64,000 nt of DNA. It comes from a virus. Below, in pieces: positions 1-64,000 of the stretch; within the stretch, counting starts at the first letter, position 1, and each line of letters begins with the position of its first letter. The notes under the pieces are model-generated. The model saw only the letters and a program-made list of their open reading frames with translations. It made no database searches and was not told the DNA's origin. Position numbers and translations under genes: made by a program. The stretch is taken from IMG/VR virus record IMGVR_UViG_3300034101_003554, positions 62,001 to 126,000 of that record, one strand, 5' to 3'.

Positions 1-219
1 TTATTGAACTTTATAAGAATAGGTAGGGTTATAGATGAGTATGGTAATGAAATGGATGTGGAAGATTTTATCACAATGGCGTTAGAATGGGGACAACCTG
101 ATGGATATGATTTAAAACGTTATAGACAAGAACATCCAAGACAATACCATTACGATTTTGAAGTAAAAGAAGAATATATAGATGAATTAAGAATTTCACC
201 AAATAATGAATTTAGTTAA
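1..219 (+). CDS. Hypothetical protein, 5' end outside the window
   Basis: The frame is open from the first base of the window, so the true start probably lies upstream. A TTG at position 4 is the only in-window start near the edge and is unconvincing. The visible part is about 72 residues, polar, with aromatic residues and charged clusters near the C-terminus. I recognise no domain. The stop codon ends one base before the ATG of the RNA ligase, which suggests the two are translated from one transcript. Confidence 0.55.
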   Translation, partial: LLNFIRIGRVIDEYGNEMDVEDFITMALEWGQPDGYDLKRYRQEHPRQYHYDFEVKEEYIDELRISPNNEFS

Positions 220-220
220 T

Positions 221-1231
221 ATGGAAAGAAAATTAGCGAGCATACAAATAGTAAAAGAAGTTAGACCAATCGTTGGGGCTGACGCTATAGAAGTTGTTAG
301 AATAAACAACTGGGATGTTGTGTCCAAAAAAGGAGAATACAAAGCTGGAGACTTTTGTATCTATTGTGAAATTGACTCCTTCTTACCCATTAAAGAAGAA
401 TTTGAATTCTTAAGAAAAACATCATACAAAAAAATGTCTGATGGTAGTGAAGGATTTAGATTGAAAACAATAAGATTAAGAGGACAATTAAGTCAAGGTC
501 TATTGTTACCAATAAGTGTTCTTCCAATTGATATGGAAATAACTGAAGGAGAAGATGTAACTGAAATGTTGGGTATATTTAAATACGAACCCCCAATTCC
601 AGCAGAACTTCAAGGTAAAGTTAAAGGTATGTTTCCATCTTTTATAAGAAAAACAGATGAAGAACGTATCCAAAACTTATCAAGTGAATACGAAAATATC
701 AGATTGTCTGGTAAGGCATTTTATGTCACTGAGAAGTTGGATGGATCGAGTGCTACATTCTATTACAAGGATGGTGTATTTGGGGTATGTTCAAGAAATC
801 TTGAGCTATTGGAGACTGAGGGTAATTCCTTTTGGAAAATTGCAAGAGAATTGAATTTAGAGGATTCTTTATCTAAATTGGGTTATAATATATGTGTTCA
901 AGGTGAAATCATTGGAGAAGGAATCCAGGGTAACCCATACAAGATAAAAGGTCAAACAGTTAAATTCTTTAACGCATTTAATATTGATGAACAAAAAAAT
1001 ATCCCATTTACTAAATTCCTAATGTTAATGGAAGATTTGGGTTTAAAAACAGTTCCAATATTGGATTACGAATTTGTACTTCCAAAATCAATTGATGAAT
1101 TATTGTTATTTGCTGAAGATAAATCTCAACTTAATGGGAACTTTGATAGGGAAGGTGTTGTTATAAGAGGATATGATAGAAAAATATCATTCAAAGTTAT
1201 ATCAAACAAATTTTTGTTAAACGAAAAATAA
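221..1231 (+). CDS. ATP-dependent RNA ligase, Rnl5/DRB0094-like
   Basis: About 336 residues. The N-terminal ~100 residues have the OB-like character seen in DRB0094-type ligases, and the nucleotidyltransferase domain follows. Counting from an alternative ATG at 206, motif I is EKLDG with the adenylated lysine at residue 177, motif IV is REGVVIR at about 315-321, and motif V contains SFK at about 328-330. The family seals RNA nicks through an enzyme-AMP intermediate, which in phages can repair RNAs cut by host defences. I chose ATG 221 because it follows the upstream stop by one base and the family typically begins close to this RKLASI segment; ATG 206 would overlap the previous gene by 14 nt. 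Family placement is from motif recognition only. Confidence 0.85.
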   Translation: MERKLASIQIVKEVRPIVGADAIEVVRINNWDVVSKKGEYKAGDFCIYCEIDSFLPIKEEFEFLRKTSYKKMSDGSEGFRLKTIRLRGQLSQGLLLPISVLPIDMEITEGEDVTEMLGIFKYEPPIPAELQGKVKGMFPSFIRKTDEERIQNLSSEYENIRLSGKAFYVTEKLDGSSATFYYKDGVFGVCSRNLELLETEGNSFWKIARELNLEDSLSKLGYNICVQGEIIGEGIQGNPYKIKGQTVKFFNAFNIDEQKNIPFTKFLMLMEDLGLKTVPILDYEFVLPKSIDELLLFAEDKSQLNGNFDREGVVIRGYDRKISFKVISNKFLLNEK

Positions 1232-1239
1232 ATAAAACT

Positions 1240-1518
1240 ATGGCTAAGAGACTTTCATATCAAGAAAAAAGAGACAACCTAGTAATTGAAATATTGAATA
1301 AAATGTTTGAATTTGCTGGACATAAGGTTACATTTGAAGACATCAAAGATAGACAAGATGCTTGGTATAATGATTGGACAATTACTGAAGACCAATATGA
1401 CAAATGGAAAGAATGGGGTACTAAACAAATCAAGAAAAAACTTAAGTATACTGATACTTATGCCGACAGACAAATGTCAATGATTGGGGCAAGATGGGGT
1501 TTGAAATTTGAGAAATAA
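1240..1518 (+). CDS. Hypothetical phage protein, 92 aa
   Basis: A compact, charged protein rich in Lys, Trp and Asp with several predicted helices. It looks like a conserved phage hypothetical, but I cannot assign a family. It starts 8 nt after the RNA ligase stop, so it is probably in the same operon. No signal peptide or membrane segment is visible. A TATTTATA motif follows it by 2 nt and may start a new transcript. Confidence 0.7.
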   Translation: MAKRLSYQEKRDNLVIEILNKMFEFAGHKVTFEDIKDRQDAWYNDWTITEDQYDKWKEWGTKQIKKKLKYTDTYADRQMSMIGARWGLKFEK

Positions 1519-1520
1519 GA

Positions 1521-1528
1521 TATTTATA
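1521..1528 (+). promoter_or_regulatory. Candidate late promoter motif TATTTATA
   Basis: The motif lies 13 nt upstream of the ATG of a 24-residue ORF and directly after the stop of the preceding gene. It belongs to a set of TATTTAT motifs at similar distances upstream of many genes here. The AT-rich background makes any single copy weak evidence. Confidence 0.35.
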
Positions 1529-1541
1529 CTAAAAAAGAAGT

Positions 1542-1616
1542 ATGAAAAAATTTATTTGTAAATTTGTCCAAAAAATAACTTTTGGTAAAGTTTGTCTTGG
1601 GTGGTGTAAATTATAA
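1542..1616 (+). CDS. Tiny cysteine-containing protein, 24 aa
   Basis: An ATG preceded by a purine-rich leader opens a 24-codon frame with three cysteines (CLGWC near the C-terminus) and many Lys/Phe residues. A TATTTATA motif sits 13 nt upstream and a strong 11-bp terminator hairpin begins at its stop codon, so the frame forms a complete mini-transcription unit. The bracketing by regulatory elements is the main reason to believe it. Function unknown; the amphipathic, basic composition would suit a small membrane-associated peptide. Confidence 0.5.
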   Translation: MKKFICKFVQKITFGKVCLGWCKL

Positions 1617-1643
1617 AGTGTGAGAATAGTCTCACACTTTTTT
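1615..1643 (+). terminator. Intrinsic terminator
   Basis: An 11-bp stem (AAAGTGTGAGA pairing with TCTCACACTTT) with an ATAG loop, followed by T residues. It overlaps the stop codon of the 24-residue ORF. Confidence 0.85.
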
Positions 1644-1655
1644 GTTTATATAAAG

Positions 1656-1663
1656 TATTTATA
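1656..1663 (+). promoter_or_regulatory. Candidate late promoter motif TATTTATA
   Basis: Lies between the terminator and the next gene, with 21 nt between the motif and the ATG at 1685. A promoter is expected here because the terminator separates the units. Confidence 0.45.
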
Positions 1664-1684
1664 TATTATAGCAAAAAATAGAAT

Positions 1685-2125
1685 ATGAAATTATCTGATT
1701 TTAAATCACAAATTAAAACCTTAAAAAAAGAAAATACTATTACTAATATAAAAGGTGATGATAATATTGATTATGGTAATCTTTTAGATGGGATTCTTAC
1801 TTGGTTAAAAACATATGGTGATGTACAATTACAAAACCTATCTACCGATAATAAAAATGTTTCAATTACAATACTTGGTACAAATAAGAATTCTTTAAAA
1901 GATTATTTAGTTAAGGGTTACACTAATCATAATGCAACTTGGGATAATAATAATTCTATACTTAAAATGTCATTAAACCCTATTAGTAAAGATAATGCTA
2001 CAACTAATACAACAACAATTGATTCATCAATACCAAATGTATATGATACAATTGCAAAAAGTATATTTCCTGTTAATGAAGAAAAACTTTTTGAAAATAT
2101 AAATCGAATAAAACAATTATTTTAA
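1685..2125 (+). CDS. Hypothetical protein with C-terminal INRIKQL helix, 146 aa
   Basis: Asn/Thr-rich protein with no recognised domain. The last residues read NINRIKQLF and closely resemble the C-terminus of the next gene (VNRIKQLM), although the rest of the two proteins differs. The gene is followed after 1 nt by the next ATG, so the pair is almost certainly co-transcribed. The shared terminal helix suggests a common targeting or assembly signal (inference). Confidence 0.65.
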   Translation: MKLSDFKSQIKTLKKENTITNIKGDDNIDYGNLLDGILTWLKTYGDVQLQNLSTDNKNVSITILGTNKNSLKDYLVKGYTNHNATWDNNNSILKMSLNPISKDNATTNTTTIDSSIPNVYDTIAKSIFPVNEEKLFENINRIKQLF

Positions 2126-2126
2126 T

Positions 2127-2690
2127 ATGAAAATTAGTACTTCAAACAGATTACAAAAACTTAGCGCGCAAGTAGCTGCTTGTACGCCTGTTAAAGATAG
2201 TAATATTATTTCACCTATTAGTGGTGTAATTGAGAATGTTACAGATAAATCAATTAAAATTAATTATAGTTCATCAGATTGTAAATTTTCAGTAATTATT
2301 AATCATTTTACCCCAGATAAAAATATACATATAAATGATAATGTAGAGGAAGGTGATGAGATTGGTAAGGCCACAGGAGAACAAATAAAATTATCGATTA
2401 AAAAAGGACTATATTCAAACGAAAATATTGATTCATATTTATCAGGAGAATATTGTCCAAGTAAAAAAACCTCAACAGACAATAAAACAAGTTCAGGTAC
2501 TAATAAAAAAGAAACTACAGATGATTTAGGAATTATGAACCCATACAAAGTTGCTGCATTACCTTTTCTTGGACTTCAAAAAGGTGCTAAAGCTATTATG
2601 CGTTTTGTTCCTGGACTAAGTACTGAGAGTGAGGAAGAAATAACGAATATTGTTGAAGAAGTTAACAGAATAAAGCAACTAATGAAATAA
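2127..2690 (+). CDS. Degenerate M23/LytM-like protein, 187 aa
   Basis: Residues 28-91 follow the beta-sandwich pattern of M23 (LytM) peptidases: ISPISGVI, a hydrophobic strand pair with His60, then EEGDEIGKA. The catalytic HxH segment is replaced by IKLSI at 87-91 and no HxxxD motif is visible, so zinc-dependent peptidase activity is unlikely. A Ser/Thr/Lys-rich linker and a C-terminal VNRIKQLM helix follow. It may be a catalytically dead peptidoglycan-binding or structural protein. The fold call is tentative. A bidirectional terminator lies immediately downstream. Confidence 0.6.
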   Translation: MKISTSNRLQKLSAQVAACTPVKDSNIISPISGVIENVTDKSIKINYSSSDCKFSVIINHFTPDKNIHINDNVEEGDEIGKATGEQIKLSIKKGLYSNENIDSYLSGEYCPSKKTSTDNKTSSGTNKKETTDDLGIMNPYKVAALPFLGLQKGAKAIMRFVPGLSTESEEEITNIVEEVNRIKQLMK

Positions 2691-2725
2691 AAAAATCCCC
2701 ATTTCAATTAAGAGTGGGGATTTTT
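2691..2725. terminator. Bidirectional intrinsic terminator
   Basis: A stem AAAATCCCCA / TGGGGATTTT with an A-run before and a T-run after. It sits between convergent genes (plus gene ending 2690, minus gene ending 2741) and can serve both. Confidence 0.85.
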
Positions 2726-2740
2726 AGTTAGAAATTAAAA

Positions 2741-2905
2741 TTATTTCTCAACTTTTGCAGAATCAACAGATGGTGTTGTTACTGTAGTTGTTTCAACTTT
2801 AGTTGAATCTTCAGTTGATTTAACTTCTTCAGTTTTAGTTTGTGATTCACAAGATGTGAAAATAGCACCAAGTACCAATGCTGCTCCAAAAATTACTTTT
2901 TTCAT
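2741..2905 (-). CDS. Small host-like lipoprotein, 54 aa
   Basis: The N-terminus is a short Lys-rich start, a hydrophobic core (GAALVLGAIF) and TSC, which fits a type II signal peptide with lipidation at Cys about 20. The mature part is a low-complexity Thr/Glu/Lys/Val/Ser tail, typical of small flavobacterial lipoproteins. A longer frame reaches 3046, but only the ATG at 2905 places the signal peptide at the N-terminus. It is the only minus-strand gene here and is flanked by a terminator, so it may be expressed early and separately. Phage lipoproteins of this size can act in superinfection exclusion; that role is inference. Confidence 0.65.
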   Translation of the reverse strand: MKKVIFGAALVLGAIFTSCESQTKTEEVKSTEDSTKVETTTVTTPSVDSAKVEK

Positions 2906-3031
2906 TTTTTTTCTTTGTTTTAAAATTGATTTGTTATTTTTTATAGACAATAAATAGATAATAATTCCAAAGAAGTCAAATAGTTTTAACATTTTTTTAA
3001 AAAAAATATACTTATAAATAAAACATAAAAT

Positions 3032-3385
3032 ATGAATTGGAAACACACCCTAATTATTGTGGTATCAATATTATTGATTGGGATTATTTTGGGTTATATG
3101 ATGAATACAAATCATCAAGATAACAAGAAATTACAACAACAAATTATTGATGCAGAAAAGAAAGCCATAGATTCTCTATATAAAAAATTGGACATAATGA
3201 AATCTGAGAGAGAAAAAATGGAATCCCAGTTGGATATCTTAACTACAAACATTCAAATGAGTGAAAGTAATCTAACATCAAAAATAAACCAATTAAAAAT
3301 TCAAAACAATGTTAAGATTGACGCTATTATTAATAGTTCTAATGACCAGCTCCTGGATGGTTTACGCACAAGGTTTAACCAATAA
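3032..3385 (+). CDS. Membrane-anchored coiled-coil protein, possible inner-membrane spanin
   Basis: 117 residues: an N-terminal membrane segment (residues 6-25, TLIIVVSILLIGIILGYMM), then a long charged coiled coil (about 33-105) predicted to be periplasmic. This is the architecture of Rz-type i-spanins. The last 77 nt are overlapped in another frame by the next gene, also as in Rz/Rz1 pairs. No endolysin is adjacent, and the partner is not a typical lipoprotein, so the lysis role is a hypothesis. Confidence 0.6.
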   Translation: MNWKHTLIIVVSILLIGIILGYMMNTNHQDNKKLQQQIIDAEKKAIDSLYKKLDIMKSEREKMESQLDILTTNIQMSESNLTSKINQLKIQNNVKIDAIINSSNDQLLDGLRTRFNQ

Positions 3386-3800
3386 GACAGATACAATTAA
3401 ACCCAAAATTGATTTAATAATTGTCAATGGTGATACCTCTTTTGTTATCAATAGAAAATTTGCTGAGAAAATTGCCATACAATATGATTCATTGAAAATT
3501 GTAATCGCCAAACTATCTGAGTATAAAATTGTATTGGATGATTGTGTTAAAGTAAAAGACCAATATAAAGTAGCCTTGGACAAATCAATGGACATTACAG
3601 ATATGTTAAAAAGAGAGGCTGAAACCAAAGACCAAATTGTTCAAGGATATAAGAAAATTGAAGAGTCACAACAAAAGATTATTACCGATTTGAATACTGA
3701 ATTCCGTAAAGTAAAAAATAGGAATAAATGGTTAACTGGATTAAGTATTGGCGGGGTAACATTTGGATTTACTTCATTTATCCTTTTACTACTAAAATAA
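3309..3800 (+). CDS. Secreted coiled-coil protein with C-terminal membrane anchor, 163 aa
   Basis: Starts inside the previous gene in a different frame. Residues 1-20 form a signal peptide (LTLLLIVLMTSSWMVYAQ), residues about 45-135 a coiled coil, and the last ~20 a membrane helix (GVTFGFTSFILLLLK). An o-spanin would normally be a lipoprotein; here the second anchor is a C-terminal helix instead. It could belong to a spanin-like or envelope-bridging pair with the upstream gene. The ATG at 3309 is chosen because it gives a proper signal peptide. Confidence 0.6.
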   Translation: MLRLTLLLIVLMTSSWMVYAQGLTNKTDTIKPKIDLIIVNGDTSFVINRKFAEKIAIQYDSLKIVIAKLSEYKIVLDDCVKVKDQYKVALDKSMDITDMLKREAETKDQIVQGYKKIEESQQKIITDLNTEFRKVKNRNKWLTGLSIGGVTFGFTSFILLLLK

Positions 3801-3810
3801 GTTTATTATA

Positions 3811-3836
3811 TTTTTTAGGTCTTCGGACATAAAAAA
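3811..3836. terminator. Hairpin with TTCG tetraloop between membrane-protein genes
   Basis: T6A-G-GTC / GAC-A-TA6 pairs around a TTCG loop, with one mismatch. It may be a weak terminator or an RNA-processing or stability hairpin. Confidence 0.45.
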
Positions 3837-3853
3837 TTAAATAATTTATTATT

Positions 3854-4168
3854 ATGGGAATTACTTATTTCGCTTTAGGTATGCTCTCGATGGTGGCTCT
3901 AGTATTTGTTGGAGTTATTGTTTGGGGTTTGGTTAAGGTATTAAGAATTGAAAGGCAGATTGTTGCCATAAAAGAAAATCAAAGATTTGATGTTAATAGT
4001 GTCCAACGTCAATTTGATAGTGTTTATAGAACTATTGGTGAACTTAAAGATAATTCATCTAGGGACTATTCCGAATTGTTAGCAATAGTTAACAACAAAT
4101 TTGATGACTCAATACGTTATACTGACAAAAGAATTGACAAAGCATTAAATCAAAAAGAAATTCAGTAA
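3854..4168 (+). CDS. Small membrane protein with coiled coil, 104 aa
   Basis: One N-terminal membrane helix (residues 3-29, rich in Leu/Val/Gly), then a basic stretch and a coiled coil to the C-terminus. Topology resembles the gene at 3032. Function unknown; candidates are a holin-associated or envelope-targeted protein. It is the last gene of the plus-strand membrane cluster and is followed by a bidirectional terminator shared with the tmRNA gene. Confidence 0.6.
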   Translation: MGITYFALGMLSMVALVFVGVIVWGLVKVLRIERQIVAIKENQRFDVNSVQRQFDSVYRTIGELKDNSSRDYSELLAIVNNKFDDSIRYTDKRIDKALNQKEIQ

Positions 4169-4171
4169 AAC

Positions 4172-4206
4172 AAAAAACCCCTTCTTAACGGAGGGGTTTC
4201 TTTTTT
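4172..4206. terminator. Bidirectional intrinsic terminator
   Basis: Stem AAACCCCT / AGGGGTTT with T-runs in both reading directions. It ends the plus-strand membrane cluster and lies just past the 3' end of the minus-strand tmRNA. Confidence 0.85.
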
Positions 4207-4209
4207 AAA

Positions 4210-4590
4210 GGTGGAGGTAGAGAGATTTGAACTCTCGTGTTGTCCGTTTTAACTATTAAGGACTACATGTTTAGGACAACATTATTCGCAGTGTTCCGAG
4301 CTATTTGATTTTTATACACCCAAAATCAACAAAATCGGTCAATTCATTTTTAGGGATGAGAATTGATTAGACAACCCTATAGTGCTCCTGTTCCTGAGTT
4401 AATGCACCCCGACTCGAAAGTAATACCCTATTAACTAGGCTACTACTGCTTCTTCAGCACGGATTAAACCTACTGCAGAAAGTTTGTTGATAACGTTGCC
4501 GTGTATCGTTTCAAACCAGTTTAACAGACTTAGTTTAGGTCTGACATGCCCCAAATAACTAACAACGTCAGTCAATTCCAGATTACCCCC
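4210..4590 (-). ncRNA. ssrA: Transfer-messenger RNA (tmRNA)
   Basis: Read on the minus strand, the 5' end GGGGGTA pairs with the 3' TACCTCC as a 7-bp acceptor stem with a G3-U70 wobble, the alanine identity element of tmRNA. The T arm is GAGAG-TTCAAAT-CTCTC. The 5' domain contains AATCTGGAATTGAC and GGGGCATGTCAGA, close to the conserved tmRNA 5' region. The encoded 3' end is discriminator A plus CC; the final A of CCA is not encoded. The tag frame ends in TAG at 4437-4435 with C-terminal residues AEEAVVA. Resumption at GGC 4500 would give 21 residues, at GCA 4476 would give 13; the resume codon is uncertain. Length is about 381 nt, normal for tmRNA. Confidence 0.9.
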
Positions 4591-4669
4591 TTTTGTAAAG
4601 TACTACAATAATAAATATAATGATTGATAATTCCAAGTTTTGATTATATTTATTTTAATAAAAAAATGT

Positions 4670-6040
4670 ATGGATTATTCTAATAACGATATATTGTTTG
4701 AAAATGACAAATACTTGGCCATTAAATCTCCAAATATGGAAGAGGGTTTAAAAGTAGGTCCAGAATTCTTAACAACAACAAGACATGGTAAAGATGTCTA
4801 TAATAATAGAACAGTATACTTTTTCATTAATAAAGAAGAAAAAGATACTAGATATGGAATTATAACTCTAGCATTTGGAGAATATTTTGAAGTCTATGAT
4901 AATTATGGCGATGATATTCAATTAAGGGATGCTTTCCATTATTTTCCAGATTTAGATAAAACAATTACAGACATAGTCGGTAATGTTGATTTAATAACAA
5001 CATTAATCTTGATTGAGCAGGGGAAAGAATTTGATAAATATAAATTACAGAGGATAGATTCTAATATTGATTATATACAATATAATAAAAAAGTACCAGC
5101 TAATAGTAAAATTTATTTAGAATTTAATGGTGACGCAGGTATTTTGAGTTTAATGGATTTTAATAGTGATGATCTTTATTATATTAATGCTGTTTTAAGT
5201 AGATATGGATATAGTTCTAATTTATGGGAAGGAGATACAGATTACGATTGGAAAGAAGGTAATTTATTACATTATTTTAATGATGGAAGTAATAAACTTT
5301 TGGATAAAATTGTTTCATATATTAAACCTGAATTTTTTAATTGGAGGGATGATTATAATATAAAGGGTGAATTATGTGAATTATTATATAATCAATTTGA
5401 TAATGAAATAAGTAGAATACTAGACGATTATAGTAATCATTATGAACAAGCTGGGATTAATGCACTAAAAGAAGAATTATATAGTGATTTTTGTAATCCA
5501 TTTGATGGATATCAAATACATGTTGTTAAAAGAAATGAAATAGTTAGATGTTTTTATGAATATCGTACTTGGGTTTCACAATTAAAAGATTTATTAATCG
5601 CGACTAATACTAGTACTATTGAAGAGTTGATAACAAAATTATCTGAGTTCGTTGGTGGTGGTTTAAGAACTGAGATTTACGAGTATCCATATCGTGGTGA
5701 ATTTGACACAGAATCTTTTAATAGAGAAGTTGAATACGAACTTGAAAATATAATTGATAAGATTGAAGAAAATCCTGAAAAATATTCCAAGAATCTTAGT
5801 GAGAATTTAAAATTAATACAAATAATTAAAAAGTATCAATTGAATACTCCTGTCAAAATTGATGATGAAAGAGGTTCATTTATTATCACAGGAATTAAAG
5901 ATGGAAAACTTCTTGTAACACACATTAAAAAGAATGGTGAAAAAACAAACAAGAGTTTCAATTTTGAAGAATTTAATAATTTTATGTCAATGGGTGAATT
6001 ATTTGAACATTTAGTTAGAAAATTAAAAAGAATGTTGTAA
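4670..6040 (+). CDS. Hypothetical protein, 456 aa
   Basis: An acidic, Asp/Asn/Tyr-rich soluble protein with no recognised domain, signal peptide or membrane segment. The frame is open to a TTG at 4640, but the ATG at 4670 is the better start: the sequence between is a run of hydrophobic and Lys codons overlapping a TATTTATT motif. The C-terminal ~90 residues look like a small beta domain (KIDDERGSFIITGIKDG) followed by a basic helix. It lies between the tmRNA gene and the peptidase gene, 9 nt upstream of the latter, so the two are probably co-expressed. Function unknown. Confidence 0.7.
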   Translation: MDYSNNDILFENDKYLAIKSPNMEEGLKVGPEFLTTTRHGKDVYNNRTVYFFINKEEKDTRYGIITLAFGEYFEVYDNYGDDIQLRDAFHYFPDLDKTITDIVGNVDLITTLILIEQGKEFDKYKLQRIDSNIDYIQYNKKVPANSKIYLEFNGDAGILSLMDFNSDDLYYINAVLSRYGYSSNLWEGDTDYDWKEGNLLHYFNDGSNKLLDKIVSYIKPEFFNWRDDYNIKGELCELLYNQFDNEISRILDDYSNHYEQAGINALKEELYSDFCNPFDGYQIHVVKRNEIVRCFYEYRTWVSQLKDLLIATNTSTIEELITKLSEFVGGGLRTEIYEYPYRGEFDTESFNREVEYELENIIDKIEENPEKYSKNLSENLKLIQIIKKYQLNTPVKIDDERGSFIITGIKDGKLLVTHIKKNGEKTNKSFNFEEFNNFMSMGELFEHLVRKLKRML

Positions 6041-6049
6041 TATTGTGTT

Positions 6050-6865
6050 ATGAAACACAATTACGATTTACTCAAAAAGGTTTTGTCCATACCTACCAAG
6101 ACATACAAAGAGGACTTAATGATTCAATTCCTAGGTGAATGGTTAACAGAAAACAACATCCCTTATCAAGTTGATAAGATGGGTAATGTTTATGCGACCA
6201 AACAAACGAATGATATTGAATATTTCCCCTGTGTTGTTGCACATACCGACACAGTACACGAATTGGATACAATCAACATTAAAGAAATGATGTTACCCAA
6301 TGACCAAAAAGAATTAAAACCAGCATTAAAGGCTTTTAATGATAAAGGAGAACCCACGGGTATTGGTGGGGATGACAAATGTGGTGTTTATGTATGTTTG
6401 GAATTATTGAAAAATTTACCAAATGTAAAAGCCGCATTTTTTGTCTCAGAAGAAACTGGTTGTCACGGGTCAAAGAATGCTGATAAAGAGTTTTTCTCAA
6501 ATGTTGGTTATGCTATTCAATTTGACGCTCCAGGTAATTGGATGGTTAGTGAATATTGTATGGGAACAAAATTATTTGATAAGAAGTCTGAATTCTTCAG
6601 CAAATGTGACAAGGTGTTAACTGAGGGATTTGATAACCGAAACAAATACCAATCACATCCTTATACTGATGTTTATGCTCTTAAAAATCAATTTGATTTT
6701 TCTTGTATAAATTTTGCTGTAGGATATTATAACTACCACACAAAACATGAATATGTGATTGTTGAGGATGTTTTTAATACATTGGATATTGCAAAGAAAA
6801 TGATTAATGATTTGGGTAGTGTGAAATATTTTGAGGAAGTTAAATCAAGTAAATTTTTACTATAA
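6050..6865 (+). CDS. M20/M42-like zinc metallopeptidase
   Basis: 271 residues with the metal-ligand pattern of the MH clan: VAHTDTV (His65, Asp67), GIGGDDKCG (Asp108/109), SEETGCHGS (catalytic Glu135/136), QFDAPG (Asp159) and a C-terminal YHTKH (His230/233). These families cleave small peptides or N-terminal residues with two zinc ions, for example PepT-type tripeptidases. It is shorter than typical M20 enzymes because the lid/dimerisation insert appears reduced. No signal peptide, so cytoplasmic. It sits beside a tmRNA and a Clp ATPase, which suggests a role in degrading peptides made by proteolysis, but de-modification of a small molecule is also possible. Confidence 0.75.
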   Translation: MKHNYDLLKKVLSIPTKTYKEDLMIQFLGEWLTENNIPYQVDKMGNVYATKQTNDIEYFPCVVAHTDTVHELDTINIKEMMLPNDQKELKPALKAFNDKGEPTGIGGDDKCGVYVCLELLKNLPNVKAAFFVSEETGCHGSKNADKEFFSNVGYAIQFDAPGNWMVSEYCMGTKLFDKKSEFFSKCDKVLTEGFDNRNKYQSHPYTDVYALKNQFDFSCINFAVGYYNYHTKHEYVIVEDVFNTLDIAKKMINDLGSVKYFEEVKSSKFLL

Positions 6866-6895
6866 AAAAAAGGGACTATTCAGTCCCTTTTTTCT
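6866..6895. terminator. Bidirectional intrinsic terminator
   Basis: GGGACT / AGTCCC stem with A-run before and T-run after, between convergent genes. It overlaps the last codons of the Clp gene on the minus strand. Confidence 0.85.
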
Positions 6896-8906
6896 TTTTT
6901 GATTTTTTAACTTCTTTTTCTTTAAACACTATGTTTTCTTCATTGGTTGTGAGTTCATATTTTTCATTCTCAGCAACATTTCCGTTAAGTACTTCCTCCG
7001 ATATGAAATCTTCAATTTTGTCTTGTATGGCTCGTTTTATTGGCCTTGCACCATACGTTTCATCAAATCCAACTTTTGATATTAAATCATAAACAGATTC
7101 ATCACAAGTTATATTATAATTTAATCCATTCAATCTATTAATTAATTTTTCAATTTCAAGTTTTACAATTTGTTTAACTTCTTCTTCTTTCAAAGTATTA
7201 AATACAATAATTTCATCAATACGATTTAAGAACTCTGGGGCAAAAAACTTTTTAAGTTCTTTCTTAAGCATATCCCTTTTTTCTTCTTCCTCAATATAAG
7301 AATTTGAACTTGTTTTAAATCCAACACCAGTTCCAAATTCTTGGAATTTTTTAACCCCAAGATTGGAGGTCATAATTATGATACAATTTTTGAAATTGAT
7401 TTTTCTTCCCAATCCATCAGTAAGATGTCCATCATCCAACACTTGAAGTAATGTTGAGAATACATCTTTATTCGCCTTTTCAATTTCATCAAATAGAATA
7501 ACTGAATATGGTTTATTTTTAACTTGTTCAGTTAATTGTCCACCTTCATCATAACCAACATAACCTGGAGGTGAACCAATCAATCTTGATATTGAATGTT
7601 TTTCTTGGAATTCTGACATATCAACTCGGATAAGGTTTTCTTCACTACCGAATATTTCTTTGGCCAATTGTTTTGCTAAATACGTTTTACCCACACCAGT
7701 TGAACCCAAGAAAATAAATGAACCTATAGGTTTACTTGGGTCTTTGATACCAAGTCTATTTCTACGGATTGATTTGGCAATTTTGGATACAGCTTCAGAT
7801 TGACCAATGACTTTGGAAGATAGATTATCAGCCAATGATGAAAGTTTATTTGTTTCATCTGAGTTCATTTTTGATACGGGTATTTTGGTCATATTAGATA
7901 CAACTTCATATACCAATTCAAATGAAATATCTTTCTTCTTGGTTAATAAATCAGATTCAAATTTTTTCTTTTCTGATTCTAATTTATCCAATATTTTTGT
8001 TTCTTTATCTCGTAAATCTGCAGCTTGTTCATAATTTTGACTTTTAACAACCTCAATCTTTTGTTGTTTAATATCCAACGCTTGAAGTTTCAAGTCTTCA
8101 ATTATTTTAGGCATTTTTATTTCCACTTGACTTCTTGCTCCAACTTCATCAATAATGTCAAAAGCTTTATCAGGGAATTCTCTATCTGTGATATATCTTT
8201 CAGCCAAATCAACACAAAGTTTTAGAATATCATCACTATAATTTACTTTATGATAATTTTCATATTTGTCTTTAACATTAATTAGTATCTGTAAGGTTTC
8301 TTCTTTTGTAGATGGGTCAACAATTACTTTTTGGAAACGTCTTTCTAATGCCCCATCTTTTTCAAAATTCTTTCTATATTCATCCAATGTTGTCGCACCA
8401 ATACATTGTATTTCACCCCGGGCCAAAGCTGGTTTAAATATGTTTGAGGCATCCAATGAACCTGATGAATTCCCAGCACCAACAATTTGGTGTATTTCAT
8501 CAATGAAAAGAATTATGTTTGGGGCAGATTGTAGTTCTTCAATGATAACTTTCATTCTTTCTTCAAATTGTCCACGATATTTTGTTCCCGCAACAATAGA
8601 TGTCATATCCAAAGACATAATTCTTTTATCCATCAAATTTCTTGGACATTCCCCATTCAATATTTTTAAAGCCAAACCTTCCACTATGGCAGTTTTACCA
8701 CAACCAGGTTCACCTATTATGATTGGGTTATTCTTTTTTCTTCTTGATAATATTTGAGCAATTCTTGTTATTTCTCTATCTCTACCTACCACGGGATCTA
8801 ATTTTCCTTCTTCGGCAAGTTTGATTAAATCCTTTGCAAAGTTATTTAACACTGGGGTATCACCTTTACCTTTTGTTGAGTAATCTCCATCTTTTGATTC
8901 TATCAT
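6876..8906 (-). CDS. ClpC-like AAA+ protein unfoldase, lacking the N-terminal repeat domain
   Basis: 676 residues with two AAA+ modules. D1 has Walker A GEPGCGKT (65-72) and Walker B LFIDEI (133-138); D2 has GSTGVGKT (401-408) and ILFDEI (470-475). The linker at about 283-310 contains a UVR-type motif (EQAADLRDKE), as in ClpC, rather than the long ClpB middle domain. The double Clp-N domain is missing: the protein starts about 15 residues before the D1 region. D2 contains VGF at 528-530, at the position of the ClpC loop that docks on ClpP. Such proteins unfold substrates for ClpP or remodel complexes; no clpP is in the window, so a host ClpP would be needed. C-terminal GARPIKRAIQDKIED is typical of Clp/Hsp100. 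The basic KKSKKKKGTE tail is unusual. Confidence 0.93.
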   Translation of the reverse strand: MIESKDGDYSTKGKGDTPVLNNFAKDLIKLAEEGKLDPVVGRDREITRIAQILSRRKKNNPIIIGEPGCGKTAIVEGLALKILNGECPRNLMDKRIMSLDMTSIVAGTKYRGQFEERMKVIIEELQSAPNIILFIDEIHQIVGAGNSSGSLDASNIFKPALARGEIQCIGATTLDEYRKNFEKDGALERRFQKVIVDPSTKEETLQILINVKDKYENYHKVNYSDDILKLCVDLAERYITDREFPDKAFDIIDEVGARSQVEIKMPKIIEDLKLQALDIKQQKIEVVKSQNYEQAADLRDKETKILDKLESEKKKFESDLLTKKKDISFELVYEVVSNMTKIPVSKMNSDETNKLSSLADNLSSKVIGQSEAVSKIAKSIRRNRLGIKDPSKPIGSFIFLGSTGVGKTYLAKQLAKEIFGSEENLIRVDMSEFQEKHSISRLIGSPPGYVGYDEGGQLTEQVKNKPYSVILFDEIEKANKDVFSTLLQVLDDGHLTDGLGRKINFKNCIIIMTSNLGVKKFQEFGTGVGFKTSSNSYIEEEEKRDMLKKELKKFFAPEFLNRIDEIIVFNTLKEEEVKQIVKLEIEKLINRLNGLNYNITCDESVYDLISKVGFDETYGARPIKRAIQDKIEDFISEEVLNGNVAENEKYELTTNEENIVFKEKEVKKSKKKKGTE

Positions 8907-8923
8907 ATTTTTCTTTTTAATTA

Positions 8924-8951
8924 ATTATAATATTTATTTTTACATTTTCAA
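8924..8951 (-). promoter_or_regulatory. Candidate sigma70-type promoter for the Clp gene
   Basis: On the minus strand TTGAAA, a 16-nt spacer and TATAAT end about 18 nt before the ATG, predicting a very short leader. AT-rich context makes this moderate evidence. Confidence 0.4.
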
Positions 8952-8990
8952 CTATGATAAACTGACAATTTGTTAATATTATTTTTATTC

Positions 8991-9019
8991 TTGACTAGTT
9001 AATTTAATTGATATATAAT
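8991..9019 (+). promoter_or_regulatory. Candidate vegetative promoter TTGACT-N17-TATAAT
   Basis: A near-consensus -35 TTGACT, exact 17-nt spacer and consensus TATAAT, 42 nt upstream of the ATG at 9062. The downstream hexamer extends to TATAATTG, one base from the Bacteroidetes -7 consensus TAnnTTTG. This suggests early expression by the host sigma factor. Confidence 0.55.
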
Positions 9020-9061
9020 TGAATTATAACAATAAAAATAAACTTTAAAAAATATATTATT

Positions 9062-9496
9062 ATGAACGGAAAAGATTTTCATAAAAGATTCGAGGAATTT
9101 TTCAATCAATTTTTCAATCAAGACAATCAAAAATTTAATACGCCTATGGATGGATTTTTAAAAGCATTAAATCCAGATGACATTTCAAAAGAAATGAAGA
9201 AATATAGAAAATCGATTAAAGAATCTAATGATGGGTTATTTACAACTATTAGTTTCATTTTTACTAATCCACCATTTAGTGATAAGAGTGAAGCTAATGA
9301 GTTGAAATCTAAATTAGATGAATGTGTATCAAATCAAGATTTTGAGGAAGCAGCAAGATTAAGAGATAAAATTAAAGAACTTGAAAATAACTCATCTAAG
9401 GTTAAAGATTTGAAAAAAGAGTTAGATATTGCAATTAAAGAACAAAATTTTGAAAGGGCAATTGAAATCCGAGATGAATTAAAAAAAATAAACTAA
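9062..9496 (+). CDS. Protein with two UVR motifs, possible Clp adaptor
   Basis: 144 residues. The N-terminal ~75 residues are polar with Phe-rich helices and unassigned. Two UVR helical hairpins follow at about 80-108 (QDFEEAARLRDKI) and 115-142 (QNFERAIEIRDEL). UVR motifs occur in UvrB/UvrC and in McsA, the adaptor that binds ClpC; the ClpC-like gene lies directly upstream in divergent orientation and carries a UVR-type linker itself. A partnership with that unfoldase is a specific inference from architecture and neighbourhood. There are no zinc-binding CxxC pairs as in McsA. A strong vegetative promoter precedes it and a terminator follows, so it is monocistronic. Confidence 0.75.
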   Translation: MNGKDFHKRFEEFFNQFFNQDNQKFNTPMDGFLKALNPDDISKEMKKYRKSIKESNDGLFTTISFIFTNPPFSDKSEANELKSKLDECVSNQDFEEAARLRDKIKELENNSSKVKDLKKELDIAIKEQNFERAIEIRDELKKIN

Positions 9497-9500
9497 TCAT

Positions 9501-9524
9501 AACCCCTCGTAATTGAGGGGTTTT
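9501..9524 (+). terminator. Intrinsic terminator
   Basis: ACCCCTC / GAGGGGT stem with a 6-nt loop and T-run, 4 nt after the UVR gene. Confidence 0.85.
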
Positions 9525-9538
9525 TAAATTTAAAAATT

Positions 9539-9781
9539 ATGGCAATATTAAGAGAAGAAATCAGAGGTACAAAAATTATTAATGAAATTCAGTCAAGTAA
9601 TATTAGAAAGACAGAATTTGATACAGAATCAAAAGAGTTAATTGTGGAATTTAACAACGGACTCATATATTCCTATGAAAATGTTCCTCATCAATTGTAT
9701 ACCCAATTTAGGATGTCGGAATCCCAAGGTAAGTTTTTTAATTCCAAAATAGCAAAAGTATATAAATACAAAAGATTGTGA
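9539..9781 (+). CDS. KTSC-domain protein, 80 aa
   Basis: The C-terminal ~55 residues match the KTSC pattern: a conserved Phe/Leu strand, NGLIYSYENVP, a Tyr-x-x-Phe helix, SQGKFFNSKI and a terminal KVYKYKRL. These small domains occur in phage and bacterial proteins, some of them fused to lysyl-tRNA synthetase; the molecular role is unclear. The protein is a stand-alone domain. It starts soon after a terminator and precedes the large M23 fusion gene by about 30 nt. Confidence 0.75.
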   Translation: MAILREEIRGTKIINEIQSSNIRKTEFDTESKELIVEFNNGLIYSYENVPHQLYTQFRMSESQGKFFNSKIAKVYKYKRL

Positions 9782-9813
9782 TAATTATAGTGGTACACTA
9801 ATATTTATCATTT

Positions 9814-11760
9814 ATGGAAAGTTTAAATAAAGTCATATCTAGTTTTAAATTAAATTCAACATTACAACCAAAAATTTGGATTGATGGGGGTTCAAAAATA
9901 AATCCAAATGTTAGAAAAAATTTATTAGAAATAGCATATCAATTCATTGATTCCTTTGGGATGGATGTTGTAATTGATGATATCATAGTAACAGGTTCAA
10001 TTGCAAATTATAATTGGTCAGAGTATTCGGATGTTGATTTACATATTTTGGTAGATTACAAACAGTTTTCAAATAAACTTAAAGATATGTATGTTGAATA
10101 TTTTGATTTAAAAAAAATAGTTTTTAATCAAAAAAGAGACATAAAAATGTTTGGTTATGAGGTTGAGGTTTTTGTTGAAGATACTGATGTAAAAGGTGTA
10201 AGTGGTGGTTTGTATTCTGTATTAAATGATGAATGGATAAAAAAACCAACAAAAGAATCTGTTAAAATTTCAAAAGAAGAAATTATTAAAGGGGCTAAAA
10301 AATGGATGAGTATTATTGATACTTTGATTAAAAACTCTGACGATGATGATATTGAAGGTATTCAAAGTAGTGTTAAAAATTTAAAAAACAAACTCAAAAA
10401 GTTTAGATTAAGTGGTCTTAAGGAAGGAGGTGAGTTAGGGTTACAGAATTTAATATTCAAAGTTTTAAGAAGAAATGGGTATATTGAAAAACTTTATTCA
10501 ATTCCATTACAAAAAATAGATAAAAAACTTTCAATTAAAGAAATTACATTATCATCTCCACTTGAAAACTTGGAGGTTGCTGCTAAATTTGGCGTTGTTA
10601 GACCTGGATTGGATACTACAAGACCACATTCTGGTACAGATTTTAGAGCAAGTACTGGTACACCAATTTATGCCCCAGCTGATGGAACAATAGTTAAAGC
10701 TGATATGGGTGAAAATGGTGGATGTGGGGGTTCAATATTCATTGAACATAGTGATGGTTTAGAAAGTCGATTCTGTCATAGTAGTAAAATTATGGTGAAT
10801 GTTGGTGATATAGTTAAAAGAGGTGAAGTTGTAGGACTTGTAGGTGGTGGACAAGGTGACCCAGGTAGAGGGTTTTCAACAGGTTCACATTTACACTATA
10901 CTTTAGTCAAAAATGGTGAATTGGTTGACCCTATTGACTATATTGATAAAGATTTTGATATACCAAATATTGAGGCTGAAGAATATGAGGCGACAGAATT
11001 AAATATATCTTTAGATAAAATATCCGAAATAAAGGAAAAGATATATGATTATGATTCTAGTTTAGAAGACAATGATGACCCTGAAATTTTGGAGGATTCT
11101 AAACAAAGTAAATTTATGTCAGATTTTTTAAAAATGGTTAAAAGTGATATTGATGTATCTGAAGATGATAAAATTATTACCAATAATCCTGAAGTTGAGC
11201 AAATACAAATAGCTTTACAATTTTTAGAGTATTTAGATTTAAATTATGGTATTGATGGATTTTATGACGAAAAAACAATAAATGCTTTAAATGAATTTAG
11301 AGATGATTTTGATTTACCAAAAACAAGTGAAATAAATAAAGATGATTTATTATATATGTACTATTTGTTATTATACAAATTATTTGATGACACAAAATTA
11401 TCTAGAATAAACAAAACAATTAATTTTGATGAGTTAAAAATAACAAATATAAATAATTTTTATCAAATGGTTTTAATTACTATTGGGGCTGATATAACAT
11501 ATAATAATGTTAATTTTTTAAATGCTTGGAATGATGCAACTTCAATTGGGGGTGAAGAAAATCCATTTGGGTTACCATATAAGAAAGAAAAAAATATATC
11601 AAGTCCTTTGTATAATACAATAGATATTTTAAACACTGTTGAATATAGTTGTGTTAGATTTGGTTTAACAAAAAATAAAAAAATTGATGAAATTTTAAGT
11701 TGTCCTATATTTAGGACTAATGATTTAAAAGAAAAAATTAAAAATTTTTTACATAAATAA
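9814..11760 (+). CDS. Nucleotidyltransferase-like / M23 peptidase / PG-binding fusion protein
   Basis: 648 residues. Residues about 40-125 resemble a minimal nucleotidyltransferase: GSIANYNWSEYSDVDLHI gives Gly61-Ser62 and Asp73/Asp75, with a VEVFVED strand after it. Residues about 255-380 are an intact M23 (LytM) peptidase: His272 and Asp276 in HSGTDF, His322, and HLH at 359-361. Residues about 460-520 resemble a peptidoglycan-binding domain (GIDGFYDEKTINALNEF). M23 enzymes cut peptidoglycan cross-links, so the C-terminal part is a plausible virion lysin or endolysin. The N-terminal fusion is odd and I know of no standard role for it. No signal peptide. A TATTTATC lies only 4 nt upstream of the ATG. 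Confidence 0.8.
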   Translation: MESLNKVISSFKLNSTLQPKIWIDGGSKINPNVRKNLLEIAYQFIDSFGMDVVIDDIIVTGSIANYNWSEYSDVDLHILVDYKQFSNKLKDMYVEYFDLKKIVFNQKRDIKMFGYEVEVFVEDTDVKGVSGGLYSVLNDEWIKKPTKESVKISKEEIIKGAKKWMSIIDTLIKNSDDDDIEGIQSSVKNLKNKLKKFRLSGLKEGGELGLQNLIFKVLRRNGYIEKLYSIPLQKIDKKLSIKEITLSSPLENLEVAAKFGVVRPGLDTTRPHSGTDFRASTGTPIYAPADGTIVKADMGENGGCGGSIFIEHSDGLESRFCHSSKIMVNVGDIVKRGEVVGLVGGGQGDPGRGFSTGSHLHYTLVKNGELVDPIDYIDKDFDIPNIEAEEYEATELNISLDKISEIKEKIYDYDSSLEDNDDPEILEDSKQSKFMSDFLKMVKSDIDVSEDDKIITNNPEVEQIQIALQFLEYLDLNYGIDGFYDEKTINALNEFRDDFDLPKTSEINKDDLLYMYYLLLYKLFDDTKLSRINKTINFDELKITNINNFYQMVLITIGADITYNNVNFLNAWNDATSIGGEENPFGLPYKKEKNISSPLYNTIDILNTVEYSCVRFGLTKNKKIDEILSCPIFRTNDLKEKIKNFLHK

Positions 11761-11826
11761 ATAAATGTATTTATTTAACTTGTTATATATTTATATAAAA
11801 ATAATTTCATAAAAAAAAACTAAAAT

Positions 11827-13074
11827 ATGGGAAATTTAAAACCTATCGGTAGTGAAAAATTACAAGGTATAGACAAAATAAAAAGAATGATTGAGATTTC
11901 ACAATATAATCTTAATATTCCACAACCAATCAATGAAGTAACATCAAATGAATTTAAAAAAACATTGTCAGATGGTAACACATATCACATTGTAAAAGAA
12001 AAAAGTGGATATGTTTTAAAGAAAGGAATTAATGAATCTACTGCAGAATATATTGAACCTATAAAAAATAGAAAATATTATCCATCATATTCGCAAGCAT
12101 TAAAAAGACTAAATCTAATAATTAAAGAAGTTAATTCATTGACTGGTTATGATAATAATTTATCATTATTTAATGAGTCTGATGATGTCAAATATTTTTT
12201 GAAATACGGAGAACAAACAGAACAACAACAACCAGCAGGTAGACAACAACCAGCGCCAGCCCCACAACCAGCACCAGCTCCACAACAACCCGCACCTGCA
12301 CCAGCTCTACAACAACCAGCACCATCTGTTGATGGTGAACCTGAGATTGATACAGATATAGACTCTGAAATGGACACTGATATGGATATGGGTGATGAGG
12401 CAGATATGGAAGAACCTATGGATGATACTAGCGGAGAAAAAGAAGAAGTCGTAACATATAAAACAATCCAAAAATTGGTGGGTAAATTAGGACAAAAAAC
12501 AAGAGAATTTTTGTCTAATGAAGAAAATCAAATGGATTCAAATCAAATAAAATATGTTATTAATTCTATTTTATCTGCATTGCCCTTAGATTCACTAGAA
12601 GAAGAAGACAGAGAAGAAATTATGTCAAGTTTTGAAGGTGGTGAAGAAGAAGAAGGTGATATGACTGATATTAGTGGTGAAGAAATGCCTGATATGGGTG
12701 ATGAAGAAGGTTACGAACAAGAACCTATGGATCAACTACCACCACCCCCTCCAGCACCAGAAACTGCGGAATCGTATCACCATAGAAAGATGGGTAGTAG
12801 AAATATAAAAGATAGAACAGATAGGATGAAAGAAGTTATTGAAAATGTTTTTTCTGAATCAAAAGTTGATAGAGTTTTAAAAAAATATTTCAAAAATAAC
12901 AATTTAGCTAAAATTAAAAATTTAACAGAATCATATAAACAAGAAAAAGCGGTATCAAACTTTATGGATAATAATCCAAATGCTAAATTTTTGGGAAAAA
13001 CTTCAAAAGGTCAAATGGTATTTGAAGTTCTCAATGAGAGGTTTTATATTTTTGCAAATGGTAATGTTATATGA
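11827..13074 (+). CDS. Acidic protein with Pro/Ala/Gln linker, probable virion or prohead component
   Basis: 415 residues. A basic N-terminal ~110 residues is followed by a Gln/Pro/Ala low-complexity linker (about 137-168), a very acidic Asp/Glu/Met segment, and a basic C-terminal domain. PINE at 34-37 is compatible with a gp21-type cleavage site. The mix of acidic helical and low-complexity parts resembles prohead-core or internal proteins of T4-like phages, and the gene is one in a run leading to the terminase. No catalytic domain recognised. A TATTTAT motif lies about 32 nt upstream. Confidence 0.65.
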   Translation: MGNLKPIGSEKLQGIDKIKRMIEISQYNLNIPQPINEVTSNEFKKTLSDGNTYHIVKEKSGYVLKKGINESTAEYIEPIKNRKYYPSYSQALKRLNLIIKEVNSLTGYDNNLSLFNESDDVKYFLKYGEQTEQQQPAGRQQPAPAPQPAPAPQQPAPAPALQQPAPSVDGEPEIDTDIDSEMDTDMDMGDEADMEEPMDDTSGEKEEVVTYKTIQKLVGKLGQKTREFLSNEENQMDSNQIKYVINSILSALPLDSLEEEDREEIMSSFEGGEEEEGDMTDISGEEMPDMGDEEGYEQEPMDQLPPPPPAPETAESYHHRKMGSRNIKDRTDRMKEVIENVFSESKVDRVLKKYFKNNNLAKIKNLTESYKQEKAVSNFMDNNPNAKFLGKTSKGQMVFEVLNERFYIFANGNVI

Positions 13075-13481
13075 TGTATTTAGTATTTGTTAATGAACTA
13101 GGACCAAATTATAAAGGAGATAATATATACGAATTTATTTTTTCTGATACAATTGATGATATTTGGGGGGAGTCTTGGGAGTCAGCACCATCTAATGGTT
13201 ATCCTCATCCACCAAACATTGAATTGATAAAGAAAGTAGGTGTTTTAAAAAATGATAAAATTGTATTATCTGTCATTCAAAAATCTGATTATTTTTCAAT
13301 GATGGACGCTATTGATGATGTAATTGCGTTGGCTTGGGAAAATGAATCTGAAAGTGTAAATTTTGATGTGAATAAAAGATTGGTTTTTAGATTTGGTGAA
13401 AACATTGAGACAATAAAAAATAAATTATACGAAAGAGACATCGTATTAGAATTTGAAAGGAAAGTGCAATATGAATCTTAA
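13071..13481 (+). CDS. Hypothetical phage protein, 136 aa
   Basis: Overlaps the previous stop (ATGATG), which indicates translational coupling. The protein is soluble, acidic, with WGESWES and YPHPPN motifs and a C-terminal FEFERK-like segment. It is reminiscent of hypothetical proteins near structural genes of large phages, but I cannot assign a family. Start could be 13071 or 13074. Confidence 0.65.
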   Translation: MMYLVFVNELGPNYKGDNIYEFIFSDTIDDIWGESWESAPSNGYPHPPNIELIKKVGVLKNDKIVLSVIQKSDYFSMMDAIDDVIALAWENESESVNFDVNKRLVFRFGENIETIKNKLYERDIVLEFERKVQYES

Positions 13482-14694
13482 TAAAAAAATCGGTTTCTTA
13501 TTAGATAAAGGATTAAATCCTAAATTTATATCTTCATTAAATGAAAACAAAATTAATTTTTTGTTTGAAACAATGTCAAAAAAAGAAAATAAAGAACAAG
13601 TTACGCAAGTACCATCAAAACCTTCATTTAAGGTTGGTGATAAAGGAGGGACATTACCACCAAATGACAAAGGATATGCCATAAAAAAGAATACAGATAA
13701 TACAGTAACCGCAACACCTATGGAATCCGAAATAAAAGAGGATAATATTAAAGAAAAATTTGAATCTAAAGCTCAACAAGGATTATTTTGGGCACGTTGT
13801 AATAAATGTAAAAGTGAAGATTGTAAGTGGTGTAAAATGGCAAAAGAATTTTCAAAAAGTACATCAAAGAAACATCCTGAAAAGACTGTAAAATACAAAA
13901 AGAAAGAAACTAATGAGGAGTTTACTATGGCAAATTATTTTGATAAATTGACTAGTACATATACCAATAATGTAAAAAATAAACTAACTAAAGAAGAGAT
14001 ATTAAATAAACATTTAACAACTCTTGTTGAAAACAATTTAAGACCAACTATGAAAAAAAGAGATTTATTAAAACTAATTGAATCTAAAATCAAACGTAAA
14101 AAAGGTTTGAATGAAGATTTTTATTATGGTAGTGAATTAGGGGAATCATCATATGGTGAACCAATGACATTAGACCCTATGACTACATTTGATACAGAAA
14201 CTGACATTGAAACTAAGAGAGAGTTATCAAAAGTTGCTGAAGTTGAGGATTGTGAAACTGGTCAAACATTTTATATTAAACCAAAAAAATCTACTAGTCC
14301 TAGTGACATTTATATGATTAGTGATGGTGGAAGTAACTATTGTGTTCAAGTTATCAAAATGGTTAAAAAAGAACCTAGTGATTTTAGAATAATTGAATCA
14401 TATAGTGAATGTAATGATTGTATAATAGATTTAAAACTTAATAAAAAAGAAGGAGGTGGTAAATCACAATTTGGGGTAGAGACATCTTATGGTACAGATA
14501 CTAGTAGTGATAGTGGACCTAGAATAAAAAAATTTGGTAAATTTACACCAGATGTTGACAAACATAGTACTATTGATCCAGACACATTAAGGTTACCAAA
14601 AGCTGGTCGTGAAAATACATCAAAATTTACGGCAAGTTTTAGAAGAAACTTGGATAAAATAAATGAAATTTTAAACAGAAGAAATAATATTTAG
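13471..14694 (+). CDS. Probable virion protein with Cys-rich motif, 407 aa
   Basis: The frame opens at a TTG at 13453, but ATG 13471 with AAAGGAAAG just upstream is preferred; it overlaps the previous gene by 11 nt. Residues about 112-127 contain ARCNKCKSEDCKWCK, a four-cysteine cluster suggestive of metal binding. Low-complexity Lys/Glu/Ser segments surround it. A beta-rich region (CETGQTFYIKPK, NYCVQVIKMV) with further cysteines lies in the C-terminal half, and the protein ends in KINEILNRRNN, a variant of the terminal helix seen at 2125 and 2690. Function unknown; its position suggests a structural protein. Confidence 0.65.
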   Translation: MNLNKKIGFLLDKGLNPKFISSLNENKINFLFETMSKKENKEQVTQVPSKPSFKVGDKGGTLPPNDKGYAIKKNTDNTVTATPMESEIKEDNIKEKFESKAQQGLFWARCNKCKSEDCKWCKMAKEFSKSTSKKHPEKTVKYKKKETNEEFTMANYFDKLTSTYTNNVKNKLTKEEILNKHLTTLVENNLRPTMKKRDLLKLIESKIKRKKGLNEDFYYGSELGESSYGEPMTLDPMTTFDTETDIETKRELSKVAEVEDCETGQTFYIKPKKSTSPSDIYMISDGGSNYCVQVIKMVKKEPSDFRIIESYSECNDCIIDLKLNKKEGGGKSQFGVETSYGTDTSSDSGPRIKKFGKFTPDVDKHSTIDPDTLRLPKAGRENTSKFTASFRRNLDKINEILNRRNNI

Positions 14695-14712
14695 TTATTA
14701 AAATTATATAAA

Positions 14713-16083
14713 ATGAAAAGAATTTTGTATGAAGCCCCAATTGATGATTTTATCAGTAAAGAATCAATGGAAAAAATAAACGTGGCTCAAATTAGAAAAT
14801 ATAATACCAACAAAACTGAAGGTGGTAGTAGCTATGAAATGGGAAATTTAATGCGTGGGTTACCAAATAAGGAAGCACCATACAAAAGACAATTAGTCCA
14901 ATTGGCCATTGATAAATTTTTAGAAAATTTTTATGAGATTAAAGAAAAGATAGACGAGGGATTAGTTTCGTTAGATGTTCAAATTTCAACAACACCAGCC
15001 GCTAGAAGACCTCAAAAAAAGGTTACACCTGAAGAAATAGAGCAAGCACAAAAAAAAGACCCATTATTTAATGAACGAATAAAAGGAAGAAATTTTCAAA
15101 ATGCTATAACACAAGGTAATAGTTGGAATCGTGGTTTTGATTTTGAAAATGATAAAGAATTTTTAGATGATATTGAAGATATTATTAACTATGTTGATTC
15201 AACCCAAGGTGGTGAACGTAACCGTAGATATGACGATGACGATGAGGGATTAGTTGAAAAATATAAAAAATTTGGTAAATCTGCAACAGTTTTTTATAAT
15301 GATAATTTAGCTCAATTGGAGAGTATGGCAAAAAACGCGTCAGGTGTTGCTGCGTATTGTGAAATTGTTAATGACCCAACGAATCCTAAAGCTTATATAT
15401 TAGTAGTTAGAGCCCCTAACTTTCCTTTATTAATGCACGAATTAGAAAAAGTTGGTGAGGATTTTCTAACTTATCTTTATATGTCAAAAGATAAAGTTGT
15501 AAAAGATGCTCTTGTAAAAACAACTGATGTTCATGACCATGAAATAAGAAATATGCTTACAGGAAAACAAATAAGTTTAGGACTTAATTATCATATTAAA
15601 CCTCACATTGATACGGCAATTAATCAATTTATAAAAGAAAAAAGATTACCAACCAATGAAAAAGGAGAAGTAACTGAATCAACTATAAAAAAATATGAAA
15701 GATGGTTATATAATATCATAATCAAAAATTTCAACAAATTGGCAAATGATGAAATATTAATGTATAATATGATTATGTATGATGGTATTATTGATGGAAA
15801 GAATAAAGTTAAATTTGAAGGTGAAATGGTAAATCCAATGGAATATTTTGATGAATTTATTGAAATGATTATATATGGTGGAGATGGAAATAAAGGTGCT
15901 GTTGATGTTTTACCAATAATGCAAACAACAACGAGAACAACAACGAGAACAACAACGACAACAACAACTCAAAAATATGAACCTCCAACTTATGATTTTG
16001 ATGACGAAGATGATGATGATGATGATGAACCTCCAACAGATGATATTGATGACGAAGATGGAGAAAGATGGTGGGAAGATTAA
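14713..16083 (+). CDS. Probable virion protein with Thr/Arg repeats and acidic tail, 456 aa
   Basis: The N-terminus is MKRILYE followed by Ala, matching the (L/I)xE|A rule for prohead-protease cleavage. A soluble helical body (to about residue 400) is followed by a Thr/Arg tract encoded by an AACAACAACGAG-type repeat and an Asp/Glu tail with two EPPT(Y/D)D copies, ending WWED. No family recognised. Placement just before the terminase, and the candidate cleavage site, suggest a packaged internal or head protein (inference). A terminator follows. Confidence 0.65.
   Translation: MKRILYEAPIDDFISKESMEKINVAQIRKYNTNKTEGGSSYEMGNLMRGLPNKEAPYKRQLVQLAIDKFLENFYEIKEKIDEGLVSLDVQISTTPAARRPQKKVTPEEIEQAQKKDPLFNERIKGRNFQNAITQGNSWNRGFDFENDKEFLDDIEDIINYVDSTQGGERNRRYDDDDEGLVEKYKKFGKSATVFYNDNLAQLESMAKNASGVAAYCEIVNDPTNPKAYILVVRAPNFPLLMHELEKVGEDFLTYLYMSKDKVVKDALVKTTDVHDHEIRNMLTGKQISLGLNYHIKPHIDTAINQFIKEKRLPTNEKGEVTESTIKKYERWLYNIIIKNFNKLANDEILMYNMIMYDGIIDGKNKVKFEGEMVNPMEYFDEFIEMIIYGGDGNKGAVDVLPIMQTTTRTTTRTTTTTTTQKYEPPTYDFDDEDDDDDDEPPTDDIDDEDGERWWED
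15924..15968 (+). repeat. Coding microsatellite, AACAACAACGAG-type units
   Basis: About four imperfect 12-bp units encode the Thr/Arg tract of the overlapping gene. Length could vary by slippage. Confidence 0.7.
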
Positions 16084-16085
16084 AA

Positions 16086-16120
16086 TAAAAACCCTCATTT
16101 AGAAATAAGTGGGGGTTTTT
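16086..16120 (+). terminator. Intrinsic terminator
   Basis: AAAAACCC-CATTT / AAGTG-GGGTTTTT stem with T-run, between the acidic-tail gene and the terminase. Confidence 0.8.
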
Positions 16121-16121
16121 A

Positions 16122-16128
16122 TATTTAT
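16122..16128 (+). promoter_or_regulatory. Candidate late promoter motif TATTTAT
   Basis: Immediately after a terminator and 13 nt before the terminase ATG, a position where a promoter is required. Confidence 0.5.
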
Positions 16129-16141
16129 ATAAAAAGATTAT

Positions 16142-17905
16142 ATGAGTTTAACAAAAGAACAAGTAATGATTGAATATCTTAAGTGTATGAAAGATACCCC
16201 ATACGCGTTAAGAACATATCTGGAAACCTATGATAATACTGTATCAAAATATGTTCCATTAGAGTTATTTCCAGACCAAATATCATTATTAAAAGATTAT
16301 GAAGATTTTAATGAAAACATCGCATTAAAGTATAGACAAGCTGGTGTATCAACAGTAACTGCAGCTTGGGTGTCGTTAAAAATTGCTTTTGCCAAAAAGA
16401 CAAAACCTGAAAAGATTCTAATCATTGCCAACAAATTGGATACATCTATGGAGATGGCAAATAAAATAAGAATGTTTATTGGTCAATGGCCTAGTTGGGT
16501 TGGAATTGATTTTTCAACTGATAAAAATTCACAAAAACATTACAAGACAAACAATGGATGTGAAGTAAAAGCTGTGGCGACATCAAAGGATGCTCTACGT
16601 GGTTTTACACCAACAATCCTAGTATTTGACGAAGCCGCATTTATTGACGCGGATTCAGACTTTTGGGCGGCTTGTATGGCCTCACTATCAACTGGGGGTA
16701 AAGTTATTGTAGTGTCAACTCCAAATGGATATGACCCAATTTATTATGAGATTTATAACCAAGCAAATAGAGGAATGAATGATTTCAAAATTTCTGAAAT
16801 GTATTGGTTTAGAGACCCAAGATATACAAAAGATTTATATCTAGTCAAAACACAAGATGTTGTTCATTATCTTCGTAATAAAACGGAATATAGTGATAGT
16901 GATGTTATAAGTTGGGAACATATTCCATTTGAAAAAAGAAATTACGAGGAACTTAAATTAATGATGAATTCAGGGTACAAACCTTGTTCATCTTGGTTTG
17001 AGGGAATGGTAAAGAAACTTAAGTATGATAAAAGAAAAGTTTCCCAAGAATTAGAATGTAATTTTCTTGGGTCAGGTGATAATGTATTTGATTCTCTTTT
17101 AATGCAGAGAGTTAAAGAAAATATGATTAAAGAACCCCAAAATAAAATGATGGGTAATTCTTTATGGATATGGAAAGAACCTGTAATGGGACACAAGTAT
17201 GTTATGGGTGTGGATGTCAGTAGAGGGGATAGTGAAGACTTTAGTTCTTTCCAAATTATTGATTTTGATACAAGAGAACAAGTTGCAGAATATGTTGGGA
17301 AATTACCTCCAGATACAATGGCTGAAATATGTTATAAGTGGGGTAATATGTATAATTGTTTTATTGTAATAGATATAACTGGTGGTATGGGGGTTTCAAC
17401 ATCAAGAAAATTACAAGAGTTGGGTTATAAAAATTTATATGTGGATGGGGTTGATTTGGCGAACAAATGGAAGTATGACCCCAAGGCATTGGATAAAATT
17501 CCTGGACTTAATTTTAATAATAAACGTGTTCAGATAATTGCATCATTTGAGGAAGCAATGAGACATGAATTTAAGATATATAGTTCAAGGTTATTTGATG
17601 AGATGAACACCTTTATTTATGTAAATGGAAGACCAGACCACCAAAAGGGACAACACGATGACTTAATAATGTCAATTGCAATGGCGACTTATGTTGCCGA
17701 ATCATCTTTCAGCAGTTTGGAAAAAGTTACAGAACAAACAAAAGCAATGTTGGAATCTTGGTCTGTAAGTAATAATGAAAATATGGGGAAACAATTGGAG
17801 TTTAATCCAGTAATACCATATGGGCATGAAAGAATTAACCAAAGAAATCAAAATCTAAGTAGAGAAGATTATCAAAAATATGGTTGGTTATTTGGTGGAA
17901 GATAA
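16142..17905 (+). CDS. terL: Terminase large subunit, T4 gp17-like
   Basis: 587 residues. The ATPase domain has a deviant Walker A, LKYRQAGVST at 62-71, with Lys63 before the loop and no lysine in the usual GKT place, and Walker B ILVFDEAA (159-166, Asp163-Glu164). A coupling-type STPNG motif is at 192-196. The RNase-H-like nuclease has Asp358 (GVDVSRGD), Asp411 (VIDITGG) and Asp506-Asp507 (QHDDLIMSIA). It packages DNA into proheads through the portal. It heads the head-morphogenesis operon after a terminator and promoter motif. No small subunit is visible in the window. Confidence 0.95.
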   Translation: MSLTKEQVMIEYLKCMKDTPYALRTYLETYDNTVSKYVPLELFPDQISLLKDYEDFNENIALKYRQAGVSTVTAAWVSLKIAFAKKTKPEKILIIANKLDTSMEMANKIRMFIGQWPSWVGIDFSTDKNSQKHYKTNNGCEVKAVATSKDALRGFTPTILVFDEAAFIDADSDFWAACMASLSTGGKVIVVSTPNGYDPIYYEIYNQANRGMNDFKISEMYWFRDPRYTKDLYLVKTQDVVHYLRNKTEYSDSDVISWEHIPFEKRNYEELKLMMNSGYKPCSSWFEGMVKKLKYDKRKVSQELECNFLGSGDNVFDSLLMQRVKENMIKEPQNKMMGNSLWIWKEPVMGHKYVMGVDVSRGDSEDFSSFQIIDFDTREQVAEYVGKLPPDTMAEICYKWGNMYNCFIVIDITGGMGVSTSRKLQELGYKNLYVDGVDLANKWKYDPKALDKIPGLNFNNKRVQIIASFEEAMRHEFKIYSSRLFDEMNTFIYVNGRPDHQKGQHDDLIMSIAMATYVAESSFSSLEKVTEQTKAMLESWSVSNNENMGKQLEFNPVIPYGHERINQRNQNLSREDYQKYGWLFGGR

Positions 17906-17912
17906 TATTTAT
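17906..17912 (+). promoter_or_regulatory. Candidate late promoter motif TATTTAT
   Basis: Overlaps the terminase stop region and lies 15 nt upstream of a 48-residue ORF. Confidence 0.35.
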
Positions 17913-17927
17913 TAAATAAAATAACTT

Positions 17928-18074
17928 ATGGGATACATTAGAAGAAAAAAAAGTGGTAAAATAATTAATGGTTCAAATATGATTGTACCTAATCAAGGGA
18001 TTAGTTTAGTTAATCCTGGGGGTGATAATAAAATAAATCAACAAAAAAAAATAGATACCAACGCACCTAGTTAA
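17928..18074 (+). CDS. Small basic protein between terminase and portal, 48 aa
   Basis: An ATG-started frame of 48 codons with a basic N-terminus (YIRRKKSGK), an NPGG turn and a Lys/Asn/Gln-rich C-terminus. It fills nearly the whole gap between terminase and portal and has a TATTTAT motif 15 nt upstream. In T4 this interval holds the sheath and tube genes, which are absent here. Function unknown. Short length keeps confidence moderate. Confidence 0.5.
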   Translation: MGYIRRKKSGKIINGSNMIVPNQGISLVNPGGDNKINQQKKIDTNAPS

Positions 18075-18111
18075 TTATTTATTTAAACTAAAATGGTGTT
18101 AAAATGTTTTT

Positions 18112-19938
18112 ATGGAACAAAATGAAAAAAATTTAACAATATGGCAAAGGTTAACTCAAACCTTTGGACCTAATTCTTTATTAAATCAAGATTATCCAAC
18201 ATATAAGTTTGATAAAAAAGAATTATTACGTACTACATCTAAACAAGAATATGATAAAGAGTTATTACAAGCTCAACAAACATATTACTTGGCAAATCAA
18301 TGGACTAAAATAGAAAGTAATTTATATACTCAAGCGGTGTATTATGAACCAACTAGATTAGCTTCATTTTACGATTACGAATCTATGGAATATACACCTG
18401 AAATATCTGCAGCTTTGGACATTTATGGTGAAGAATCAACTACTGTTGACCATAATGGTAATATGTTACAAATATACTCAGAGTCAAAAAGGATTAAATC
18501 AATTTTAACTGATTTATTTAACAATGCTTTAGACATTAATACAAACCTACCAATGTGGACAAGAAATACTTGTAAGTATGGTGATAATTTTGTTTATCTT
18601 AAACTTGACTCGGAAAAAGGTATTGTTGGTTGTATGCAACTACCAAACATTGAAATTGAGCGTTTGGAACGAGGTACGCCAGCTCAGGCTACAAGACAAA
18701 ATACTGAAGAACCCGCAGAAAACAAAGGTTTACGATTTAAATGGAAAGTGAAAGATATGGAATTTAATGCTTGGGAAATCGCTCATTTCCGTTTACTAGG
18801 TGATGATAGAAAACTTCCATATGGTACATCAATGTTGGAAAAAGCAAGACGTATTTGGAAACAATTATTATTATCTGAGGATGCTATGTTGATATATAGA
18901 ACTTCACGCGCACCAGAAAGACGTGTATTCAAAGTATTTGTTGGTAATATGGATGATAAAGATGTTGAATCGTATGTACAACGTGTTGCCAATAAATTTA
19001 AACGTAGTCAAGTAGTTGATTCTCAGACAGGTAATGTAGATATGAGATTTAATCAAATGGCGGTTGACCAAGATTATTTTATCCCAGTAAGGGATGCCGC
19101 AACAGCAAGTCCAATTGAAACTTTGGCGGGTGGTACAAACTTGGGTGAAATTGCCGATATTGAATACATCCAAAAGAAATTATTGACAGCACTTCGTGTA
19201 CCTAAAGCTTTCTTAGGTTTTGAAGAACCCGTTGGTGATGGTAAAAATCTTTCTTTGATTGATATAAGATTCGCTAGAACAATCAATAGAATACAAAAAT
19301 GTATGATAGCTGAATTAAATAAGATTGCAATTATACATTTATTCCTTTTAGGTTTTGAAGATGAGTTAAATAATTTCACATTGGGATTAACAAATCCATC
19401 AAGTCAGGCTGATTTATTAAAACTTGATGTTTGGAAAGAAAAATTTGTGACATATAAAGAGGCGACAACTGCCGATCAAACTGGTTTTATGCCAGTATCA
19501 ATCACTTGGGCTAAAAAACATATTTTAGGATTCTCCGATGAAGAATTAAAACTTGATTTACAACAACAAAGAATTGAAAGGGCTGTTGGGGCTGAATTAA
19601 CTAATACCGCAACAATTATTACTAAAACAGGAATATTTGATAATATTGATAAATTGTATGGTTCAACAACAGGTACTACTGAAGGAGCAGCACAACCACC
19701 ATCTAGTGATATGGGAGGTTCTGGTGATATGGGTTCATCAATACCTCCTCCTCCACTAGGAGGAGCTGAAGAACCAGCAGGGGGTGGACTTACACCTGAA
19801 TCAAATCAAAAGGACAATTTAAATATACTATTAGAAAGCGATAATTTATTGGATGATGACTCATATATTGATTTATCCAAAGCAAGAAATTATTTAGGTG
19901 AAATTGAATCGCAATTAAATAAACTATTAAACTCTTGA
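18112..19938 (+). CDS. Portal protein, T4 gp20-like
   Basis: 608 residues. The N-terminal two thirds follow the gp20 pattern: YEPTRLASFYDYESMEYTPE near residues 80-100, then a CKYGDNFVYLKL segment (the clip/wing region), HFRLLGDDRKLPYGTSMLE, and APERRVFKVFVGNMD. Family portals form the dodecameric ring at the capsid vertex through which DNA passes and on which the prohead is initiated. The C-terminus has a Gly/Pro/Ser-rich insert (about 518-560) before a final acidic helical segment. Position between terminase and prohead protease matches T4 order. Confidence 0.93.
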   Translation: MEQNEKNLTIWQRLTQTFGPNSLLNQDYPTYKFDKKELLRTTSKQEYDKELLQAQQTYYLANQWTKIESNLYTQAVYYEPTRLASFYDYESMEYTPEISAALDIYGEESTTVDHNGNMLQIYSESKRIKSILTDLFNNALDINTNLPMWTRNTCKYGDNFVYLKLDSEKGIVGCMQLPNIEIERLERGTPAQATRQNTEEPAENKGLRFKWKVKDMEFNAWEIAHFRLLGDDRKLPYGTSMLEKARRIWKQLLLSEDAMLIYRTSRAPERRVFKVFVGNMDDKDVESYVQRVANKFKRSQVVDSQTGNVDMRFNQMAVDQDYFIPVRDAATASPIETLAGGTNLGEIADIEYIQKKLLTALRVPKAFLGFEEPVGDGKNLSLIDIRFARTINRIQKCMIAELNKIAIIHLFLLGFEDELNNFTLGLTNPSSQADLLKLDVWKEKFVTYKEATTADQTGFMPVSITWAKKHILGFSDEELKLDLQQQRIERAVGAELTNTATIITKTGIFDNIDKLYGSTTGTTEGAAQPPSSDMGGSGDMGSSIPPPPLGGAEEPAGGGLTPESNQKDNLNILLESDNLLDDDSYIDLSKARNYLGEIESQLNKLLNS

Positions 19939-20000
19939 TATTTATTTTAATAATTTGTTATTGTTTAACAATAAAATAAAAAAAGAAAAAATATAACAAA

Positions 20001-20714
20001 ATGAATTTTGGTTCAATTAAATCAAAAATAGAAAAATTACTTTCGGAGTCTTATTCAAAACAAGAATTAAAACTTGATATGAAAGTATTTAAAACTTTAG
20101 TTTTAGAAAATAAAAATATTAGTAAGTTATTTTATTTATACGATGAGTTAAGTAGTAACAAGGGTATGAGTGAAACTATTGTGAATGATTACATTAATGA
20201 ATGTATCATTATGTATGAAAATATAATAAATAAAATATCTAAAAAAGATTTAAACCAATTAAAATTGTGGGTTTCAGATATTAAATCTGATAATAAATAT
20301 GAAAAAATTGATAATTTGTTTGAGACAAATATTTTCAAATTAGAACATAAAATTTTAAGTAGAAAATTAATTGCAGAATCTCTTAAAAAATCTAACAAAG
20401 AATCAAAAGAAGTTATTAATTTACCAATAAGTACGATGATAAATTTGGCAAACAAAACTATCAATAATTATATTGGTAATATGAATGAATCAGAGAAAGA
20501 AGAACTATCTAAGTTATTAAAGATAGATGAAAAAGATATAAAAGATTCATATCTAAACATTAAAGAAAATGTTTTAGATAAATTAAATAAATTGTTAATT
20601 GACTCCGATACAGAAACATCTGAAAAAATTAGTGAATCAATTTCAAAAATTAAAGATGAGAAATTTGATAAACTAAATTATTACAGATTAAAATCACTTA
20701 ATGATAGTATTTAA
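20001..20714 (+). CDS. Hypothetical helical protein, 237 aa, candidate internal head protein
   Basis: Almost entirely alpha-helical by composition (Lys/Glu/Ile/Leu/Asn), without membrane segments. The N-terminus contains LSES at 14-17, compatible with a gp21-type (L/I)xE cleavage. It lies between portal and protease, where T4-like phages keep prohead-core genes. No family recognised. It converges with the bS21 gene, one base separating the two stops. Confidence 0.6.
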   Translation: MNFGSIKSKIEKLLSESYSKQELKLDMKVFKTLVLENKNISKLFYLYDELSSNKGMSETIVNDYINECIIMYENIINKISKKDLNQLKLWVSDIKSDNKYEKIDNLFETNIFKLEHKILSRKLIAESLKKSNKESKEVINLPISTMINLANKTINNYIGNMNESEKEELSKLLKIDEKDIKDSYLNIKENVLDKLNKLLIDSDTETSEKISESISKIKDEKFDKLNYYRLKSLNDSI

Positions 20715-20715
20715 T

Positions 20716-20901
20716 CTAATTTAAATTTATTTTTTCCACATACTTTGCTTTATTTACTAAATTTCTTCTAGTTACTGAAGGTTTTGTAAATTCTTTTCTA
20801 TTTCTTAACTCAGACATCAATTTAGTTTTGATTACCTTACTCTTAAATAATTTAAGAGCTTTTTCTATTGGTGTCTTATTATCTACGTGTACAATTAACA
20901 T
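20716..20901 (-). CDS. rpsU: Ribosomal protein bS21
   Basis: 61 residues matching bacterial S21 along its length: an N-terminal strand MLIVHV, then IEKALKLFKSKV, LMSELRNRKEF and TKPSVTRRN, ending in a basic helix. The TKPS-x-TRR segment and the short C-terminus are like Bacteroidetes S21 proteins. bS21 sits near the 3' end of 16S rRNA and takes part in initiation, so a phage copy could replace host bS21 on ribosomes and bias initiation to phage mRNAs. It is alone on the minus strand inside the plus-strand head operon, so its expression is separate. Phage-encoded bS21 is known from other large phages. Confidence 0.92.
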   Translation of the reverse strand: MLIVHVDNKTPIEKALKLFKSKVIKTKLMSELRNRKEFTKPSVTRRNLVNKAKYVEKINLN

Positions 20902-20996
20902 AAGTTTTAATTTTATTTTGATTTATTATTGTTTTTGACTTATTTAATAAATTTAATTACATTTAATTAAAATAAACAGAAATTAATTTTTTTTTA

Positions 20997-21446
20997 ATGA
21001 AAAAGGGTAAAACCTCAAAAATTATAGGATTCAAAAACACTAAAGTCACTTATGGTACAGTTGATTCATTTGAATTAAAATCAATTTACTTAAATATCCA
21101 AACTTGGGTTGAACCCTATAAAGATTCAGATAATTGGAACAGAGTGGTTTTAAATCTATCTAGGTCAATAAAACATATTGTATTACGGTCAATAAACCAA
21201 AAATTTTTTAAAGAAAATTTTATAGTTGATTTAGACCTAAGACCTAGTGGTATTAACTTAAATAAAAAATCATTTTTAAATCTTGAAATCAATTTATTTA
21301 CAAATATTGAGAGTCTTGACTTTAAAGATAATTTTTTAAAAGAGTCATTGAAAGACTTAACAAAAAATATAATTAATTCAAATTTTAGTAAAAATGATTA
21401 TTTTAATTTCTCAATAACCAAAAAGACTAAGTCTCCAAATGTATAA
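20997..21446 (+). CDS. Hypothetical protein, 149 aa
   Basis: Basic, soluble protein with alternating hydrophobic strands in the middle (HIVLRSINQKF, FIVDLDLRPSGINL) and a Lys-rich C-terminus. It lies between portal and protease genes and is probably a head or neck assembly protein, but no family is recognised. The start follows a T-run; no Shine-Dalgarno sequence. Confidence 0.65.
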   Translation: MKKGKTSKIIGFKNTKVTYGTVDSFELKSIYLNIQTWVEPYKDSDNWNRVVLNLSRSIKHIVLRSINQKFFKENFIVDLDLRPSGINLNKKSFLNLEINLFTNIESLDFKDNFLKESLKDLTKNIINSNFSKNDYFNFSITKKTKSPNV

Positions 21447-21461
21447 ATATCAAATTTATGA

Positions 21462-21468
21462 TATTTAT
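21462..21468 (+). promoter_or_regulatory. Candidate late promoter motif TATTTAT
   Basis: In the extended form GATATTTATG, 14 nt before the prohead-protease ATG. Confidence 0.45.
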
Positions 21469-21482
21469 GTTAAAAAACATAT

Positions 21483-22202
21483 ATGGACTTAAAAATAATT
21501 AAACCTGGAGAAATTGGTAAGGGAATTTTAATTGAATATGATGCAGGTTATGTATCACCAAGAACTGAACATAATTCATTTATATTAGAACAAAAATCTT
21601 ATTTAGACCATTCCAAACCATTTGAATTCTACGCTGTATTACAAAAATATAATACACCAAATCGTAATGGTAGAATTTATCCAGAAAAGATATTAAAGAG
21701 AGAAGCCGAGAATTATAAAAAGATAATTCAAAAAGGAACATCTTTATCTGAATTAAATCACCCAGAATCATCTTTAATTGACCTTGATAGAGTATCTCAT
21801 ATCATAAATGAAGTTTGGTGGGAAGGTCCTATATTAATGGGTAAACTCAAATTATTAACATCACCAGGATTCCACGAAAGAGGTATAGTATCAACTAAAG
21901 GTGATATGGCGGCAAATTATTTAAGACAAGGTGTTACCCTTGGTATTTCTTCTCGTGGAGTTGGTTCGTTAAAAAAAGTTGGTGAGCAAAATGAAGTCCA
22001 AGATGATTTTGAATTAATTTGTTTTGATTTGGTTTCTTCACCATCAACACCTGGTGCTTATCTTTTCTTAAATAAAGATGATAAACATATGTATGAAGAA
22101 AATCTTGAAGAAGAGAAAAAAATGTCAATAGAAAGAAATGTTGGTGATAGTGGTAATAAATCACTTGATTTAATGAAAAAATTGTCTAAACTTGGGTATT
22201 AG
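21483..22202 (+). CDS. Prohead core protease, T4 gp21-like
   Basis: 239 residues. Key segments are NRNGRIYP (61-67), SELNHPES with the catalytic His93, and LGISSRGVGS with the serine nucleophile at 156 or 157. These place it with the S78/U9 herpesvirus-assemblin-like prohead proteases. It would cut scaffold, internal proteins and the N-terminus of the capsid protein after (L/I)xE, driving maturation. It lies directly upstream of the scaffold and capsid genes as in T4. The C-terminal ~35 acidic residues could be a self-removed tail (inference). Confidence 0.92.
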   Translation: MDLKIIKPGEIGKGILIEYDAGYVSPRTEHNSFILEQKSYLDHSKPFEFYAVLQKYNTPNRNGRIYPEKILKREAENYKKIIQKGTSLSELNHPESSLIDLDRVSHIINEVWWEGPILMGKLKLLTSPGFHERGIVSTKGDMAANYLRQGVTLGISSRGVGSLKKVGEQNEVQDDFELICFDLVSSPSTPGAYLFLNKDDKHMYEENLEEEKKMSIERNVGDSGNKSLDLMKKLSKLGY

Positions 22203-22226
22203 TTAATTTAAAAAAATAATATCAAA

Positions 22227-22442
22227 ATGGAAGATGGACAAAAATATTTTGTAGCAAAAATCGCCGAAGATTTGGTTGATGATGAAACAGGTAAAGTTAA
22301 AAAAGTAAAATTGGAAAAATTAGTTATGGGTTACACCCCAACAGATGTTGAAGCTAAAATAACCAAGGTTTACGAACATTACACTTTCAATTGGAGAATT
22401 ACTGCAATAGTAGAAAGTAAAATTGATGAGGTAATTGACTAA
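22227..22442 (+). CDS. Small protein, DUF4494-like, 71 aa
   Basis: A compact alpha/beta protein: an N-terminal strand FVAKIAED, a basic loop KVKKVKLEKLVMGYTPTDVEAKITK and a strand pair around YTFNWRITAIVESKID. The pattern (strand, basic linker, helix beginning DVEAKI) resembles DUF4494, common in Bacteroidetes genomes. Role unknown. It lies between protease and scaffold and is followed by a terminator. Confidence 0.6.
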   Translation: MEDGQKYFVAKIAEDLVDDETGKVKKVKLEKLVMGYTPTDVEAKITKVYEHYTFNWRITAIVESKIDEVID

Positions 22443-22461
22443 AAGTTTTATTACAAATTTT

Positions 22462-22502
22462 AATAAGGATAATCCAAAATAAGGGTTATCCTTATTTTTT
22501 TT
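22462..22502 (+). terminator. Intrinsic terminator
   Basis: A 14-bp stem (AATAAGGATAATCC with GGGTTATCCTTATT, one G-T pair) and an eight-T run, before the scaffold gene. Confidence 0.9.
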
Positions 22503-22586
22503 GTTATATCATAATATTTATTTTATATAAAAACATATTTTTTTGATTTATTTAATCTTAAAAAATATTTTTTTAAAAAATTAACA

Positions 22587-22593
22587 TATTTAT
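22587..22593 (+). promoter_or_regulatory. Candidate late promoter motif TATTTAT
   Basis: Downstream of a strong terminator and 16 nt before the scaffold ATG. A promoter is needed here to express scaffold and capsid. Confidence 0.5.
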
Positions 22594-22609
22594 AGAATAA
22601 AAAATAAAA

Positions 22610-24205
22610 ATGACAGAAAAAAAATCATTAGTAGAAGAAGCGATAATCCAAATGAAAAATTTGGAGGAATTAGTCGCTGAAAATGCAAAAGGAATACTTG
22701 CGTCAACAATGACAAAAGAAATCAAACAACTAGTAAAAGAATCTCTTAACGAACAAGATGAAGACGAAGAAGAAGTTGAAGATGAAGAAGAAATTGAAGA
22801 CGAAGAAGACATAAACATGGGTGACGAAATGGATATGGAAGACGAAATGGATATGGAAGACGAAATGGATATGGATGATGAAATGGATGGTATGAGTCAA
22901 GTGCAGATGGGGGACGATAAAACCTTAGACTTGACAAATATGGATACAGATTCTGTTGTCAAGATTTTTTCAGCATTAGATAGTGAAACTGAAGTTGAAG
23001 TCATTCCTGACCAACAAAAAGGTAAAGTGCATTTTAAAGATAAACGCACAAATAAAGAATATATTGTTATGTCAGAAAGCGAAATTGAAAGAGAAGTTAC
23101 TAGTGCAATACATGATACTTTTTCTGAAAGTGATTACATTGACGATGAAGAAGATTTTGACTTCATTCCTGAATACGAAGAAGATGAAGAAGAAGATTTT
23201 GACTTCATTCCTGAATACGAAGAAGATGAAGAAGAAGAATTTGATTTTCCTAAAGAGGAAGAAGGTTTTGAAAGTTCTTATGGAATCCAATACGAAGATG
23301 AAACTTTATACGAAATTGAAATGGAAGACGGAATGGACATGATGGAAATGGACAATGAGATGGATATGATGGAAATGGATATGGAAGATGAAACTTTATA
23401 CGAAATTGAAATGGAAGAAGACGATGAAGACTTTGAAAGTGATGAGTATATGATGGAATCAAAAAAATCAACAAAAAAACCAAAAGGTATGGGTTTTGGT
23501 TCAGCATCTAAATTCAAATTTCCAAGTAAAACTACTGATTACCCAACTAAAAAACAAAAACAAGGCACTAAAGGTGTAGGTATGGGTAAAGGTCCTAAAA
23601 AAGACATATATAAATCTGACTCTCCAAGTTTTGATGGTGAATTCTCTAAGAAACCAACCAAATCAAAAGAAACAAAAGGAAGTATGATGATGAAGCCTAA
23701 AAAAGTAGAAACAAAAGAGGCCGCACGTACTTTAGGAAACGGAAAATATTGGGGTAGAGATGGTCTTCCAAAACCAAGAACAGCTCCTCGTCATCTAAGA
23801 AATGAATCTGTTGAGTCTCAAGAATTAAATTTACTTAGAGAAAAAAACGAAGAGTACAGAAAAGCATTAAACATTTTTAGAACTAAACTTGATGAAGTAG
23901 CAATCTTTAATTCAAACTTAGCGTACGCAACTAGATTATTTACAGAACATTCTACATCAAAACAAGAAAAAATTAACATTCTACAAAGATTTGATGGTGT
24001 TGAAACTCTTAAAGAATCTAAAAATCTTTACAAAGTAATTAAAGACGAATTATCGAACACTAAGACTCAACAAGTTAATGAATCAATTGAAAGAACTATT
24101 ACGAAGACACCTTCTACCGGTTCTGCAATTAATTTAATTGAATCAAAAACATATGAAAATCCACAATTCTTAAGAATGAAGGATTTAATGTCAAAATTAA
24201 AATAA
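22610..24205 (+). CDS. Prohead core scaffold protein, T4 gp22-like
   Basis: 531 residues, extremely acidic in the first half, with Glu/Asp/Met repeats, a basic Lys/Pro/Gly/Ser middle part, and a C-terminal helical region (about 400-480). That region has REKNEEYRKALNIF, NSNLAYATRLFTEH and EKINILQRFDGVETLKES, which resemble the conserved C-terminal part of gp22-type scaffolds. It would fill the prohead core and be degraded by the gp21-like protease. Its place between protease and capsid genes supports the call. Internal tandem repeats suggest recent length change. Confidence 0.85.
   Translation: MTEKKSLVEEAIIQMKNLEELVAENAKGILASTMTKEIKQLVKESLNEQDEDEEEVEDEEEIEDEEDINMGDEMDMEDEMDMEDEMDMDDEMDGMSQVQMGDDKTLDLTNMDTDSVVKIFSALDSETEVEVIPDQQKGKVHFKDKRTNKEYIVMSESEIEREVTSAIHDTFSESDYIDDEEDFDFIPEYEEDEEEDFDFIPEYEEDEEEEFDFPKEEEGFESSYGIQYEDETLYEIEMEDGMDMMEMDNEMDMMEMDMEDETLYEIEMEEDDEDFESDEYMMESKKSTKKPKGMGFGSASKFKFPSKTTDYPTKKQKQGTKGVGMGKGPKKDIYKSDSPSFDGEFSKKPTKSKETKGSMMMKPKKVETKEAARTLGNGKYWGRDGLPKPRTAPRHLRNESVESQELNLLREKNEEYRKALNIFRTKLDEVAIFNSNLAYATRLFTEHSTSKQEKINILQRFDGVETLKESKNLYKVIKDELSNTKTQQVNESIERTITKTPSTGSAINLIESKTYENPQFLRMKDLMSKLK
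22823..22885 (+). repeat. 18-bp coding tandem repeat
   Basis: Three near-identical 18-bp units plus a partial fourth encode a DEMDME-type acidic repeat in the scaffold. Confidence 0.85.
23147..23230 (+). repeat. Perfect 42-bp coding duplication
   Basis: Two identical 14-codon units (EEDFDFIPEYEEDE) stand end to end, followed by a diverged partial third copy. Exact nucleotide identity argues for recent duplication. Confidence 0.85.
23294..23418 (+). repeat. Dispersed 35-bp direct repeat in scaffold gene
   Basis: The same 35 bases, coding EDETLYEIEMEE-like residues, occur at 23294 and 23384, exactly 90 bp (30 codons) apart. Confidence 0.75.
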
Positions 24206-24241
24206 ACAATAAACAAAATTAAAACAAAAATCAAATACAAA

Positions 24242-26089
24242 ATGGGAGCATTATTAGAAAGCGGTCTTGTTGGTAACATTGGTTTAAAACACCTTAAAGT
24301 TATCAAAGAAGATACTATTAACAAATGGGATAGATTAGGATTCCTTGATGGCCTTAGAGGTCACCTAAAAGAAAATGTTGCACAGTTATATGAAAACCAA
24401 GCATCATTCTTAATCAATGAGGCAACAGCTGATGGAAGTTCTGGTTCATTCGAAACAGTTGTATTTCCAATCGTTAGACGTGTATTCTCTAAATTATTAG
24501 CAAATGATATCGTATCTGTACAAGCTATGAACTTACCTATCGGTAAATTGTTCTACTTCGTACCTAAAATCCAAGGTTATAATGGTGGTGGTAATACCAA
24601 TTCTGGTGAACATTACGGTCCGTTTGGCGCTCCAGGAGGTCCTAGTGAAGTAAACGCAGGTTATGGTGATAGTGCTGGAGCTTATCAAAAAAATCTTTAT
24701 GATTTATTTTACGAAGGTAATGAACCTAGTTTAAATCCTGCCGGATTATTTGATTATTCTAAAGGTCAATGGTCTGCGATTACAACTGGTACAACAGTTC
24801 AAGTTTGGAGTAATGGTCTATTAACAGGTGCTACAGATCAATTTACAGCTAACACTACTATCAGAAAAGTAATCGTTAAACTTTGTAATTTCACTAACTT
24901 AGGTGTTGGTAAACTTATTGCTCCTGATGGTAATGAAATTGACACAGAATCTTTCTTGTCTGATTTGAAGCTTATGGCGACTAGCGCTAAAAGTGAATCA
25001 GCATTCTCATCAGATACTTGTGATGCAATATACAATGTCGATGGAAGTAAAAAATCATTATTGTTTAGAGTTGTAACTCAACAATATGGTAAAGGTATTG
25101 TTTCTCCAACATCAACACCAAATAAAACTACATGGGCTTCTAATGGTGGTGGTGGAACATTCAATGACATTTGTGGTCAAGATGGTTGTATCTATTTAGA
25201 AGTTGACCTTTCTTGTCCAGTATGTGCAACTTGTGATAATTCTAACACAATTGATGGTTACACTGGTACAACTTTAACAAGTACTTTATCTGGAGACGCT
25301 TTCACAGCTGTTTGGAGAAGATACGAAGAACTTGAATTCGAAGATAAAATTGGTGAAGTTTCTTTCGACCTTGAATCAGTAACTGTTTCTGTAACTGAAA
25401 GAAAACTTAGAGCTCAATGGTCTCCTGAACTTGCTCAAGACGTTGCAGCATTCCATAACATTGATGCTGAAGCTGAATTGACGGCTCTTCTTTCTGAACA
25501 AGTTGCTGCTGAAATCGATAGAGAAATCCTTCGTGACCTTAGAAAAGGTGCGGCTTGGAACTTGAGATGGGACTACAACGGATGGAGAAGAATTCAAAAT
25601 ACAACTTCTTACACTCAAAAAGACTGGAACCAAACGTTGATTACTGCTATCAACCAACTTTCAGCTCAAATTCACAAATCAACTCTTAGAGGTGGTGCTA
25701 ACTGGATTGTTGTTTCTTCTGAGGTTTCTGCAATCTTTGATGACTTGGAATACTTCCACGTATCAAATGCTTCTCCTGAGCAAGACCAATACAACATGGG
25801 TATTGAAAGAGTAGGTACATTAGCTGGTAGATACCAAGTATATCGTGACCCTTACTTCCCACCTAACCAAGTGTTAATCGGACATAAAGGTACATCACTT
25901 CTTGATACTGGTTACATCTACGCTCCGTATGTTCCACTTCAATTAACTCCAACAATGTATAATCCATTCAACTTTACTCCTATTAAGGGTATTATGACAC
26001 GTTACGCCAAAAAAATGGTGAACAACAGATTTTATGCCAGAATTACAGTTGATGGTGTTAGAACATTTGACTTACAAGAATTGAGATAG
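24242..26089 (+). CDS. Major capsid protein, T4 gp23-like
   Basis: 615 residues. The N-terminal region ends in SFLINE|ATADGSSGS; cleavage after Glu60 would fit the gp21 rule and the length of the gp23 propeptide. Next come ETVVFPIVRRVFSKLLANDIVS and NLPIGKLFYFVPK, hallmark gp23 segments. The C-terminal half has the conserved LRAQWSPELAQDVAAFHNIDAE and a final GIMTRYAKKMVNNRFYA. A Gly/Cys-rich insertion at about 300-345 carries five cysteines including CPVC. Codon use is richer in C-ending codons than in neighbours, consistent with very high expression. Confidence 0.96.
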   Translation: MGALLESGLVGNIGLKHLKVIKEDTINKWDRLGFLDGLRGHLKENVAQLYENQASFLINEATADGSSGSFETVVFPIVRRVFSKLLANDIVSVQAMNLPIGKLFYFVPKIQGYNGGGNTNSGEHYGPFGAPGGPSEVNAGYGDSAGAYQKNLYDLFYEGNEPSLNPAGLFDYSKGQWSAITTGTTVQVWSNGLLTGATDQFTANTTIRKVIVKLCNFTNLGVGKLIAPDGNEIDTESFLSDLKLMATSAKSESAFSSDTCDAIYNVDGSKKSLLFRVVTQQYGKGIVSPTSTPNKTTWASNGGGGTFNDICGQDGCIYLEVDLSCPVCATCDNSNTIDGYTGTTLTSTLSGDAFTAVWRRYEELEFEDKIGEVSFDLESVTVSVTERKLRAQWSPELAQDVAAFHNIDAEAELTALLSEQVAAEIDREILRDLRKGAAWNLRWDYNGWRRIQNTTSYTQKDWNQTLITAINQLSAQIHKSTLRGGANWIVVSSEVSAIFDDLEYFHVSNASPEQDQYNMGIERVGTLAGRYQVYRDPYFPPNQVLIGHKGTSLLDTGYIYAPYVPLQLTPTMYNPFNFTPIKGIMTRYAKKMVNNRFYARITVDGVRTFDLQELR

Positions 26090-26111
26090 TAAATCTTAAT
26101 AAAAAATGACG

Positions 26112-26141
26112 AGAGGGACAAGTTTTTGTCCCTCTTTTTTT
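26112..26141 (+). terminator. Intrinsic terminator after the capsid gene
   Basis: A 10-bp stem AGAGGGACAA / TTGTCCCTCT with a short T-rich loop and T-run. Confidence 0.9.
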
Positions 26142-26196
26142 ATTAATTTAACATAAATAATTGATTTTATGTTCTTATTTCATATATTTATATTAT

Positions 26197-26877
26197 ATGA
26201 AAAGAATAGAATTAGATAAAAACGTTATTGATGAGATTATACGATTATACAACGAGGAAATGTTGGGTAGTCCATCAATATCCGAAAAATTGGGTATAAA
26301 TAGACATATTGTTTTACGAGTACTTAAAGAAAATAATATTAAGGTTGGAGTGCCTGGTCAAAAGTTTAAAGGTGGGAAATATGCTTCATATAAAAGAAAT
26401 TGTCATAAACATAAAGATAAAAAAAATGAGTATCATAAAGAATGGTCAAAACAAAATAGAAACAGACTTAATGAATACCACAAAGAGTGGAGAGAGAAGA
26501 ACATTGACAAACATAGAGAGAAAAAACGTAACTACGAAAAATACAAAAAAAGTACAGATCCAATATACAAACTAATATCTAATTTTAGAACTGCAATATA
26601 CATTGTTCTAAAAGAGAACAAATTGGATAAGTATACCAACTATTTCAATATGGTTGGGTATTCCGCATTAGATTTAAAAAAACATTTAGAAAAACAATTT
26701 ATTGATGGTATGACTTGGGACAATTATGGTGAATGGCATATTGACCATATTAAACCAATATCATTGTTTGTATTTGAAAGTGTGGATAATAAAGAGTTTA
26801 AAGAATGTTGGTCTTTGGATAATTTACAGCCAATGTGGGGTGTTGAGAATATAAAAAAAGGAAATAAACTATTTTAG
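26197..26877 (+). CDS. Free-standing HNH endonuclease
   Basis: 226 residues from ATG 26197 (the frame opens upstream, but this start precedes the domain). An N-terminal helix-turn-helix (about 8-48, LGSPSISEKLGINRHIVLRVL) is followed by a Lys/His/Glu-rich linker with repeated EYHKEW segments. The C-terminal HNH motif is GEWHIDHIKPIS (about 178-188) with DNLQPMW and NIKKGNK after it. This architecture is typical of homing-type endonucleases in T4-like phages. It sits just downstream of the capsid terminator and seems to be an insertion. A TATTTAT motif lies 5 nt before the ATG. Confidence 0.88.
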   Translation: MKRIELDKNVIDEIIRLYNEEMLGSPSISEKLGINRHIVLRVLKENNIKVGVPGQKFKGGKYASYKRNCHKHKDKKNEYHKEWSKQNRNRLNEYHKEWREKNIDKHREKKRNYEKYKKSTDPIYKLISNFRTAIYIVLKENKLDKYTNYFNMVGYSALDLKKHLEKQFIDGMTWDNYGEWHIDHIKPISLFVFESVDNKEFKECWSLDNLQPMWGVENIKKGNKLF

Positions 26878-26900
26878 TTTATTTTTATCCAACTAATAGA

Positions 26901-26907
26901 TATTTAT
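26901..26907 (+). promoter_or_regulatory. Candidate late promoter motif TATTTAT
   Basis: In the extended form GATATTTATA, 20 nt upstream of the ATG at 26928. Confidence 0.45.
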
Positions 26908-26927
26908 AAAGAAAAAAATTAATCAAT

Positions 26928-28742
26928 ATGAAAAAATTATATTATTTAGATGAATCTGAGAAAGAACGAATTCTCAATATGCACAAAGACGCAACAAAAA
27001 ATAATTATTTAATTAAAAAAAATGATGATGAAAATTTAATAATTGAACGTCCATTAAAAAAAGTTCGTAATTTTCTTTTTGGTACAGGTCCATATAAAAA
27101 ATATGGTGGTGTTACTGTTGGTAGTAAAACCAAAGATTACATAACTACATTACAAACGGAATTATCTAATAAATTAAATAGTTATTTAGATAATGGTGAT
27201 ATCTATATTGCCACAAAAAGAATTAAAGGTTCTGATAGTCCTGAGATGATAGAATGGAGAACAGAACTTATAGACTTGAAAAACGAAATTATAACTCTTC
27301 AAAGAAAGTTAAGAGACGAAAAAATGGAGTTAAGCATAAGTGATAAAGCAACAGAGAAAAAGAACCTTAAGATTAAAATTTCACTTTATGAGGATCAGTT
27401 AATTGAAACTCAAAAAAGAGCCGTTGAATTAGAAAAAAATATTCTAAATTATAATACAATGAAACATGAAATCTATGGTGTTCAAGATGTTAAAATAATT
27501 ACTTTAGAGCAATTAAAACAAATAATTGATAAAAATGTTCAAAAAATCGACTTGGATGAAAATGAGGAAGAAATTCTTGCTTATTTGTTTGAAAAAGAAG
27601 CAAATATAATAAATCCAAACGAAATTAAAATATCCGGTGATTATTATGTCCCTATAGACTCAAGTAAAAAAATATCAAAATTAAATCCTAGTACAGACCC
27701 AGATTTTATAGATAAGTTTAAAAAAACTGCACCTAGTTATCGTGCTCACCCTAAAAGTGTAGGGAATAGAAAATTAGCTAGATGGGCAAAAAAACATCCA
27801 GTGCGTGCAATTATTTGGAGTTTAGCGATTATATCAAAAATTGGAATTATTCTTTGGTATTTTTATACATCAGCAGAAATGTTTGGTAAGTCAATTGCAG
27901 CCTCATTTGATGGGTTTAAAAAAACTACGGATGGTGAAGGAGCTGATATGTATTTAGAAGAAATGTGTGGAGTACTACAAAATGACCCAAGTATTGGAAA
28001 ATGGGTTGGGGATGATAAGAGTAAAAATAATTATGCTTTTTTAAAAGGAATTTTACCTAATATTGATAAAAATCAGTTTAAAGAACAATTAAATAGAAGA
28101 TTTTTAATTCCCGCTAACATTTGTAAGTGTGTTGCAACTTCTAAAAACGAGGGAAAAGAAGGTGGAATCAACACAATTATTTATAATAAAAATAAAGATT
28201 TGTTTGACATTATGAAAAAACATATAACTTTTGTTATGAACGATTCTGTCAGCGGTAATCAATTAAAAAGAGCTTGGGATGAGTTATCTAAAAAACAAAT
28301 TGTAACTACTTTTAAAAATAAACAATATGGTCTTGGTGTGGATAAAGGTACTGATGTATCAATTTCAGGAGCTGAAGCTATAAGATATGCAAGGTTAGAT
28401 GATGTAACCGATCCAGTTTGTAAACAGAATTTTTTAAATGTTTTTACCGAAGGAAATAATTTTGATGTAAAATTACTTGGGGTGTTCTCACATGATGGTA
28501 AAATTTATCAAGAGACAACCTGGAATAAGGCATTAGTACCTGTTTTAATTTATCAAGCTTATGATGAAAATTATAATAAAAAATGGTATTTAGGTTGTAA
28601 GGTTATTAGTGAAGAAATTTTTGAAAAAGTACAAGAAATAAATAGACTTGTTAATTCTAATATTTATAAGGATGAGTTTGAAGCAAAAGCAAAAGAATTT
28701 CAGGCTAAGGCGGATACAATTATTTCTATGATACAAAGATAA
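26928..28742 (+). CDS. Large coiled-coil membrane protein, 604 aa, function unknown
   Basis: The N-terminus has LDESEKERILNMHKDAT, a short helical motif of a type I associate with phage structural and peptidoglycan-related proteins. Residues about 105-170 form a coiled coil. A membrane segment lies at about 290-312 (AIIWSLAIISKIGIILWYFY), preceded by a basic RKLARWAKKHPVR stretch. The C-terminal half is soluble with a few cysteines and ends in helical EKVQEINRLVNS and EFQAKADTIIS. It may be a virion protein that acts at the host membrane, but nothing identifies the function. Confidence 0.65.
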   Translation: MKKLYYLDESEKERILNMHKDATKNNYLIKKNDDENLIIERPLKKVRNFLFGTGPYKKYGGVTVGSKTKDYITTLQTELSNKLNSYLDNGDIYIATKRIKGSDSPEMIEWRTELIDLKNEIITLQRKLRDEKMELSISDKATEKKNLKIKISLYEDQLIETQKRAVELEKNILNYNTMKHEIYGVQDVKIITLEQLKQIIDKNVQKIDLDENEEEILAYLFEKEANIINPNEIKISGDYYVPIDSSKKISKLNPSTDPDFIDKFKKTAPSYRAHPKSVGNRKLARWAKKHPVRAIIWSLAIISKIGIILWYFYTSAEMFGKSIAASFDGFKKTTDGEGADMYLEEMCGVLQNDPSIGKWVGDDKSKNNYAFLKGILPNIDKNQFKEQLNRRFLIPANICKCVATSKNEGKEGGINTIIYNKNKDLFDIMKKHITFVMNDSVSGNQLKRAWDELSKKQIVTTFKNKQYGLGVDKGTDVSISGAEAIRYARLDDVTDPVCKQNFLNVFTEGNNFDVKLLGVFSHDGKIYQETTWNKALVPVLIYQAYDENYNKKWYLGCKVISEEIFEKVQEINRLVNSNIYKDEFEAKAKEFQAKADTIISMIQR

Positions 28743-28788
28743 AATAAGTAATGATATTGGTAGTATTACTTACGTAAGTAAATGAAAG
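28743..28788. terminator. Possible hairpin and perfect palindrome between convergent genes
   Basis: AAGTAAT and ATTACTT can form a stem, while TTACTTACGTAAGTAA is a perfect 16-bp palindrome sharing the same bases. No T-run follows, so termination is uncertain; a protein-binding site is possible. Confidence 0.35.
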
Positions 28789-28998
28789 TTATGATAAACT
28801 TAAAACTCTAATACTTTTTGATATTATTTCAGCTTCGGCTAATGAAAAAGTACCTTCGTGGTAAGCATGTTTAACCGCTTGTACTAAAAAATAAATTGAG
28901 GAATCTTTATCTAATGTCTGGAGTAGTACATCTAGGTGGTTTTCGGATAGTAATGTTACGGTATTGAATAGTTTTCCATATATTTTTTCTTCTTCCAT
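28789..28998 (-). CDS. Hypothetical protein, 69 aa
   Basis: Small acidic helical protein (LFNTVTLLSENHLDVLLQTLDKD, then FLVQAVKHAYHEGTFSL). No family recognised. Minus strand between two plus genes, diverging from the next one with a 14-nt gap between starts. Confidence 0.55.
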   Translation of the reverse strand: MEEEKIYGKLFNTVTLLSENHLDVLLQTLDKDSSIYFLVQAVKHAYHEGTFSLAEAEIISKSIRVLSLS

Positions 28999-29012
28999 AA
29001 TTTTTTATTAGA

Positions 29013-29906
29013 ATGATAAATAAAATAAAAGATATAGTCAAACAAATTTTAAAAGAGGCTACAAGTAATTTAACAGGTAGTAGAGGTTCGTTTGTACCCC
29101 CACTTAGACAAGGTAAAAAAAATTTTGAGAAAACTCAATTAGACCCATATAGTGAGTCTGTATCAAAGTATTATAGTCAAGAATTAGCGACAGATAGTTA
29201 TGATGGTAAAATGTCAACATCCAAGAAGGACATCAAAAAAATTGAATCTAAGGTAAAAAAAACTTCAATCTATGCCAAGAATCATCCAGTGCAGAATGAT
29301 GACGATGGTGAGGTAATTAACCCCTATCCAAAGGGTAAATCAAAGAAAATAAATGAGGCGACATTTGGATATGGTGGGGAATATAATGCACCACTTGAGA
29401 TTGGGATGAAAAAATGGAAAAACCCTGAATTACAACCATTTTCAGATTTTGTTGATACTGAAGCAAATATAAATAAAGTTAAGTCAACAACCAAAAACAA
29501 TATAAGAAGAACTGTTGGAATGTGGGAGAAAGGGAAGGATGGTAGTTATAAAATTGATAAACATTATGTCCATACGGTTAATGAGTGGGATTATGAAGAA
29601 GCTCCAATATTAACTGAAGATTTGGCTGTATGGTTTGGAACAAAGAAAAAACCCAAGGGGTCATCACAACCAAAAGGACCTTGGGTTAATATCTGTAAAA
29701 AGGTAGATGGAAAACATCCCCCTTGTGGAAGGAGTGAGGCAGATACCAAGAGTTACCCCAAATGTAGGGCAGCAGGAGTTGCTGGTAAGATGTCAGATTC
29801 TGAGAAGAAATCGGCTTGCGCTCAGAAACGTAGGGCTGAAAAGAAAGACCCCAAAATTGGTACTGGTAACAAACCAACAATGACTTCTTATAAACCTAAG
29901 AAATAA
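29013..29906 (+). CDS. Virion-type protein with C-terminal Cys/basic domain (DUF5872-like), 297 aa
   Basis: The N-terminus MINKIKDIVKQILKEATS is an amphipathic helix ending ILKE|A, matching a capsid-targeting sequence with a gp21-type cleavage site. The middle is polar and low-complexity. The C-terminal ~80 residues (WVNICKK, HPPCGR, YPKCRAAGVAGKMSDSEK, CAQKRRAEKK) match a small basic domain common in T4-like phages, which I recall as DUF5872. The combination suggests a protein packaged with DNA in the head. The domain name is from memory, so tentative. Confidence 0.65.
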   Translation: MINKIKDIVKQILKEATSNLTGSRGSFVPPLRQGKKNFEKTQLDPYSESVSKYYSQELATDSYDGKMSTSKKDIKKIESKVKKTSIYAKNHPVQNDDDGEVINPYPKGKSKKINEATFGYGGEYNAPLEIGMKKWKNPELQPFSDFVDTEANINKVKSTTKNNIRRTVGMWEKGKDGSYKIDKHYVHTVNEWDYEEAPILTEDLAVWFGTKKKPKGSSQPKGPWVNICKKVDGKHPPCGRSEADTKSYPKCRAAGVAGKMSDSEKKSACAQKRRAEKKDPKIGTGNKPTMTSYKPKK

Positions 29907-30320
29907 TTATTGTTTTATTTTATTAAGTATCACATCCAATGAGTGAACAATTTGTGACATAATTTCATCTTCATCTTTTTGACGTATTGTTTCAACTTTT
30001 TCATCATACATTTTTGTGAACCTATCATAATTTCTATCACTTATAACTATATCGTGATGATGAACGTGGTTCGTTATGCTTAATAATCTTCCATCCAATA
30101 TTAAAAATAACCCCAAAGTTTTATTTATGATATATCTTTTTTTGCTTAAAAAAGTAAGTCGAAAACTAGAATCTGGATGTAGAATCAATAATCTTGCAAT
30201 TGACATACATTTTTTTTGAGTCTCGGAGACTTTGTCATAATCTGGGTTATTCATTTTTCTATTGAAAAGAACCCATTTAACGTAAGCACGTTTTAAAAAC
30301 CTTTTTATAAATTTTTTCAT
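29907..30320 (-). CDS. Hypothetical basic protein, 137 aa
   Basis: A strongly basic N-terminus (KKFIKRFLKRAYVKWVLFNRK) is followed by a helix-rich body with a HVHHHD cluster. No domain assigned. It may bind nucleic acid or membrane through the basic amphipathic N-terminus. The stop abuts the previous gene's stop without any gap. Confidence 0.6.
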   Translation of the reverse strand: MKKFIKRFLKRAYVKWVLFNRKMNNPDYDKVSETQKKCMSIARLLILHPDSSFRLTFLSKKRYIINKTLGLFLILDGRLLSITNHVHHHDIVISDRNYDRFTKMYDEKVETIRQKDEDEIMSQIVHSLDVILNKIKQ

Positions 30321-30373
30321 AAGATGTTATTTTTTGATTCATCACAAAGATAAAAAGGTTTTCTTATTAAAAC

Positions 30374-30406
30374 AAAAAAAGGTAGAATATTTTTCTACCT
30401 TTTTTA
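30374..30406 (-). terminator. Intrinsic terminator
   Basis: AAAAAAGGTAGA / TCTACCTTTTTT stem, symmetrical, 18 nt past the end of the minus-strand gene at 30424. It would work on either strand. Confidence 0.8.
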
Positions 30407-30423
30407 TATGAAAAAAATAGTAA

Positions 30424-30894
30424 TTAACAATAAGGTGGTGAACATTTCTTTTTACCATCTAATCCCTTGAATCTACCCTGACACACTTGTACAGCAAACG
30501 CATTAGAATATGCTGAGGGATAGACCTTATATTTAGCTTTTGCAGCTTTATATCCTCTTGAACATAATTCAGTTCCAGTTTTCTTTTTTCCCTCCATCAT
30601 AACCACATCTTCTTCCTCATCATAGAATTCATCAGAATGTTTAGTTTCATTCATCATAAAGTCAAATACTTGGTCTAGGTTTTCTTTTGCCGTTGCAATA
30701 TGGTCATCAGCCCAATCGTGACCACCTTGAAGTATTTTTTCAACTTGCATTGGGTCTAATTCTAATAACAATTGTGCTTGTCTTATCATTTGTTCAAGAT
30801 TACTGAAAAACATATAGTTTTGTACTTTTCCATAATCTTTTTCGTTAACTATTTTTTTAACTAGATTGTTAAGTTGTGATTCTGTAATTCTCAT
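30424..30894 (-). CDS. Small protein with N-terminal targeting-like helix and Cys-containing C-terminal domain, 156 aa
   Basis: Starts MRITESQLNNLVKKIVNE, an amphipathic leader of the sort repeatedly found on phage head proteins. The middle is acidic (EFYDEEEDVVM). The C-terminal ~50 residues, ELCSRGYKAAKAKY, VYPSAYSNAFAVQVC and KKCSPPYC, match a small conserved domain seen in phage and large-virus proteins next to modules like the one at 29906. Function unknown; packaging into the virion is inferred. Confidence 0.65.
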   Translation of the reverse strand: MRITESQLNNLVKKIVNEKDYGKVQNYMFFSNLEQMIRQAQLLLELDPMQVEKILQGGHDWADDHIATAKENLDQVFDFMMNETKHSDEFYDEEEDVVMMEGKKKTGTELCSRGYKAAKAKYKVYPSAYSNAFAVQVCQGRFKGLDGKKKCSPPYC

Positions 30895-30899
30895 ATAAT

Positions 30900-31082
30900 T
30901 TAATTGTTTAAACCATTAATTCCACCCAATGTGATTGCATTTAGTTGAATAACAACATTATTTTGTCCATCAGTCCAAATTGGATGTGGGGGAATGATTT
31001 CTTGAGTTGTACCACTACAAATTTCACATATAATAACTTCTGTATTTGCACTAGTACCTGTTGGATAAAAATAATTTGACAT
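30900..31082 (-). CDS. Hypothetical protein, 60 aa
   Basis: A small beta-rich protein with a CEIC pair and a PHPIW turn. It lies between two structural-type minus genes, with a TATTTAT motif 12 nt upstream of its ATG, and is probably expressed late. No family recognised. Confidence 0.5.
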   Translation of the reverse strand: MSNYFYPTGTSANTEVIICEICSGTTQEIIPPHPIWTDGQNNVVIQLNAITLGGINGLNN

Positions 31083-31094
31083 AATGTTTTATTT

Positions 31095-31101
31095 ATAAAT
31101 A
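31095..31101 (-). promoter_or_regulatory. Candidate late promoter motif TATTTAT
   Basis: Minus-strand copy, 12 nt upstream of the ATG at 31082. Confidence 0.4.
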
Positions 31102-31109
31102 TTTACTTT

Positions 31110-32576
31110 TTATTTATAGTTCACAATTTGGAACTTTATTTGTCTTTTATATGTGTTAACCTCCCCACTACTTTCAACTTTAATATCAATATAATATTCA
31201 TTTGGAATTTTATCTCTTGTATCAAAGATGAAATAGTATTCATTAGGAGTTCTATTAATTTGAGTCCAATCTTGAACTTGAACTTCAGTTTGTCCTTCTC
31301 TTACATATACACGATAATAAGCACTTACTTTTGGTAATAATTTATTTGTTGTATAAGCTTGTTTAATAATAACACCAACTTTTCTTATATCGGTATTAAA
31401 TATTTTTTCATCTTGTTTAATTCCATAATAATCAAATCCATATATTTTGGGGTCAATTGAATTTGTACCTATAGTAAATCCATTTTTAAATGGTTGTAAT
31501 GTAAAATCATTAAGTACATTAGGTAATGGAAATCCGTTATAAGTTAATCCGGTCCATTTATCTGAGAATGTACAAGGTGTTTTATACCCAATAAGTGGGG
31601 GAATAGTTACTTCATACACCCCTTGAGTTTTTTGACAACCAGTTAGACCTGATAAACTTGGTATAACATTTCCACTATTGTCAAGGATTGCTACACTTGG
31701 TAAGTTGTCTAAATTTATTGGGTTACCATCTTCATATAAATAAAGATATAACTTATTAACTTTTCCTAAAGTAAAATTATTTCTATCGTCTTCTATTAAA
31801 TCATCATATGATGTCTCCAAATAAGGTTCATAAAATGTTTGTGTATGTCTAGTAAAGAATTGAACTTCATATGTATCTGACGCACCAATTAATAATTCCA
31901 ACTGAGGTTTATAAGCAATAATCCAACCTGTAACTCCACTTAATGAACCATTTATAATTGTGTTTATTTCATTTGTCATATCAAATTCAATATTTTCATC
32001 ACCAAATTCAAAATGTTGTGTATCAACAATAGTTAATGCGGAGTATGGATAAGACCCTATATTATTATTGTTATAAATCCCAGGTTCAGTCCAAGTATCA
32101 ATTGTTGTTGTTTGATACCAATTTGATGGTCTATCTGAAAAATTTCTATCAATTGTGTTTAATTCATAAACTAAATTTCCGTAATCATAACCAACACCTT
32201 CATCCCACATTTGAGGGATTGATTCGTCAAAATCAATTGGTGGAATTCGTAATAAAACCAAATCAAAGGATGTTGCACGTTTTCTACTTTGAGATGTGGA
32301 AGTATTTAATAATTCTTTGTTAAATGTAGAAGTATTTGTCATTCTTAATGTATGTTTAACATTTAAAGAACAATCTAAAGATATAATTTTGTTATTATAT
32401 TTTTCTTTTAATAAATCTAAATTAAGATTAAAAATAAATCTACTAAATCCATTTGGGTATGGTGAAATTGGGGTATTACCATAAAAAAGTTCTGTCACAG
32501 GATTTCTCCCTGTATTGACAGAACTTTGAAAAATAATTGTATTATTTTTATTGAAATATGAATTATTGATTGACAT
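31110..32576 (-). CDS. Probable tail or baseplate structural protein, 488 aa
   Basis: A beta-rich, Asn/Thr/Tyr-rich protein without membrane segments. The first ~250 residues look like a jelly-roll-like or DNRLRE-like domain: FQSSVNTGRNPVTELFYG, then repeated paired strands and RIPPIDFDES. The C-terminal ~90 residues look Ig-like (KVSAYYRVYVREGQ, EYYIDIKVESSGEV). Virion exposure is likely from composition and position before the baseplate hub gene. I do not recognise a named family. Confidence 0.6.
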   Translation of the reverse strand: MSINNSYFNKNNTIIFQSSVNTGRNPVTELFYGNTPISPYPNGFSRFIFNLNLDLLKEKYNNKIISLDCSLNVKHTLRMTNTSTFNKELLNTSTSQSRKRATSFDLVLLRIPPIDFDESIPQMWDEGVGYDYGNLVYELNTIDRNFSDRPSNWYQTTTIDTWTEPGIYNNNNIGSYPYSALTIVDTQHFEFGDENIEFDMTNEINTIINGSLSGVTGWIIAYKPQLELLIGASDTYEVQFFTRHTQTFYEPYLETSYDDLIEDDRNNFTLGKVNKLYLYLYEDGNPINLDNLPSVAILDNSGNVIPSLSGLTGCQKTQGVYEVTIPPLIGYKTPCTFSDKWTGLTYNGFPLPNVLNDFTLQPFKNGFTIGTNSIDPKIYGFDYYGIKQDEKIFNTDIRKVGVIIKQAYTTNKLLPKVSAYYRVYVREGQTEVQVQDWTQINRTPNEYYFIFDTRDKIPNEYYIDIKVESSGEVNTYKRQIKFQIVNYK

Positions 32577-32592
32577 TGATTCTCTTTAATCA

Positions 32593-32599
32593 ATAAATA
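32593..32599 (-). promoter_or_regulatory. Candidate late promoter motif TATTTAT
   Basis: Minus-strand copy in the form GATATTTATTG, 16 nt before the ATG at 32576. Confidence 0.45.
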
Positions 32600-34126
32600 T
32601 CAATTAATTCTAATATTTTGATTTAATATACTATTTTCAGCATTTGATAATAAAATCTCAATTTCAGCTGAGGATTGTCCATTTCCAGATGCGATTGGTA
32701 CTGGTGGCAAAGTTGCTATTGGGTGAACGTGTCCAGTTATAAATGCCATCATTTTTCTTAATAATATTATCAATTGATCACCTCTAACCGTTGGGTAGGT
32801 TTGAATTTCAATATTTTCGTTAGGCTTGGTAAATAAATTTTGTTCTAATCCATATATTGATGTACCTAAATCAAGTTTACCATTTGGTCCTACAGAATCA
32901 TGTGATAATAAATAAATTTTTTGTGCACCAACAATACCATAAGTTATTGGGGCGTCTACAATATCTTGTGGTGTGGATTCAATGGTTTTAAATTGAGCTG
33001 GAATACCAATAACAGGACTTCCATTATTATTACCTGAAACCAAAAAAAATCCACTTTTATTAATACCCCTATCAAGAATAATTTTACTATAAAAATTAAT
33101 ATAGTTATTTAATTGAGCTAAATCATTTTCATCATTTAGCTGAAGTAAGTTTCCTTTTCTATATGTTTGGTCTGATGGTGTAACAATAAATGGAAATACA
33201 TTTTGATTAAAAATATTTTTTATAAAGTTATTAATTAGAATAACTACGTCATCAAAACTTTTACCAATAAAAGTTTCACCAATACCAGTTTCTTTGTAAT
33301 CAATTCCAATACTTAAGTTTGATATTGTGTTAATTGAAAAATTTTTAGTGTTAATTAAATCACTATTTGGTATTATATCATATAATTTAACATATCCTGT
33401 ATAATTAATTAAACTTTCTAAATTTTCAATATGCCAAACTATCATTTTTTTTACAGCTAAAACTGGAAATTCTTGTATTATTTCACTTTTAGTCGGTAAG
33501 TCTACTACAGTTTGAGTGAAATTAGACAATTGAATGAATGCTTGTTTATTATTAGCTTTAGGAAATTTATTTTGATTTAATAAATTTGTTTTTCCAGCAC
33601 GTATTAAAACTTCATCAGATTTTAAGACAAGGTCAGTAGAACCTCTACCTAATATTGCATTATCTCCAGGTTCAGGGAATACACCTTTAGACACAGCTTC
33701 ATTATATTCATTATTTGAATCTTTCAAAGCTATTGAAGCTTTAAATATGTCACCACTTGCCAAATATTTCATTGCTGGTAAGTAGTGTTCACCTTTTAAA
33801 TTCATTGGAGATGACAATAACCCAGGAATATAAAATTGGTTTTGGAATTTAAATTTTTTGTTTTGATAAATTATATGAACATATTCATCTTTTTCTTTTG
33901 GTACAAAATAACAATAATAAGGTAATAATGGTAAAAAAATGAATGGGTCATTTGATTTCCATTTGTCAGTATCTTCGTTGAAGTTATTAGCTTTTTTTAC
34001 CGCTTCATAATCAATTAGTTTTTCAGGACGTGCTCTAATTCTTCCTAATACCATTGGGTCATTTACATCTAGCACTACCCCAGGAAAAATTATTTGTTGT
34101 ATGTTGTCAGCTGTTATTTCCCCCAT
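32600..34126 (-). CDS. Baseplate hub/spike protein, T4 gp5-like
   Basis: 508 residues. The N-terminal segment FPGVVLDVNDPMVLGRIRAR is the OB-fold start typical of gp5-type hub proteins. A later stretch, PEPGDNAILGRGSTDLVLKSDEVLIRAGK, resembles the strand-turn repeats leading into a spike. The C-terminal part contains GHVHPIATLPPVPI. No lysozyme domain is visible, unlike T4 gp5. It would form part of the central membrane-piercing device. It starts within the gene above it (20-nt overlap), showing coupling. Confidence 0.75.
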   Translation of the reverse strand: MGEITADNIQQIIFPGVVLDVNDPMVLGRIRARPEKLIDYEAVKKANNFNEDTDKWKSNDPFIFLPLLPYYCYFVPKEKDEYVHIIYQNKKFKFQNQFYIPGLLSSPMNLKGEHYLPAMKYLASGDIFKASIALKDSNNEYNEAVSKGVFPEPGDNAILGRGSTDLVLKSDEVLIRAGKTNLLNQNKFPKANNKQAFIQLSNFTQTVVDLPTKSEIIQEFPVLAVKKMIVWHIENLESLINYTGYVKLYDIIPNSDLINTKNFSINTISNLSIGIDYKETGIGETFIGKSFDDVVILINNFIKNIFNQNVFPFIVTPSDQTYRKGNLLQLNDENDLAQLNNYINFYSKIILDRGINKSGFFLVSGNNNGSPVIGIPAQFKTIESTPQDIVDAPITYGIVGAQKIYLLSHDSVGPNGKLDLGTSIYGLEQNLFTKPNENIEIQTYPTVRGDQLIILLRKMMAFITGHVHPIATLPPVPIASGNGQSSAEIEILLSNAENSILNQNIRIN

Positions 34127-34343
34127 CTGTTCTTTTTTTGTATTCTTTTAATAGTATATTATATGTTGATTCTAATTTTGATAAATGAGATTCAAGTACC
34201 AACATATTATCTTTTGTTTTTTCAAAATCATTTTTAATAAAATCCATGGCCTTAATCAAATCTTTATTTGATTTGGTTTTGTGGTCATTAATTATTTCGA
34301 TTATTTTTTTTAATTCTTCATTCATATTAAAAGTATTTTCCAT
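34107..34343 (-). CDS. Small coiled-coil protein, 78 aa
   Basis: Entirely helical: two amphipathic Lys/Glu/Leu segments (EELKKIIEIINDH, LVLESHLSKLESTYNILLKEY). Overlaps the genes on both sides; an internal ATG at 34325 would avoid the upstream overlap. It might be an assembly chaperone for the adjacent baseplate proteins. No family recognised. Confidence 0.6.
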   Translation of the reverse strand: MENTFNMNEELKKIIEIINDHKTKSNKDLIKAMDFIKNDFEKTKDNMLVLESHLSKLESTYNILLKEYKKRTDGGNNS

Positions 34344-36252
34344 AAACTTTTAAACCATTTACAACTCTAGTTGGCGATACACTCTGAGGCGATATTGCGA
34401 TTTCAACTTGTCCGTTCTCAGATTTTTCTCTTTGGGATGCTTTTAATTGACCAAATCTAGACAATAAATCTAAATTTGGACTACCATCAGGTAATGCACC
34501 AGTAGGGAGTCCCATTTTTTGATATTCTTCAATTGTACCAATGAATTCTCTTGATGCTGATGATCCATCCAAAAACTGTGAAAAAATTAAAAGTGGGTAT
34601 GGAATTTTACCAGCAAATCCTGGTATTTTTATACCTGTTGTTGCTATTTTTAATAACCAAAGTAATTCATCAATTACACTTTTACATTTTCTCCAATCAC
34701 GTACAAACTCCGCAACAACTATAGCTAATTGTATTAATTTAAGAATAATAATTATTATTATACTTGCTTTTTCTTTGGCTAAATCTTTGATAATTTGTTG
34801 TAGTAATTGTTTAACATCTTTACTTATTATATCAAATAATTTTTGAACAAAAACTGCCCCAATTTTTGAGACAATATTTATTAAAAACTTACCAAAATTT
34901 TTAGCAAAAACCATAATTGAATTAATACCATCAGTTACATATTGACCAATAGATTCGACCATTACATATATTGGTAATAAAACTTTTGGACTTAGTAAAG
35001 AAAATACTAAACCATCAACAATTAATTTAATAAAACTAAAATCAATTTTAGCTTTAAAGTCAGCTTCTAATTCTAAACCAAAACCATCAACAGATTTTGA
35101 AAATGCGTCTAACACTTCATTTGCTGCTTCAATTTCATCTTCATCAGGTACTAAACGTAAATTGTTTAAGGCGTCAAGTATTGATTTGGTATTAACATTT
35201 ACTTTAATATTATCACAATCTTCTAATTCAGTAACTCCATTTGAAATATTAGCCACAATTTCTTCAATTTGAATTAAATCTAGTTCGTCAAATTCATAGA
35301 ATGAATCATCAATACCATCTAGTTCGGATACTTTAGCATTCCCACTGACATCAATTTCAGAAACATTATCAAAACATAATCCCAATATTCTTTGTATAAA
35401 TAATGAGAATTTTGTTGTTTCGGTATTTTGATTTACACCCAAGTTAGCCGAAATTGAAATACACCCAGATAAAGCATTCATTATATTGGCAATAATTGAA
35501 GAGAAATCAATTATTGATATTGAGGTATAATAGTCAACTAAAAATTGTTTAATATTATTAACACCATCGGCTCTATTTTTTAATGATATTTTATACCAAG
35601 GTCCAGTTTCACCTATATTATTTGTTTGTACAAATTGAATATCAAACAAATCTTGTCCCGACGCTCCTTTATAAAAAGCTCCATTATAATCCTGAGAAAA
35701 TGAATTATTACTTTGAATACGAGCATATAATTCACGATTCATTGAAAACTTAAATTCTTGAGTACTACCTAATGGTTTTTTTTCGTACAGAGTATTACCT
35801 GGGTCTGTATCTGGGTCTAATTTTAGTAAACCACTTAAATCTAAAGATGATACTTTAATATATATGTCTCTAGTATCATATTTTTGGTCTAAATCACAAC
35901 CAACGGCATTAATAGCTTCCTCTAATAAAAGTTGTTTTATGATAGGTTCTATAGTTTTAAGAACTTTCATAAATGTATTTTTAACAAACCTTATAGAAAA
36001 ATTACCTTTACCAGCTATTATATTATTAATTTCTAAAAGTTTTTCTAATTGACTTTTAATTCTTTTTTTAAATCTTTTAAAATCTTTTTTCTTTTTGTCA
36101 TAACTTTCTTTTAGATTTTTTACATCATCTTCAAATGAATCACCTTTAGGTTCAGTAATGTTTTTATATACTGAATTAGCATCACTAAATGTTTTTAATG
36201 AATTTATAGTACGTTTAGCTTTACTGTAGTCATCATTTATATCTAAACTCAT
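34327..36252 (-). CDS. Large virion structural protein with hydrophobic helices, 641 aa
   Basis: An N-terminal coiled-coil region (about 45-75), a mixed alpha/beta central part, and several strongly hydrophobic helices at about 440-535 (SFIKLIVDGLVFSLLSPKVLLPIY, KASIIIIIILKLIQLAIVVAEF). A Gly/Pro-rich region (KIPGFAGKIPYPLL) and a C-terminal QSVSPTRVVNGLKVYGKYF follow. Its position within the baseplate cluster suggests a baseplate or tail-hub protein. The hydrophobic helices could insert in the host membrane during DNA delivery (inference). No named family. Confidence 0.6.
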   Translation of the reverse strand: MSLDINDDYSKAKRTINSLKTFSDANSVYKNITEPKGDSFEDDVKNLKESYDKKKKDFKRFKKRIKSQLEKLLEINNIIAGKGNFSIRFVKNTFMKVLKTIEPIIKQLLLEEAINAVGCDLDQKYDTRDIYIKVSSLDLSGLLKLDPDTDPGNTLYEKKPLGSTQEFKFSMNRELYARIQSNNSFSQDYNGAFYKGASGQDLFDIQFVQTNNIGETGPWYKISLKNRADGVNNIKQFLVDYYTSISIIDFSSIIANIMNALSGCISISANLGVNQNTETTKFSLFIQRILGLCFDNVSEIDVSGNAKVSELDGIDDSFYEFDELDLIQIEEIVANISNGVTELEDCDNIKVNVNTKSILDALNNLRLVPDEDEIEAANEVLDAFSKSVDGFGLELEADFKAKIDFSFIKLIVDGLVFSLLSPKVLLPIYVMVESIGQYVTDGINSIMVFAKNFGKFLINIVSKIGAVFVQKLFDIISKDVKQLLQQIIKDLAKEKASIIIIIILKLIQLAIVVAEFVRDWRKCKSVIDELLWLLKIATTGIKIPGFAGKIPYPLLIFSQFLDGSSASREFIGTIEEYQKMGLPTGALPDGSPNLDLLSRFGQLKASQREKSENGQVEIAISPQSVSPTRVVNGLKVYGKYF

Positions 36253-36626
36253 TACTTATTTAGTTTATAAGTTGTATCTTTTTGGTTTATATCTTTTTCC
36301 AAAAGTTCTTTAATTGTTTCATCATCCATATTAATGTCTGAAATTGAAAAAGATTCTTTATTTGAATTAGATTTATCCCAAATTGATGATTGTAATTTAG
36401 ATAGGGATAATTTTTTCTCAACACAATCATTAATAATCTTTTGTTGTTTTTCAATGACAGGACCTATTAGTGTCATATCTTCAGGTTCTTTCATCATTGT
36501 TAACATTTTATTTTGAATTCGTATTGCAGTATTCCTTTGTTCTACTAATTCATTATAAATTTCTTGCATTAAGGATAAAATTGACTCCTTATTGAACTGA
36601 ATTTGTTTTTTTAAAGGTTTAGGCAT
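36252..36626 (-). CDS. Hypothetical helical protein, 124 aa
   Basis: Lys/Glu/Gln-rich helices with no membrane segment. The start overlaps the sigma-factor stop by one base, and its own stop overlaps the next start, so expression is coupled. Function unknown; it may assist tail assembly given the neighbours. Confidence 0.55.
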   Translation of the reverse strand: MPKPLKKQIQFNKESILSLMQEIYNELVEQRNTAIRIQNKMLTMMKEPEDMTLIGPVIEKQQKIINDCVEKKLSLSKLQSSIWDKSNSNKESFSISDINMDDETIKELLEKDINQKDTTYKLNK

Positions 36627-37375
36627 TATTTAATAATTTTTTGTAACATATTAATATATATCGTCTTATATTTTTTTAATGAAGCCCTAATTTCTTTTGT
36701 TGATAAATTAGTCATTTCTCTCAAAGACAATAAAATAATATTTTTGTTAAATTTATTGTTTTTTGTACTTAAGAAAATTTCATCATATCTTTGGAAAATT
36801 TCGATTAATGCTTCACCTAATTTCATTTCATTTTCAGATAAATTTTGATTGGTTATATATCTTTTTAATTCCAATAAAAAACTTTTTATTGTCATTTCAG
36901 AGTCAATAACATCGTCATCAATTGAATATGAGAATGTTGGGTTGTTTTCTAAGTCAGTGGATATGTCTTCATATGATACCTTCCTATTAATTTCTTTTTG
37001 GTCTTTTAACATCTGTCCCATTAAATAATTTTTACAGATAGTACCAAAATAAGAATATGCCTTTTTTTCCTTTGAGGGTTGAAATTTTTCAATTTTAGTT
37101 ATAAGAAAAGAATGGGTATCCGCATGTAAGTCTACGAACTCCATATCTTTTCTATATAACTTATATCTTCTTATAATTGAAGAAATCATTTTATCCAAAG
37201 GGTCTTTTAAAAACTCATTGTAAATTCTATTTTTTTCAGTTACGGAATCGGTAGATAAAAATTCAACAACCGCATTTTCCTCGGCAACATCAAAATAATT
37301 TTTTTGTTTTGTTTTACGTCCTTTTTTTGGAATTAAATTGTTTTTTTCTTCATTGTTAACTTTTTCATTTGACAT
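36626..37375 (-). CDS. Late-transcription sigma factor, T4 gp55-like
   Basis: 249 residues. A basic, low-complexity N-terminus precedes a helical core resembling sigma region 2: NEFLKDPLDKMISSIIRRYKLY, a DLHADTHSFLITKIEKF helix and KAYSYFGTICKNYLMGQ, the pattern seen in gp55-family late sigma factors. A C-terminal helical part (LREMTNLSTKEIRASLKKY) resembles a helix-turn-helix. gp55-type factors direct host RNA polymerase to short late promoters that have only a -10-like element. The TATTTAT motifs upstream of many genes here are the candidate sites. Confidence 0.8.
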   Translation of the reverse strand: MSNEKVNNEEKNNLIPKKGRKTKQKNYFDVAEENAVVEFLSTDSVTEKNRIYNEFLKDPLDKMISSIIRRYKLYRKDMEFVDLHADTHSFLITKIEKFQPSKEKKAYSYFGTICKNYLMGQMLKDQKEINRKVSYEDISTDLENNPTFSYSIDDDVIDSEMTIKSFLLELKRYITNQNLSENEMKLGEALIEIFQRYDEIFLSTKNNKFNKNIILLSLREMTNLSTKEIRASLKKYKTIYINMLQKIIK

Positions 37376-38175
37376 TATATGGTTGTTTCAAACTTTATTT
37401 GTCTATCTATAGTGAAGAAATATTCTTTCTTGGCGGACTCTAACCAAAATTTAACTTGAGGTTCATTAAGTTTTTCATCACCATTTTTGTAATTCCAAAA
37501 TATAGAACCTTGTCTCAAATTGGTATGTTTGTAACCAATCCTAGGTATAGTCATTGTTTTAACAGAATTATGTGTTAATCTCAAGAAAAATTCATAACCA
37601 AATGTTAAAACTATTGATGGTTTAAGCATTCCAACTTCAATAAATTTATCTTTTTTAATAGTAAGTCCAGATAATTGAAAGTTTTGAAATGTCTGTAAAA
37701 TTTCATTCGTTAAAACACCAATTTCATTATTTAAATTTAATGCAAATGTTGCCTCATTAGTAAATCCAATAAAGACACCCTTATCATCAGTATCAACAAC
37801 GATTGGTAAGAAACATCCAACATCTTTATATGAATCTGTATATTTCTTAACATTCTTAAACCATATTTTTGAATATTCATCATCAACCTCTAAAATACTT
37901 ACCCATTCAGATTCAGCATTTTCAACACCATAATTCACTTGTGAACAAAAATTTGGTTCATTGTTCCATTGTAGTTTTTTCACATTCAAATCACCAAAAT
38001 CATAACTATTAATATGATTAATTAAATTACTTTCAGGTGTATGAACAATAATAACTTCATTTGGGAGAACTTCTTGTTCTTTTATTGATTTTATTGCTTT
38101 CTCAAAATATTCCTCAAAGAATGGGAATACTGATGATTTAATTGGTAATATAACTGATAAATTAAGCTTGTCCAT
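37375..38175 (-). CDS. GT2-family glycosyltransferase
   Basis: 266 residues with a GT-A start: LSVILPIKSSVFPFFEEYFEKAIKSI, NEVIIVHTPESN, and EWVSILEVDDEYS with the metal-binding DDE (DxD-like) motif. It would transfer a sugar from a nucleotide donor. It is the first gene of the glycan region and is coupled to the sigma-factor gene by a 1-nt overlap. Acceptor and sugar cannot be told from sequence. Confidence 0.75.
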   Translation of the reverse strand: MDKLNLSVILPIKSSVFPFFEEYFEKAIKSIKEQEVLPNEVIIVHTPESNLINHINSYDFGDLNVKKLQWNNEPNFCSQVNYGVENAESEWVSILEVDDEYSKIWFKNVKKYTDSYKDVGCFLPIVVDTDDKGVFIGFTNEATFALNLNNEIGVLTNEILQTFQNFQLSGLTIKKDKFIEVGMLKPSIVLTFGYEFFLRLTHNSVKTMTIPRIGYKHTNLRQGSIFWNYKNGDEKLNEPQVKFWLESAKKEYFFTIDRQIKFETTI

Positions 38176-39235
38176 TTTCTTCTAATTCTTTAAATTTGTT
38201 TATTTGTTCTTCAAAGTTTTCTGCTCGTTTGGTCAAATAACTATCAAAAAGATTAATGACGTTATTATTAAATTCCTCCTCAGTTTGAAGTTTGGTTATC
38301 GTTTCATCCATATAACCATTTATGTTGTCATTAACGTTATCCTCTAACCAATTCTGTAAATAATCAGCAACAAAATCAACGATTTCATTTTTATTGTTAA
38401 TCCAAAAACCATTGTTCTCATTCATCCAATCTGGAACTATATTTGGTACTAATCCAATAACAGGTATTCCCATTTTCATTGACTCTAGAGGGAATGTACC
38501 ATATGAGCTAATTTCATCAATCCAAACTGAAAGGAAACATTCTTCCATATTTCTACTCATTTCAATCTCAGTCATACCTCTTAAATCTCTAAAACTTACC
38601 CATCTGTATTGTGGGAATTTGAGATAGAATGTTTTGATAAAATTGATTGTATCTCTTTGTTCTCTTGTATGGATACCAATAACTGGTTTAGCTGGTAATT
38701 TTGGTTTTTTAAAACTACCAGAAACCATTGGGGTTACAATATCAAACGATATATTACGCATAACGTTTGAAATATATTCTTTCATTTTTTCAGATGTAGT
38801 AATACATTTTAAAAACCCAAATTGATTCCAACTTTCACCAGGACGTAAGGTTTCAACAATGTAATCATACGATTGACATAATACAATTTTACCACAACCA
38901 ACTTTTGTAATTTGTGGCATAATAAATCCAAACAACTCAGGAACTATAATAAAATCTTCAGGTGATATTGCTAAGTTTTGATTTTCAATTGAACTATGTG
39001 TTAAATTTTTATACTTATCACCTAACCAATTTTCAACACCAACATAATCATTTTTCTCATGTAACATAATAATGTTAAACCCATTTTCATATAGGGTGTA
39101 GGCCATTCTGTATATGTGAGATAATGAGGCTTTGGCATTCCCCTTAGTGTCTTGTACAAAAAAGAAAATTTTTGATTGTTTTGTACGTAGTTTTTCAATA
39201 GATTGTTCTATTTTTGTAATTTGTTCTTGATTCAT
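38162..39235 (-). CDS. GT-B type glycosyltransferase
   Basis: 357 residues. The C-terminal half has the GT-B donor-site signature YGTFPLESMKMGIPVIGLVPNIVPDWM, as in GT4-like enzymes, and the N-terminal half is a Rossmann-like domain with TLYENGFNIIMLHEKNDY. Overlaps the next GT gene by 14 nt. Substrate unknown. Confidence 0.75.
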   Translation of the reverse strand: MNQEQITKIEQSIEKLRTKQSKIFFFVQDTKGNAKASLSHIYRMAYTLYENGFNIIMLHEKNDYVGVENWLGDKYKNLTHSSIENQNLAISPEDFIIVPELFGFIMPQITKVGCGKIVLCQSYDYIVETLRPGESWNQFGFLKCITTSEKMKEYISNVMRNISFDIVTPMVSGSFKKPKLPAKPVIGIHTREQRDTINFIKTFYLKFPQYRWVSFRDLRGMTEIEMSRNMEECFLSVWIDEISSYGTFPLESMKMGIPVIGLVPNIVPDWMNENNGFWINNKNEIVDFVADYLQNWLEDNVNDNINGYMDETITKLQTEEEFNNNVINLFDSYLTKRAENFEEQINKFKELEENGQA

Positions 39236-39501
39236 ATTTTATTAATTAATTTTTTATATAGTAATGAATTAAATGCTAATCTAAATGGTATTGATAATTC
39301 TGTACTTTTCATTCCTAATGCTTCATCCGCTTCTTCGTTTTCAACAATAAGTGTTTCTGTCATCATTTTAACTATTTCATATTTAACAACACTTATATGA
39401 TTCTCTGGAGCACCAGTAAAATCGATTGGAGGTTCTACTTTGATATATTTTTCAATTGCGTCAATATCAAAGTAATAATTTTCACCTAATATTTTTAACA
39501 T
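39232..39501 (-). CDS. Hypothetical protein, 89 aa
   Basis: Acidic helical protein (ISVVKYEIVKMMTETLIVENEEADEALG). It overlaps its neighbours by 4-7 nt on each side, so it is coupled to them. It looks like a conserved small phage protein, but I have no assignment. Confidence 0.6.
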   Translation of the reverse strand: MLKILGENYYFDIDAIEKYIKVEPPIDFTGAPENHISVVKYEIVKMMTETLIVENEEADEALGMKSTELSIPFRLAFNSLLYKKLINKI

Positions 39502-40145
39502 TCTATTATTTGTTTTAAAATTCCTTTTAAATCTTTAATTGATTTAATGGAAAAATCTTTATTTATATCCATATTATAATTTGTTTCAAATTTTATTATA
39601 ATTTTATCTTTTGGATAATGTAATAATAAGTTAGGGTTTGCCGTAAGTAAAACATCAAATTCATTCCAAATTGAATTTATTGTGAAATTGGAATAAAAAA
39701 ATACTTTTTCTAATTCACAACCAAACTTGGATAAAAAGAAAAGCGTTGCGGGTTTTGATTTTCCAATTTCATCGGACAATACCATAAAATCCCATTGTCT
39801 CCTATTCTTAACATAAATGTCATTTAAGTCATTAAATGTTGTCATTTCAGTTGATGGTGCATGTCCAAACAACTCCATACAATATTCTTCATACATAAAT
39901 GAATAATATTCTTCCTCACTTTGAAAGGCAAAATGATTTTGTAAATCTAAAGTCGTTACTAGTGATAATATCTTATATTCGAATGGCTCAGATATTACTT
40001 CCAATTCAGTATTGCCTGATAAGTCAATTGTATAGGTTTGGGATGGTATATCTTGATAACTCTCTATTAAATGTTTTTCATATAAATGTGTGAATTTACC
40101 AATGGTATCTCTTAATACACCATTTACATCTATAGCAATTCTCAT
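39495..40145 (-). CDS. HAD-like protein with altered acid/base position
   Basis: 216 residues. The N-terminus is IAIDVNGVLRDT, a HAD motif I (DxDGxL) in which the second Asp is Asn. Later GKSKPATLFFLSKFG fits motif III/Lys and NEFDVLLTANPNLL could be motif IV. Without the second Asp most HAD phosphatases are impaired, so it may act as a binding protein or a different transferase. It lies between PhoH and the glycan genes with 4-nt overlaps. Function uncertain. Confidence 0.6.
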   Translation of the reverse strand: MRIAIDVNGVLRDTIGKFTHLYEKHLIESYQDIPSQTYTIDLSGNTELEVISEPFEYKILSLVTTLDLQNHFAFQSEEEYYSFMYEEYCMELFGHAPSTEMTTFNDLNDIYVKNRRQWDFMVLSDEIGKSKPATLFFLSKFGCELEKVFFYSNFTINSIWNEFDVLLTANPNLLLHYPKDKIIIKFETNYNMDINKDFSIKSIKDLKGILKQIIEC

Positions 40146-40867
40146 TCTTCGTATCTTTTTAATATTTTTCCGATTAATGGATTTCTAACCACATCTTTAT
40201 TATCAAATTCAAAAACTCCAACATCATCTAAACCTTTGAATTTTTTGATTGCATCATACAATCCTGAGTGTGTCTTATCTTTATATCTATCGGTCTGTTC
40301 TAAGTCACCACTGATAAAAAATTTACTATTGAACCCAATCCTTGTCAAGAGTAATTTCATTTGATTAGGAGTTGAATTTTGAGCTTCCTCAAATATAAGA
40401 ATTGAATTATCAATGTTCATACCTCTCATATAAGCCAAAGCGAAAACTTCAATAGCATCAATGTCTTTTAATTTTTCTCTATTTTCTTTACCAATGATTT
40501 TATTCATTAAGTAATATGAGGGGAAAATATAAGGGTCTAGTTTTTCTTCAACATTTCCAGGAAGAGAACCTAGTTTTTCTTCAGCTTCAACAGCAGGTCT
40601 AACAATGATAATTTTTTCGTAAGGTGAAGTTGGGTCTGATAAAATATCTAATGCGGCTTTCATCGCAATATATGATTTACCAACACCTGCAGGACCTGAA
40701 CAAATTGTTATTTGATTTTTTTTCAGTAAATCATAATATATTTTTTGATTGTCAGATAAGAACTTTTCTTTGGATTTCTTTTTGATTATTTCACAAATAA
40801 TCTCCTTTCTTGTTTTTTTTGTTTCCTCGGTATTTTGAGGTTGTGTTGGTTTTTTTCTTGCTGCCAT
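40142..40867 (-). CDS. phoH: PhoH-like ATPase
   Basis: 241 residues. Walker A GPAGVGKS (58-65), IIVRPAVEAEEKLGSLPG, a Walker-B-type SILIFEEAQNSTPNQMKLLLTR, and FISGDLEQTD are the signature of PhoH. PhoH-like proteins are RNA-associated ATPases/helicases that are very frequent in marine and other large phages. The basic N-terminus (ARKKPTQP) may bind nucleic acid. Confidence 0.92.
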   Translation of the reverse strand: MAARKKPTQPQNTEETKKTRKEIICEIIKKKSKEKFLSDNQKIYYDLLKKNQITICSGPAGVGKSYIAMKAALDILSDPTSPYEKIIIVRPAVEAEEKLGSLPGNVEEKLDPYIFPSYYLMNKIIGKENREKLKDIDAIEVFALAYMRGMNIDNSILIFEEAQNSTPNQMKLLLTRIGFNSKFFISGDLEQTDRYKDKTHSGLYDAIKKFKGLDDVGVFEFDNKDVVRNPLIGKILKRYEE

Positions 40868-40925
40868 TTATTTAAAAATTTGTTTAATCTTAAAATAAAT
40901 GACTTTTTGGGTAAGTAAAATAATC

Positions 40926-41717
40926 CTATATTATTTTTTTCTCAGATAAGATTTTTAGAATATAATTTGCGTTCGCTTGTGGACTTAGATATTTTTGATA
41001 ATAATTCAAACTTTTTTCTTTTTCAATTAACAAATCTAATTCTAAAATTTTGTCTATAAATTCATCATTAACTTCATTCCAATTCTGTACAAAAAAAGCT
41101 GGTGAATTTTCATAAAACCATGTTGAAATTTTTTCAGTTGTTATAACTATACAACCAGACGCAAATGCTTCGGTATATCGAAATGTTTCACTACTTAGTC
41201 CTTTTGGGACTAAACAAATCTTGGAATTTGATAATGTTTCTAAATAATCTTCTATGGTATCCCCTTGTCTAAATCCTGTAGTTTTTACAATATTTTTTTT
41301 ATATTTTTTTAATGCTAAGTTATTAAAAAAATTGTTTCTGTGAGTACTTTGTCCTTTGAAAAAAACATCAATACTTCTTTCATTAATGTTTTTTAGACTA
41401 ATAAAATATATTTGATTATTTCCAGATGAATTGTATCCAATATTAATCGGAAAAATTTTTATGTTGTCACATTTTTCTGATTGGTAAAATCTAAAAATTA
41501 TATCTAACTTATCATAATTTTTTGTATCCCACCCAACTTCATTTCCTATATGAATACCTACTTTAGTATTGTTGTTTAAAGTAATTGGTAAATTAAAATC
41601 ATTATTTAAAATATATAGTTCCAAATTGTTAGGTAATTTATCTTCTAATATTTTAATTATGTTTTCAATATAATCTATTTCACAATAATGTTTAGGTAAT
41701 TCATTTTTTAAAATCAT
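40926..41717 (-). CDS. Exostosin-like (GT47-type) glycosyltransferase
   Basis: 263 residues with the exostosin-type C-terminal signature LSNSKICLVPKGLSSETFRYTEAFASGCIVI and a preceding FFKGQSTHRNNF segment. It transfers a sugar to a growing glycan. First gene of the most AT-rich part of the cassette. Confidence 0.75.
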   Translation of the reverse strand: MILKNELPKHYCEIDYIENIIKILEDKLPNNLELYILNNDFNLPITLNNNTKVGIHIGNEVGWDTKNYDKLDIIFRFYQSEKCDNIKIFPINIGYNSSGNNQIYFISLKNINERSIDVFFKGQSTHRNNFFNNLALKKYKKNIVKTTGFRQGDTIEDYLETLSNSKICLVPKGLSSETFRYTEAFASGCIVITTEKISTWFYENSPAFFVQNWNEVNDEFIDKILELDLLIEKEKSLNYYQKYLSPQANANYILKILSEKKII

Positions 41718-41743
41718 AATGTTTTTTTTATTTAAAAATTTTA

Positions 41744-42370
41744 TTAATTAACCCAAATCATCCCCCACTTATTTTTTCTATTTACATCTATATCATTATG
41801 AATTTCTAAATCATACCAATTTGTGTATTTTTTTGGTTTAGTGAGATACTCATCACCTTCAATATAACCAAATTCACTATAACCAATATTCATAAGATGT
41901 TCACAAGTTTGATTAATTCTAAGATATTGTTCTTCAGCCCACTCAAAACAAATCTCATTTACTTTAGATGTTAATCCACTAATAACTTCCAATTCATAAC
42001 CTTCAACGTCAATTTTAATCAAATTAGGTATTCCGTAATCTTTTATTAATTTATCAAGATTTGTTGAAAGTACTTGTATAGTTTGATTCCACTTATAGTG
42101 ATTAGTAAATCTGGATGAATTTATCCAGTCTTTAGATGCCGTTGAAATTGTATCCGCATTACTGATATGAAAATCAATTACCTCGTCAAAATTTTGTGAG
42201 ACAATATAATTTAATACAATAATGTTAGTATTTGTTTTGTATTTTTCACGTAGAAAATTAAATAAAGATGGATTAGGTTCAATTAAAATTATTTTTATAT
42301 TTGGGTAGTTGTTTAAACACTTATCAGTAAATAAACCTCGATTAGCTCCTATATCAAAAATTAAATTCAT
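41744..42370 (-). CDS. FkbM-family SAM-dependent methyltransferase
   Basis: 208 residues. FDIGANRG (5-12) is the SAM-binding motif I, IEPNPS (30-35) motif II, and LIKIDVEGYELEVI (117-130) is the FkbM hallmark. FkbM enzymes O-methylate sugars or polyketides; here a glycan O-methylation is likely. Confidence 0.85.
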   Translation of the reverse strand: MNLIFDIGANRGLFTDKCLNNYPNIKIILIEPNPSLFNFLREKYKTNTNIIVLNYIVSQNFDEVIDFHISNADTISTASKDWINSSRFTNHYKWNQTIQVLSTNLDKLIKDYGIPNLIKIDVEGYELEVISGLTSKVNEICFEWAEEQYLRINQTCEHLMNIGYSEFGYIEGDEYLTKPKKYTNWYDLEIHNDIDVNRKNKWGMIWVN

Positions 42371-42384
42371 ATTAATATATTTTT

Positions 42385-43437
42385 TTATAAATTTTTATTA
42401 TGTAAGTATATGTCATCAATAATGTCATATATATTATTTTTTATTTCCCAATTAGGATAATCTTTTTTGAATTTTGAATTATCTGATATATACCAAATGT
42501 GGTCTCCTTCTCTATTCTTATTGTCAATAGTATAATTTAATTTTAAATTATATCTATCTTTTAATAGATTAATTAATTCTAATATAGATATTGAGTTATT
42601 TCTACTACCACCAATATTGTAAACTGATGCTGATTTTGGATTATTATGGTAAAACCAAAAAGCATTAACCAAATCAAAAGAATGGATATTATCCCTAACT
42701 TGTTTTCCTTTATAACCATAAATGGTGTATGGTAAATCATTAATAGCTGTTTTGATTATGTAAGATAAAAATCCATGTAATTCACTTCCTTTATGATTTG
42801 GTCCTGTTAAACAACCACCTCTAAAACATACTGTATTCATATCAAAATATCTACCATACTCTTGTACTAATAAATCCCCTGATAATTTACTAACACCAAA
42901 TAAGCTATGTTTTGTATAATCAATTGACATAGTTTCATCTATACCATTATAAAATTTATGATTATTAATTATTTCATATCTAAAATCGGTTTCAATTAAT
43001 GGTAATAAATTAGGATTATCTCCATACACTTTATTTGTACTTGTATATATAAATGAAGCTTCTTTACAATATAATCTAGTTAATTCTAATAAATTTAAAG
43101 TACCATTAGCATTTATTGTAAAATCAGTTAAAGGTTCTTTTGCAGCCCAATCGTGAGATGGTTGTGCTGCGGTATGTATTATTGATACTATACTTTTTTT
43201 ATACTTTTTAAAGATTGTAGATAACTCATCATAGTTTCTAATATCAATATCAAAATGAGTATAATTTTGAAATGTTTTTATATCTTTCAAAGTATCTTTA
43301 GTACTACTTTTCACCCCAAAAAAATAAGACCTCATATCATTATCAATACCTATAATGTGATAACCCTTATCCAAAAAAAATTTAACAGATTCAGACCCAA
43401 TCAATCCATTAGAACCTGTAACAATAATCGTTTTCAT
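42385..43437 (-). CDS. NAD-dependent epimerase/dehydratase, CDP-paratose 2-epimerase-like
   Basis: 350 residues from ATG 43437 (a TTG nine bases upstream would overlap the neighbour). GSNGLIG at 8-14 is the NAD-binding loop, then GIDNDMRSYFFG, AAQPSHDWA and STNKVYGDNPNLLP are typical of the CDP-paratose/tyvelose epimerase subfamily of extended SDRs. The catalytic YxxxK position reads LFGVSK, with Phe for Tyr, which I also recall in this subfamily. GKQVRDNIHSFDLV closes the domain. It would make or interconvert a nucleotide sugar for the transferases around it. Confidence 0.85.
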   Translation of the reverse strand: MKTIIVTGSNGLIGSESVKFFLDKGYHIIGIDNDMRSYFFGVKSSTKDTLKDIKTFQNYTHFDIDIRNYDELSTIFKKYKKSIVSIIHTAAQPSHDWAAKEPLTDFTINANGTLNLLELTRLYCKEASFIYTSTNKVYGDNPNLLPLIETDFRYEIINNHKFYNGIDETMSIDYTKHSLFGVSKLSGDLLVQEYGRYFDMNTVCFRGGCLTGPNHKGSELHGFLSYIIKTAINDLPYTIYGYKGKQVRDNIHSFDLVNAFWFYHNNPKSASVYNIGGSRNNSISILELINLLKDRYNLKLNYTIDNKNREGDHIWYISDNSKFKKDYPNWEIKNNIYDIIDDIYLHNKNL

Positions 43438-43439
43438 AT

Positions 43440-44270
43440 TTAACAATATTTTTTTAATTCATTATTAATTCTATCGAAGAAAAATGCGTAATTATTTTTT
43501 GCAATTTCATAATTTTCTACTATAGCTTTCTTTTTCTCAATGTACATTTCAGGTGTTAAATTTTCTAATATTGTTTTCAATTCATTTTCATTATTAAAAA
43601 CAATGACACCTTCCATATTAAAATAATCACCAATGTTAGGACATCCCCAATAAATAGGAATGGTATAACTCATAAAACAATCTATTATTTTTTCAGTAAA
43701 ATAATTAACTACTTGAGAATTTTCAATTGTCAAATGAAACATACTATCTTCAAATAGTAATTTTTTTTCAGTATTTTTAACGTAATTAGGGAAAAGTATT
43801 TCATATGGTTTATCTTTTAAAAGATAAGAAATCTGATGCCTTAATTTATGTCCTGGTAAATTATTTTTATTACTCTTAACAAAACTTAATTTAAATTTTT
43901 TTTCTAATGAAAAATGGTTATAATATTCATCAAATAAATTTATATGAGTATTTGATTTATCTGTCATAATCCACGATGAACCAAAACAAAATTTTTCACA
44001 CTTAATTGATTGGTTTATTAGATTTTCATCAAATGTTAAAACTTTATCAAAAAAAGAAATATTTTCTAAAATTTTTTCAGAAATATTGTTTATCAATGGT
44101 GGTTCACAACCATGTATTAAAATTACTTTATCAAATTTTAATCTAATTTCTTTTAATTTTTCTTTGTTAAAAAAAATAACATTAGGGTCTATCGCTAAAA
44201 AAATTTTTAACTCACAATTTCCTAAAAAGAAATTGTTAGGAATTCCAAACGGAGAATATAATTCTATCAT
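43440..44270 (-). CDS. GT10-like fucosyltransferase
   Basis: 276 residues. The C-terminal half has the alpha-1,3-fucosyltransferase signature: FHLTIENS (178-185), YFTEKIIDCF (190-199) and IPIYWGCPNIGDYF (204-217). These enzymes transfer fucose from GDP-fucose. The N-terminal half is less conserved. Together with the GT11 gene downstream, it points to a fucosylated glycan. Confidence 0.78.
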   Translation of the reverse strand: MIELYSPFGIPNNFFLGNCELKIFLAIDPNVIFFNKEKLKEIRLKFDKVILIHGCEPPLINNISEKILENISFFDKVLTFDENLINQSIKCEKFCFGSSWIMTDKSNTHINLFDEYYNHFSLEKKFKLSFVKSNKNNLPGHKLRHQISYLLKDKPYEILFPNYVKNTEKKLLFEDSMFHLTIENSQVVNYFTEKIIDCFMSYTIPIYWGCPNIGDYFNMEGVIVFNNENELKTILENLTPEMYIEKKKAIVENYEIAKNNYAFFFDRINNELKKYC

Positions 44271-45028
44271 TTTTTAATCCAAAAAATACCACATTTATCA
44301 ATAACATTTATTTCATTAGTTATTTCATTTTTAGTTCTGAAGTCAGTAACCGCTTTCACACAATTAGGTAAACAATAATCATCAACAATTATAACACCTT
44401 TATCCACAACCTTATGGTAACAAGAATCAAAAACATCCATAGTTGATTTGTACATATCACCATCCATACGTAATAAACAAATGTTTTTTATATTTTCATT
44501 ATTTGGTAAGGTATCTGAGAACCAACCTTTTATAAAAATTACATTATCATCTAATACTTTATATAATTTAAAGTTATTTTGAACTTCTTCTAATGATACT
44601 TTTAGGAAATCAATAGTGTGATGATTGTCATTTAAATCTTCTTGTATTTCTGGTTTAGGTAACCCATTAAAAGAGTCGGCTAATATTACTCGTTTATTAA
44701 TATTATATAAATCACAATAAAATTTTATAAAAATACACGCACCTCCTCTCCATACTCCTGTTTCAATCAAATCACCATCTATTTTATTTTCTCTAATATA
44801 ATCTAAAGATTTGTGTAGATTATCTAATCTTTTAATACCAATCATAGTATGAGCATTTTTAGGCCAATCTAGACCCTCATATCTTTTTGAATCTACGTTT
44901 GACTGAATCACATTATTCATAATTTCAAGATTTGGAAATCCTTCAGTATAAAAATTATGTTTAATTTTTTCATTTGTAGTATCAGTTAAAATACGTTTTA
45001 AAAAATCTAATTTAATTTTATTTTCCAT
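44267..45028 (-). CDS. TylF/MycF-type O-methyltransferase
   Basis: 253 residues. DLIETGVWRGGAC (87-98) is the SAM motif, followed by ADSFNGLP, LRMDGDMYKSTMD and VIIVDDYCLPNC, which are hallmarks of TylF/MycF sugar O-methyltransferases, including the metal-binding Asp pair. Overlaps the GT10 gene by 4 nt. Likely methylates a deoxysugar of the glycan. Confidence 0.85.
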   Translation of the reverse strand: MENKIKLDFLKRILTDTTNEKIKHNFYTEGFPNLEIMNNVIQSNVDSKRYEGLDWPKNAHTMIGIKRLDNLHKSLDYIRENKIDGDLIETGVWRGGACIFIKFYCDLYNINKRVILADSFNGLPKPEIQEDLNDNHHTIDFLKVSLEEVQNNFKLYKVLDDNVIFIKGWFSDTLPNNENIKNICLLRMDGDMYKSTMDVFDSCYHKVVDKGVIIVDDYCLPNCVKAVTDFRTKNEITNEINVIDKCGIFWIKK

Positions 45029-45605
45029 TTTTTTCTAAAATTATTAATCCATTATTGTTTTCAAATTTTTCTATTAAAGTCCAATCTTCATTATCGTTTA
45101 GAAATTCATTAATTGCTGGTAGAATTCCTTTAGTGTTGGGTTCTTTAAATGTTTCACCAAATTCACCATAGGTTGTAGTATCGTGAAAAATTAAATACTT
45201 TTTTACTTTTTTTGAATGCAACCTCAACTCATTTTTCAATTGATTATATTCATGATACGTATCAATAAATAATAAATCAGTCTCTTCTATTATTTTCTCA
45301 AGAACATCTCCAGTATTGAATTCAAAACTTATATTTAATTCCTCACTTATTTTTTTAATTCTATTAATATTTTCTTCAACAATTGTTAGATTTAAACCTA
45401 ATAATAAATCATAACAAACTAATTTTTCAGGATATCCGTATAAAAATGCCCATGTTGATACAACATATCGAGTACCAAATTCAGTAATGTGCTTACATCT
45501 TTCAGCATATTTTTTTAAGGTTGGTAAATGTTCATTGATATCTGATGGTTTATCACATAATTCATTAAAAATTTTATCAATTTCGTTCATATGAATATTT
45601 TTCAT
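45018..45605 (-). CDS. Class I methyltransferase
   Basis: 195 residues. ITEFGTRYVVSTWAFLYG resembles a SAM motif I, with later CYDLLLG, TDLLFIDTYHEYNQL and YLIFHDTTTYG as in class I methyltransferases related to cephalosporin hydroxylase or Methyltransf_24. Overlaps the next gene by 29 nt. Substrate unknown. Confidence 0.7.
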   Translation of the reverse strand: MKNIHMNEIDKIFNELCDKPSDINEHLPTLKKYAERCKHITEFGTRYVVSTWAFLYGYPEKLVCYDLLLGLNLTIVEENINRIKKISEELNISFEFNTGDVLEKIIEETDLLFIDTYHEYNQLKNELRLHSKKVKKYLIFHDTTTYGEFGETFKEPNTKGILPAINEFLNDNEDWTLIEKFENNNGLIILEKNGK

Positions 45606-46272
45606 TTATATATTTATTTTCATTTATTTTTACGTCTTCACTAATCTTCATTGTTATTTGATTTTTATGTTGAGTTACAAATACCAAATAATCATTAATA
45701 ATATTAGGGTAACCAAATTTTTTTTCTAGTTTATAATAATACTCACAATCCATCAACCATATTAAATTCTCATCAAACATTTCTAGTTCTTTATTTCTAA
45801 AGGTTAAAACTGAAGGACTACCAACTGTATTAATACCAAATTTCACATTTTCAGTATATTTTGGAATCATATTTCCTTTAACATCATTTAATGATTTACC
45901 ATAAAGACAACCATTCAACACCCAATTGGAACTTTTGTTAGATAAAAAAAAATCATTTATTTTTTTTAAAGCATTTTCCATCATAAATTCGTCTTGTAAT
46001 AATATTTTTATAATATCTCCTTTAGCGTGTTTCAAACCATTATTTAAATTGGCTGAAGAGTTACCATAATTTTTATTGTAAGATATATAATTTATATTCA
46101 AATCATTATCATAATTCTTAACACAATTTTTTATAACATCATCTTTACTATGGTCTGAAATAATAACTTCAAAATCATTTATTGATTGTTTTTTTAATTG
46201 GTTTAAACTTATTTTTAGGAAATTTTCACCATCCCCATACATTTCATATGTTGGTATTACTACAGATATCAT
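45577..46272 (-). CDS. GT2-family glycosyltransferase
   Basis: 231 residues: ISVVIPTYEMYGDGENFLKISL, FEVIISDHSKDD, and a GDIIKILLQDEFM segment at the DxD position form a standard GT-A start. The GT2 call rests on the N-terminal pattern; the DxD motif is reduced to QDE. Confidence 0.78.
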   Translation of the reverse strand: MISVVIPTYEMYGDGENFLKISLNQLKKQSINDFEVIISDHSKDDVIKNCVKNYDNDLNINYISYNKNYGNSSANLNNGLKHAKGDIIKILLQDEFMMENALKKINDFFLSNKSSNWVLNGCLYGKSLNDVKGNMIPKYTENVKFGINTVGSPSVLTFRNKELEMFDENLIWLMDCEYYYKLEKKFGYPNIINDYLVFVTQHKNQITMKISEDVKINENKYINEKYSYERN

Positions 46273-46889
46273 TTACTTATTTTTTTTATGAAAAAGGCAT
46301 CACCCCAGGTGTTACCAACCCAATCAACTTCAGCAAGTTCAAATCCAAAATTATTCAAAAATTGTTCTAGTTCATTTATTTTTGCACAATCTTTATAAAG
46401 TTCCGCTCTATTGACTTCACTAATAATATAATCAATTTTTTCTAAAACATTTTTAGCCCCACAAAAAACTTCAAGTTCGTATCCTTGGACATCAATATTA
46501 ATAAAATTAAATTTTTCATAATCTATTTCAATATCATCAAGTTTTTTCATAATTACTTTCTCTTTTTTGTCAAAAGTAATATTCGGATATTGTTTTAAGT
46601 GTAATATAGGTTCTAATATTGATGATGATTGTCCTTTATTATTTGATTCAACAAACATTTCAATTTCTTTATTTTCACAACCTAATGCCATATTGTATAA
46701 TGTAGCATCATCATTTACATTATTTTTTAATTTCAAAAAATTATCAGACAAGGGTTCAAAATAAATTATATTTTTAATTTCATTTTTTATATATAATTTA
46801 TGTTCTTGACCATAATGAGCCCCAATGTGAATAATTCCTTTAATATTTAAATTATATTTTTTAATTATTTTTTCAAAATCTAATAACAT
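46269..46889 (-). CDS. FkbM-family SAM-dependent methyltransferase
   Basis: 206 residues. IIHIGAHYGQE (19-29) motif I, YFEPLSDN (43-50) motif II and FINIDVQGYELEVFCGA (129-145), the FkbM hallmark. It is a second FkbM member, only distantly similar to the one at 41744. Overlaps the next gene by 10 nt. Confidence 0.85.
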   Translation of the reverse strand: MLLDFEKIIKKYNLNIKGIIHIGAHYGQEHKLYIKNEIKNIIYFEPLSDNFLKLKNNVNDDATLYNMALGCENKEIEMFVESNNKGQSSSILEPILHLKQYPNITFDKKEKVIMKKLDDIEIDYEKFNFINIDVQGYELEVFCGAKNVLEKIDYIISEVNRAELYKDCAKINELEQFLNNFGFELAEVDWVGNTWGDAFFIKKISK

Positions 46890-47701
46890 ATAAGTTTTCC
46901 ATTTTCAAAATTTACGTTTATTTTAATCCATTCTTTTTCATATATATTTTCTATATTTTTTTCACCTTGAGGCCCAAACCACAAACTTGGAAAATATATC
47001 TTTGAGTCATTGTATCTATTCAAATAAGCCCCCCACCAAGAAAATGTTGAGTTTGACATTATTAAATTTTTGAATAAGGAAATCAACCATAGTTCCTCAT
47101 AATCTTCCAAACCCTTAACAATTGTAATATTATTAAAATTTAAATTTTTAACACACCATTCTTTATCATCAGAAACAACAAAAATGTTATCGTAGTCTTT
47201 TAAATTAATTAAACATTTTTCAATATAACTAATATCAATTGTTGGATGTATATTTGAGAATTTTAAATAATCTCCTCTTCTAATATGAATTATAACACTA
47301 TTAGGATAAAAAACTTGTGGATAAATTAATTTAATCTTTTCTAAAAACTCTGTAGTTGGTGAAAATAAATCTTTGATTTTTTCATCAAAACCATAAAAAT
47401 TTTTACTACTTTGGAAGTAACCTCTAAATTCTGTTGAATATTTTGGAATAGGATTTATTTCTCTAAAATCCCAATCGGAAGTAACATATAAATCGGTAGA
47501 TTCAAAATCTTCAAATTTTAAATTTCTGTAAATATTATCTAAATATTTGTTAGGTTGATACCCTTGTAAATTTGTATTTGATTTAGGTTTTAATTTATAG
47601 TCAATATTAAAACGTTTACTTTGAGCATAAACGTGAGCAATTTGAAACATTTGATTACCTAAACCACCCATTAATTCTGTGGTAAAAAAAACTTTACTCA
47701 T
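46880..47701 (-). CDS. GT11 alpha-1,2-fucosyltransferase
   Basis: 273 residues. GGLGNQMFQIAHVYA (12-26), HIRRGDY (139-145, GDP-fucose binding) and SNSTFSWWGAYL (216-227) are diagnostic of GT11. It transfers fucose from GDP-fucose to galactose-type acceptors. Full length for the family. Confidence 0.93.
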   Translation of the reverse strand: MSKVFFTTELMGGLGNQMFQIAHVYAQSKRFNIDYKLKPKSNTNLQGYQPNKYLDNIYRNLKFEDFESTDLYVTSDWDFREINPIPKYSTEFRGYFQSSKNFYGFDEKIKDLFSPTTEFLEKIKLIYPQVFYPNSVIIHIRRGDYLKFSNIHPTIDISYIEKCLINLKDYDNIFVVSDDKEWCVKNLNFNNITIVKGLEDYEELWLISLFKNLIMSNSTFSWWGAYLNRYNDSKIYFPSLWFGPQGEKNIENIYEKEWIKINVNFENGKLICY

Positions 47702-48324
47702 TTAATTAACCAATTATAATCTACATTTCTATTCTGAATATCTGAAAATCCAATTCTTTGTTTGGCTATTGCAGGATAGAAAGAATATACATTTTTATTT
47801 TTTTGTATTCCAGTATAACAAACATCTAAAGGTTCATTTGTTATATTCAGAATAAAATCTAACTCCTCAAATAAACTACGATTGATTGCAACAAAATGAG
47901 TCGAAAATGTGTGATGTAGTTTACAAACTTTTTCATTAATAATTTGAGGAGGATTGACATTTACGTGTGTATTATGATTTCCCCCCATATATAACATATC
48001 CCAATCATTAGGTAGGTGTTTAAAATATTCATCAATATTTAGTACTTCCTCACTAAACATACAATCGTCCTCAATTATTAAAACATTATTGTATTTTTTT
48101 TGAATACATTCTTTAATTATTTTCAAATTACTTTCAATCAAACCTTGTTCACTTGATTTTAATTGTCTTCTCGTGTTTTTAATATTATTACCATCTATTG
48201 CTTCAAAAACTTCAAATTCACCAAGATTAAATTTATTTACCTCTTCTGTAAATTCTTGTAATCTTTCAGGTCTTCTTTTAAGATTGATACAATAAACTTT
48301 GTCAAATCTGTCAAATAATTTCAT
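47698..48324 (-). CDS. GT25-family (LPS-type) glycosyltransferase
   Basis: 208 residues. FDKVYCINLKRRPERLQEF at the start, FEAIDG, then IIEDDCMFSE with the DxD-like EDD, and DMLYMGGNHN are the GT25 pattern. Bacterial members transfer galactose or glucose to LPS. Overlaps its neighbours by 1-4 nt. Confidence 0.85.
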   Translation of the reverse strand: MKLFDRFDKVYCINLKRRPERLQEFTEEVNKFNLGEFEVFEAIDGNNIKNTRRQLKSSEQGLIESNLKIIKECIQKKYNNVLIIEDDCMFSEEVLNIDEYFKHLPNDWDMLYMGGNHNTHVNVNPPQIINEKVCKLHHTFSTHFVAINRSLFEELDFILNITNEPLDVCYTGIQKNKNVYSFYPAIAKQRIGFSDIQNRNVDYNWLIK

Positions 48325-48890
48325 TAGTGTCTAACATTATACATTACTTCAGGAGTAATTACAAATTTATTTGATTGTTTTTTAAGTTCTGTCAAAAAAT
48401 CAAAATCTTCACCATCTCTGTTTTGAGAAAAAAACAACTCCTTAAAAATAGTTTTTTTGTAACAGAAAGAAATACCAACTGTTGCAAATTTTAATTCATT
48501 TAAATGAAATGGGGGTAAAACTAAGCCATTTTCATATGCCATTCTCCAAACAACAAAATCATACTTATTATATTTTTCAAATAATATTTTTACATAATTT
48601 TTGTCAATACTATCATCATCATCCAAAAAACCAATCCATTCAGTATCAACTAATTTTATACCTTCATTACGTACTAAACCTGATTGACCATTGTTAGGTC
48701 CGATTAAGCCTGTTTTTTCTATTTTAATTGTTTTGACTCTATCATCATCAAATGATTCACCATCTACACCATCATAAACAACAATAGCTTTCCAATTTGG
48801 CACAGATTGTTGTACTAAAGATTCTATAGTTCTTTTAAGTGTTGGTCTATTTAATGATGGTATTATAAATGTTATATTATTCTCAATCAT
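48324..48890 (-). CDS. GT2-family glycosyltransferase
   Basis: 188 residues. ITFIIPSLNRPTLKRTIESL, WKAIVVYDGVDGES and EWIGFLDDDDSID with a clear DxD motif. Short for GT2, with little C-terminal domain, so it may work with a partner transferase. Confidence 0.82.
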   Translation of the reverse strand: MIENNITFIIPSLNRPTLKRTIESLVQQSVPNWKAIVVYDGVDGESFDDDRVKTIKIEKTGLIGPNNGQSGLVRNEGIKLVDTEWIGFLDDDDSIDKNYVKILFEKYNKYDFVVWRMAYENGLVLPPFHLNELKFATVGISFCYKKTIFKELFFSQNRDGEDFDFLTELKKQSNKFVITPEVMYNVRH

Positions 48891-48891
48891 A

Positions 48892-50403
48892 TTATTGTGT
48901 AAATAAAATTTTATCTTTTAATTTCATTAAATTTTTCTTAATAAATGGCGTTAAAGTTTGATTAAAGTCATATTTAATCACTTTCATATTACCCTCAACA
49001 TATCTGGTTTTACTTTCGTAATGATAGGCGGTATGTGTTCCTACGTTATAATTTTCAAAACCTATAAGTAATAATTTTAGATTTAATTCAACATCTTCAA
49101 AACAATCAATATATTCCTCATTAAACATACCAATTTGTCTAAATGTATTTGTATTAATCATCATTAATCCCGCAGTATTTCCAATACACTTTGTAATATC
49201 TTTATTAAAATTATAATATGACCATCTATTACGATTAACAATAGTAAGTCCCATATTTGATAATTTAAGTCCAACTAAAATTCCATCGTGTTGAATAGTA
49301 TTGTCATCATAATGTAGTCTGCAACCAACAGTACCAACTTTTGGTTTAGTATTATAAACATTTAACATTCCACTAATAACATCAGAAGTAAGTTTAATAT
49401 CATTATTACTGAATAAAATATACTGATGTGTTTTATCTAAATGATTTTTAACAACATCATTGTTTATCTTTGCAAAATTATAATAATCATATTTGATTAA
49501 TTTTATATTATCCAAACTATTAACCAATTCTTCAATTACATTAATTTCTTCCTCAGTTGAACCAGTGTCAGCAATAAAGATATCAAATAATTTAGGATTA
49601 CAATATTCATAAAAAGAATCAATACATTGAATTAACAATTCTATATTACCCTTTGTTGGTATAATTACCCCAACTTTACCTTTTAATTTAACATCTTTAA
49701 TTTTGACTTTAGGAGTATAAATTGATGTTGGTTTTAAATCCAAAGGTAATACATCTTTATATTTTTCAACAAACTTAATTTTACTATCAAAGAATTCCTG
49801 ATTAGGTTGTCCCACAGATTCGTGAGTTATTTCAAATGAAGATGTGACCCCAATTTTAATTCCATCCAAATAGTTTGGAACACAAAATCCGTGGTCATAA
49901 AAATGGAATTTACCAATTGTTTCATCAAACTTATGTTTAATTTTTGTCTTATCAAATGATATAAATAACCCATCAATAGTAACAACAGGAATTATAAATG
50001 GAAGTTTTGGTGAATAGTTATTAATCCACTTCTTTTGTCCTTCAGGATGATGCCAAACTTGACCAACCATAGTTAAATTCATTCTCTCCCAATAAACTCC
50101 TGATTCAGGAAAATAACAAGAACCAGCCTTCCCAATTACCCCAAATTCGGAGTAATTGGAATAGTCCTCCAATAATTTTTTACCCCAATTTTTTTCAAGT
50201 TTAATATCATTATGACAACAAACAACGATGTCATATATTGATTCCGTTATTCCACTATTGTAAACTTCGGCCAAAGAATATTGATTATTATTTTGGTATT
50301 CCAATATCTGAACGTCATTAAGACCCACACTAGTTTGAAGGTGGGTCTTAAATTTTTCGTTATATTCTTTATCTTTGTGTGTTGAGTAAATTATTGTTAT
50401 CAT
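48892..50403 (-). CDS. Double-domain GT2-like glycosyltransferase
   Basis: 503 residues with two GT-A modules. The first (about 1-215) starts ITIIYSTHKDKEYNEKF and has DIVVCCHNDIKLEKNWG. The second (about 240-480) has GVIIPTKGNIELLIQCIDS, YILFSNNDIKLTSDV and a FEDVELNLKLLLIG segment typical of rhamnosyl- or galactofuranosyl-type GT2 enzymes. A tandem arrangement could add two sugars in succession (inference). Confidence 0.8.
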   Translation of the reverse strand: MITIIYSTHKDKEYNEKFKTHLQTSVGLNDVQILEYQNNNQYSLAEVYNSGITESIYDIVVCCHNDIKLEKNWGKKLLEDYSNYSEFGVIGKAGSCYFPESGVYWERMNLTMVGQVWHHPEGQKKWINNYSPKLPFIIPVVTIDGLFISFDKTKIKHKFDETIGKFHFYDHGFCVPNYLDGIKIGVTSSFEITHESVGQPNQEFFDSKIKFVEKYKDVLPLDLKPTSIYTPKVKIKDVKLKGKVGVIIPTKGNIELLIQCIDSFYEYCNPKLFDIFIADTGSTEEEINVIEELVNSLDNIKLIKYDYYNFAKINNDVVKNHLDKTHQYILFSNNDIKLTSDVISGMLNVYNTKPKVGTVGCRLHYDDNTIQHDGILVGLKLSNMGLTIVNRNRWSYYNFNKDITKCIGNTAGLMMINTNTFRQIGMFNEEYIDCFEDVELNLKLLLIGFENYNVGTHTAYHYESKTRYVEGNMKVIKYDFNQTLTPFIKKNLMKLKDKILFTQ

Positions 50404-50990
50404 ATTCCAGTTGAGCCAAATCCATTTGAGTTTCTATCTTTATCTTCAATATTTGAAACTTCTTCAAAGTTAATCCATTTCCCATTAAGAACAGGACAAA
50501 CAACCGCTTGAGCAATTTTCATTCCTTTTGATATTTGATATGGATATTGATTTGTATTAAATATAATAACTTTTATCATACCATTATATCCACTATCAAT
50601 AGTTCCTGGAGAGTTTAAAACCATAAGACCTTCATTTATTGCCAAACCACTTTTTGTTCTAATTTGGATTTCATATCCATCTGATATGTCAAAATAAAGT
50701 CCAGTTGGAATTAAAGCCCTACCAAGAGGTTCAATTGTCATATCAATGGTTGAATACAAATCAAACCCTGAATCTGTTGGGTAATTATAAATGGGGTGAT
50801 TAATTGCTATATCGTCACGTTTAAATCTCAATAATAGTCTAGGGTCAGGATTCATCATTTTATCTTCTAATTCCTGTAAATCCAATCCAGCTTCATTAAA
50901 CAATCTATCTAAGTCAATTTCACCATTTTCGTCAGTGTTTAAGTTTCCTTGTAGTTTTTTTATATTTCCATATAATTCAAATAAATCCAT
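50400..50990 (-). CDS. dut: dUTPase with N-terminal extension
   Basis: 196 residues. All trimeric dUTPase motifs are visible: DSGFDLYS (73-80), RTKSGLA (111-117), PGTIDSGYNGMIKV (128-141) and RNSNGFGSTG (186-195). The enzyme hydrolyses dUTP to dUMP, keeping uracil out of DNA. The first ~50 residues are an acidic helical extension not seen in the usual ~150-residue enzyme; it may bind a partner. The gene ends in the next GT gene by a 4-nt overlap. Confidence 0.93.
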   Translation of the reverse strand: MDLFELYGNIKKLQGNLNTDENGEIDLDRLFNEAGLDLQELEDKMMNPDPRLLLRFKRDDIAINHPIYNYPTDSGFDLYSTIDMTIEPLGRALIPTGLYFDISDGYEIQIRTKSGLAINEGLMVLNSPGTIDSGYNGMIKVIIFNTNQYPYQISKGMKIAQAVVCPVLNGKWINFEEVSNIEDKDRNSNGFGSTGI

Positions 50991-50991
50991 A

Positions 50992-51702
50992 CTATTTCAA
51001 TTCTTTTAATTTTTTAATTATTTCTATTAATACATTTACATCTTTTTCACAATATTCTTTTATTCCTTCCAAGTTTTGTTTTTCCCAATATTCATTATGA
51101 ACATTCTGACCAATTACTTCACCATTCTTTGGTGTCTCAACTCCAATATTTGAACATAACAAATCCAAAGAACCAATAGATGTATAAGCACCATATTGCC
51201 AAATTTCTTTGGTATCAATGGCTTTTATTTCCCAAGGTTTGGTATCATAAGAAGGTAATATTGATGGTGGCATTAAACCATTGATAATCATACGTTTTGC
51301 CAACATTGGAATGTCAAAATTTTTGAGGTTATGACCACACAACCAAAAATCAAGTTTCCCACATTTAATTAATAATTTTTGAACATCTAACAAAAGTTTA
51401 TGTTCGTCATTACCATAAAATGTTTGTTTTCTAACTGATTCATCATCCAAGACAAATGCAAAACTTATACAGATAATTTTAGCAAACTCAGGTACAAGTC
51501 CAGTTCTTGTTCTAAAGACATCATTTTTTTTGTCGTATTGAATATGAGAATCTTCAGGAAATCTTTTTAAGAACCAATCAAAATATTTATCAAATTGGTC
51601 AGCAACAGATGGATTCAATGTTGAACATACATCATAGTTTGGACAACACCCAACGGTTTCAATGTCCATAAAAAGAATCTTAGTTATTGGTTGTTTAATC
51701 AT
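50992..51702 (-). CDS. DEDD-family 3'-5' exonuclease
   Basis: 236 residues. ILFMDIETVG (9-18) gives ExoI Asp13/Glu15; LCGHNLKNFDIPMLAKR (about 122-138) is ExoII with Asp; YCEKDVNVLIEIIKKL near the C-terminus is ExoIII. The pattern matches the predicted PolB-like exonuclease family. No polymerase domain. It likely trims DNA during replication or repair. It sits between dUTPase and a glycosyltransferase. Confidence 0.85.
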   Translation of the reverse strand: MIKQPITKILFMDIETVGCCPNYDVCSTLNPSVADQFDKYFDWFLKRFPEDSHIQYDKKNDVFRTRTGLVPEFAKIICISFAFVLDDESVRKQTFYGNDEHKLLLDVQKLLIKCGKLDFWLCGHNLKNFDIPMLAKRMIINGLMPPSILPSYDTKPWEIKAIDTKEIWQYGAYTSIGSLDLLCSNIGVETPKNGEVIGQNVHNEYWEKQNLEGIKEYCEKDVNVLIEIIKKLKELK

Positions 51703-51706
51703 AATT

Positions 51707-52921
51707 TTATTTTATTAATGTTTTGTACCATTCAGCTCTAGTCTTAGTTACATTTCTTAAATCGTACTTGTCTTTAACACTCTCGTACAATCTTTCCCCA
51801 AGGTCGGTAATATAATTGGGATTATAAACTAAAGTCTTAATATATTTTGCCCAATCACTATGATTTCTATTTTCATGAACCAAAAGAGCATTACCATCAC
51901 CAAAAATACCATTTTTCATTGTATGTTTCAAATCAATAGTGTAAGGACCTACTTCAGATGCAATTAAAGCTTTTTTATAAAATCCAGCCTCAATAACTTT
52001 TAATTGTGACTTAACCCTATTAAAAATATGGTTTTTAATTGGGGCCATTGAAATATCAAACTTGGAATAATTTGTTGCGTAAGTATTAATATGTTTTGTC
52101 CAAACACGTCTATAAGGTAATGCTGTTGGATTTGGATATTCTTCATCTTTAAATTGATTTAAAAAGTTTTTATAACCTTCGTCAATAATTGAATAATTGT
52201 TTGTGAAAATTTCTTCATATCTAACCCATACAGTTTCTTCAGGTTTAATTGGCCTTTGTTTTCTTTCCCCAGTTGTTTGGTTTATTTCAGTCACCGAACC
52301 TCTAATATCAAAACCACATAAGACATATTGAACTTTGTCTTTCAAATTTGCATTCTTACCAACAAATCCCTCCAATAACTTTAAGTCGTGAAGATGTGAA
52401 GAACCACCTAACCATCCAACTCTAACTCTTCCAGATTCTTCTGTAGGTTGATTAAATTGGGGTTCGGTAGGGTTAATTGCATTAGGTAATACCACAACAT
52501 TCCTATTTAATTTTCTTATCTCATCCGCAAAGATACTTGTAGTTGTTGTAACATAACTTGCGACTTTTAAGTTCGCCATAATCTTTTCGTGTATCTTATC
52601 TTGAACAATCAATGAATGTATTGGGTGTTCTTTTCCAGGTAGCCAATAATCATCCAAATCTACAATAACAACAATACCAAGTGATTTTAAAAAATTAATT
52701 AAGGTTGGGGTCTGTTCATAAGTGTGTCCAATATTTCTATGAATATGAACAATTTGATATTGTTTCCAATAATTAACATTATTAATCTGTGGTTGATAAT
52801 CTATATCCACATGAAAGTCATCTGGATACATATTTTGTAACATAACATGGGGATCTACAGAACGAAATTTTCCTACACCGGTTGTGTCACTTGGGAGTAC
52901 AAGTACTTTTATTTTTGACAT
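51707..52921 (-). CDS. GT-B (GT4-like) glycosyltransferase
   Basis: 404 residues. An N-terminal Rossmann segment VLVLPSDTTGVGKFRSVDPH, VVIVDLDDYW and VVVLPNAINP, then VRVGWLGGSSHLHDLKLLEG starts the donor domain, with KVIEAGFYKKALIASEVGPY at the nucleotide-sugar site. First gene of the minus operon on its 5' side; 4 nt separate it from the exonuclease gene. Confidence 0.82.
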   Translation of the reverse strand: MSKIKVLVLPSDTTGVGKFRSVDPHVMLQNMYPDDFHVDIDYQPQINNVNYWKQYQIVHIHRNIGHTYEQTPTLINFLKSLGIVVIVDLDDYWLPGKEHPIHSLIVQDKIHEKIMANLKVASYVTTTTSIFADEIRKLNRNVVVLPNAINPTEPQFNQPTEESGRVRVGWLGGSSHLHDLKLLEGFVGKNANLKDKVQYVLCGFDIRGSVTEINQTTGERKQRPIKPEETVWVRYEEIFTNNYSIIDEGYKNFLNQFKDEEYPNPTALPYRRVWTKHINTYATNYSKFDISMAPIKNHIFNRVKSQLKVIEAGFYKKALIASEVGPYTIDLKHTMKNGIFGDGNALLVHENRNHSDWAKYIKTLVYNPNYITDLGERLYESVKDKYDLRNVTKTRAEWYKTLIK

Positions 52922-52984
52922 ATTTTATATTATTTATCCCAAATTATAACCATAACTTTTTATTAATTCAATAGAATTGGAATA

Positions 52985-53029
52985 AAAAAACGAAACCCCA
53001 CACTTTGAATTTCTTCAGGGAATGTGGGG
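52985..53029 (-). terminator. Intrinsic terminator
   Basis: On the minus strand CCCCACA / TGTGGGG stem and T-rich tail, 25 nt past the gene ending at 53055. It separates the structural cluster from the glycan and nucleotide-metabolism genes. Confidence 0.85.
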
Positions 53030-53054
53030 AATAAGAATTTTAAATTTATAAAAT

Positions 53055-53660
53055 CTATTTAACTTTTTTAATACGAGTTACTTTACCTTCAAATATATGA
53101 CTACCTACTCTAAATTGAAATACATCATTTGATTTACTTGTACTTTCAACTAGTAACCCATTTTCACCTAACACTTCCTCAATAGTTTCTCTAATCATAT
53201 CTTTCAATGTATTCTTATCAACATTTAAACCAGTATTTTGAGGTTTTGTATATTCTTGGATTGGTTGTTTTTGTTTTTTAAATGGGTCAACATTATTAGC
53301 GACATCATTTTTCATTAACCTTGATGCTTTTTCAATTAAATCATTACTTAATACTGAAGAACCACCCATACTTGTTGGTTGAGCTATTGGGTGTTCAATC
53401 ATTAAACGTTTAATTTCATCAGGTAATTTTGATGCCATTATTCTATCCTTAGTTGGAACTTCATTATTTTGTCTAATTGGTGTTTGAGCTTCCATCATAT
53501 ATTCTTGAGGAATATTAAATTTTGCTTGAGGTACGTCAAACTCTTTAACATCAGTATCGTAATTATACGTTTGTTGGTTTGTATTTCTTGGTGTGGCGTT
53601 ATGTCTATCCATAATTTTTTTGGATATTGCCAATTTATTTAATAAATCATTTTCATTCAT
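53055..53660 (-). CDS. Hypothetical protein, 201 aa
   Basis: ATG 53660 is chosen; the frame extends to a TTG overlapping the neighbour. Polar and disordered through the middle (PRNTNQQTYNYDT, IRQNNEVPTKDR), with a helix LKDMIRETIEEVLGE and a C-terminal strand pair (FQFRVGSHIFEGKVTRIKKV). The last block recurs in small phage structural proteins, and the ending VTRIKKVK vaguely echoes the NRIKQL motif. Function unknown. Confidence 0.6.
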   Translation of the reverse strand: MNENDLLNKLAISKKIMDRHNATPRNTNQQTYNYDTDVKEFDVPQAKFNIPQEYMMEAQTPIRQNNEVPTKDRIMASKLPDEIKRLMIEHPIAQPTSMGGSSVLSNDLIEKASRLMKNDVANNVDPFKKQKQPIQEYTKPQNTGLNVDKNTLKDMIRETIEEVLGENGLLVESTSKSNDVFQFRVGSHIFEGKVTRIKKVK

Positions 53661-53661
53661 A

Positions 53662-54051
53662 TTATTCTGTATCAAATTTTGCGTTTATTTCTACCCTAGA
53701 CATAGATTTATCACCATTAGGGTTATAATTTGGTCTTGGGGTGTTAAATTTTTCACCTGTTAAAGATATTGAATTTACTCTATCAAGTCTAAATAATCTC
53801 CAACTAGGTAGTGGTTTTTTTCCAATAAAATCTCTATGTGATGCTCCAGTTATATCCCAAGCACGTAGTACGGGATTTCCAGCTTTACTATAACCAAAAC
53901 AAACAGGCTCAATTTCACGTAAACCACGTCCTCCAGGTTCATCACCATCGTAATAAATGACAAGAACATTTTTAGACTTAATAGCATCAATCACACTTTC
54001 AATAGATGCTATTTCTAAGATAAGAGATTTGGTTATATTGTAAAGTTTCAT
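53662..54051 (-). CDS. WYL-like domain protein, 129 aa
   Basis: VLVIYYDGDEPGGRGLREIEPVCFGYSKAGNPVLRAW, then WRLFRLDRVNSISLTGEKF, follows the Sm-like WYL domain pattern (strand, GxR, PxxxG, RAW, FRLDRI). WYL domains are usually ligand-sensing parts of regulators; this one stands alone without a DNA-binding domain. Its location with structural genes makes a regulatory role uncertain. Start and stop overlap neighbours. Confidence 0.65.
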   Translation of the reverse strand: MKLYNITKSLILEIASIESVIDAIKSKNVLVIYYDGDEPGGRGLREIEPVCFGYSKAGNPVLRAWDITGASHRDFIGKKPLPSWRLFRLDRVNSISLTGEKFNTPRPNYNPNGDKSMSRVEINAKFDTE

Positions 54052-54347
54052 TAAGCACTTGGTGTTGTGTAAGGTGAATTTGGTTTGTATGGATTTCTAA
54101 CAATATTAGAATTTCTTTCTAAGATATCTTTAGATGACCCAGCATTTCTATTGTTCACGTCTAAATCTCCACCAGTTCCTTTACCATATAAATCCCCATC
54201 ACCTATTGCGTCTGGGTTTGTTGCCGAATATTCATTAGCGTTACTTTTGTAATCATTTCTAGTATTTAATGTATTTCTTTGACTATTGGCAATTTCGGTT
54301 AATTTATTATTTGGTTGTGTAATAATTAATGGATCGTAAGTTGGCAT
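54051..54347 (-). CDS. Hypothetical disordered protein, 98 aa
   Basis: Asn/Ser/Asp/Gly-rich with no predicted folded core (NKLTEIANSQRNTLNTRND, NAGSSKDILERNSNIVRN). Coupled to its neighbours by a 1-nt overlap and a 1-nt gap. Function unknown. Confidence 0.55.
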   Translation of the reverse strand: MPTYDPLIITQPNNKLTEIANSQRNTLNTRNDYKSNANEYSATNPDAIGDGDLYGKGTGGDLDVNNRNAGSSKDILERNSNIVRNPYKPNSPYTTPSA

Positions 54348-54348
54348 A

Positions 54349-54819
54349 TTAAAGTATTTTTTTAATTATTTCATTTATCCTTTTTAAGTCTTCGGTGACT
54401 TGTAAATTATATTTTTCTAATGTATTGCTATGACTTTTTGATGGTCTATTCATATTTGATAAGTTATCTTTTTGATGTGGTGCGTTGTATTGATTAGGTA
54501 AAACAATCGATTTTATTTCTTTACCTAAATCTACATTATTTCTCATTGAATTTAAATTTTGGTTAACCCAATTTTTAACATAATGCCCACCATTAAGAAT
54601 AAATGGTAAATCGTTATCATTTCCTGTAAAATTATCAAAAAAATTTTTCATTCTTTTGAGTTGTTGATACGTTACGTGTCTACTATTTCTTAATTCAATG
54701 TTTCGTCTGTACCCTTCAGTTTTATCATTACTACCTTGGGCGGCATCATAACATTGTTTTAAGTAGCCAACAACTTCTTCAGGGAGCTCAATTTTTTTAC
54801 CGTATAAATCTTTATTCAC
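54349..54819 (-). CDS. Hypothetical protein, 156 aa, C-terminal INEIIKKIL helix
   Basis: Helical N-terminal part (LPEEVVGYLKQCYDAAQG, YQQLKRMKNFFDNFTG) and a polar C-terminal part. The protein ends LKRINEIIKKIL, another variant of the recurring terminal helix. It overlaps the previous gene by 8 nt. No family recognised. Confidence 0.6.
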   Translation of the reverse strand: MNKDLYGKKIELPEEVVGYLKQCYDAAQGSNDKTEGYRRNIELRNSRHVTYQQLKRMKNFFDNFTGNDNDLPFILNGGHYVKNWVNQNLNSMRNNVDLGKEIKSIVLPNQYNAPHQKDNLSNMNRPSKSHSNTLEKYNLQVTEDLKRINEIIKKIL

Positions 54820-55627
54820 CTTTTTTTAGTATGTTTAATAATTTATCTATACTAATACCTTCTTTCTCGGCCAATTTTTTAATAGATTCCAAATTCTTTA
54901 CAAGAAGTTTACTGATAGGTGTATCTTTTTTTAATATATCGGATTCACCTCTTTTTTTGGTTAACATATCCTCAACCATTTTTATCATTTTTTGTTTTTT
55001 AGCCTCTTGTAATTCTTTCTCAAAAAGATTTAAATTTTTAACTATTGTTTCACCTTTTTTGTTTTTAACAACTTTAGTACTTTTTTTCTTACCAAAATTT
55101 TTAGCTCTTTCCATTCTATTTTCAGAGTCATCAATTCCCATTTTATCTAAAGTTTTTAATGTATCTTTTAAATCTTTAAATTCAGTTTCTTCGTAACCGA
55201 AAGTTTTTTTCATATTAATTTCTTTTAAGTTATCATCATCTTCAATGTTTTCACCATAAAGTCTACGTCCACCACCATATATAAATGTAAGTCCTGGAGT
55301 TCTTGTCGCTTTAATGGTTTGATCCATTGTTTTTTTGGGTGTTAACCATTTATTTAATATTGGTATCCTTGACGATAGAAATGTCCCATCACTATCAACA
55401 AGTTCATCAATTTCACTTTTTGTAACTTTTTTGTTTTTATTTAAAATACTTTGTATTTTTTTTTCTATATTTTTTAAATTTTCTTTCTTAATTCTTTTTT
55501 TGTTTTGACTATTTTTTGATTCTGATATTACACTATATAATGAGTAATTTAGATAAAAATTATCTCCATCACCTTCTAAAAGAAAATAACAATAATCGTT
55601 AAAGTATTCTTTTCTATAATTGTTCAT
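54812..55627 (-). CDS. Hypothetical basic protein, 271 aa
   Basis: Lys-rich and helical, with KNKKVTKSEIDELVDSDGTFLSSRIP and TPGLTFIYGGGRRLYG as the only distinctive segments. First gene of this minus operon, with a TATTTAT copy in its leader. Possibly structural given its neighbours. No family recognised. Confidence 0.6.
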   Translation of the reverse strand: MNNYRKEYFNDYCYFLLEGDGDNFYLNYSLYSVISESKNSQNKKRIKKENLKNIEKKIQSILNKNKKVTKSEIDELVDSDGTFLSSRIPILNKWLTPKKTMDQTIKATRTPGLTFIYGGGRRLYGENIEDDDNLKEINMKKTFGYEETEFKDLKDTLKTLDKMGIDDSENRMERAKNFGKKKSTKVVKNKKGETIVKNLNLFEKELQEAKKQKMIKMVEDMLTKKRGESDILKKDTPISKLLVKNLESIKKLAEKEGISIDKLLNILKKGE

Positions 55628-55642
55628 TATTAATTTTTCTTA

Positions 55643-55669
55643 ATAAATACTTCGTTTCGGAGTATTTAT
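55643..55669. promoter_or_regulatory. Inverted repeat carrying divergent TATTTAT motifs
   Basis: A 12-bp inverted repeat (ATAAATACTTCG / CGGAGTATTTAT, one wobble) with a 3-nt centre. Each strand shows TATTTAT, 15 nt before the minus-strand ATG (55627) and 12 nt before the plus-strand ATG (55682). It is the only sequence between the two divergent genes, so it probably holds both promoters. Confidence 0.55.
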
Positions 55670-55681
55670 CATAAAAAAAGA

Positions 55682-57892
55682 ATGTCCTATCAAAATATAA
55701 GACAATTTGTACCAAGAAATGATTTTCCAATATTATCGTTGGAAGTATTCGATATGTCATTAACCTCGGATGAAATGGATTTCAATCAAGAGGTTGTATT
55801 TTCCCCATATTTAATTGCTCAAACATATGGGAATAAGTTACCGATTTATTTTGATATCAATAGTACGGCATCAACACAAAATATAACTCTTACGTATAAA
55901 AACTATAATTTCAATAATATATTTGTATCTGAAAATTATTACAACCTAAAAAACGAAATATTAAGTTGTGAATTATCTGGTAGTTCTTGTGATATTGGAT
56001 TAGTTGGGATTGATAATGGTTTAGTAACTGGAATGACAGGGCAAACAATTATTTTTACTAATGGTTTATTACCAAATAATTTAAAATTTAATAGATTGTA
56101 TTTTGATAGAAGATTGAAATTACATCAAGTAACTGGATTTACATCATCTAATATAAAATTTTCAGGTTTTAATAAAACAATTTTGTATGAGGTTGTAAGT
56201 AAAGAAAGTCCTTTTGAGGGTAGATATCACGAACTATATGGTGGATTTTACCAAGGGTTCTATAAGTTATTTGGATATGATTATGAAATTTTCCCTGAAA
56301 GGATGAATAAAGGTTGGTCAGTTGAAATGGTTTTAAAACCAAGATTGATTAATGAATACAACCCAAATAGTGGGGAGACTACCTTAAATCAAATCTATCC
56401 CAATAATAAAAATATGTTCTTTTACATTGGTACTAGAGCGGAGAATAAATTTTATCATCACGCTGATGGTAGTCCAAATTGTTTTACTGGTTATACTAGA
56501 ATTACATCAGGATTGACTGGGTTATCAACTTGTGCTTGTTGTGATGAAAACATTAAAAGTAGATGTATCTTTGTATATCCACCACGTTCAGTAAATGGTA
56601 TACACGACCCGCATCTTAATTATGGTTGTAATAAGTGTGGAGGTAATAAAGAAACACAGATAACTTGTGGTTGTAGTTGTAATGATTTACCTTGTCAGAA
56701 TTGTGGTTGGGAATGTAAAACACATACTTGTGGTACAATAATTCCATTAACACCAACTCCAACACCTGAACCAACACCAACTCCAGTTTGTAACCCATTC
56801 CCACCTCAAACGACTTGTACACCAACTTGCACGAATTGTAATGATTGTACAAGTTGTGATGATTGTGCGACAAGTGGGTTTACATCAATTGAAGATACTT
56901 GTGAGAAGAATCCATTATTGGATACGATGAGTAATGCTTTGGGTATCAAACTATGTGGTGACCCAAAAAATCCTGGTATTGGTATTAGATTTTTAAGATT
57001 TACTGGTGGTTGTGAAATGACTGGAACTTGTACAACAGGGATGACTTATGAAACAGGCTATACAATAACTGAGATATGTACACCACCAATTTATCCTGAT
57101 TGTGAAAAAATAAATCCAGCTTGGTTAGAAGAAGAGCATTGGTTTCAAGTTAATATTGTCTGGGAACGATATGAATTTTTCAAAGATTGTGATTTATCTT
57201 TTAAAGGTGGATTAGGTGAAATAACTGAAAGAAAATATTTGGAATCTTTGGCTAATAATACAACATCGTTGATTGCCCCACCATATACAAGAGACAAAGT
57301 TGGTTTACAAGTTGATATTATCAATTTGAATGAGATATGGTTACAAGAAGAGAAATATAGAAAGGGTAGATTAAAGATTTATATCAATGGTAAAATATTT
57401 TATACGATTGAAGATTTTGAAGAGATTATACCTAGAGGATTAAATACAGATAAAGAAAAACAAGTCGGTGTTCCGTTTAATATTTCTTGGGGTGGAGGTA
57501 CTCAAGGGTTAAGAGAAAATTTAACCTTTACTGATATGTTAGGTACAGGTTATACTCAAGACCCAGAATGTTTTCCAACTAATGATTTGAGTGGTACTAC
57601 TTTAAGTGGATTAAATACAAACATATTAATTGAACAAAATTTTGCTGGAACATTTGAGGGTGGTATATCTCAATTTAGAATGTATGTTGAACCACTAACA
57701 GCACCAGAGGTTAAACATAATTTTATTTTATTAAAAAATACATTTAGGATGTTTAATCCTGATTGTCCTGATTGTACAACAATTCCTTGTGAAGTTAATG
57801 ATTTCACATACCAAATTATTAATAATAATATATTAACAGAAAATGGTAATAATATAATAACAGAAGATGGAAACAATATAATTATAGAATAA
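55682..57892 (+). CDS. Large virion protein with Cys-rich and Pro/Thr segment, 736 aa
   Basis: Residues 1-280 form a beta-rich head. Residues 284-407 contain 21 cysteines, including GCNKCGG, CGCSC and a CxxCxxCxxCxxC run at 383-395, interrupted by a Thr-Pro linker (about 357-369). Residues about 480-690 look like a lectin/LamG-like beta sandwich (HWFQVNIVWERYEF, GRLKIYINGKIFYTIEDF, EGGISQFRMYVEPL). The C-terminus has a triple NNIITE(D/N)GN repeat. First gene of the tail-fibre cluster, so likely a baseplate wedge, fibre or adhesin protein. The folds are inferred from pattern only. Confidence 0.7.
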   Translation: MSYQNIRQFVPRNDFPILSLEVFDMSLTSDEMDFNQEVVFSPYLIAQTYGNKLPIYFDINSTASTQNITLTYKNYNFNNIFVSENYYNLKNEILSCELSGSSCDIGLVGIDNGLVTGMTGQTIIFTNGLLPNNLKFNRLYFDRRLKLHQVTGFTSSNIKFSGFNKTILYEVVSKESPFEGRYHELYGGFYQGFYKLFGYDYEIFPERMNKGWSVEMVLKPRLINEYNPNSGETTLNQIYPNNKNMFFYIGTRAENKFYHHADGSPNCFTGYTRITSGLTGLSTCACCDENIKSRCIFVYPPRSVNGIHDPHLNYGCNKCGGNKETQITCGCSCNDLPCQNCGWECKTHTCGTIIPLTPTPTPEPTPTPVCNPFPPQTTCTPTCTNCNDCTSCDDCATSGFTSIEDTCEKNPLLDTMSNALGIKLCGDPKNPGIGIRFLRFTGGCEMTGTCTTGMTYETGYTITEICTPPIYPDCEKINPAWLEEEHWFQVNIVWERYEFFKDCDLSFKGGLGEITERKYLESLANNTTSLIAPPYTRDKVGLQVDIINLNEIWLQEEKYRKGRLKIYINGKIFYTIEDFEEIIPRGLNTDKEKQVGVPFNISWGGGTQGLRENLTFTDMLGTGYTQDPECFPTNDLSGTTLSGLNTNILIEQNFAGTFEGGISQFRMYVEPLTAPEVKHNFILLKNTFRMFNPDCPDCTTIPCEVNDFTYQIINNNILTENGNNIITEDGNNIIIE

Positions 57893-57904
57893 AACAAATA
57901 CAAA

Positions 57905-59281
57905 ATGGCGAATGTAAAAATAACTGACTTACCACTTATAACTGGAATAACAATCAATGATGTAATACCGATTGTTGATGTTGATACTCTTGTTACTTCT
58001 AAAGTAACAATTGGTGACCTTAAAAATTATTTAGATACATCATTTACTGGTGGTACAGTTAGTGGCGAAACAACATTTATTAATGGATTAAGTGCAACAA
58101 CTTTTTCGGCCACCACAATTGATTTATGTTCTACTAGTGGGACTTTGTTTACAAGTAGTATTTCAGGTTGTTCACCAATTGAATTTTTAAGTGAATCATT
58201 TTTTACTAAAGGTTTATCAGCATTAACATTAAGTTCATCCACGATTTATGTTGATGGTCAAATTTTAGAATCGTTTACTGGTGGCACTGTTAGTGGTAAT
58301 ACTGAATTTACTAATGGATTAACTGCAAACACTATATCCGCGACAACATATTTTGGGTTACCTACTGATGTGTATGTGACTGGTGGAACATATTCAAATG
58401 GTGATATTACATTCACAAACAATACTGGTGGTACATTTAATGTAAATGGGTTATTTACTGGAAGTACTGATGTGTATGTGACTGGTGGAACATATTCAAA
58501 TGGGGATTTAACATTAGTTAATAATACTGGTGGCACATTTAATGTAAGTGGATTTTATACTGGTGGGACTGATGTATTTGTTACTGGTGGGACTTATAAT
58601 AATAATACATTTACCTATACAAATAATACAGGTGGAACTTTTGATGTGTCATTTAATTCGGTTAGTGGATTAACATCAAATGGTACTATTGAGAGTAATG
58701 TCATATCAGCAACAACAATAAGTGGTGGAACATTGTATGGGGATGGTAGTAATTTAAGTGGAATTAGTCAAACACCATTTTATCAAGAGTCTATATGGAC
58801 ATCATTTCAAACATCAGTAAGAACCACATCATCAACAAATTATGGTTCAGGTGGAGCAATGGCGGTACCATTTTATGTGAATAAAACAGTTACAATTTTA
58901 AATTGTAGTATTGAATGTTCACTAATAGCCGTAAATCCTACAAATTGTGAATTTGCAATTTATGATGTAATAAGTGGTACTGTAACTAATAGATTATACC
59001 ATCAAACATTCCAAATAACAGGAACTGGTATTGTTACATTTAGTAGTGTTAATTTAACATTACAACCAGGTATTTACGCATACGCTACAACTCAAGATAT
59101 AATACTTGGATGGAGAAGTTTCACCCTCCCTAATAGTGTATTAGGAGTTAATTCAAGTATGGGTACGGATACATTTATTTCGGCAAAGACACAAGCGTCA
59201 AATAATTTGTTGAATCCATTTGGTTCTCAAACTAATAATAATAGTAATTGCCCATTAGCAATTTTTGAAATTCAAATTTAA
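57905..59281 (+). CDS. Repetitive tail-fibre protein, 458 aa
   Basis: An N-terminal segment ITDLPLITGITINDVIPIVDVDTL is typical of fibre proteins. Then modules alternate: FTGGTVSGxTxFxNGL, TISATTY, and VTGGTYSNGDxTxxNNTGGTFNV, several copies each. They probably form triple-stranded beta repeats. The C-terminal ~160 residues are non-repetitive (FYQESIWTSFQTS onward) and are the probable receptor-binding domain. The gene at 60442 uses the same modules with a different C-terminal domain. Confidence 0.8.
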   Translation: MANVKITDLPLITGITINDVIPIVDVDTLVTSKVTIGDLKNYLDTSFTGGTVSGETTFINGLSATTFSATTIDLCSTSGTLFTSSISGCSPIEFLSESFFTKGLSALTLSSSTIYVDGQILESFTGGTVSGNTEFTNGLTANTISATTYFGLPTDVYVTGGTYSNGDITFTNNTGGTFNVNGLFTGSTDVYVTGGTYSNGDLTLVNNTGGTFNVSGFYTGGTDVFVTGGTYNNNTFTYTNNTGGTFDVSFNSVSGLTSNGTIESNVISATTISGGTLYGDGSNLSGISQTPFYQESIWTSFQTSVRTTSSTNYGSGGAMAVPFYVNKTVTILNCSIECSLIAVNPTNCEFAIYDVISGTVTNRLYHQTFQITGTGIVTFSSVNLTLQPGIYAYATTQDIILGWRSFTLPNSVLGVNSSMGTDTFISAKTQASNNLLNPFGSQTNNNSNCPLAIFEIQI

Positions 59282-59286
59282 ATATT

Positions 59287-59595
59287 ATGAGTATTATATT
59301 TACACCAACAAATGGTTTAACACCACAAGAAAAATTACAAGTTGATATACAATTTGGAAATGGTTTAGTTGAAGAGTTTTTAATTGATAATCGATTAATT
59401 ACTCCACCAGTTACTGAACAAGAATCTTTACAATTATTAAATCAATTCAGTAATGTTGAGAGGTTGGCAAAACTTGGAGATATTAAATCGGTTAAAATTT
59501 TATTAGGACAAATACAAACCGATAATAAAATTTTTACACAATCAAGAAAAGATAAATATCTATTACAAATAGACGAACATTTATTATTACGATAA
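59287..59595 (+). CDS. Hypothetical protein, 102 aa, possible fibre chaperone
   Basis: Helical C-terminal half (ESLQLLNQFSNVERLAKLGDIKSVKILLGQI) after a short strand region. It lies 5 nt after one fibre gene and before the next; tail-fibre assembly proteins are often found in this position. No family recognised. Confidence 0.55.
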   Translation: MSIIFTPTNGLTPQEKLQVDIQFGNGLVEEFLIDNRLITPPVTEQESLQLLNQFSNVERLAKLGDIKSVKILLGQIQTDNKIFTQSRKDKYLLQIDEHLLLR

Positions 59596-59621
59596 GTGTA
59601 ATCAAAATTTAAATAAATTTA

Positions 59622-60428
59622 ATGAGTCAAACGATAATAATAAGTAGTATCAATTATGATGGAGAATTAGCTAGTGTTATATTCACACCACAAGGTAGTG
59701 TGAATGTTATTAATTTGGGAAATGTTACATTACCTTTTACATTCCAAGCGGGGTTATTAACACCACCCCAAGATGTTTATGGTACTTATACAATATTGGT
59801 TGAGAATGGTGATTGTCCAAACATTTTAAATGTTCCAAGACCTACGCCTACCCCAACCCCAACTGTTACACCAACAAGAACGGTTACCCCAACTCCTACA
59901 GTTACACCAACACCTACTTCAACGTTTGACCCTTGTAGAGTTACTCAAACACCAACAAATACTCCAAGTAATACACCGACAAGGACTCCAACAAGAACTC
60001 CTACGGCAACACCAACAAGTACTTGTCCAGGACCTTCACCTACAAATACTCCGACACCAACAACAACTCCAACTCCAACACCTTCAAGAACTCCTGAAGA
60101 GTCAAAGATTTATTGGGGTAAATTTAGTGGTGGTACTATTACAAGTGGTGATACAACTTTATTATCAAGTGGTTATACTTCTAATCCAACAAATACTTAT
60201 AGAAGTATTCCGAGTGGTTTCGCTTATGGTTATATTCTAATACCAACTGGTTTAACGCAACCATCAGAATTTAGAAATAGTAATGTAGGTTGTTCAGGTA
60301 GTAATATACCATTTAACAATATAGGTACGATAATCATAGTTGACGCTAACGGATTTAGCATAACATATAATGTTTACAGAACTTTCTTCCAAATCACTGA
60401 TGGTTTCGATGTATGGTTATGTAGTTAA
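59622..60428 (+). CDS. Virion protein with Thr-Pro stalk, 268 aa
   Basis: An N-terminal beta domain (1-70), a low-complexity TPTPT/TPTRT/SNTPT stalk from about 74 to 158 with two cysteines (105 and 135), and a C-terminal beta domain with [18 protein letters not shown] and cysteines at 219 and 267. The architecture is of an exposed adhesin or short tail-tip fibre. The stalk is rich in Thr, suitable for O-glycosylation, and the genome carries a glycan cassette, but a link is speculation. Confidence 0.65.
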
Positions 60429-60441
60429 AATAAAATAATTA

Positions 60442-62466
60442 ATGGGTTCTTTTAGTTTATCAGGTGGTGTTGAAGTTTTTGGTTTTATTTCTCCAAGTAA
60501 TACCACAGACCAATATCCAGTTATTGACCCCTTATATGGTATTGATGGTTTAAGAAACGTTAATACTTTAAGTGATTTAAATTTAATTCCGACACTTAGG
60601 AGAAGGGCTGGTATGCTTGTGGGTGTAAGTGGAGGGACTATTTATTATAAACTAAATTTACCCCCTTGGAATGGCACACTATCGGATTGGAGTTTATTTG
60701 AGTTAGGTTTTACTGGTGGTACTGTAACTGGAAATACAATTTTCACTAATGGTATTACAGCTAATACTATTTCCGCTTCAACATATCTTAATTTACCTAT
60801 TGATGTTTTTGTAACTGGAGGAACTTATGATAATGTATTAGGTATTGCAACATTTACAAATAATACTGGTGGAACATTTAATGTCAGTGGTTTATTCACA
60901 GGGGCGACTGATATATTTGTTACAGGTGGGACTTATAATGATAATACATTTACATTCACAAATAATACTGGTGGAACTTTTGATGTTTCATTTAATTCTG
61001 TAACTGGATTAACAATTAATGGGGATTTAAATGTAACTGGTAATACGATAGTTGATGGTATTACTGCAAATACTATTTCAGCTACAACTTATGAAAATTT
61101 ACCAATTGACATCAGAGTAACTGGTGGAACATATTCTTTAGGTACTGCAACCTTCACAAACAATACTGGGGGTACATTTAATGTCACAGGATTTTATACG
61201 GGAAATACTGACAACTATATCACAGGTGGAACTTTTGATAAAAATACTGAAACTTTAACATTGACTGATGTAACTGGGGGTACGATTAGTATTTCAGGTT
61301 TCAGTGATGTATTTGTAACGGGTGGTACATTTTCAGGTGGTAGTATAGTTTTTACAAATAATAGTGGTGGAACATTTAATGTATCAGGCATATCATCATT
61401 TGATACATTTGTCACAGGATTTTCTTATTCAAATAATACATTCACAATATCTCAAAATAGTGGTACATCATTAACGGCAACAATTAATTCGGTAACGGGA
61501 TTAACGGCATCAACAATATCCGCAGCAACATTTAATGGGGATATTGTTGCGCTAAATGGAACATCAGTTACAAATCCAACATATAGAACATCATTAGGTG
61601 GTTCTAATTTAAGTCCAAGGGCGACATTTGGTAGTGAATCAAATGCCGCAAGTTTACATAGGTATATTTTTGACCCAGTTAATCAAAATGGATTAGTATT
61701 TTCTATAGCAAATAATGGTAGTGTTTATATCGCAAGAGGTGGAATTGTTGCTGGTGGTTCAGGTTCTATATCACAAGAAATTGGTGATTTAAGATTTTTT
61801 ACTTTAAATTCACCTAATGCTACTTTATTCTCAGAAAGAATGAGATTAGACCATTTTGGTAATCTTGGTATTGGTACAACATCTCCATCTGAAAAATTAG
61901 ATGTTGTTGGAAAAACAAAAACAACAAGTATTCAAATAACATCAGGGGCAACAAATGGATATGTTTTAACTTCAGATGTTAGTGGTAATGGTACTTGGCA
62001 ACAAATACCTTCATTTACTGGTGGTACGATAACTGGTAGTACAAATTTCACAAACGGATTAACCGCGAATACAATATCTGCAACGACATATCAAAATCTT
62101 CCAATTGATTATAGGTCGTTTGGTGTTGTTGTTGATGGTGCTGGTTCAGTAATAACAACTGGTAATAAAGGGTATTTAAGTTTACCATATTCAGGTTATA
62201 TTACAGGGTGGAGAATACTTGGTGACCAATCAGGTTCAACATCAATTGATGTATGGAAGACTAATTATATTGGATTTCCTCCAACATCTGGGGATAGTAT
62301 AACTGGAGGTAATTATCCAAATTTAACTTCACAACAAATAAATGAGGATTATTCTTTATTAGGTTGGACAACAGGTTTTACAAGTGGTGATATAATTTCA
62401 TTTAATGTTTTATCCGCTAGTACAACAACAAGAATAAACTTAACAATTAATGTTATTAAAACATAG
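60442..62466 (+). CDS. Repetitive tail-fibre protein, 674 aa
   Basis: The N-terminal ~90 residues are distinct (GSFSLSGGVEVFGFISPSNT). Then come copies of the same modules as in the 57905 gene (FTGGTVTGxTxFxNGITANTISA, VTGGTYDN, NNTGGTFNVSG). A region near 470-500 has GNLGIGTTSPSEKLDVVGK, which is common in long fibres before the tip. The C-terminal ~100 residues after LPIDYRSFGVVVDG form a separate tip domain. No S74 chaperone motif is seen. Likely a long tail fibre that contacts the host. Confidence 0.82.
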   Translation: MGSFSLSGGVEVFGFISPSNTTDQYPVIDPLYGIDGLRNVNTLSDLNLIPTLRRRAGMLVGVSGGTIYYKLNLPPWNGTLSDWSLFELGFTGGTVTGNTIFTNGITANTISASTYLNLPIDVFVTGGTYDNVLGIATFTNNTGGTFNVSGLFTGATDIFVTGGTYNDNTFTFTNNTGGTFDVSFNSVTGLTINGDLNVTGNTIVDGITANTISATTYENLPIDIRVTGGTYSLGTATFTNNTGGTFNVTGFYTGNTDNYITGGTFDKNTETLTLTDVTGGTISISGFSDVFVTGGTFSGGSIVFTNNSGGTFNVSGISSFDTFVTGFSYSNNTFTISQNSGTSLTATINSVTGLTASTISAATFNGDIVALNGTSVTNPTYRTSLGGSNLSPRATFGSESNAASLHRYIFDPVNQNGLVFSIANNGSVYIARGGIVAGGSGSISQEIGDLRFFTLNSPNATLFSERMRLDHFGNLGIGTTSPSEKLDVVGKTKTTSIQITSGATNGYVLTSDVSGNGTWQQIPSFTGGTITGSTNFTNGLTANTISATTYQNLPIDYRSFGVVVDGAGSVITTGNKGYLSLPYSGYITGWRILGDQSGSTSIDVWKTNYIGFPPTSGDSITGGNYPNLTSQQINEDYSLLGWTTGFTSGDIISFNVLSASTTTRINLTINVIKT

Positions 62467-62469
62467 AAT

Positions 62470-64000
62470 ATGGCTAAAAATTTAATTGAGTTTAATGTTT
62501 ACGATGCCGATGTAGTCCCATATAGTGGTTATAATTCAAATAAAACTGTTTTAGGACCTCAGATTTATAAATTTACTGGTTCAAATTCATCCGACTTTTA
62601 TATTGGGCCAAATGAAACTACATTCAGAGATATAACTCAAGATACTGGTGTTTCAAACTGGGGGGATATTGCAGTTATTCCTTATAGTACTAATAAACAT
62701 TGGTTATTTGCATTAAAAGGGTTTGCAACAACTCTTATACCAACTGAAATATGTATGTACGAATTTGATAAATTAACATACACATATACATATGTTGGTG
62801 CGGTATCTTGTTCTAGTACAAATACACCAGGGAGTCGTAGTCATTATGGATTTAGTGCTAATTTAACATATTATACTGGAGGGACGGTTGAGGTTCTCGG
62901 AAATTCAGTTACAGGGACAAGTACAGATTGGATTACAAATAGAATACCAATTGGTGTAAGGATAGGCTTTGGGTCGAATAATCCTCAAGATATTACTACT
63001 TGGTATAGAATTGGTAATTATCCATTAATGAATTCAACTCCATCGTTATTAAATGGTGGGGTTACAGCAATCGCATTTGATACTTCAGGTAACACATATA
63101 TTGGTGGAGCATTTACAACTTATAGTGGTATTTCAGTTGGCCGTTTGGCTAAGATAACAAGTGGTGGAACTTTGGATACAACATTCAATACTAATATTGG
63201 TACCGGATTAAATGCGTTTCCACATACAATAAAAGTCGATTCAAGTGGTAACTTATATATTGGAGGGACGTTTACAACATTTTCAGGTTTAGCCAACAAC
63301 TTTATAATTAAACTAAATAGTAATGGGACTAAAGATACTTCATTTGATAATACAACAGGTTTTAATTTGACTGTTTATGAAATTCAATTAGATAGTACTG
63401 GTAAATTATATGTTGGGGGTGACTTTACAACATATAAAGGTGTTACGAATAATCGTATAATAAAATTAAATACTGATGGATCAAAAGATGTATCTTTTGA
63501 TAACTCAACTGGATTTAATAGTAATGGGGTATATACTATTGAGGTTGTTGAAAACAATAGTATTTATGTTGGGGGTGGTTTTACAACATATAAAGGTGTT
63601 ACAAACAATAGGTTGATTAAAATATTAAGTGGTGGAACTAAAGATGCAACATTTGATAATACAACAGGACTAAATGTTAGTGCTTATAAAATAATATACA
63701 AACCATCAACAGGTTCAATTATTGTTGCCGGTGAATTTACTACTTGGAAAGGTGTTAGTAATGTGTATTTAACCGAAATTTCATCTGGAGGTACGGCTTT
63801 GATTTCCTCAATGTCCTCTCAAATTATATATAAGATGACTAAAGATTCTTCAGATAATATATATTGTTATGGAGCAAATCAAATAATAACAAAAAGAAAT
63901 ATAAATACATTAATAGCTAATCCTAATTTTAATCCAAATATAATATACACAACAAATGCGACTGTAGGTGAAATTATTGCTGTAGATCCAACTGGAACAA
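62470..64000 (+). CDS. Tail adhesin with delta-60 repeats, 3' end outside the window
   Basis: An ATG at 62470 opens a frame of 510 codons with no stop before the window end. Residues 1-195 are a beta-rich domain. From residue 198 at least five ~52-residue repeats follow: a central (Y/L)(I/V)(G/A)G(D/T/A/G)FTT segment, xGVxNNRIIKLNxxGxxD and a F(D/N)NTTGFN end. This is the delta-60 repeat pattern, predicted to build a beta-propeller-like structure. It continues the fibre cluster with a 3-nt gap and is probably a host-binding protein. Confidence 0.8.
   Translation, partial: MAKNLIEFNVYDADVVPYSGYNSNKTVLGPQIYKFTGSNSSDFYIGPNETTFRDITQDTGVSNWGDIAVIPYSTNKHWLFALKGFATTLIPTEICMYEFDKLTYTYTYVGAVSCSSTNTPGSRSHYGFSANLTYYTGGTVEVLGNSVTGTSTDWITNRIPIGVRIGFGSNNPQDITTWYRIGNYPLMNSTPSLLNGGVTAIAFDTSGNTYIGGAFTTYSGISVGRLAKITSGGTLDTTFNTNIGTGLNAFPHTIKVDSSGNLYIGGTFTTFSGLANNFIIKLNSNGTKDTSFDNTTGFNLTVYEIQLDSTGKLYVGGDFTTYKGVTNNRIIKLNTDGSKDVSFDNSTGFNSNGVYTIEVVENNSIYVGGGFTTYKGVTNNRLIKILSGGTKDATFDNTTGLNVSAYKIIYKPSTGSIIVAGEFTTWKGVSNVYLTEISSGGTALISSMSSQIIYKMTKDSSDNIYCYGANQIITKRNINTLIANPNFNPNIIYTTNATVGEIIAVDPTGT

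Follow-up and report, generated by a model that had tools for sequence, protein, structure and literature searches.

A reverse-strand bS21 gene without a Shine-Dalgarno sequence among phage head genes: a candidate replacement for the ribosomal protein of a Bacteroidota host

A phage gene lodged on the reverse strand between head genes encodes a Bacteroidota-type ribosomal protein bS21, which probably serves as a swap-in for host bS21, keeping the anti-Shine-Dalgarno (anti-SD) tail of the 16S rRNA tucked away while being made free of the host's SD-based autoregulation. This reading comes from comparative sequence analysis of the window (the whole stretch of 64,000 nucleotides, positions 62,001 to 126,000 of IMG/VR record IMGVR_UViG_3300034101_003554) and of related loci. 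The bS21 gene, its reverse placement, and the idea of a ribosome take-over are already published: Chen et al. (2022, PMC9723584) describe bS21 in Bacteroidetes myoviruses, with a conserved Tyr54 and a divergent N-terminal helix, and propose that it replaces host bS21. The additions made here, not found in the literature covered, are an SD-free leader, a promoter-like site of the divergent gene, loci lacking bS21, and a 4-nt overlap of the convergent genes. The features of the locus are as follows:

16142-17905, + strand: terminase, a head gene
18112..19938, + strand: T4-type portal protein, a head gene
19938..19945, + strand: ATATTTAT element, roughly 62 nt ahead of the convergent gene, seen in the window and also after the portal stop in L303, L309, and L312
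20001..20714, + strand: convergent neighbour of 237 aa, function unassigned
20716..20901, - strand: phage bS21 (rpsU-like), 61 aa, with Pfam and PHROG matches and 84 distinct relatives
20740..20742, - strand: Tyr54 codon of bS21, read from the sequence
20902..20926, - strand: translation leader of bS21, with no SD (duplex with the 16S tail +1.7 kcal/mol, that is, no pairing)
20935..20963, + strand: promoter-like site of the divergent gene, TTGACT-17 nt-TACATT, a pattern conserved in relatives
20997..21446, + strand: divergent neighbour, a conserved alpha/beta protein of 149 aa
21461..21468, + strand: ATATTTAT element preceding the protease gene, a putative late element conserved in junctions
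21483..22202, + strand: prohead protease (Peptidase_S77), a head gene
24242-26089, + strand: Gp23 major capsid protein, a head gene

The bS21 frame starts with ATG, stops with TAG, and yields the product MLIVHVDNKTPIEKALKLFKSKVIKTKLMSELRNRKEFTKPSVTRRNLVNKAKYVEKINLN. A profile search, which the first-pass annotation had named as the test of its identity, matched PF01165 (Ribosomal_S21) at 51 bits against a cut-off of 27 (E=1.2e-13, profile positions 2-52 of 55), and the PHROG match is likewise ribosomal protein S21. The assignment to the Bacteroidetes type is supported by the nearest solved chains, which are Bacteroidota-type bS21 (including 7JIL from F. johnsoniae), and by a tree of 117 bS21 sequences, in which 48 of 49 phage rows group together (97/83) within Bacteroidota bS21. 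The phylogeny against host bS21, which had been expected to identify the host lineage, cannot name it because the tree rests on 64 usable columns and most forks are without resolution. A family search of the whole 141,041-base virus record, which is probably a fragment, found no second bS21. A chance open reading frame is excluded, since a scan of viral contigs recovered 75 loci with a related bS21, core residues are common to the 84 distinct relatives, and the protein is under purifying selection. In pairwise dN/dS analysis, most comparisons indicate such selection (dN 0.08 and dS 0.37 for the window against L012), with the close pair L008/L035 as an exception (dN 0.045, dS 0.061).

The terminase and T4-type portal genes on one side and the prohead protease and Gp23 capsid genes on the other all lie on the + strand, as do both immediate neighbours of bS21; the reported position of bS21 on the opposite strand between head genes is borne out. 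The convergent gene ends at 20714, so the single base said to part its stop from that of bS21 is confirmed. The description of the gene as lying inside the head operon stands as to its position among head genes but not as to the operon: according to Chen et al., RNA mapping shows that the region is not transcribed as a single unit (PMC9723584), and bS21, which is read from the opposite strand, must have a transcript of its own. Pfam and PHROG searches returned no match for the convergent protein. The structure of the divergent protein was predicted with confidence (pLDDT 88.8), and a fold search with it retrieved nothing informative from the PDB and a single homologue, an uncharacterised myovirus protein. 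Elsewhere in the window are genes for an RNA ligase with an OB-fold domain (206-1231, +), a ClpA/ClpB-type AAA unfoldase of 676 aa (6876-8906, -), and a 648-aa protein with M23 peptidase and peptidoglycan-binding domains (9814-11760, +), whose N-terminus has weak nucleotidyltransferase-like matches below curated cut-offs. A long reverse-strand cluster has nucleotide-sugar epimerase and glycosyltransferase matches (42385-43437 and 51707-52921, both -) and perhaps comprises surface sugar genes.

A relative of the divergent gene adjoins bS21 in nearly every locus with enough flank, and a wider scan for such relatives recovered at least 585 encoding stretches; the phage group is therefore large. 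Among 79 further loci, bS21 was present in divergent orientation in 73 and not in 6. Four of these six with long enough flank (L303, L304, L309, and L312, the first two being near-copies) have the convergent and divergent genes with no bS21 between them. That the divergent gene occurs only with bS21, which held in the first 79 judgeable loci, is thus broken by these four. They also indicate that the divergent gene is independent of bS21 and that bS21, though stably kept at the head-gene site, is dispensable there. A quickly built tree of the divergent protein (limited support, very long outgroup branch) places L309 among bS21 carriers, which suggests loss of bS21 in its lineage, and L303 and L312 near the base.

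At the protein level, a comparison of 84 distinct phage and 74 host bS21 sequences separates a shared core from a divergent half. The docking residues F38, K40, S42, R46, A52, and Y54 are common to both sets; position 54, where Tyr stacks on the anti-SD tail in F. johnsoniae (PMC9976891 and PMC9723584), is Tyr in 76 of the phage sequences, including that of the window, and His in 8. About ten N-terminal positions (7, 8, 10, 18, 21, 23, 24, 27, 28, and 30) split phage from host proteins: host K/R18, K/R21, F23, and E24 become mostly L/Q, S, V/I, and I in phages, and host G27, V28, and K/R30 become mostly R/K, Q/L, and S/T/G. These phage-type substitutions are common across the clade and nearly absent in hosts. 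Chen et al. reported divergence at positions 21, 23, 25, and 28 (PMC9723584), whereas here it is strong at 21, 23, 24, 27, and 28 and position 25 is not divergent. Since Tyr54 is kept and the N-terminal part is systematically divergent, the proposal that the phage protein may act differently in initiation is reasonable; it has already been published (PMC9723584).

The leader sets the phage gene apart from many of its host counterparts. Bacteroidota ribosomes shelter the anti-SD tail in a pocket formed by bS21, bS18, and bS6. The SD of many host rpsU genes is exceptionally strong, which enables ribosomes lacking bS21 to translate them and closes a feedback loop (McNutt et al. 2023, PMC9976891). 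SD strength was measured as the duplex energy between a 13-nt 16S tail and the 20 nt from -22 to -3, with both the canonical and the Chryseobacterium-type tail used and the stronger value taken. An extended SD (-13 kcal/mol or stronger) was found in 0/84 distinct phage leaders versus 17/69 host genes, which were sampled by family search and span a whole class. At -10 kcal/mol, the counts were 1/84 and 18/69 (Fisher p=2e-6, a value that overstates the case because leaders share ancestry and rows are not independent). Phage leaders are not entirely free of SD-like sequences: in five relatives (L243, L245, L272, L289, and L290), AGGAG(G) lies 14-16 nt before the start, compared with 6-13 nt in hosts. 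A scan of genome contigs with the phage protein gave only 4 loci, and L078 and L080, the nearest host bS21 genes recovered, which lie in an apparently chromosomal context, also have no SD, so the missing phage SD may partly mirror the host lineage. The phage genes of the window are SD-less overall (1/59 at -7 or below versus 3/59 in mock windows), as is expected of a Bacteroidota phage. Three bS21 genes (L083, L084, and L085) occur in one Saprospiraceae assembly, two of them about 5 kb apart on the same contig.

Taken together with the protein comparison, the leader points to a scheme in which, in infected cells, phage bS21 would stand in for the host protein on the 30S subunit. The conserved C-terminal half would seat it at the normal site and leave the 16S anti-SD tail tucked, a state that would suit SD-less phage mRNAs, while the phage-specific N-terminal half, on the mRNA side, may alter the choice of mRNA. 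Many host rpsU genes need a free anti-SD for strong expression; as the phage gene has no SD, its translation by bS21-replete ribosomes, and hence escape from the feedback, is to be expected. A further step, which we regard as tentative and rather doubtful, is that the feedback is itself hijacked: SD-free phage bS21 would fill the 30S subunits, the anti-SD would stay tucked, SD-dependent rpsU would be shut down, and host bS21 would be steadily replaced by a form with an altered mRNA-side surface. The virus record yielded no ClpP, which might have served to remove host bS21. Entry of a phage bS21 into E. coli ribosomes has been demonstrated with the pelagiphage protein, the only one tested; these ribosomes were almost inactive (about 5%), which counts against the replacement reading (Mizuno et al. 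2019, PMC6375957). Chen et al. report a high bS21 transcript signal together with structural genes (PMC9723584); as their RNA quantification counts all bases mapped per gene, with no strand separation mentioned in the passages covered, this signal may include antisense reads.

The surrounding signals bear on how the locus would be transcribed. The pattern TTGACN-(16 to 18 nt)-TANNNT directed towards the divergent gene was found in 84/85 distinct intergenic regions (1.4 expected in shuffles), and L312, which has no bS21, still carries TTGACA-17-TATAAT at the site, which assigns it to the divergent gene. Over the whole window, TTGAC-TANNNT shows no excess (16 found, 16.2 expected); what is significant is only the conservation of the pattern between bS21 and the divergent gene. 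ATATTTAT precedes the protease in 78/80 distinct junctions (3 expected in shuffles), and of the 32 window genes preceded by non-coding DNA, 15 have TATTTAT upstream, in most cases 19-36 nt from the start and with fairly tight spacing. By position only, TATTTAT/ATATTTAT is a putative late element, with a role as late promoter or in translation both conceivable. TATTTATA corresponds to the T4 late promoter TATAAATA in reverse complement. Neither a TTGAC-TANNNT-type site nor the late element was found upstream of bS21 in the window; ATAT[TA]T[AG]T, which resembles the late element, precedes bS21 in 41/84 relatives (2.7 expected), mostly at -13. A host -33/-7 promoter for bS21 (TTTA-16..20-TANNTTT, 40/85 versus 10.5 expected) was dropped, as it overlaps conserved elements of the divergent gene.

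The convergent arrangement raises the alternative that overlap and mutual control of the two transcripts are the main role of the reverse placement. Most relatives show an overlap of exactly 4 nt between the stop of bS21 and that of the convergent gene, the exceptions being the window (1-base gap), L021 (2-nt gap), and L070, L074, and L076 (17-nt overlap); bS21 in the window is 1-3 residues shorter than in most relatives. No terminator-like site was seen between the genes in the window, and in L309 the convergent gene is followed, where bS21 would be, by a terminator-like hairpin-plus-T sequence, so the 3' ends of the two transcripts likely overlap. Such overlap does fit antisense regulation, but stop-to-stop packing is common in compact phage genomes and purifying selection on the protein indicates that the gene is not merely a carrier of antisense RNA, so that we consider control of this kind very unlikely to be the main role.

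Two other explanations concern the protein. Phage bS21 might act just like the host protein, merely supplementing a loosely bound subunit that runs short late in infection, with the choice of mRNA unaltered; the conserved core and Tyr54, the reported exchangeability of bS21, and the SD-less state of phage mRNAs, which host mRNAs in Bacteroidota share (PMC9976891), would all accord with a dosage supplement of this sort. A simple copy, however, would not need the clade-wide N-terminal substitutions, and we hold this explanation to be unlikely. A role off the ribosome, for example as a virion-packaged RNA-binding protein linked to head assembly, would explain the fixed position among head genes, and packaging is raised as a possibility by Chen et al. 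(PMC9723584). Yet the ribosome-docking residues, Tyr54 among them, are retained, and the four bS21-less loci have the same head genes, which makes such a role highly improbable. Replacement of host bS21 remains our preferred reading.

Comparison with known systems places the locus close to clades a-e of Chen et al. (PMC9723584), which share the reverse bS21 between terminase, portal, protease, and major capsid genes, hypothetical genes on both sides (a neighbour in that group is bS21_CN, fam498), Tyr54, and the divergent N-terminal helix. The differences are that those phages have complete genomes of 293-331 kb, whereas the present record has 141 kb, and that the stop-to-stop gap in the window is 1 base. 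Host rpsU of Bacteroidota shares the bS21 family and the anti-SD-tucking residue (PMC9976891) but differs in its extended SD leader and in lacking the phage-specific substitutions; the host locus L080 has recombinase and hpf-like neighbours that the phage gene does not. The bS21 of pelagiphage HTVC008M is also phage-encoded, and that form has been shown in E. coli ribosomes (PMC6375957); unlike the protein studied here, it is of the alphaproteobacterial type and was acquired separately, by a phage of a different phylum. The SD-free leader, in turn, predicts a phage gene that would be immune to the feedback repressing rpsU and a product that would trigger it.

To our knowledge, no viral ribosomal protein is more common than phage bS21. 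It is a candidate example of ribosomes being specialised by a virus, and Bacteroidota would be well suited to testing this idea because bS21 in these bacteria governs the availability of the anti-SD.
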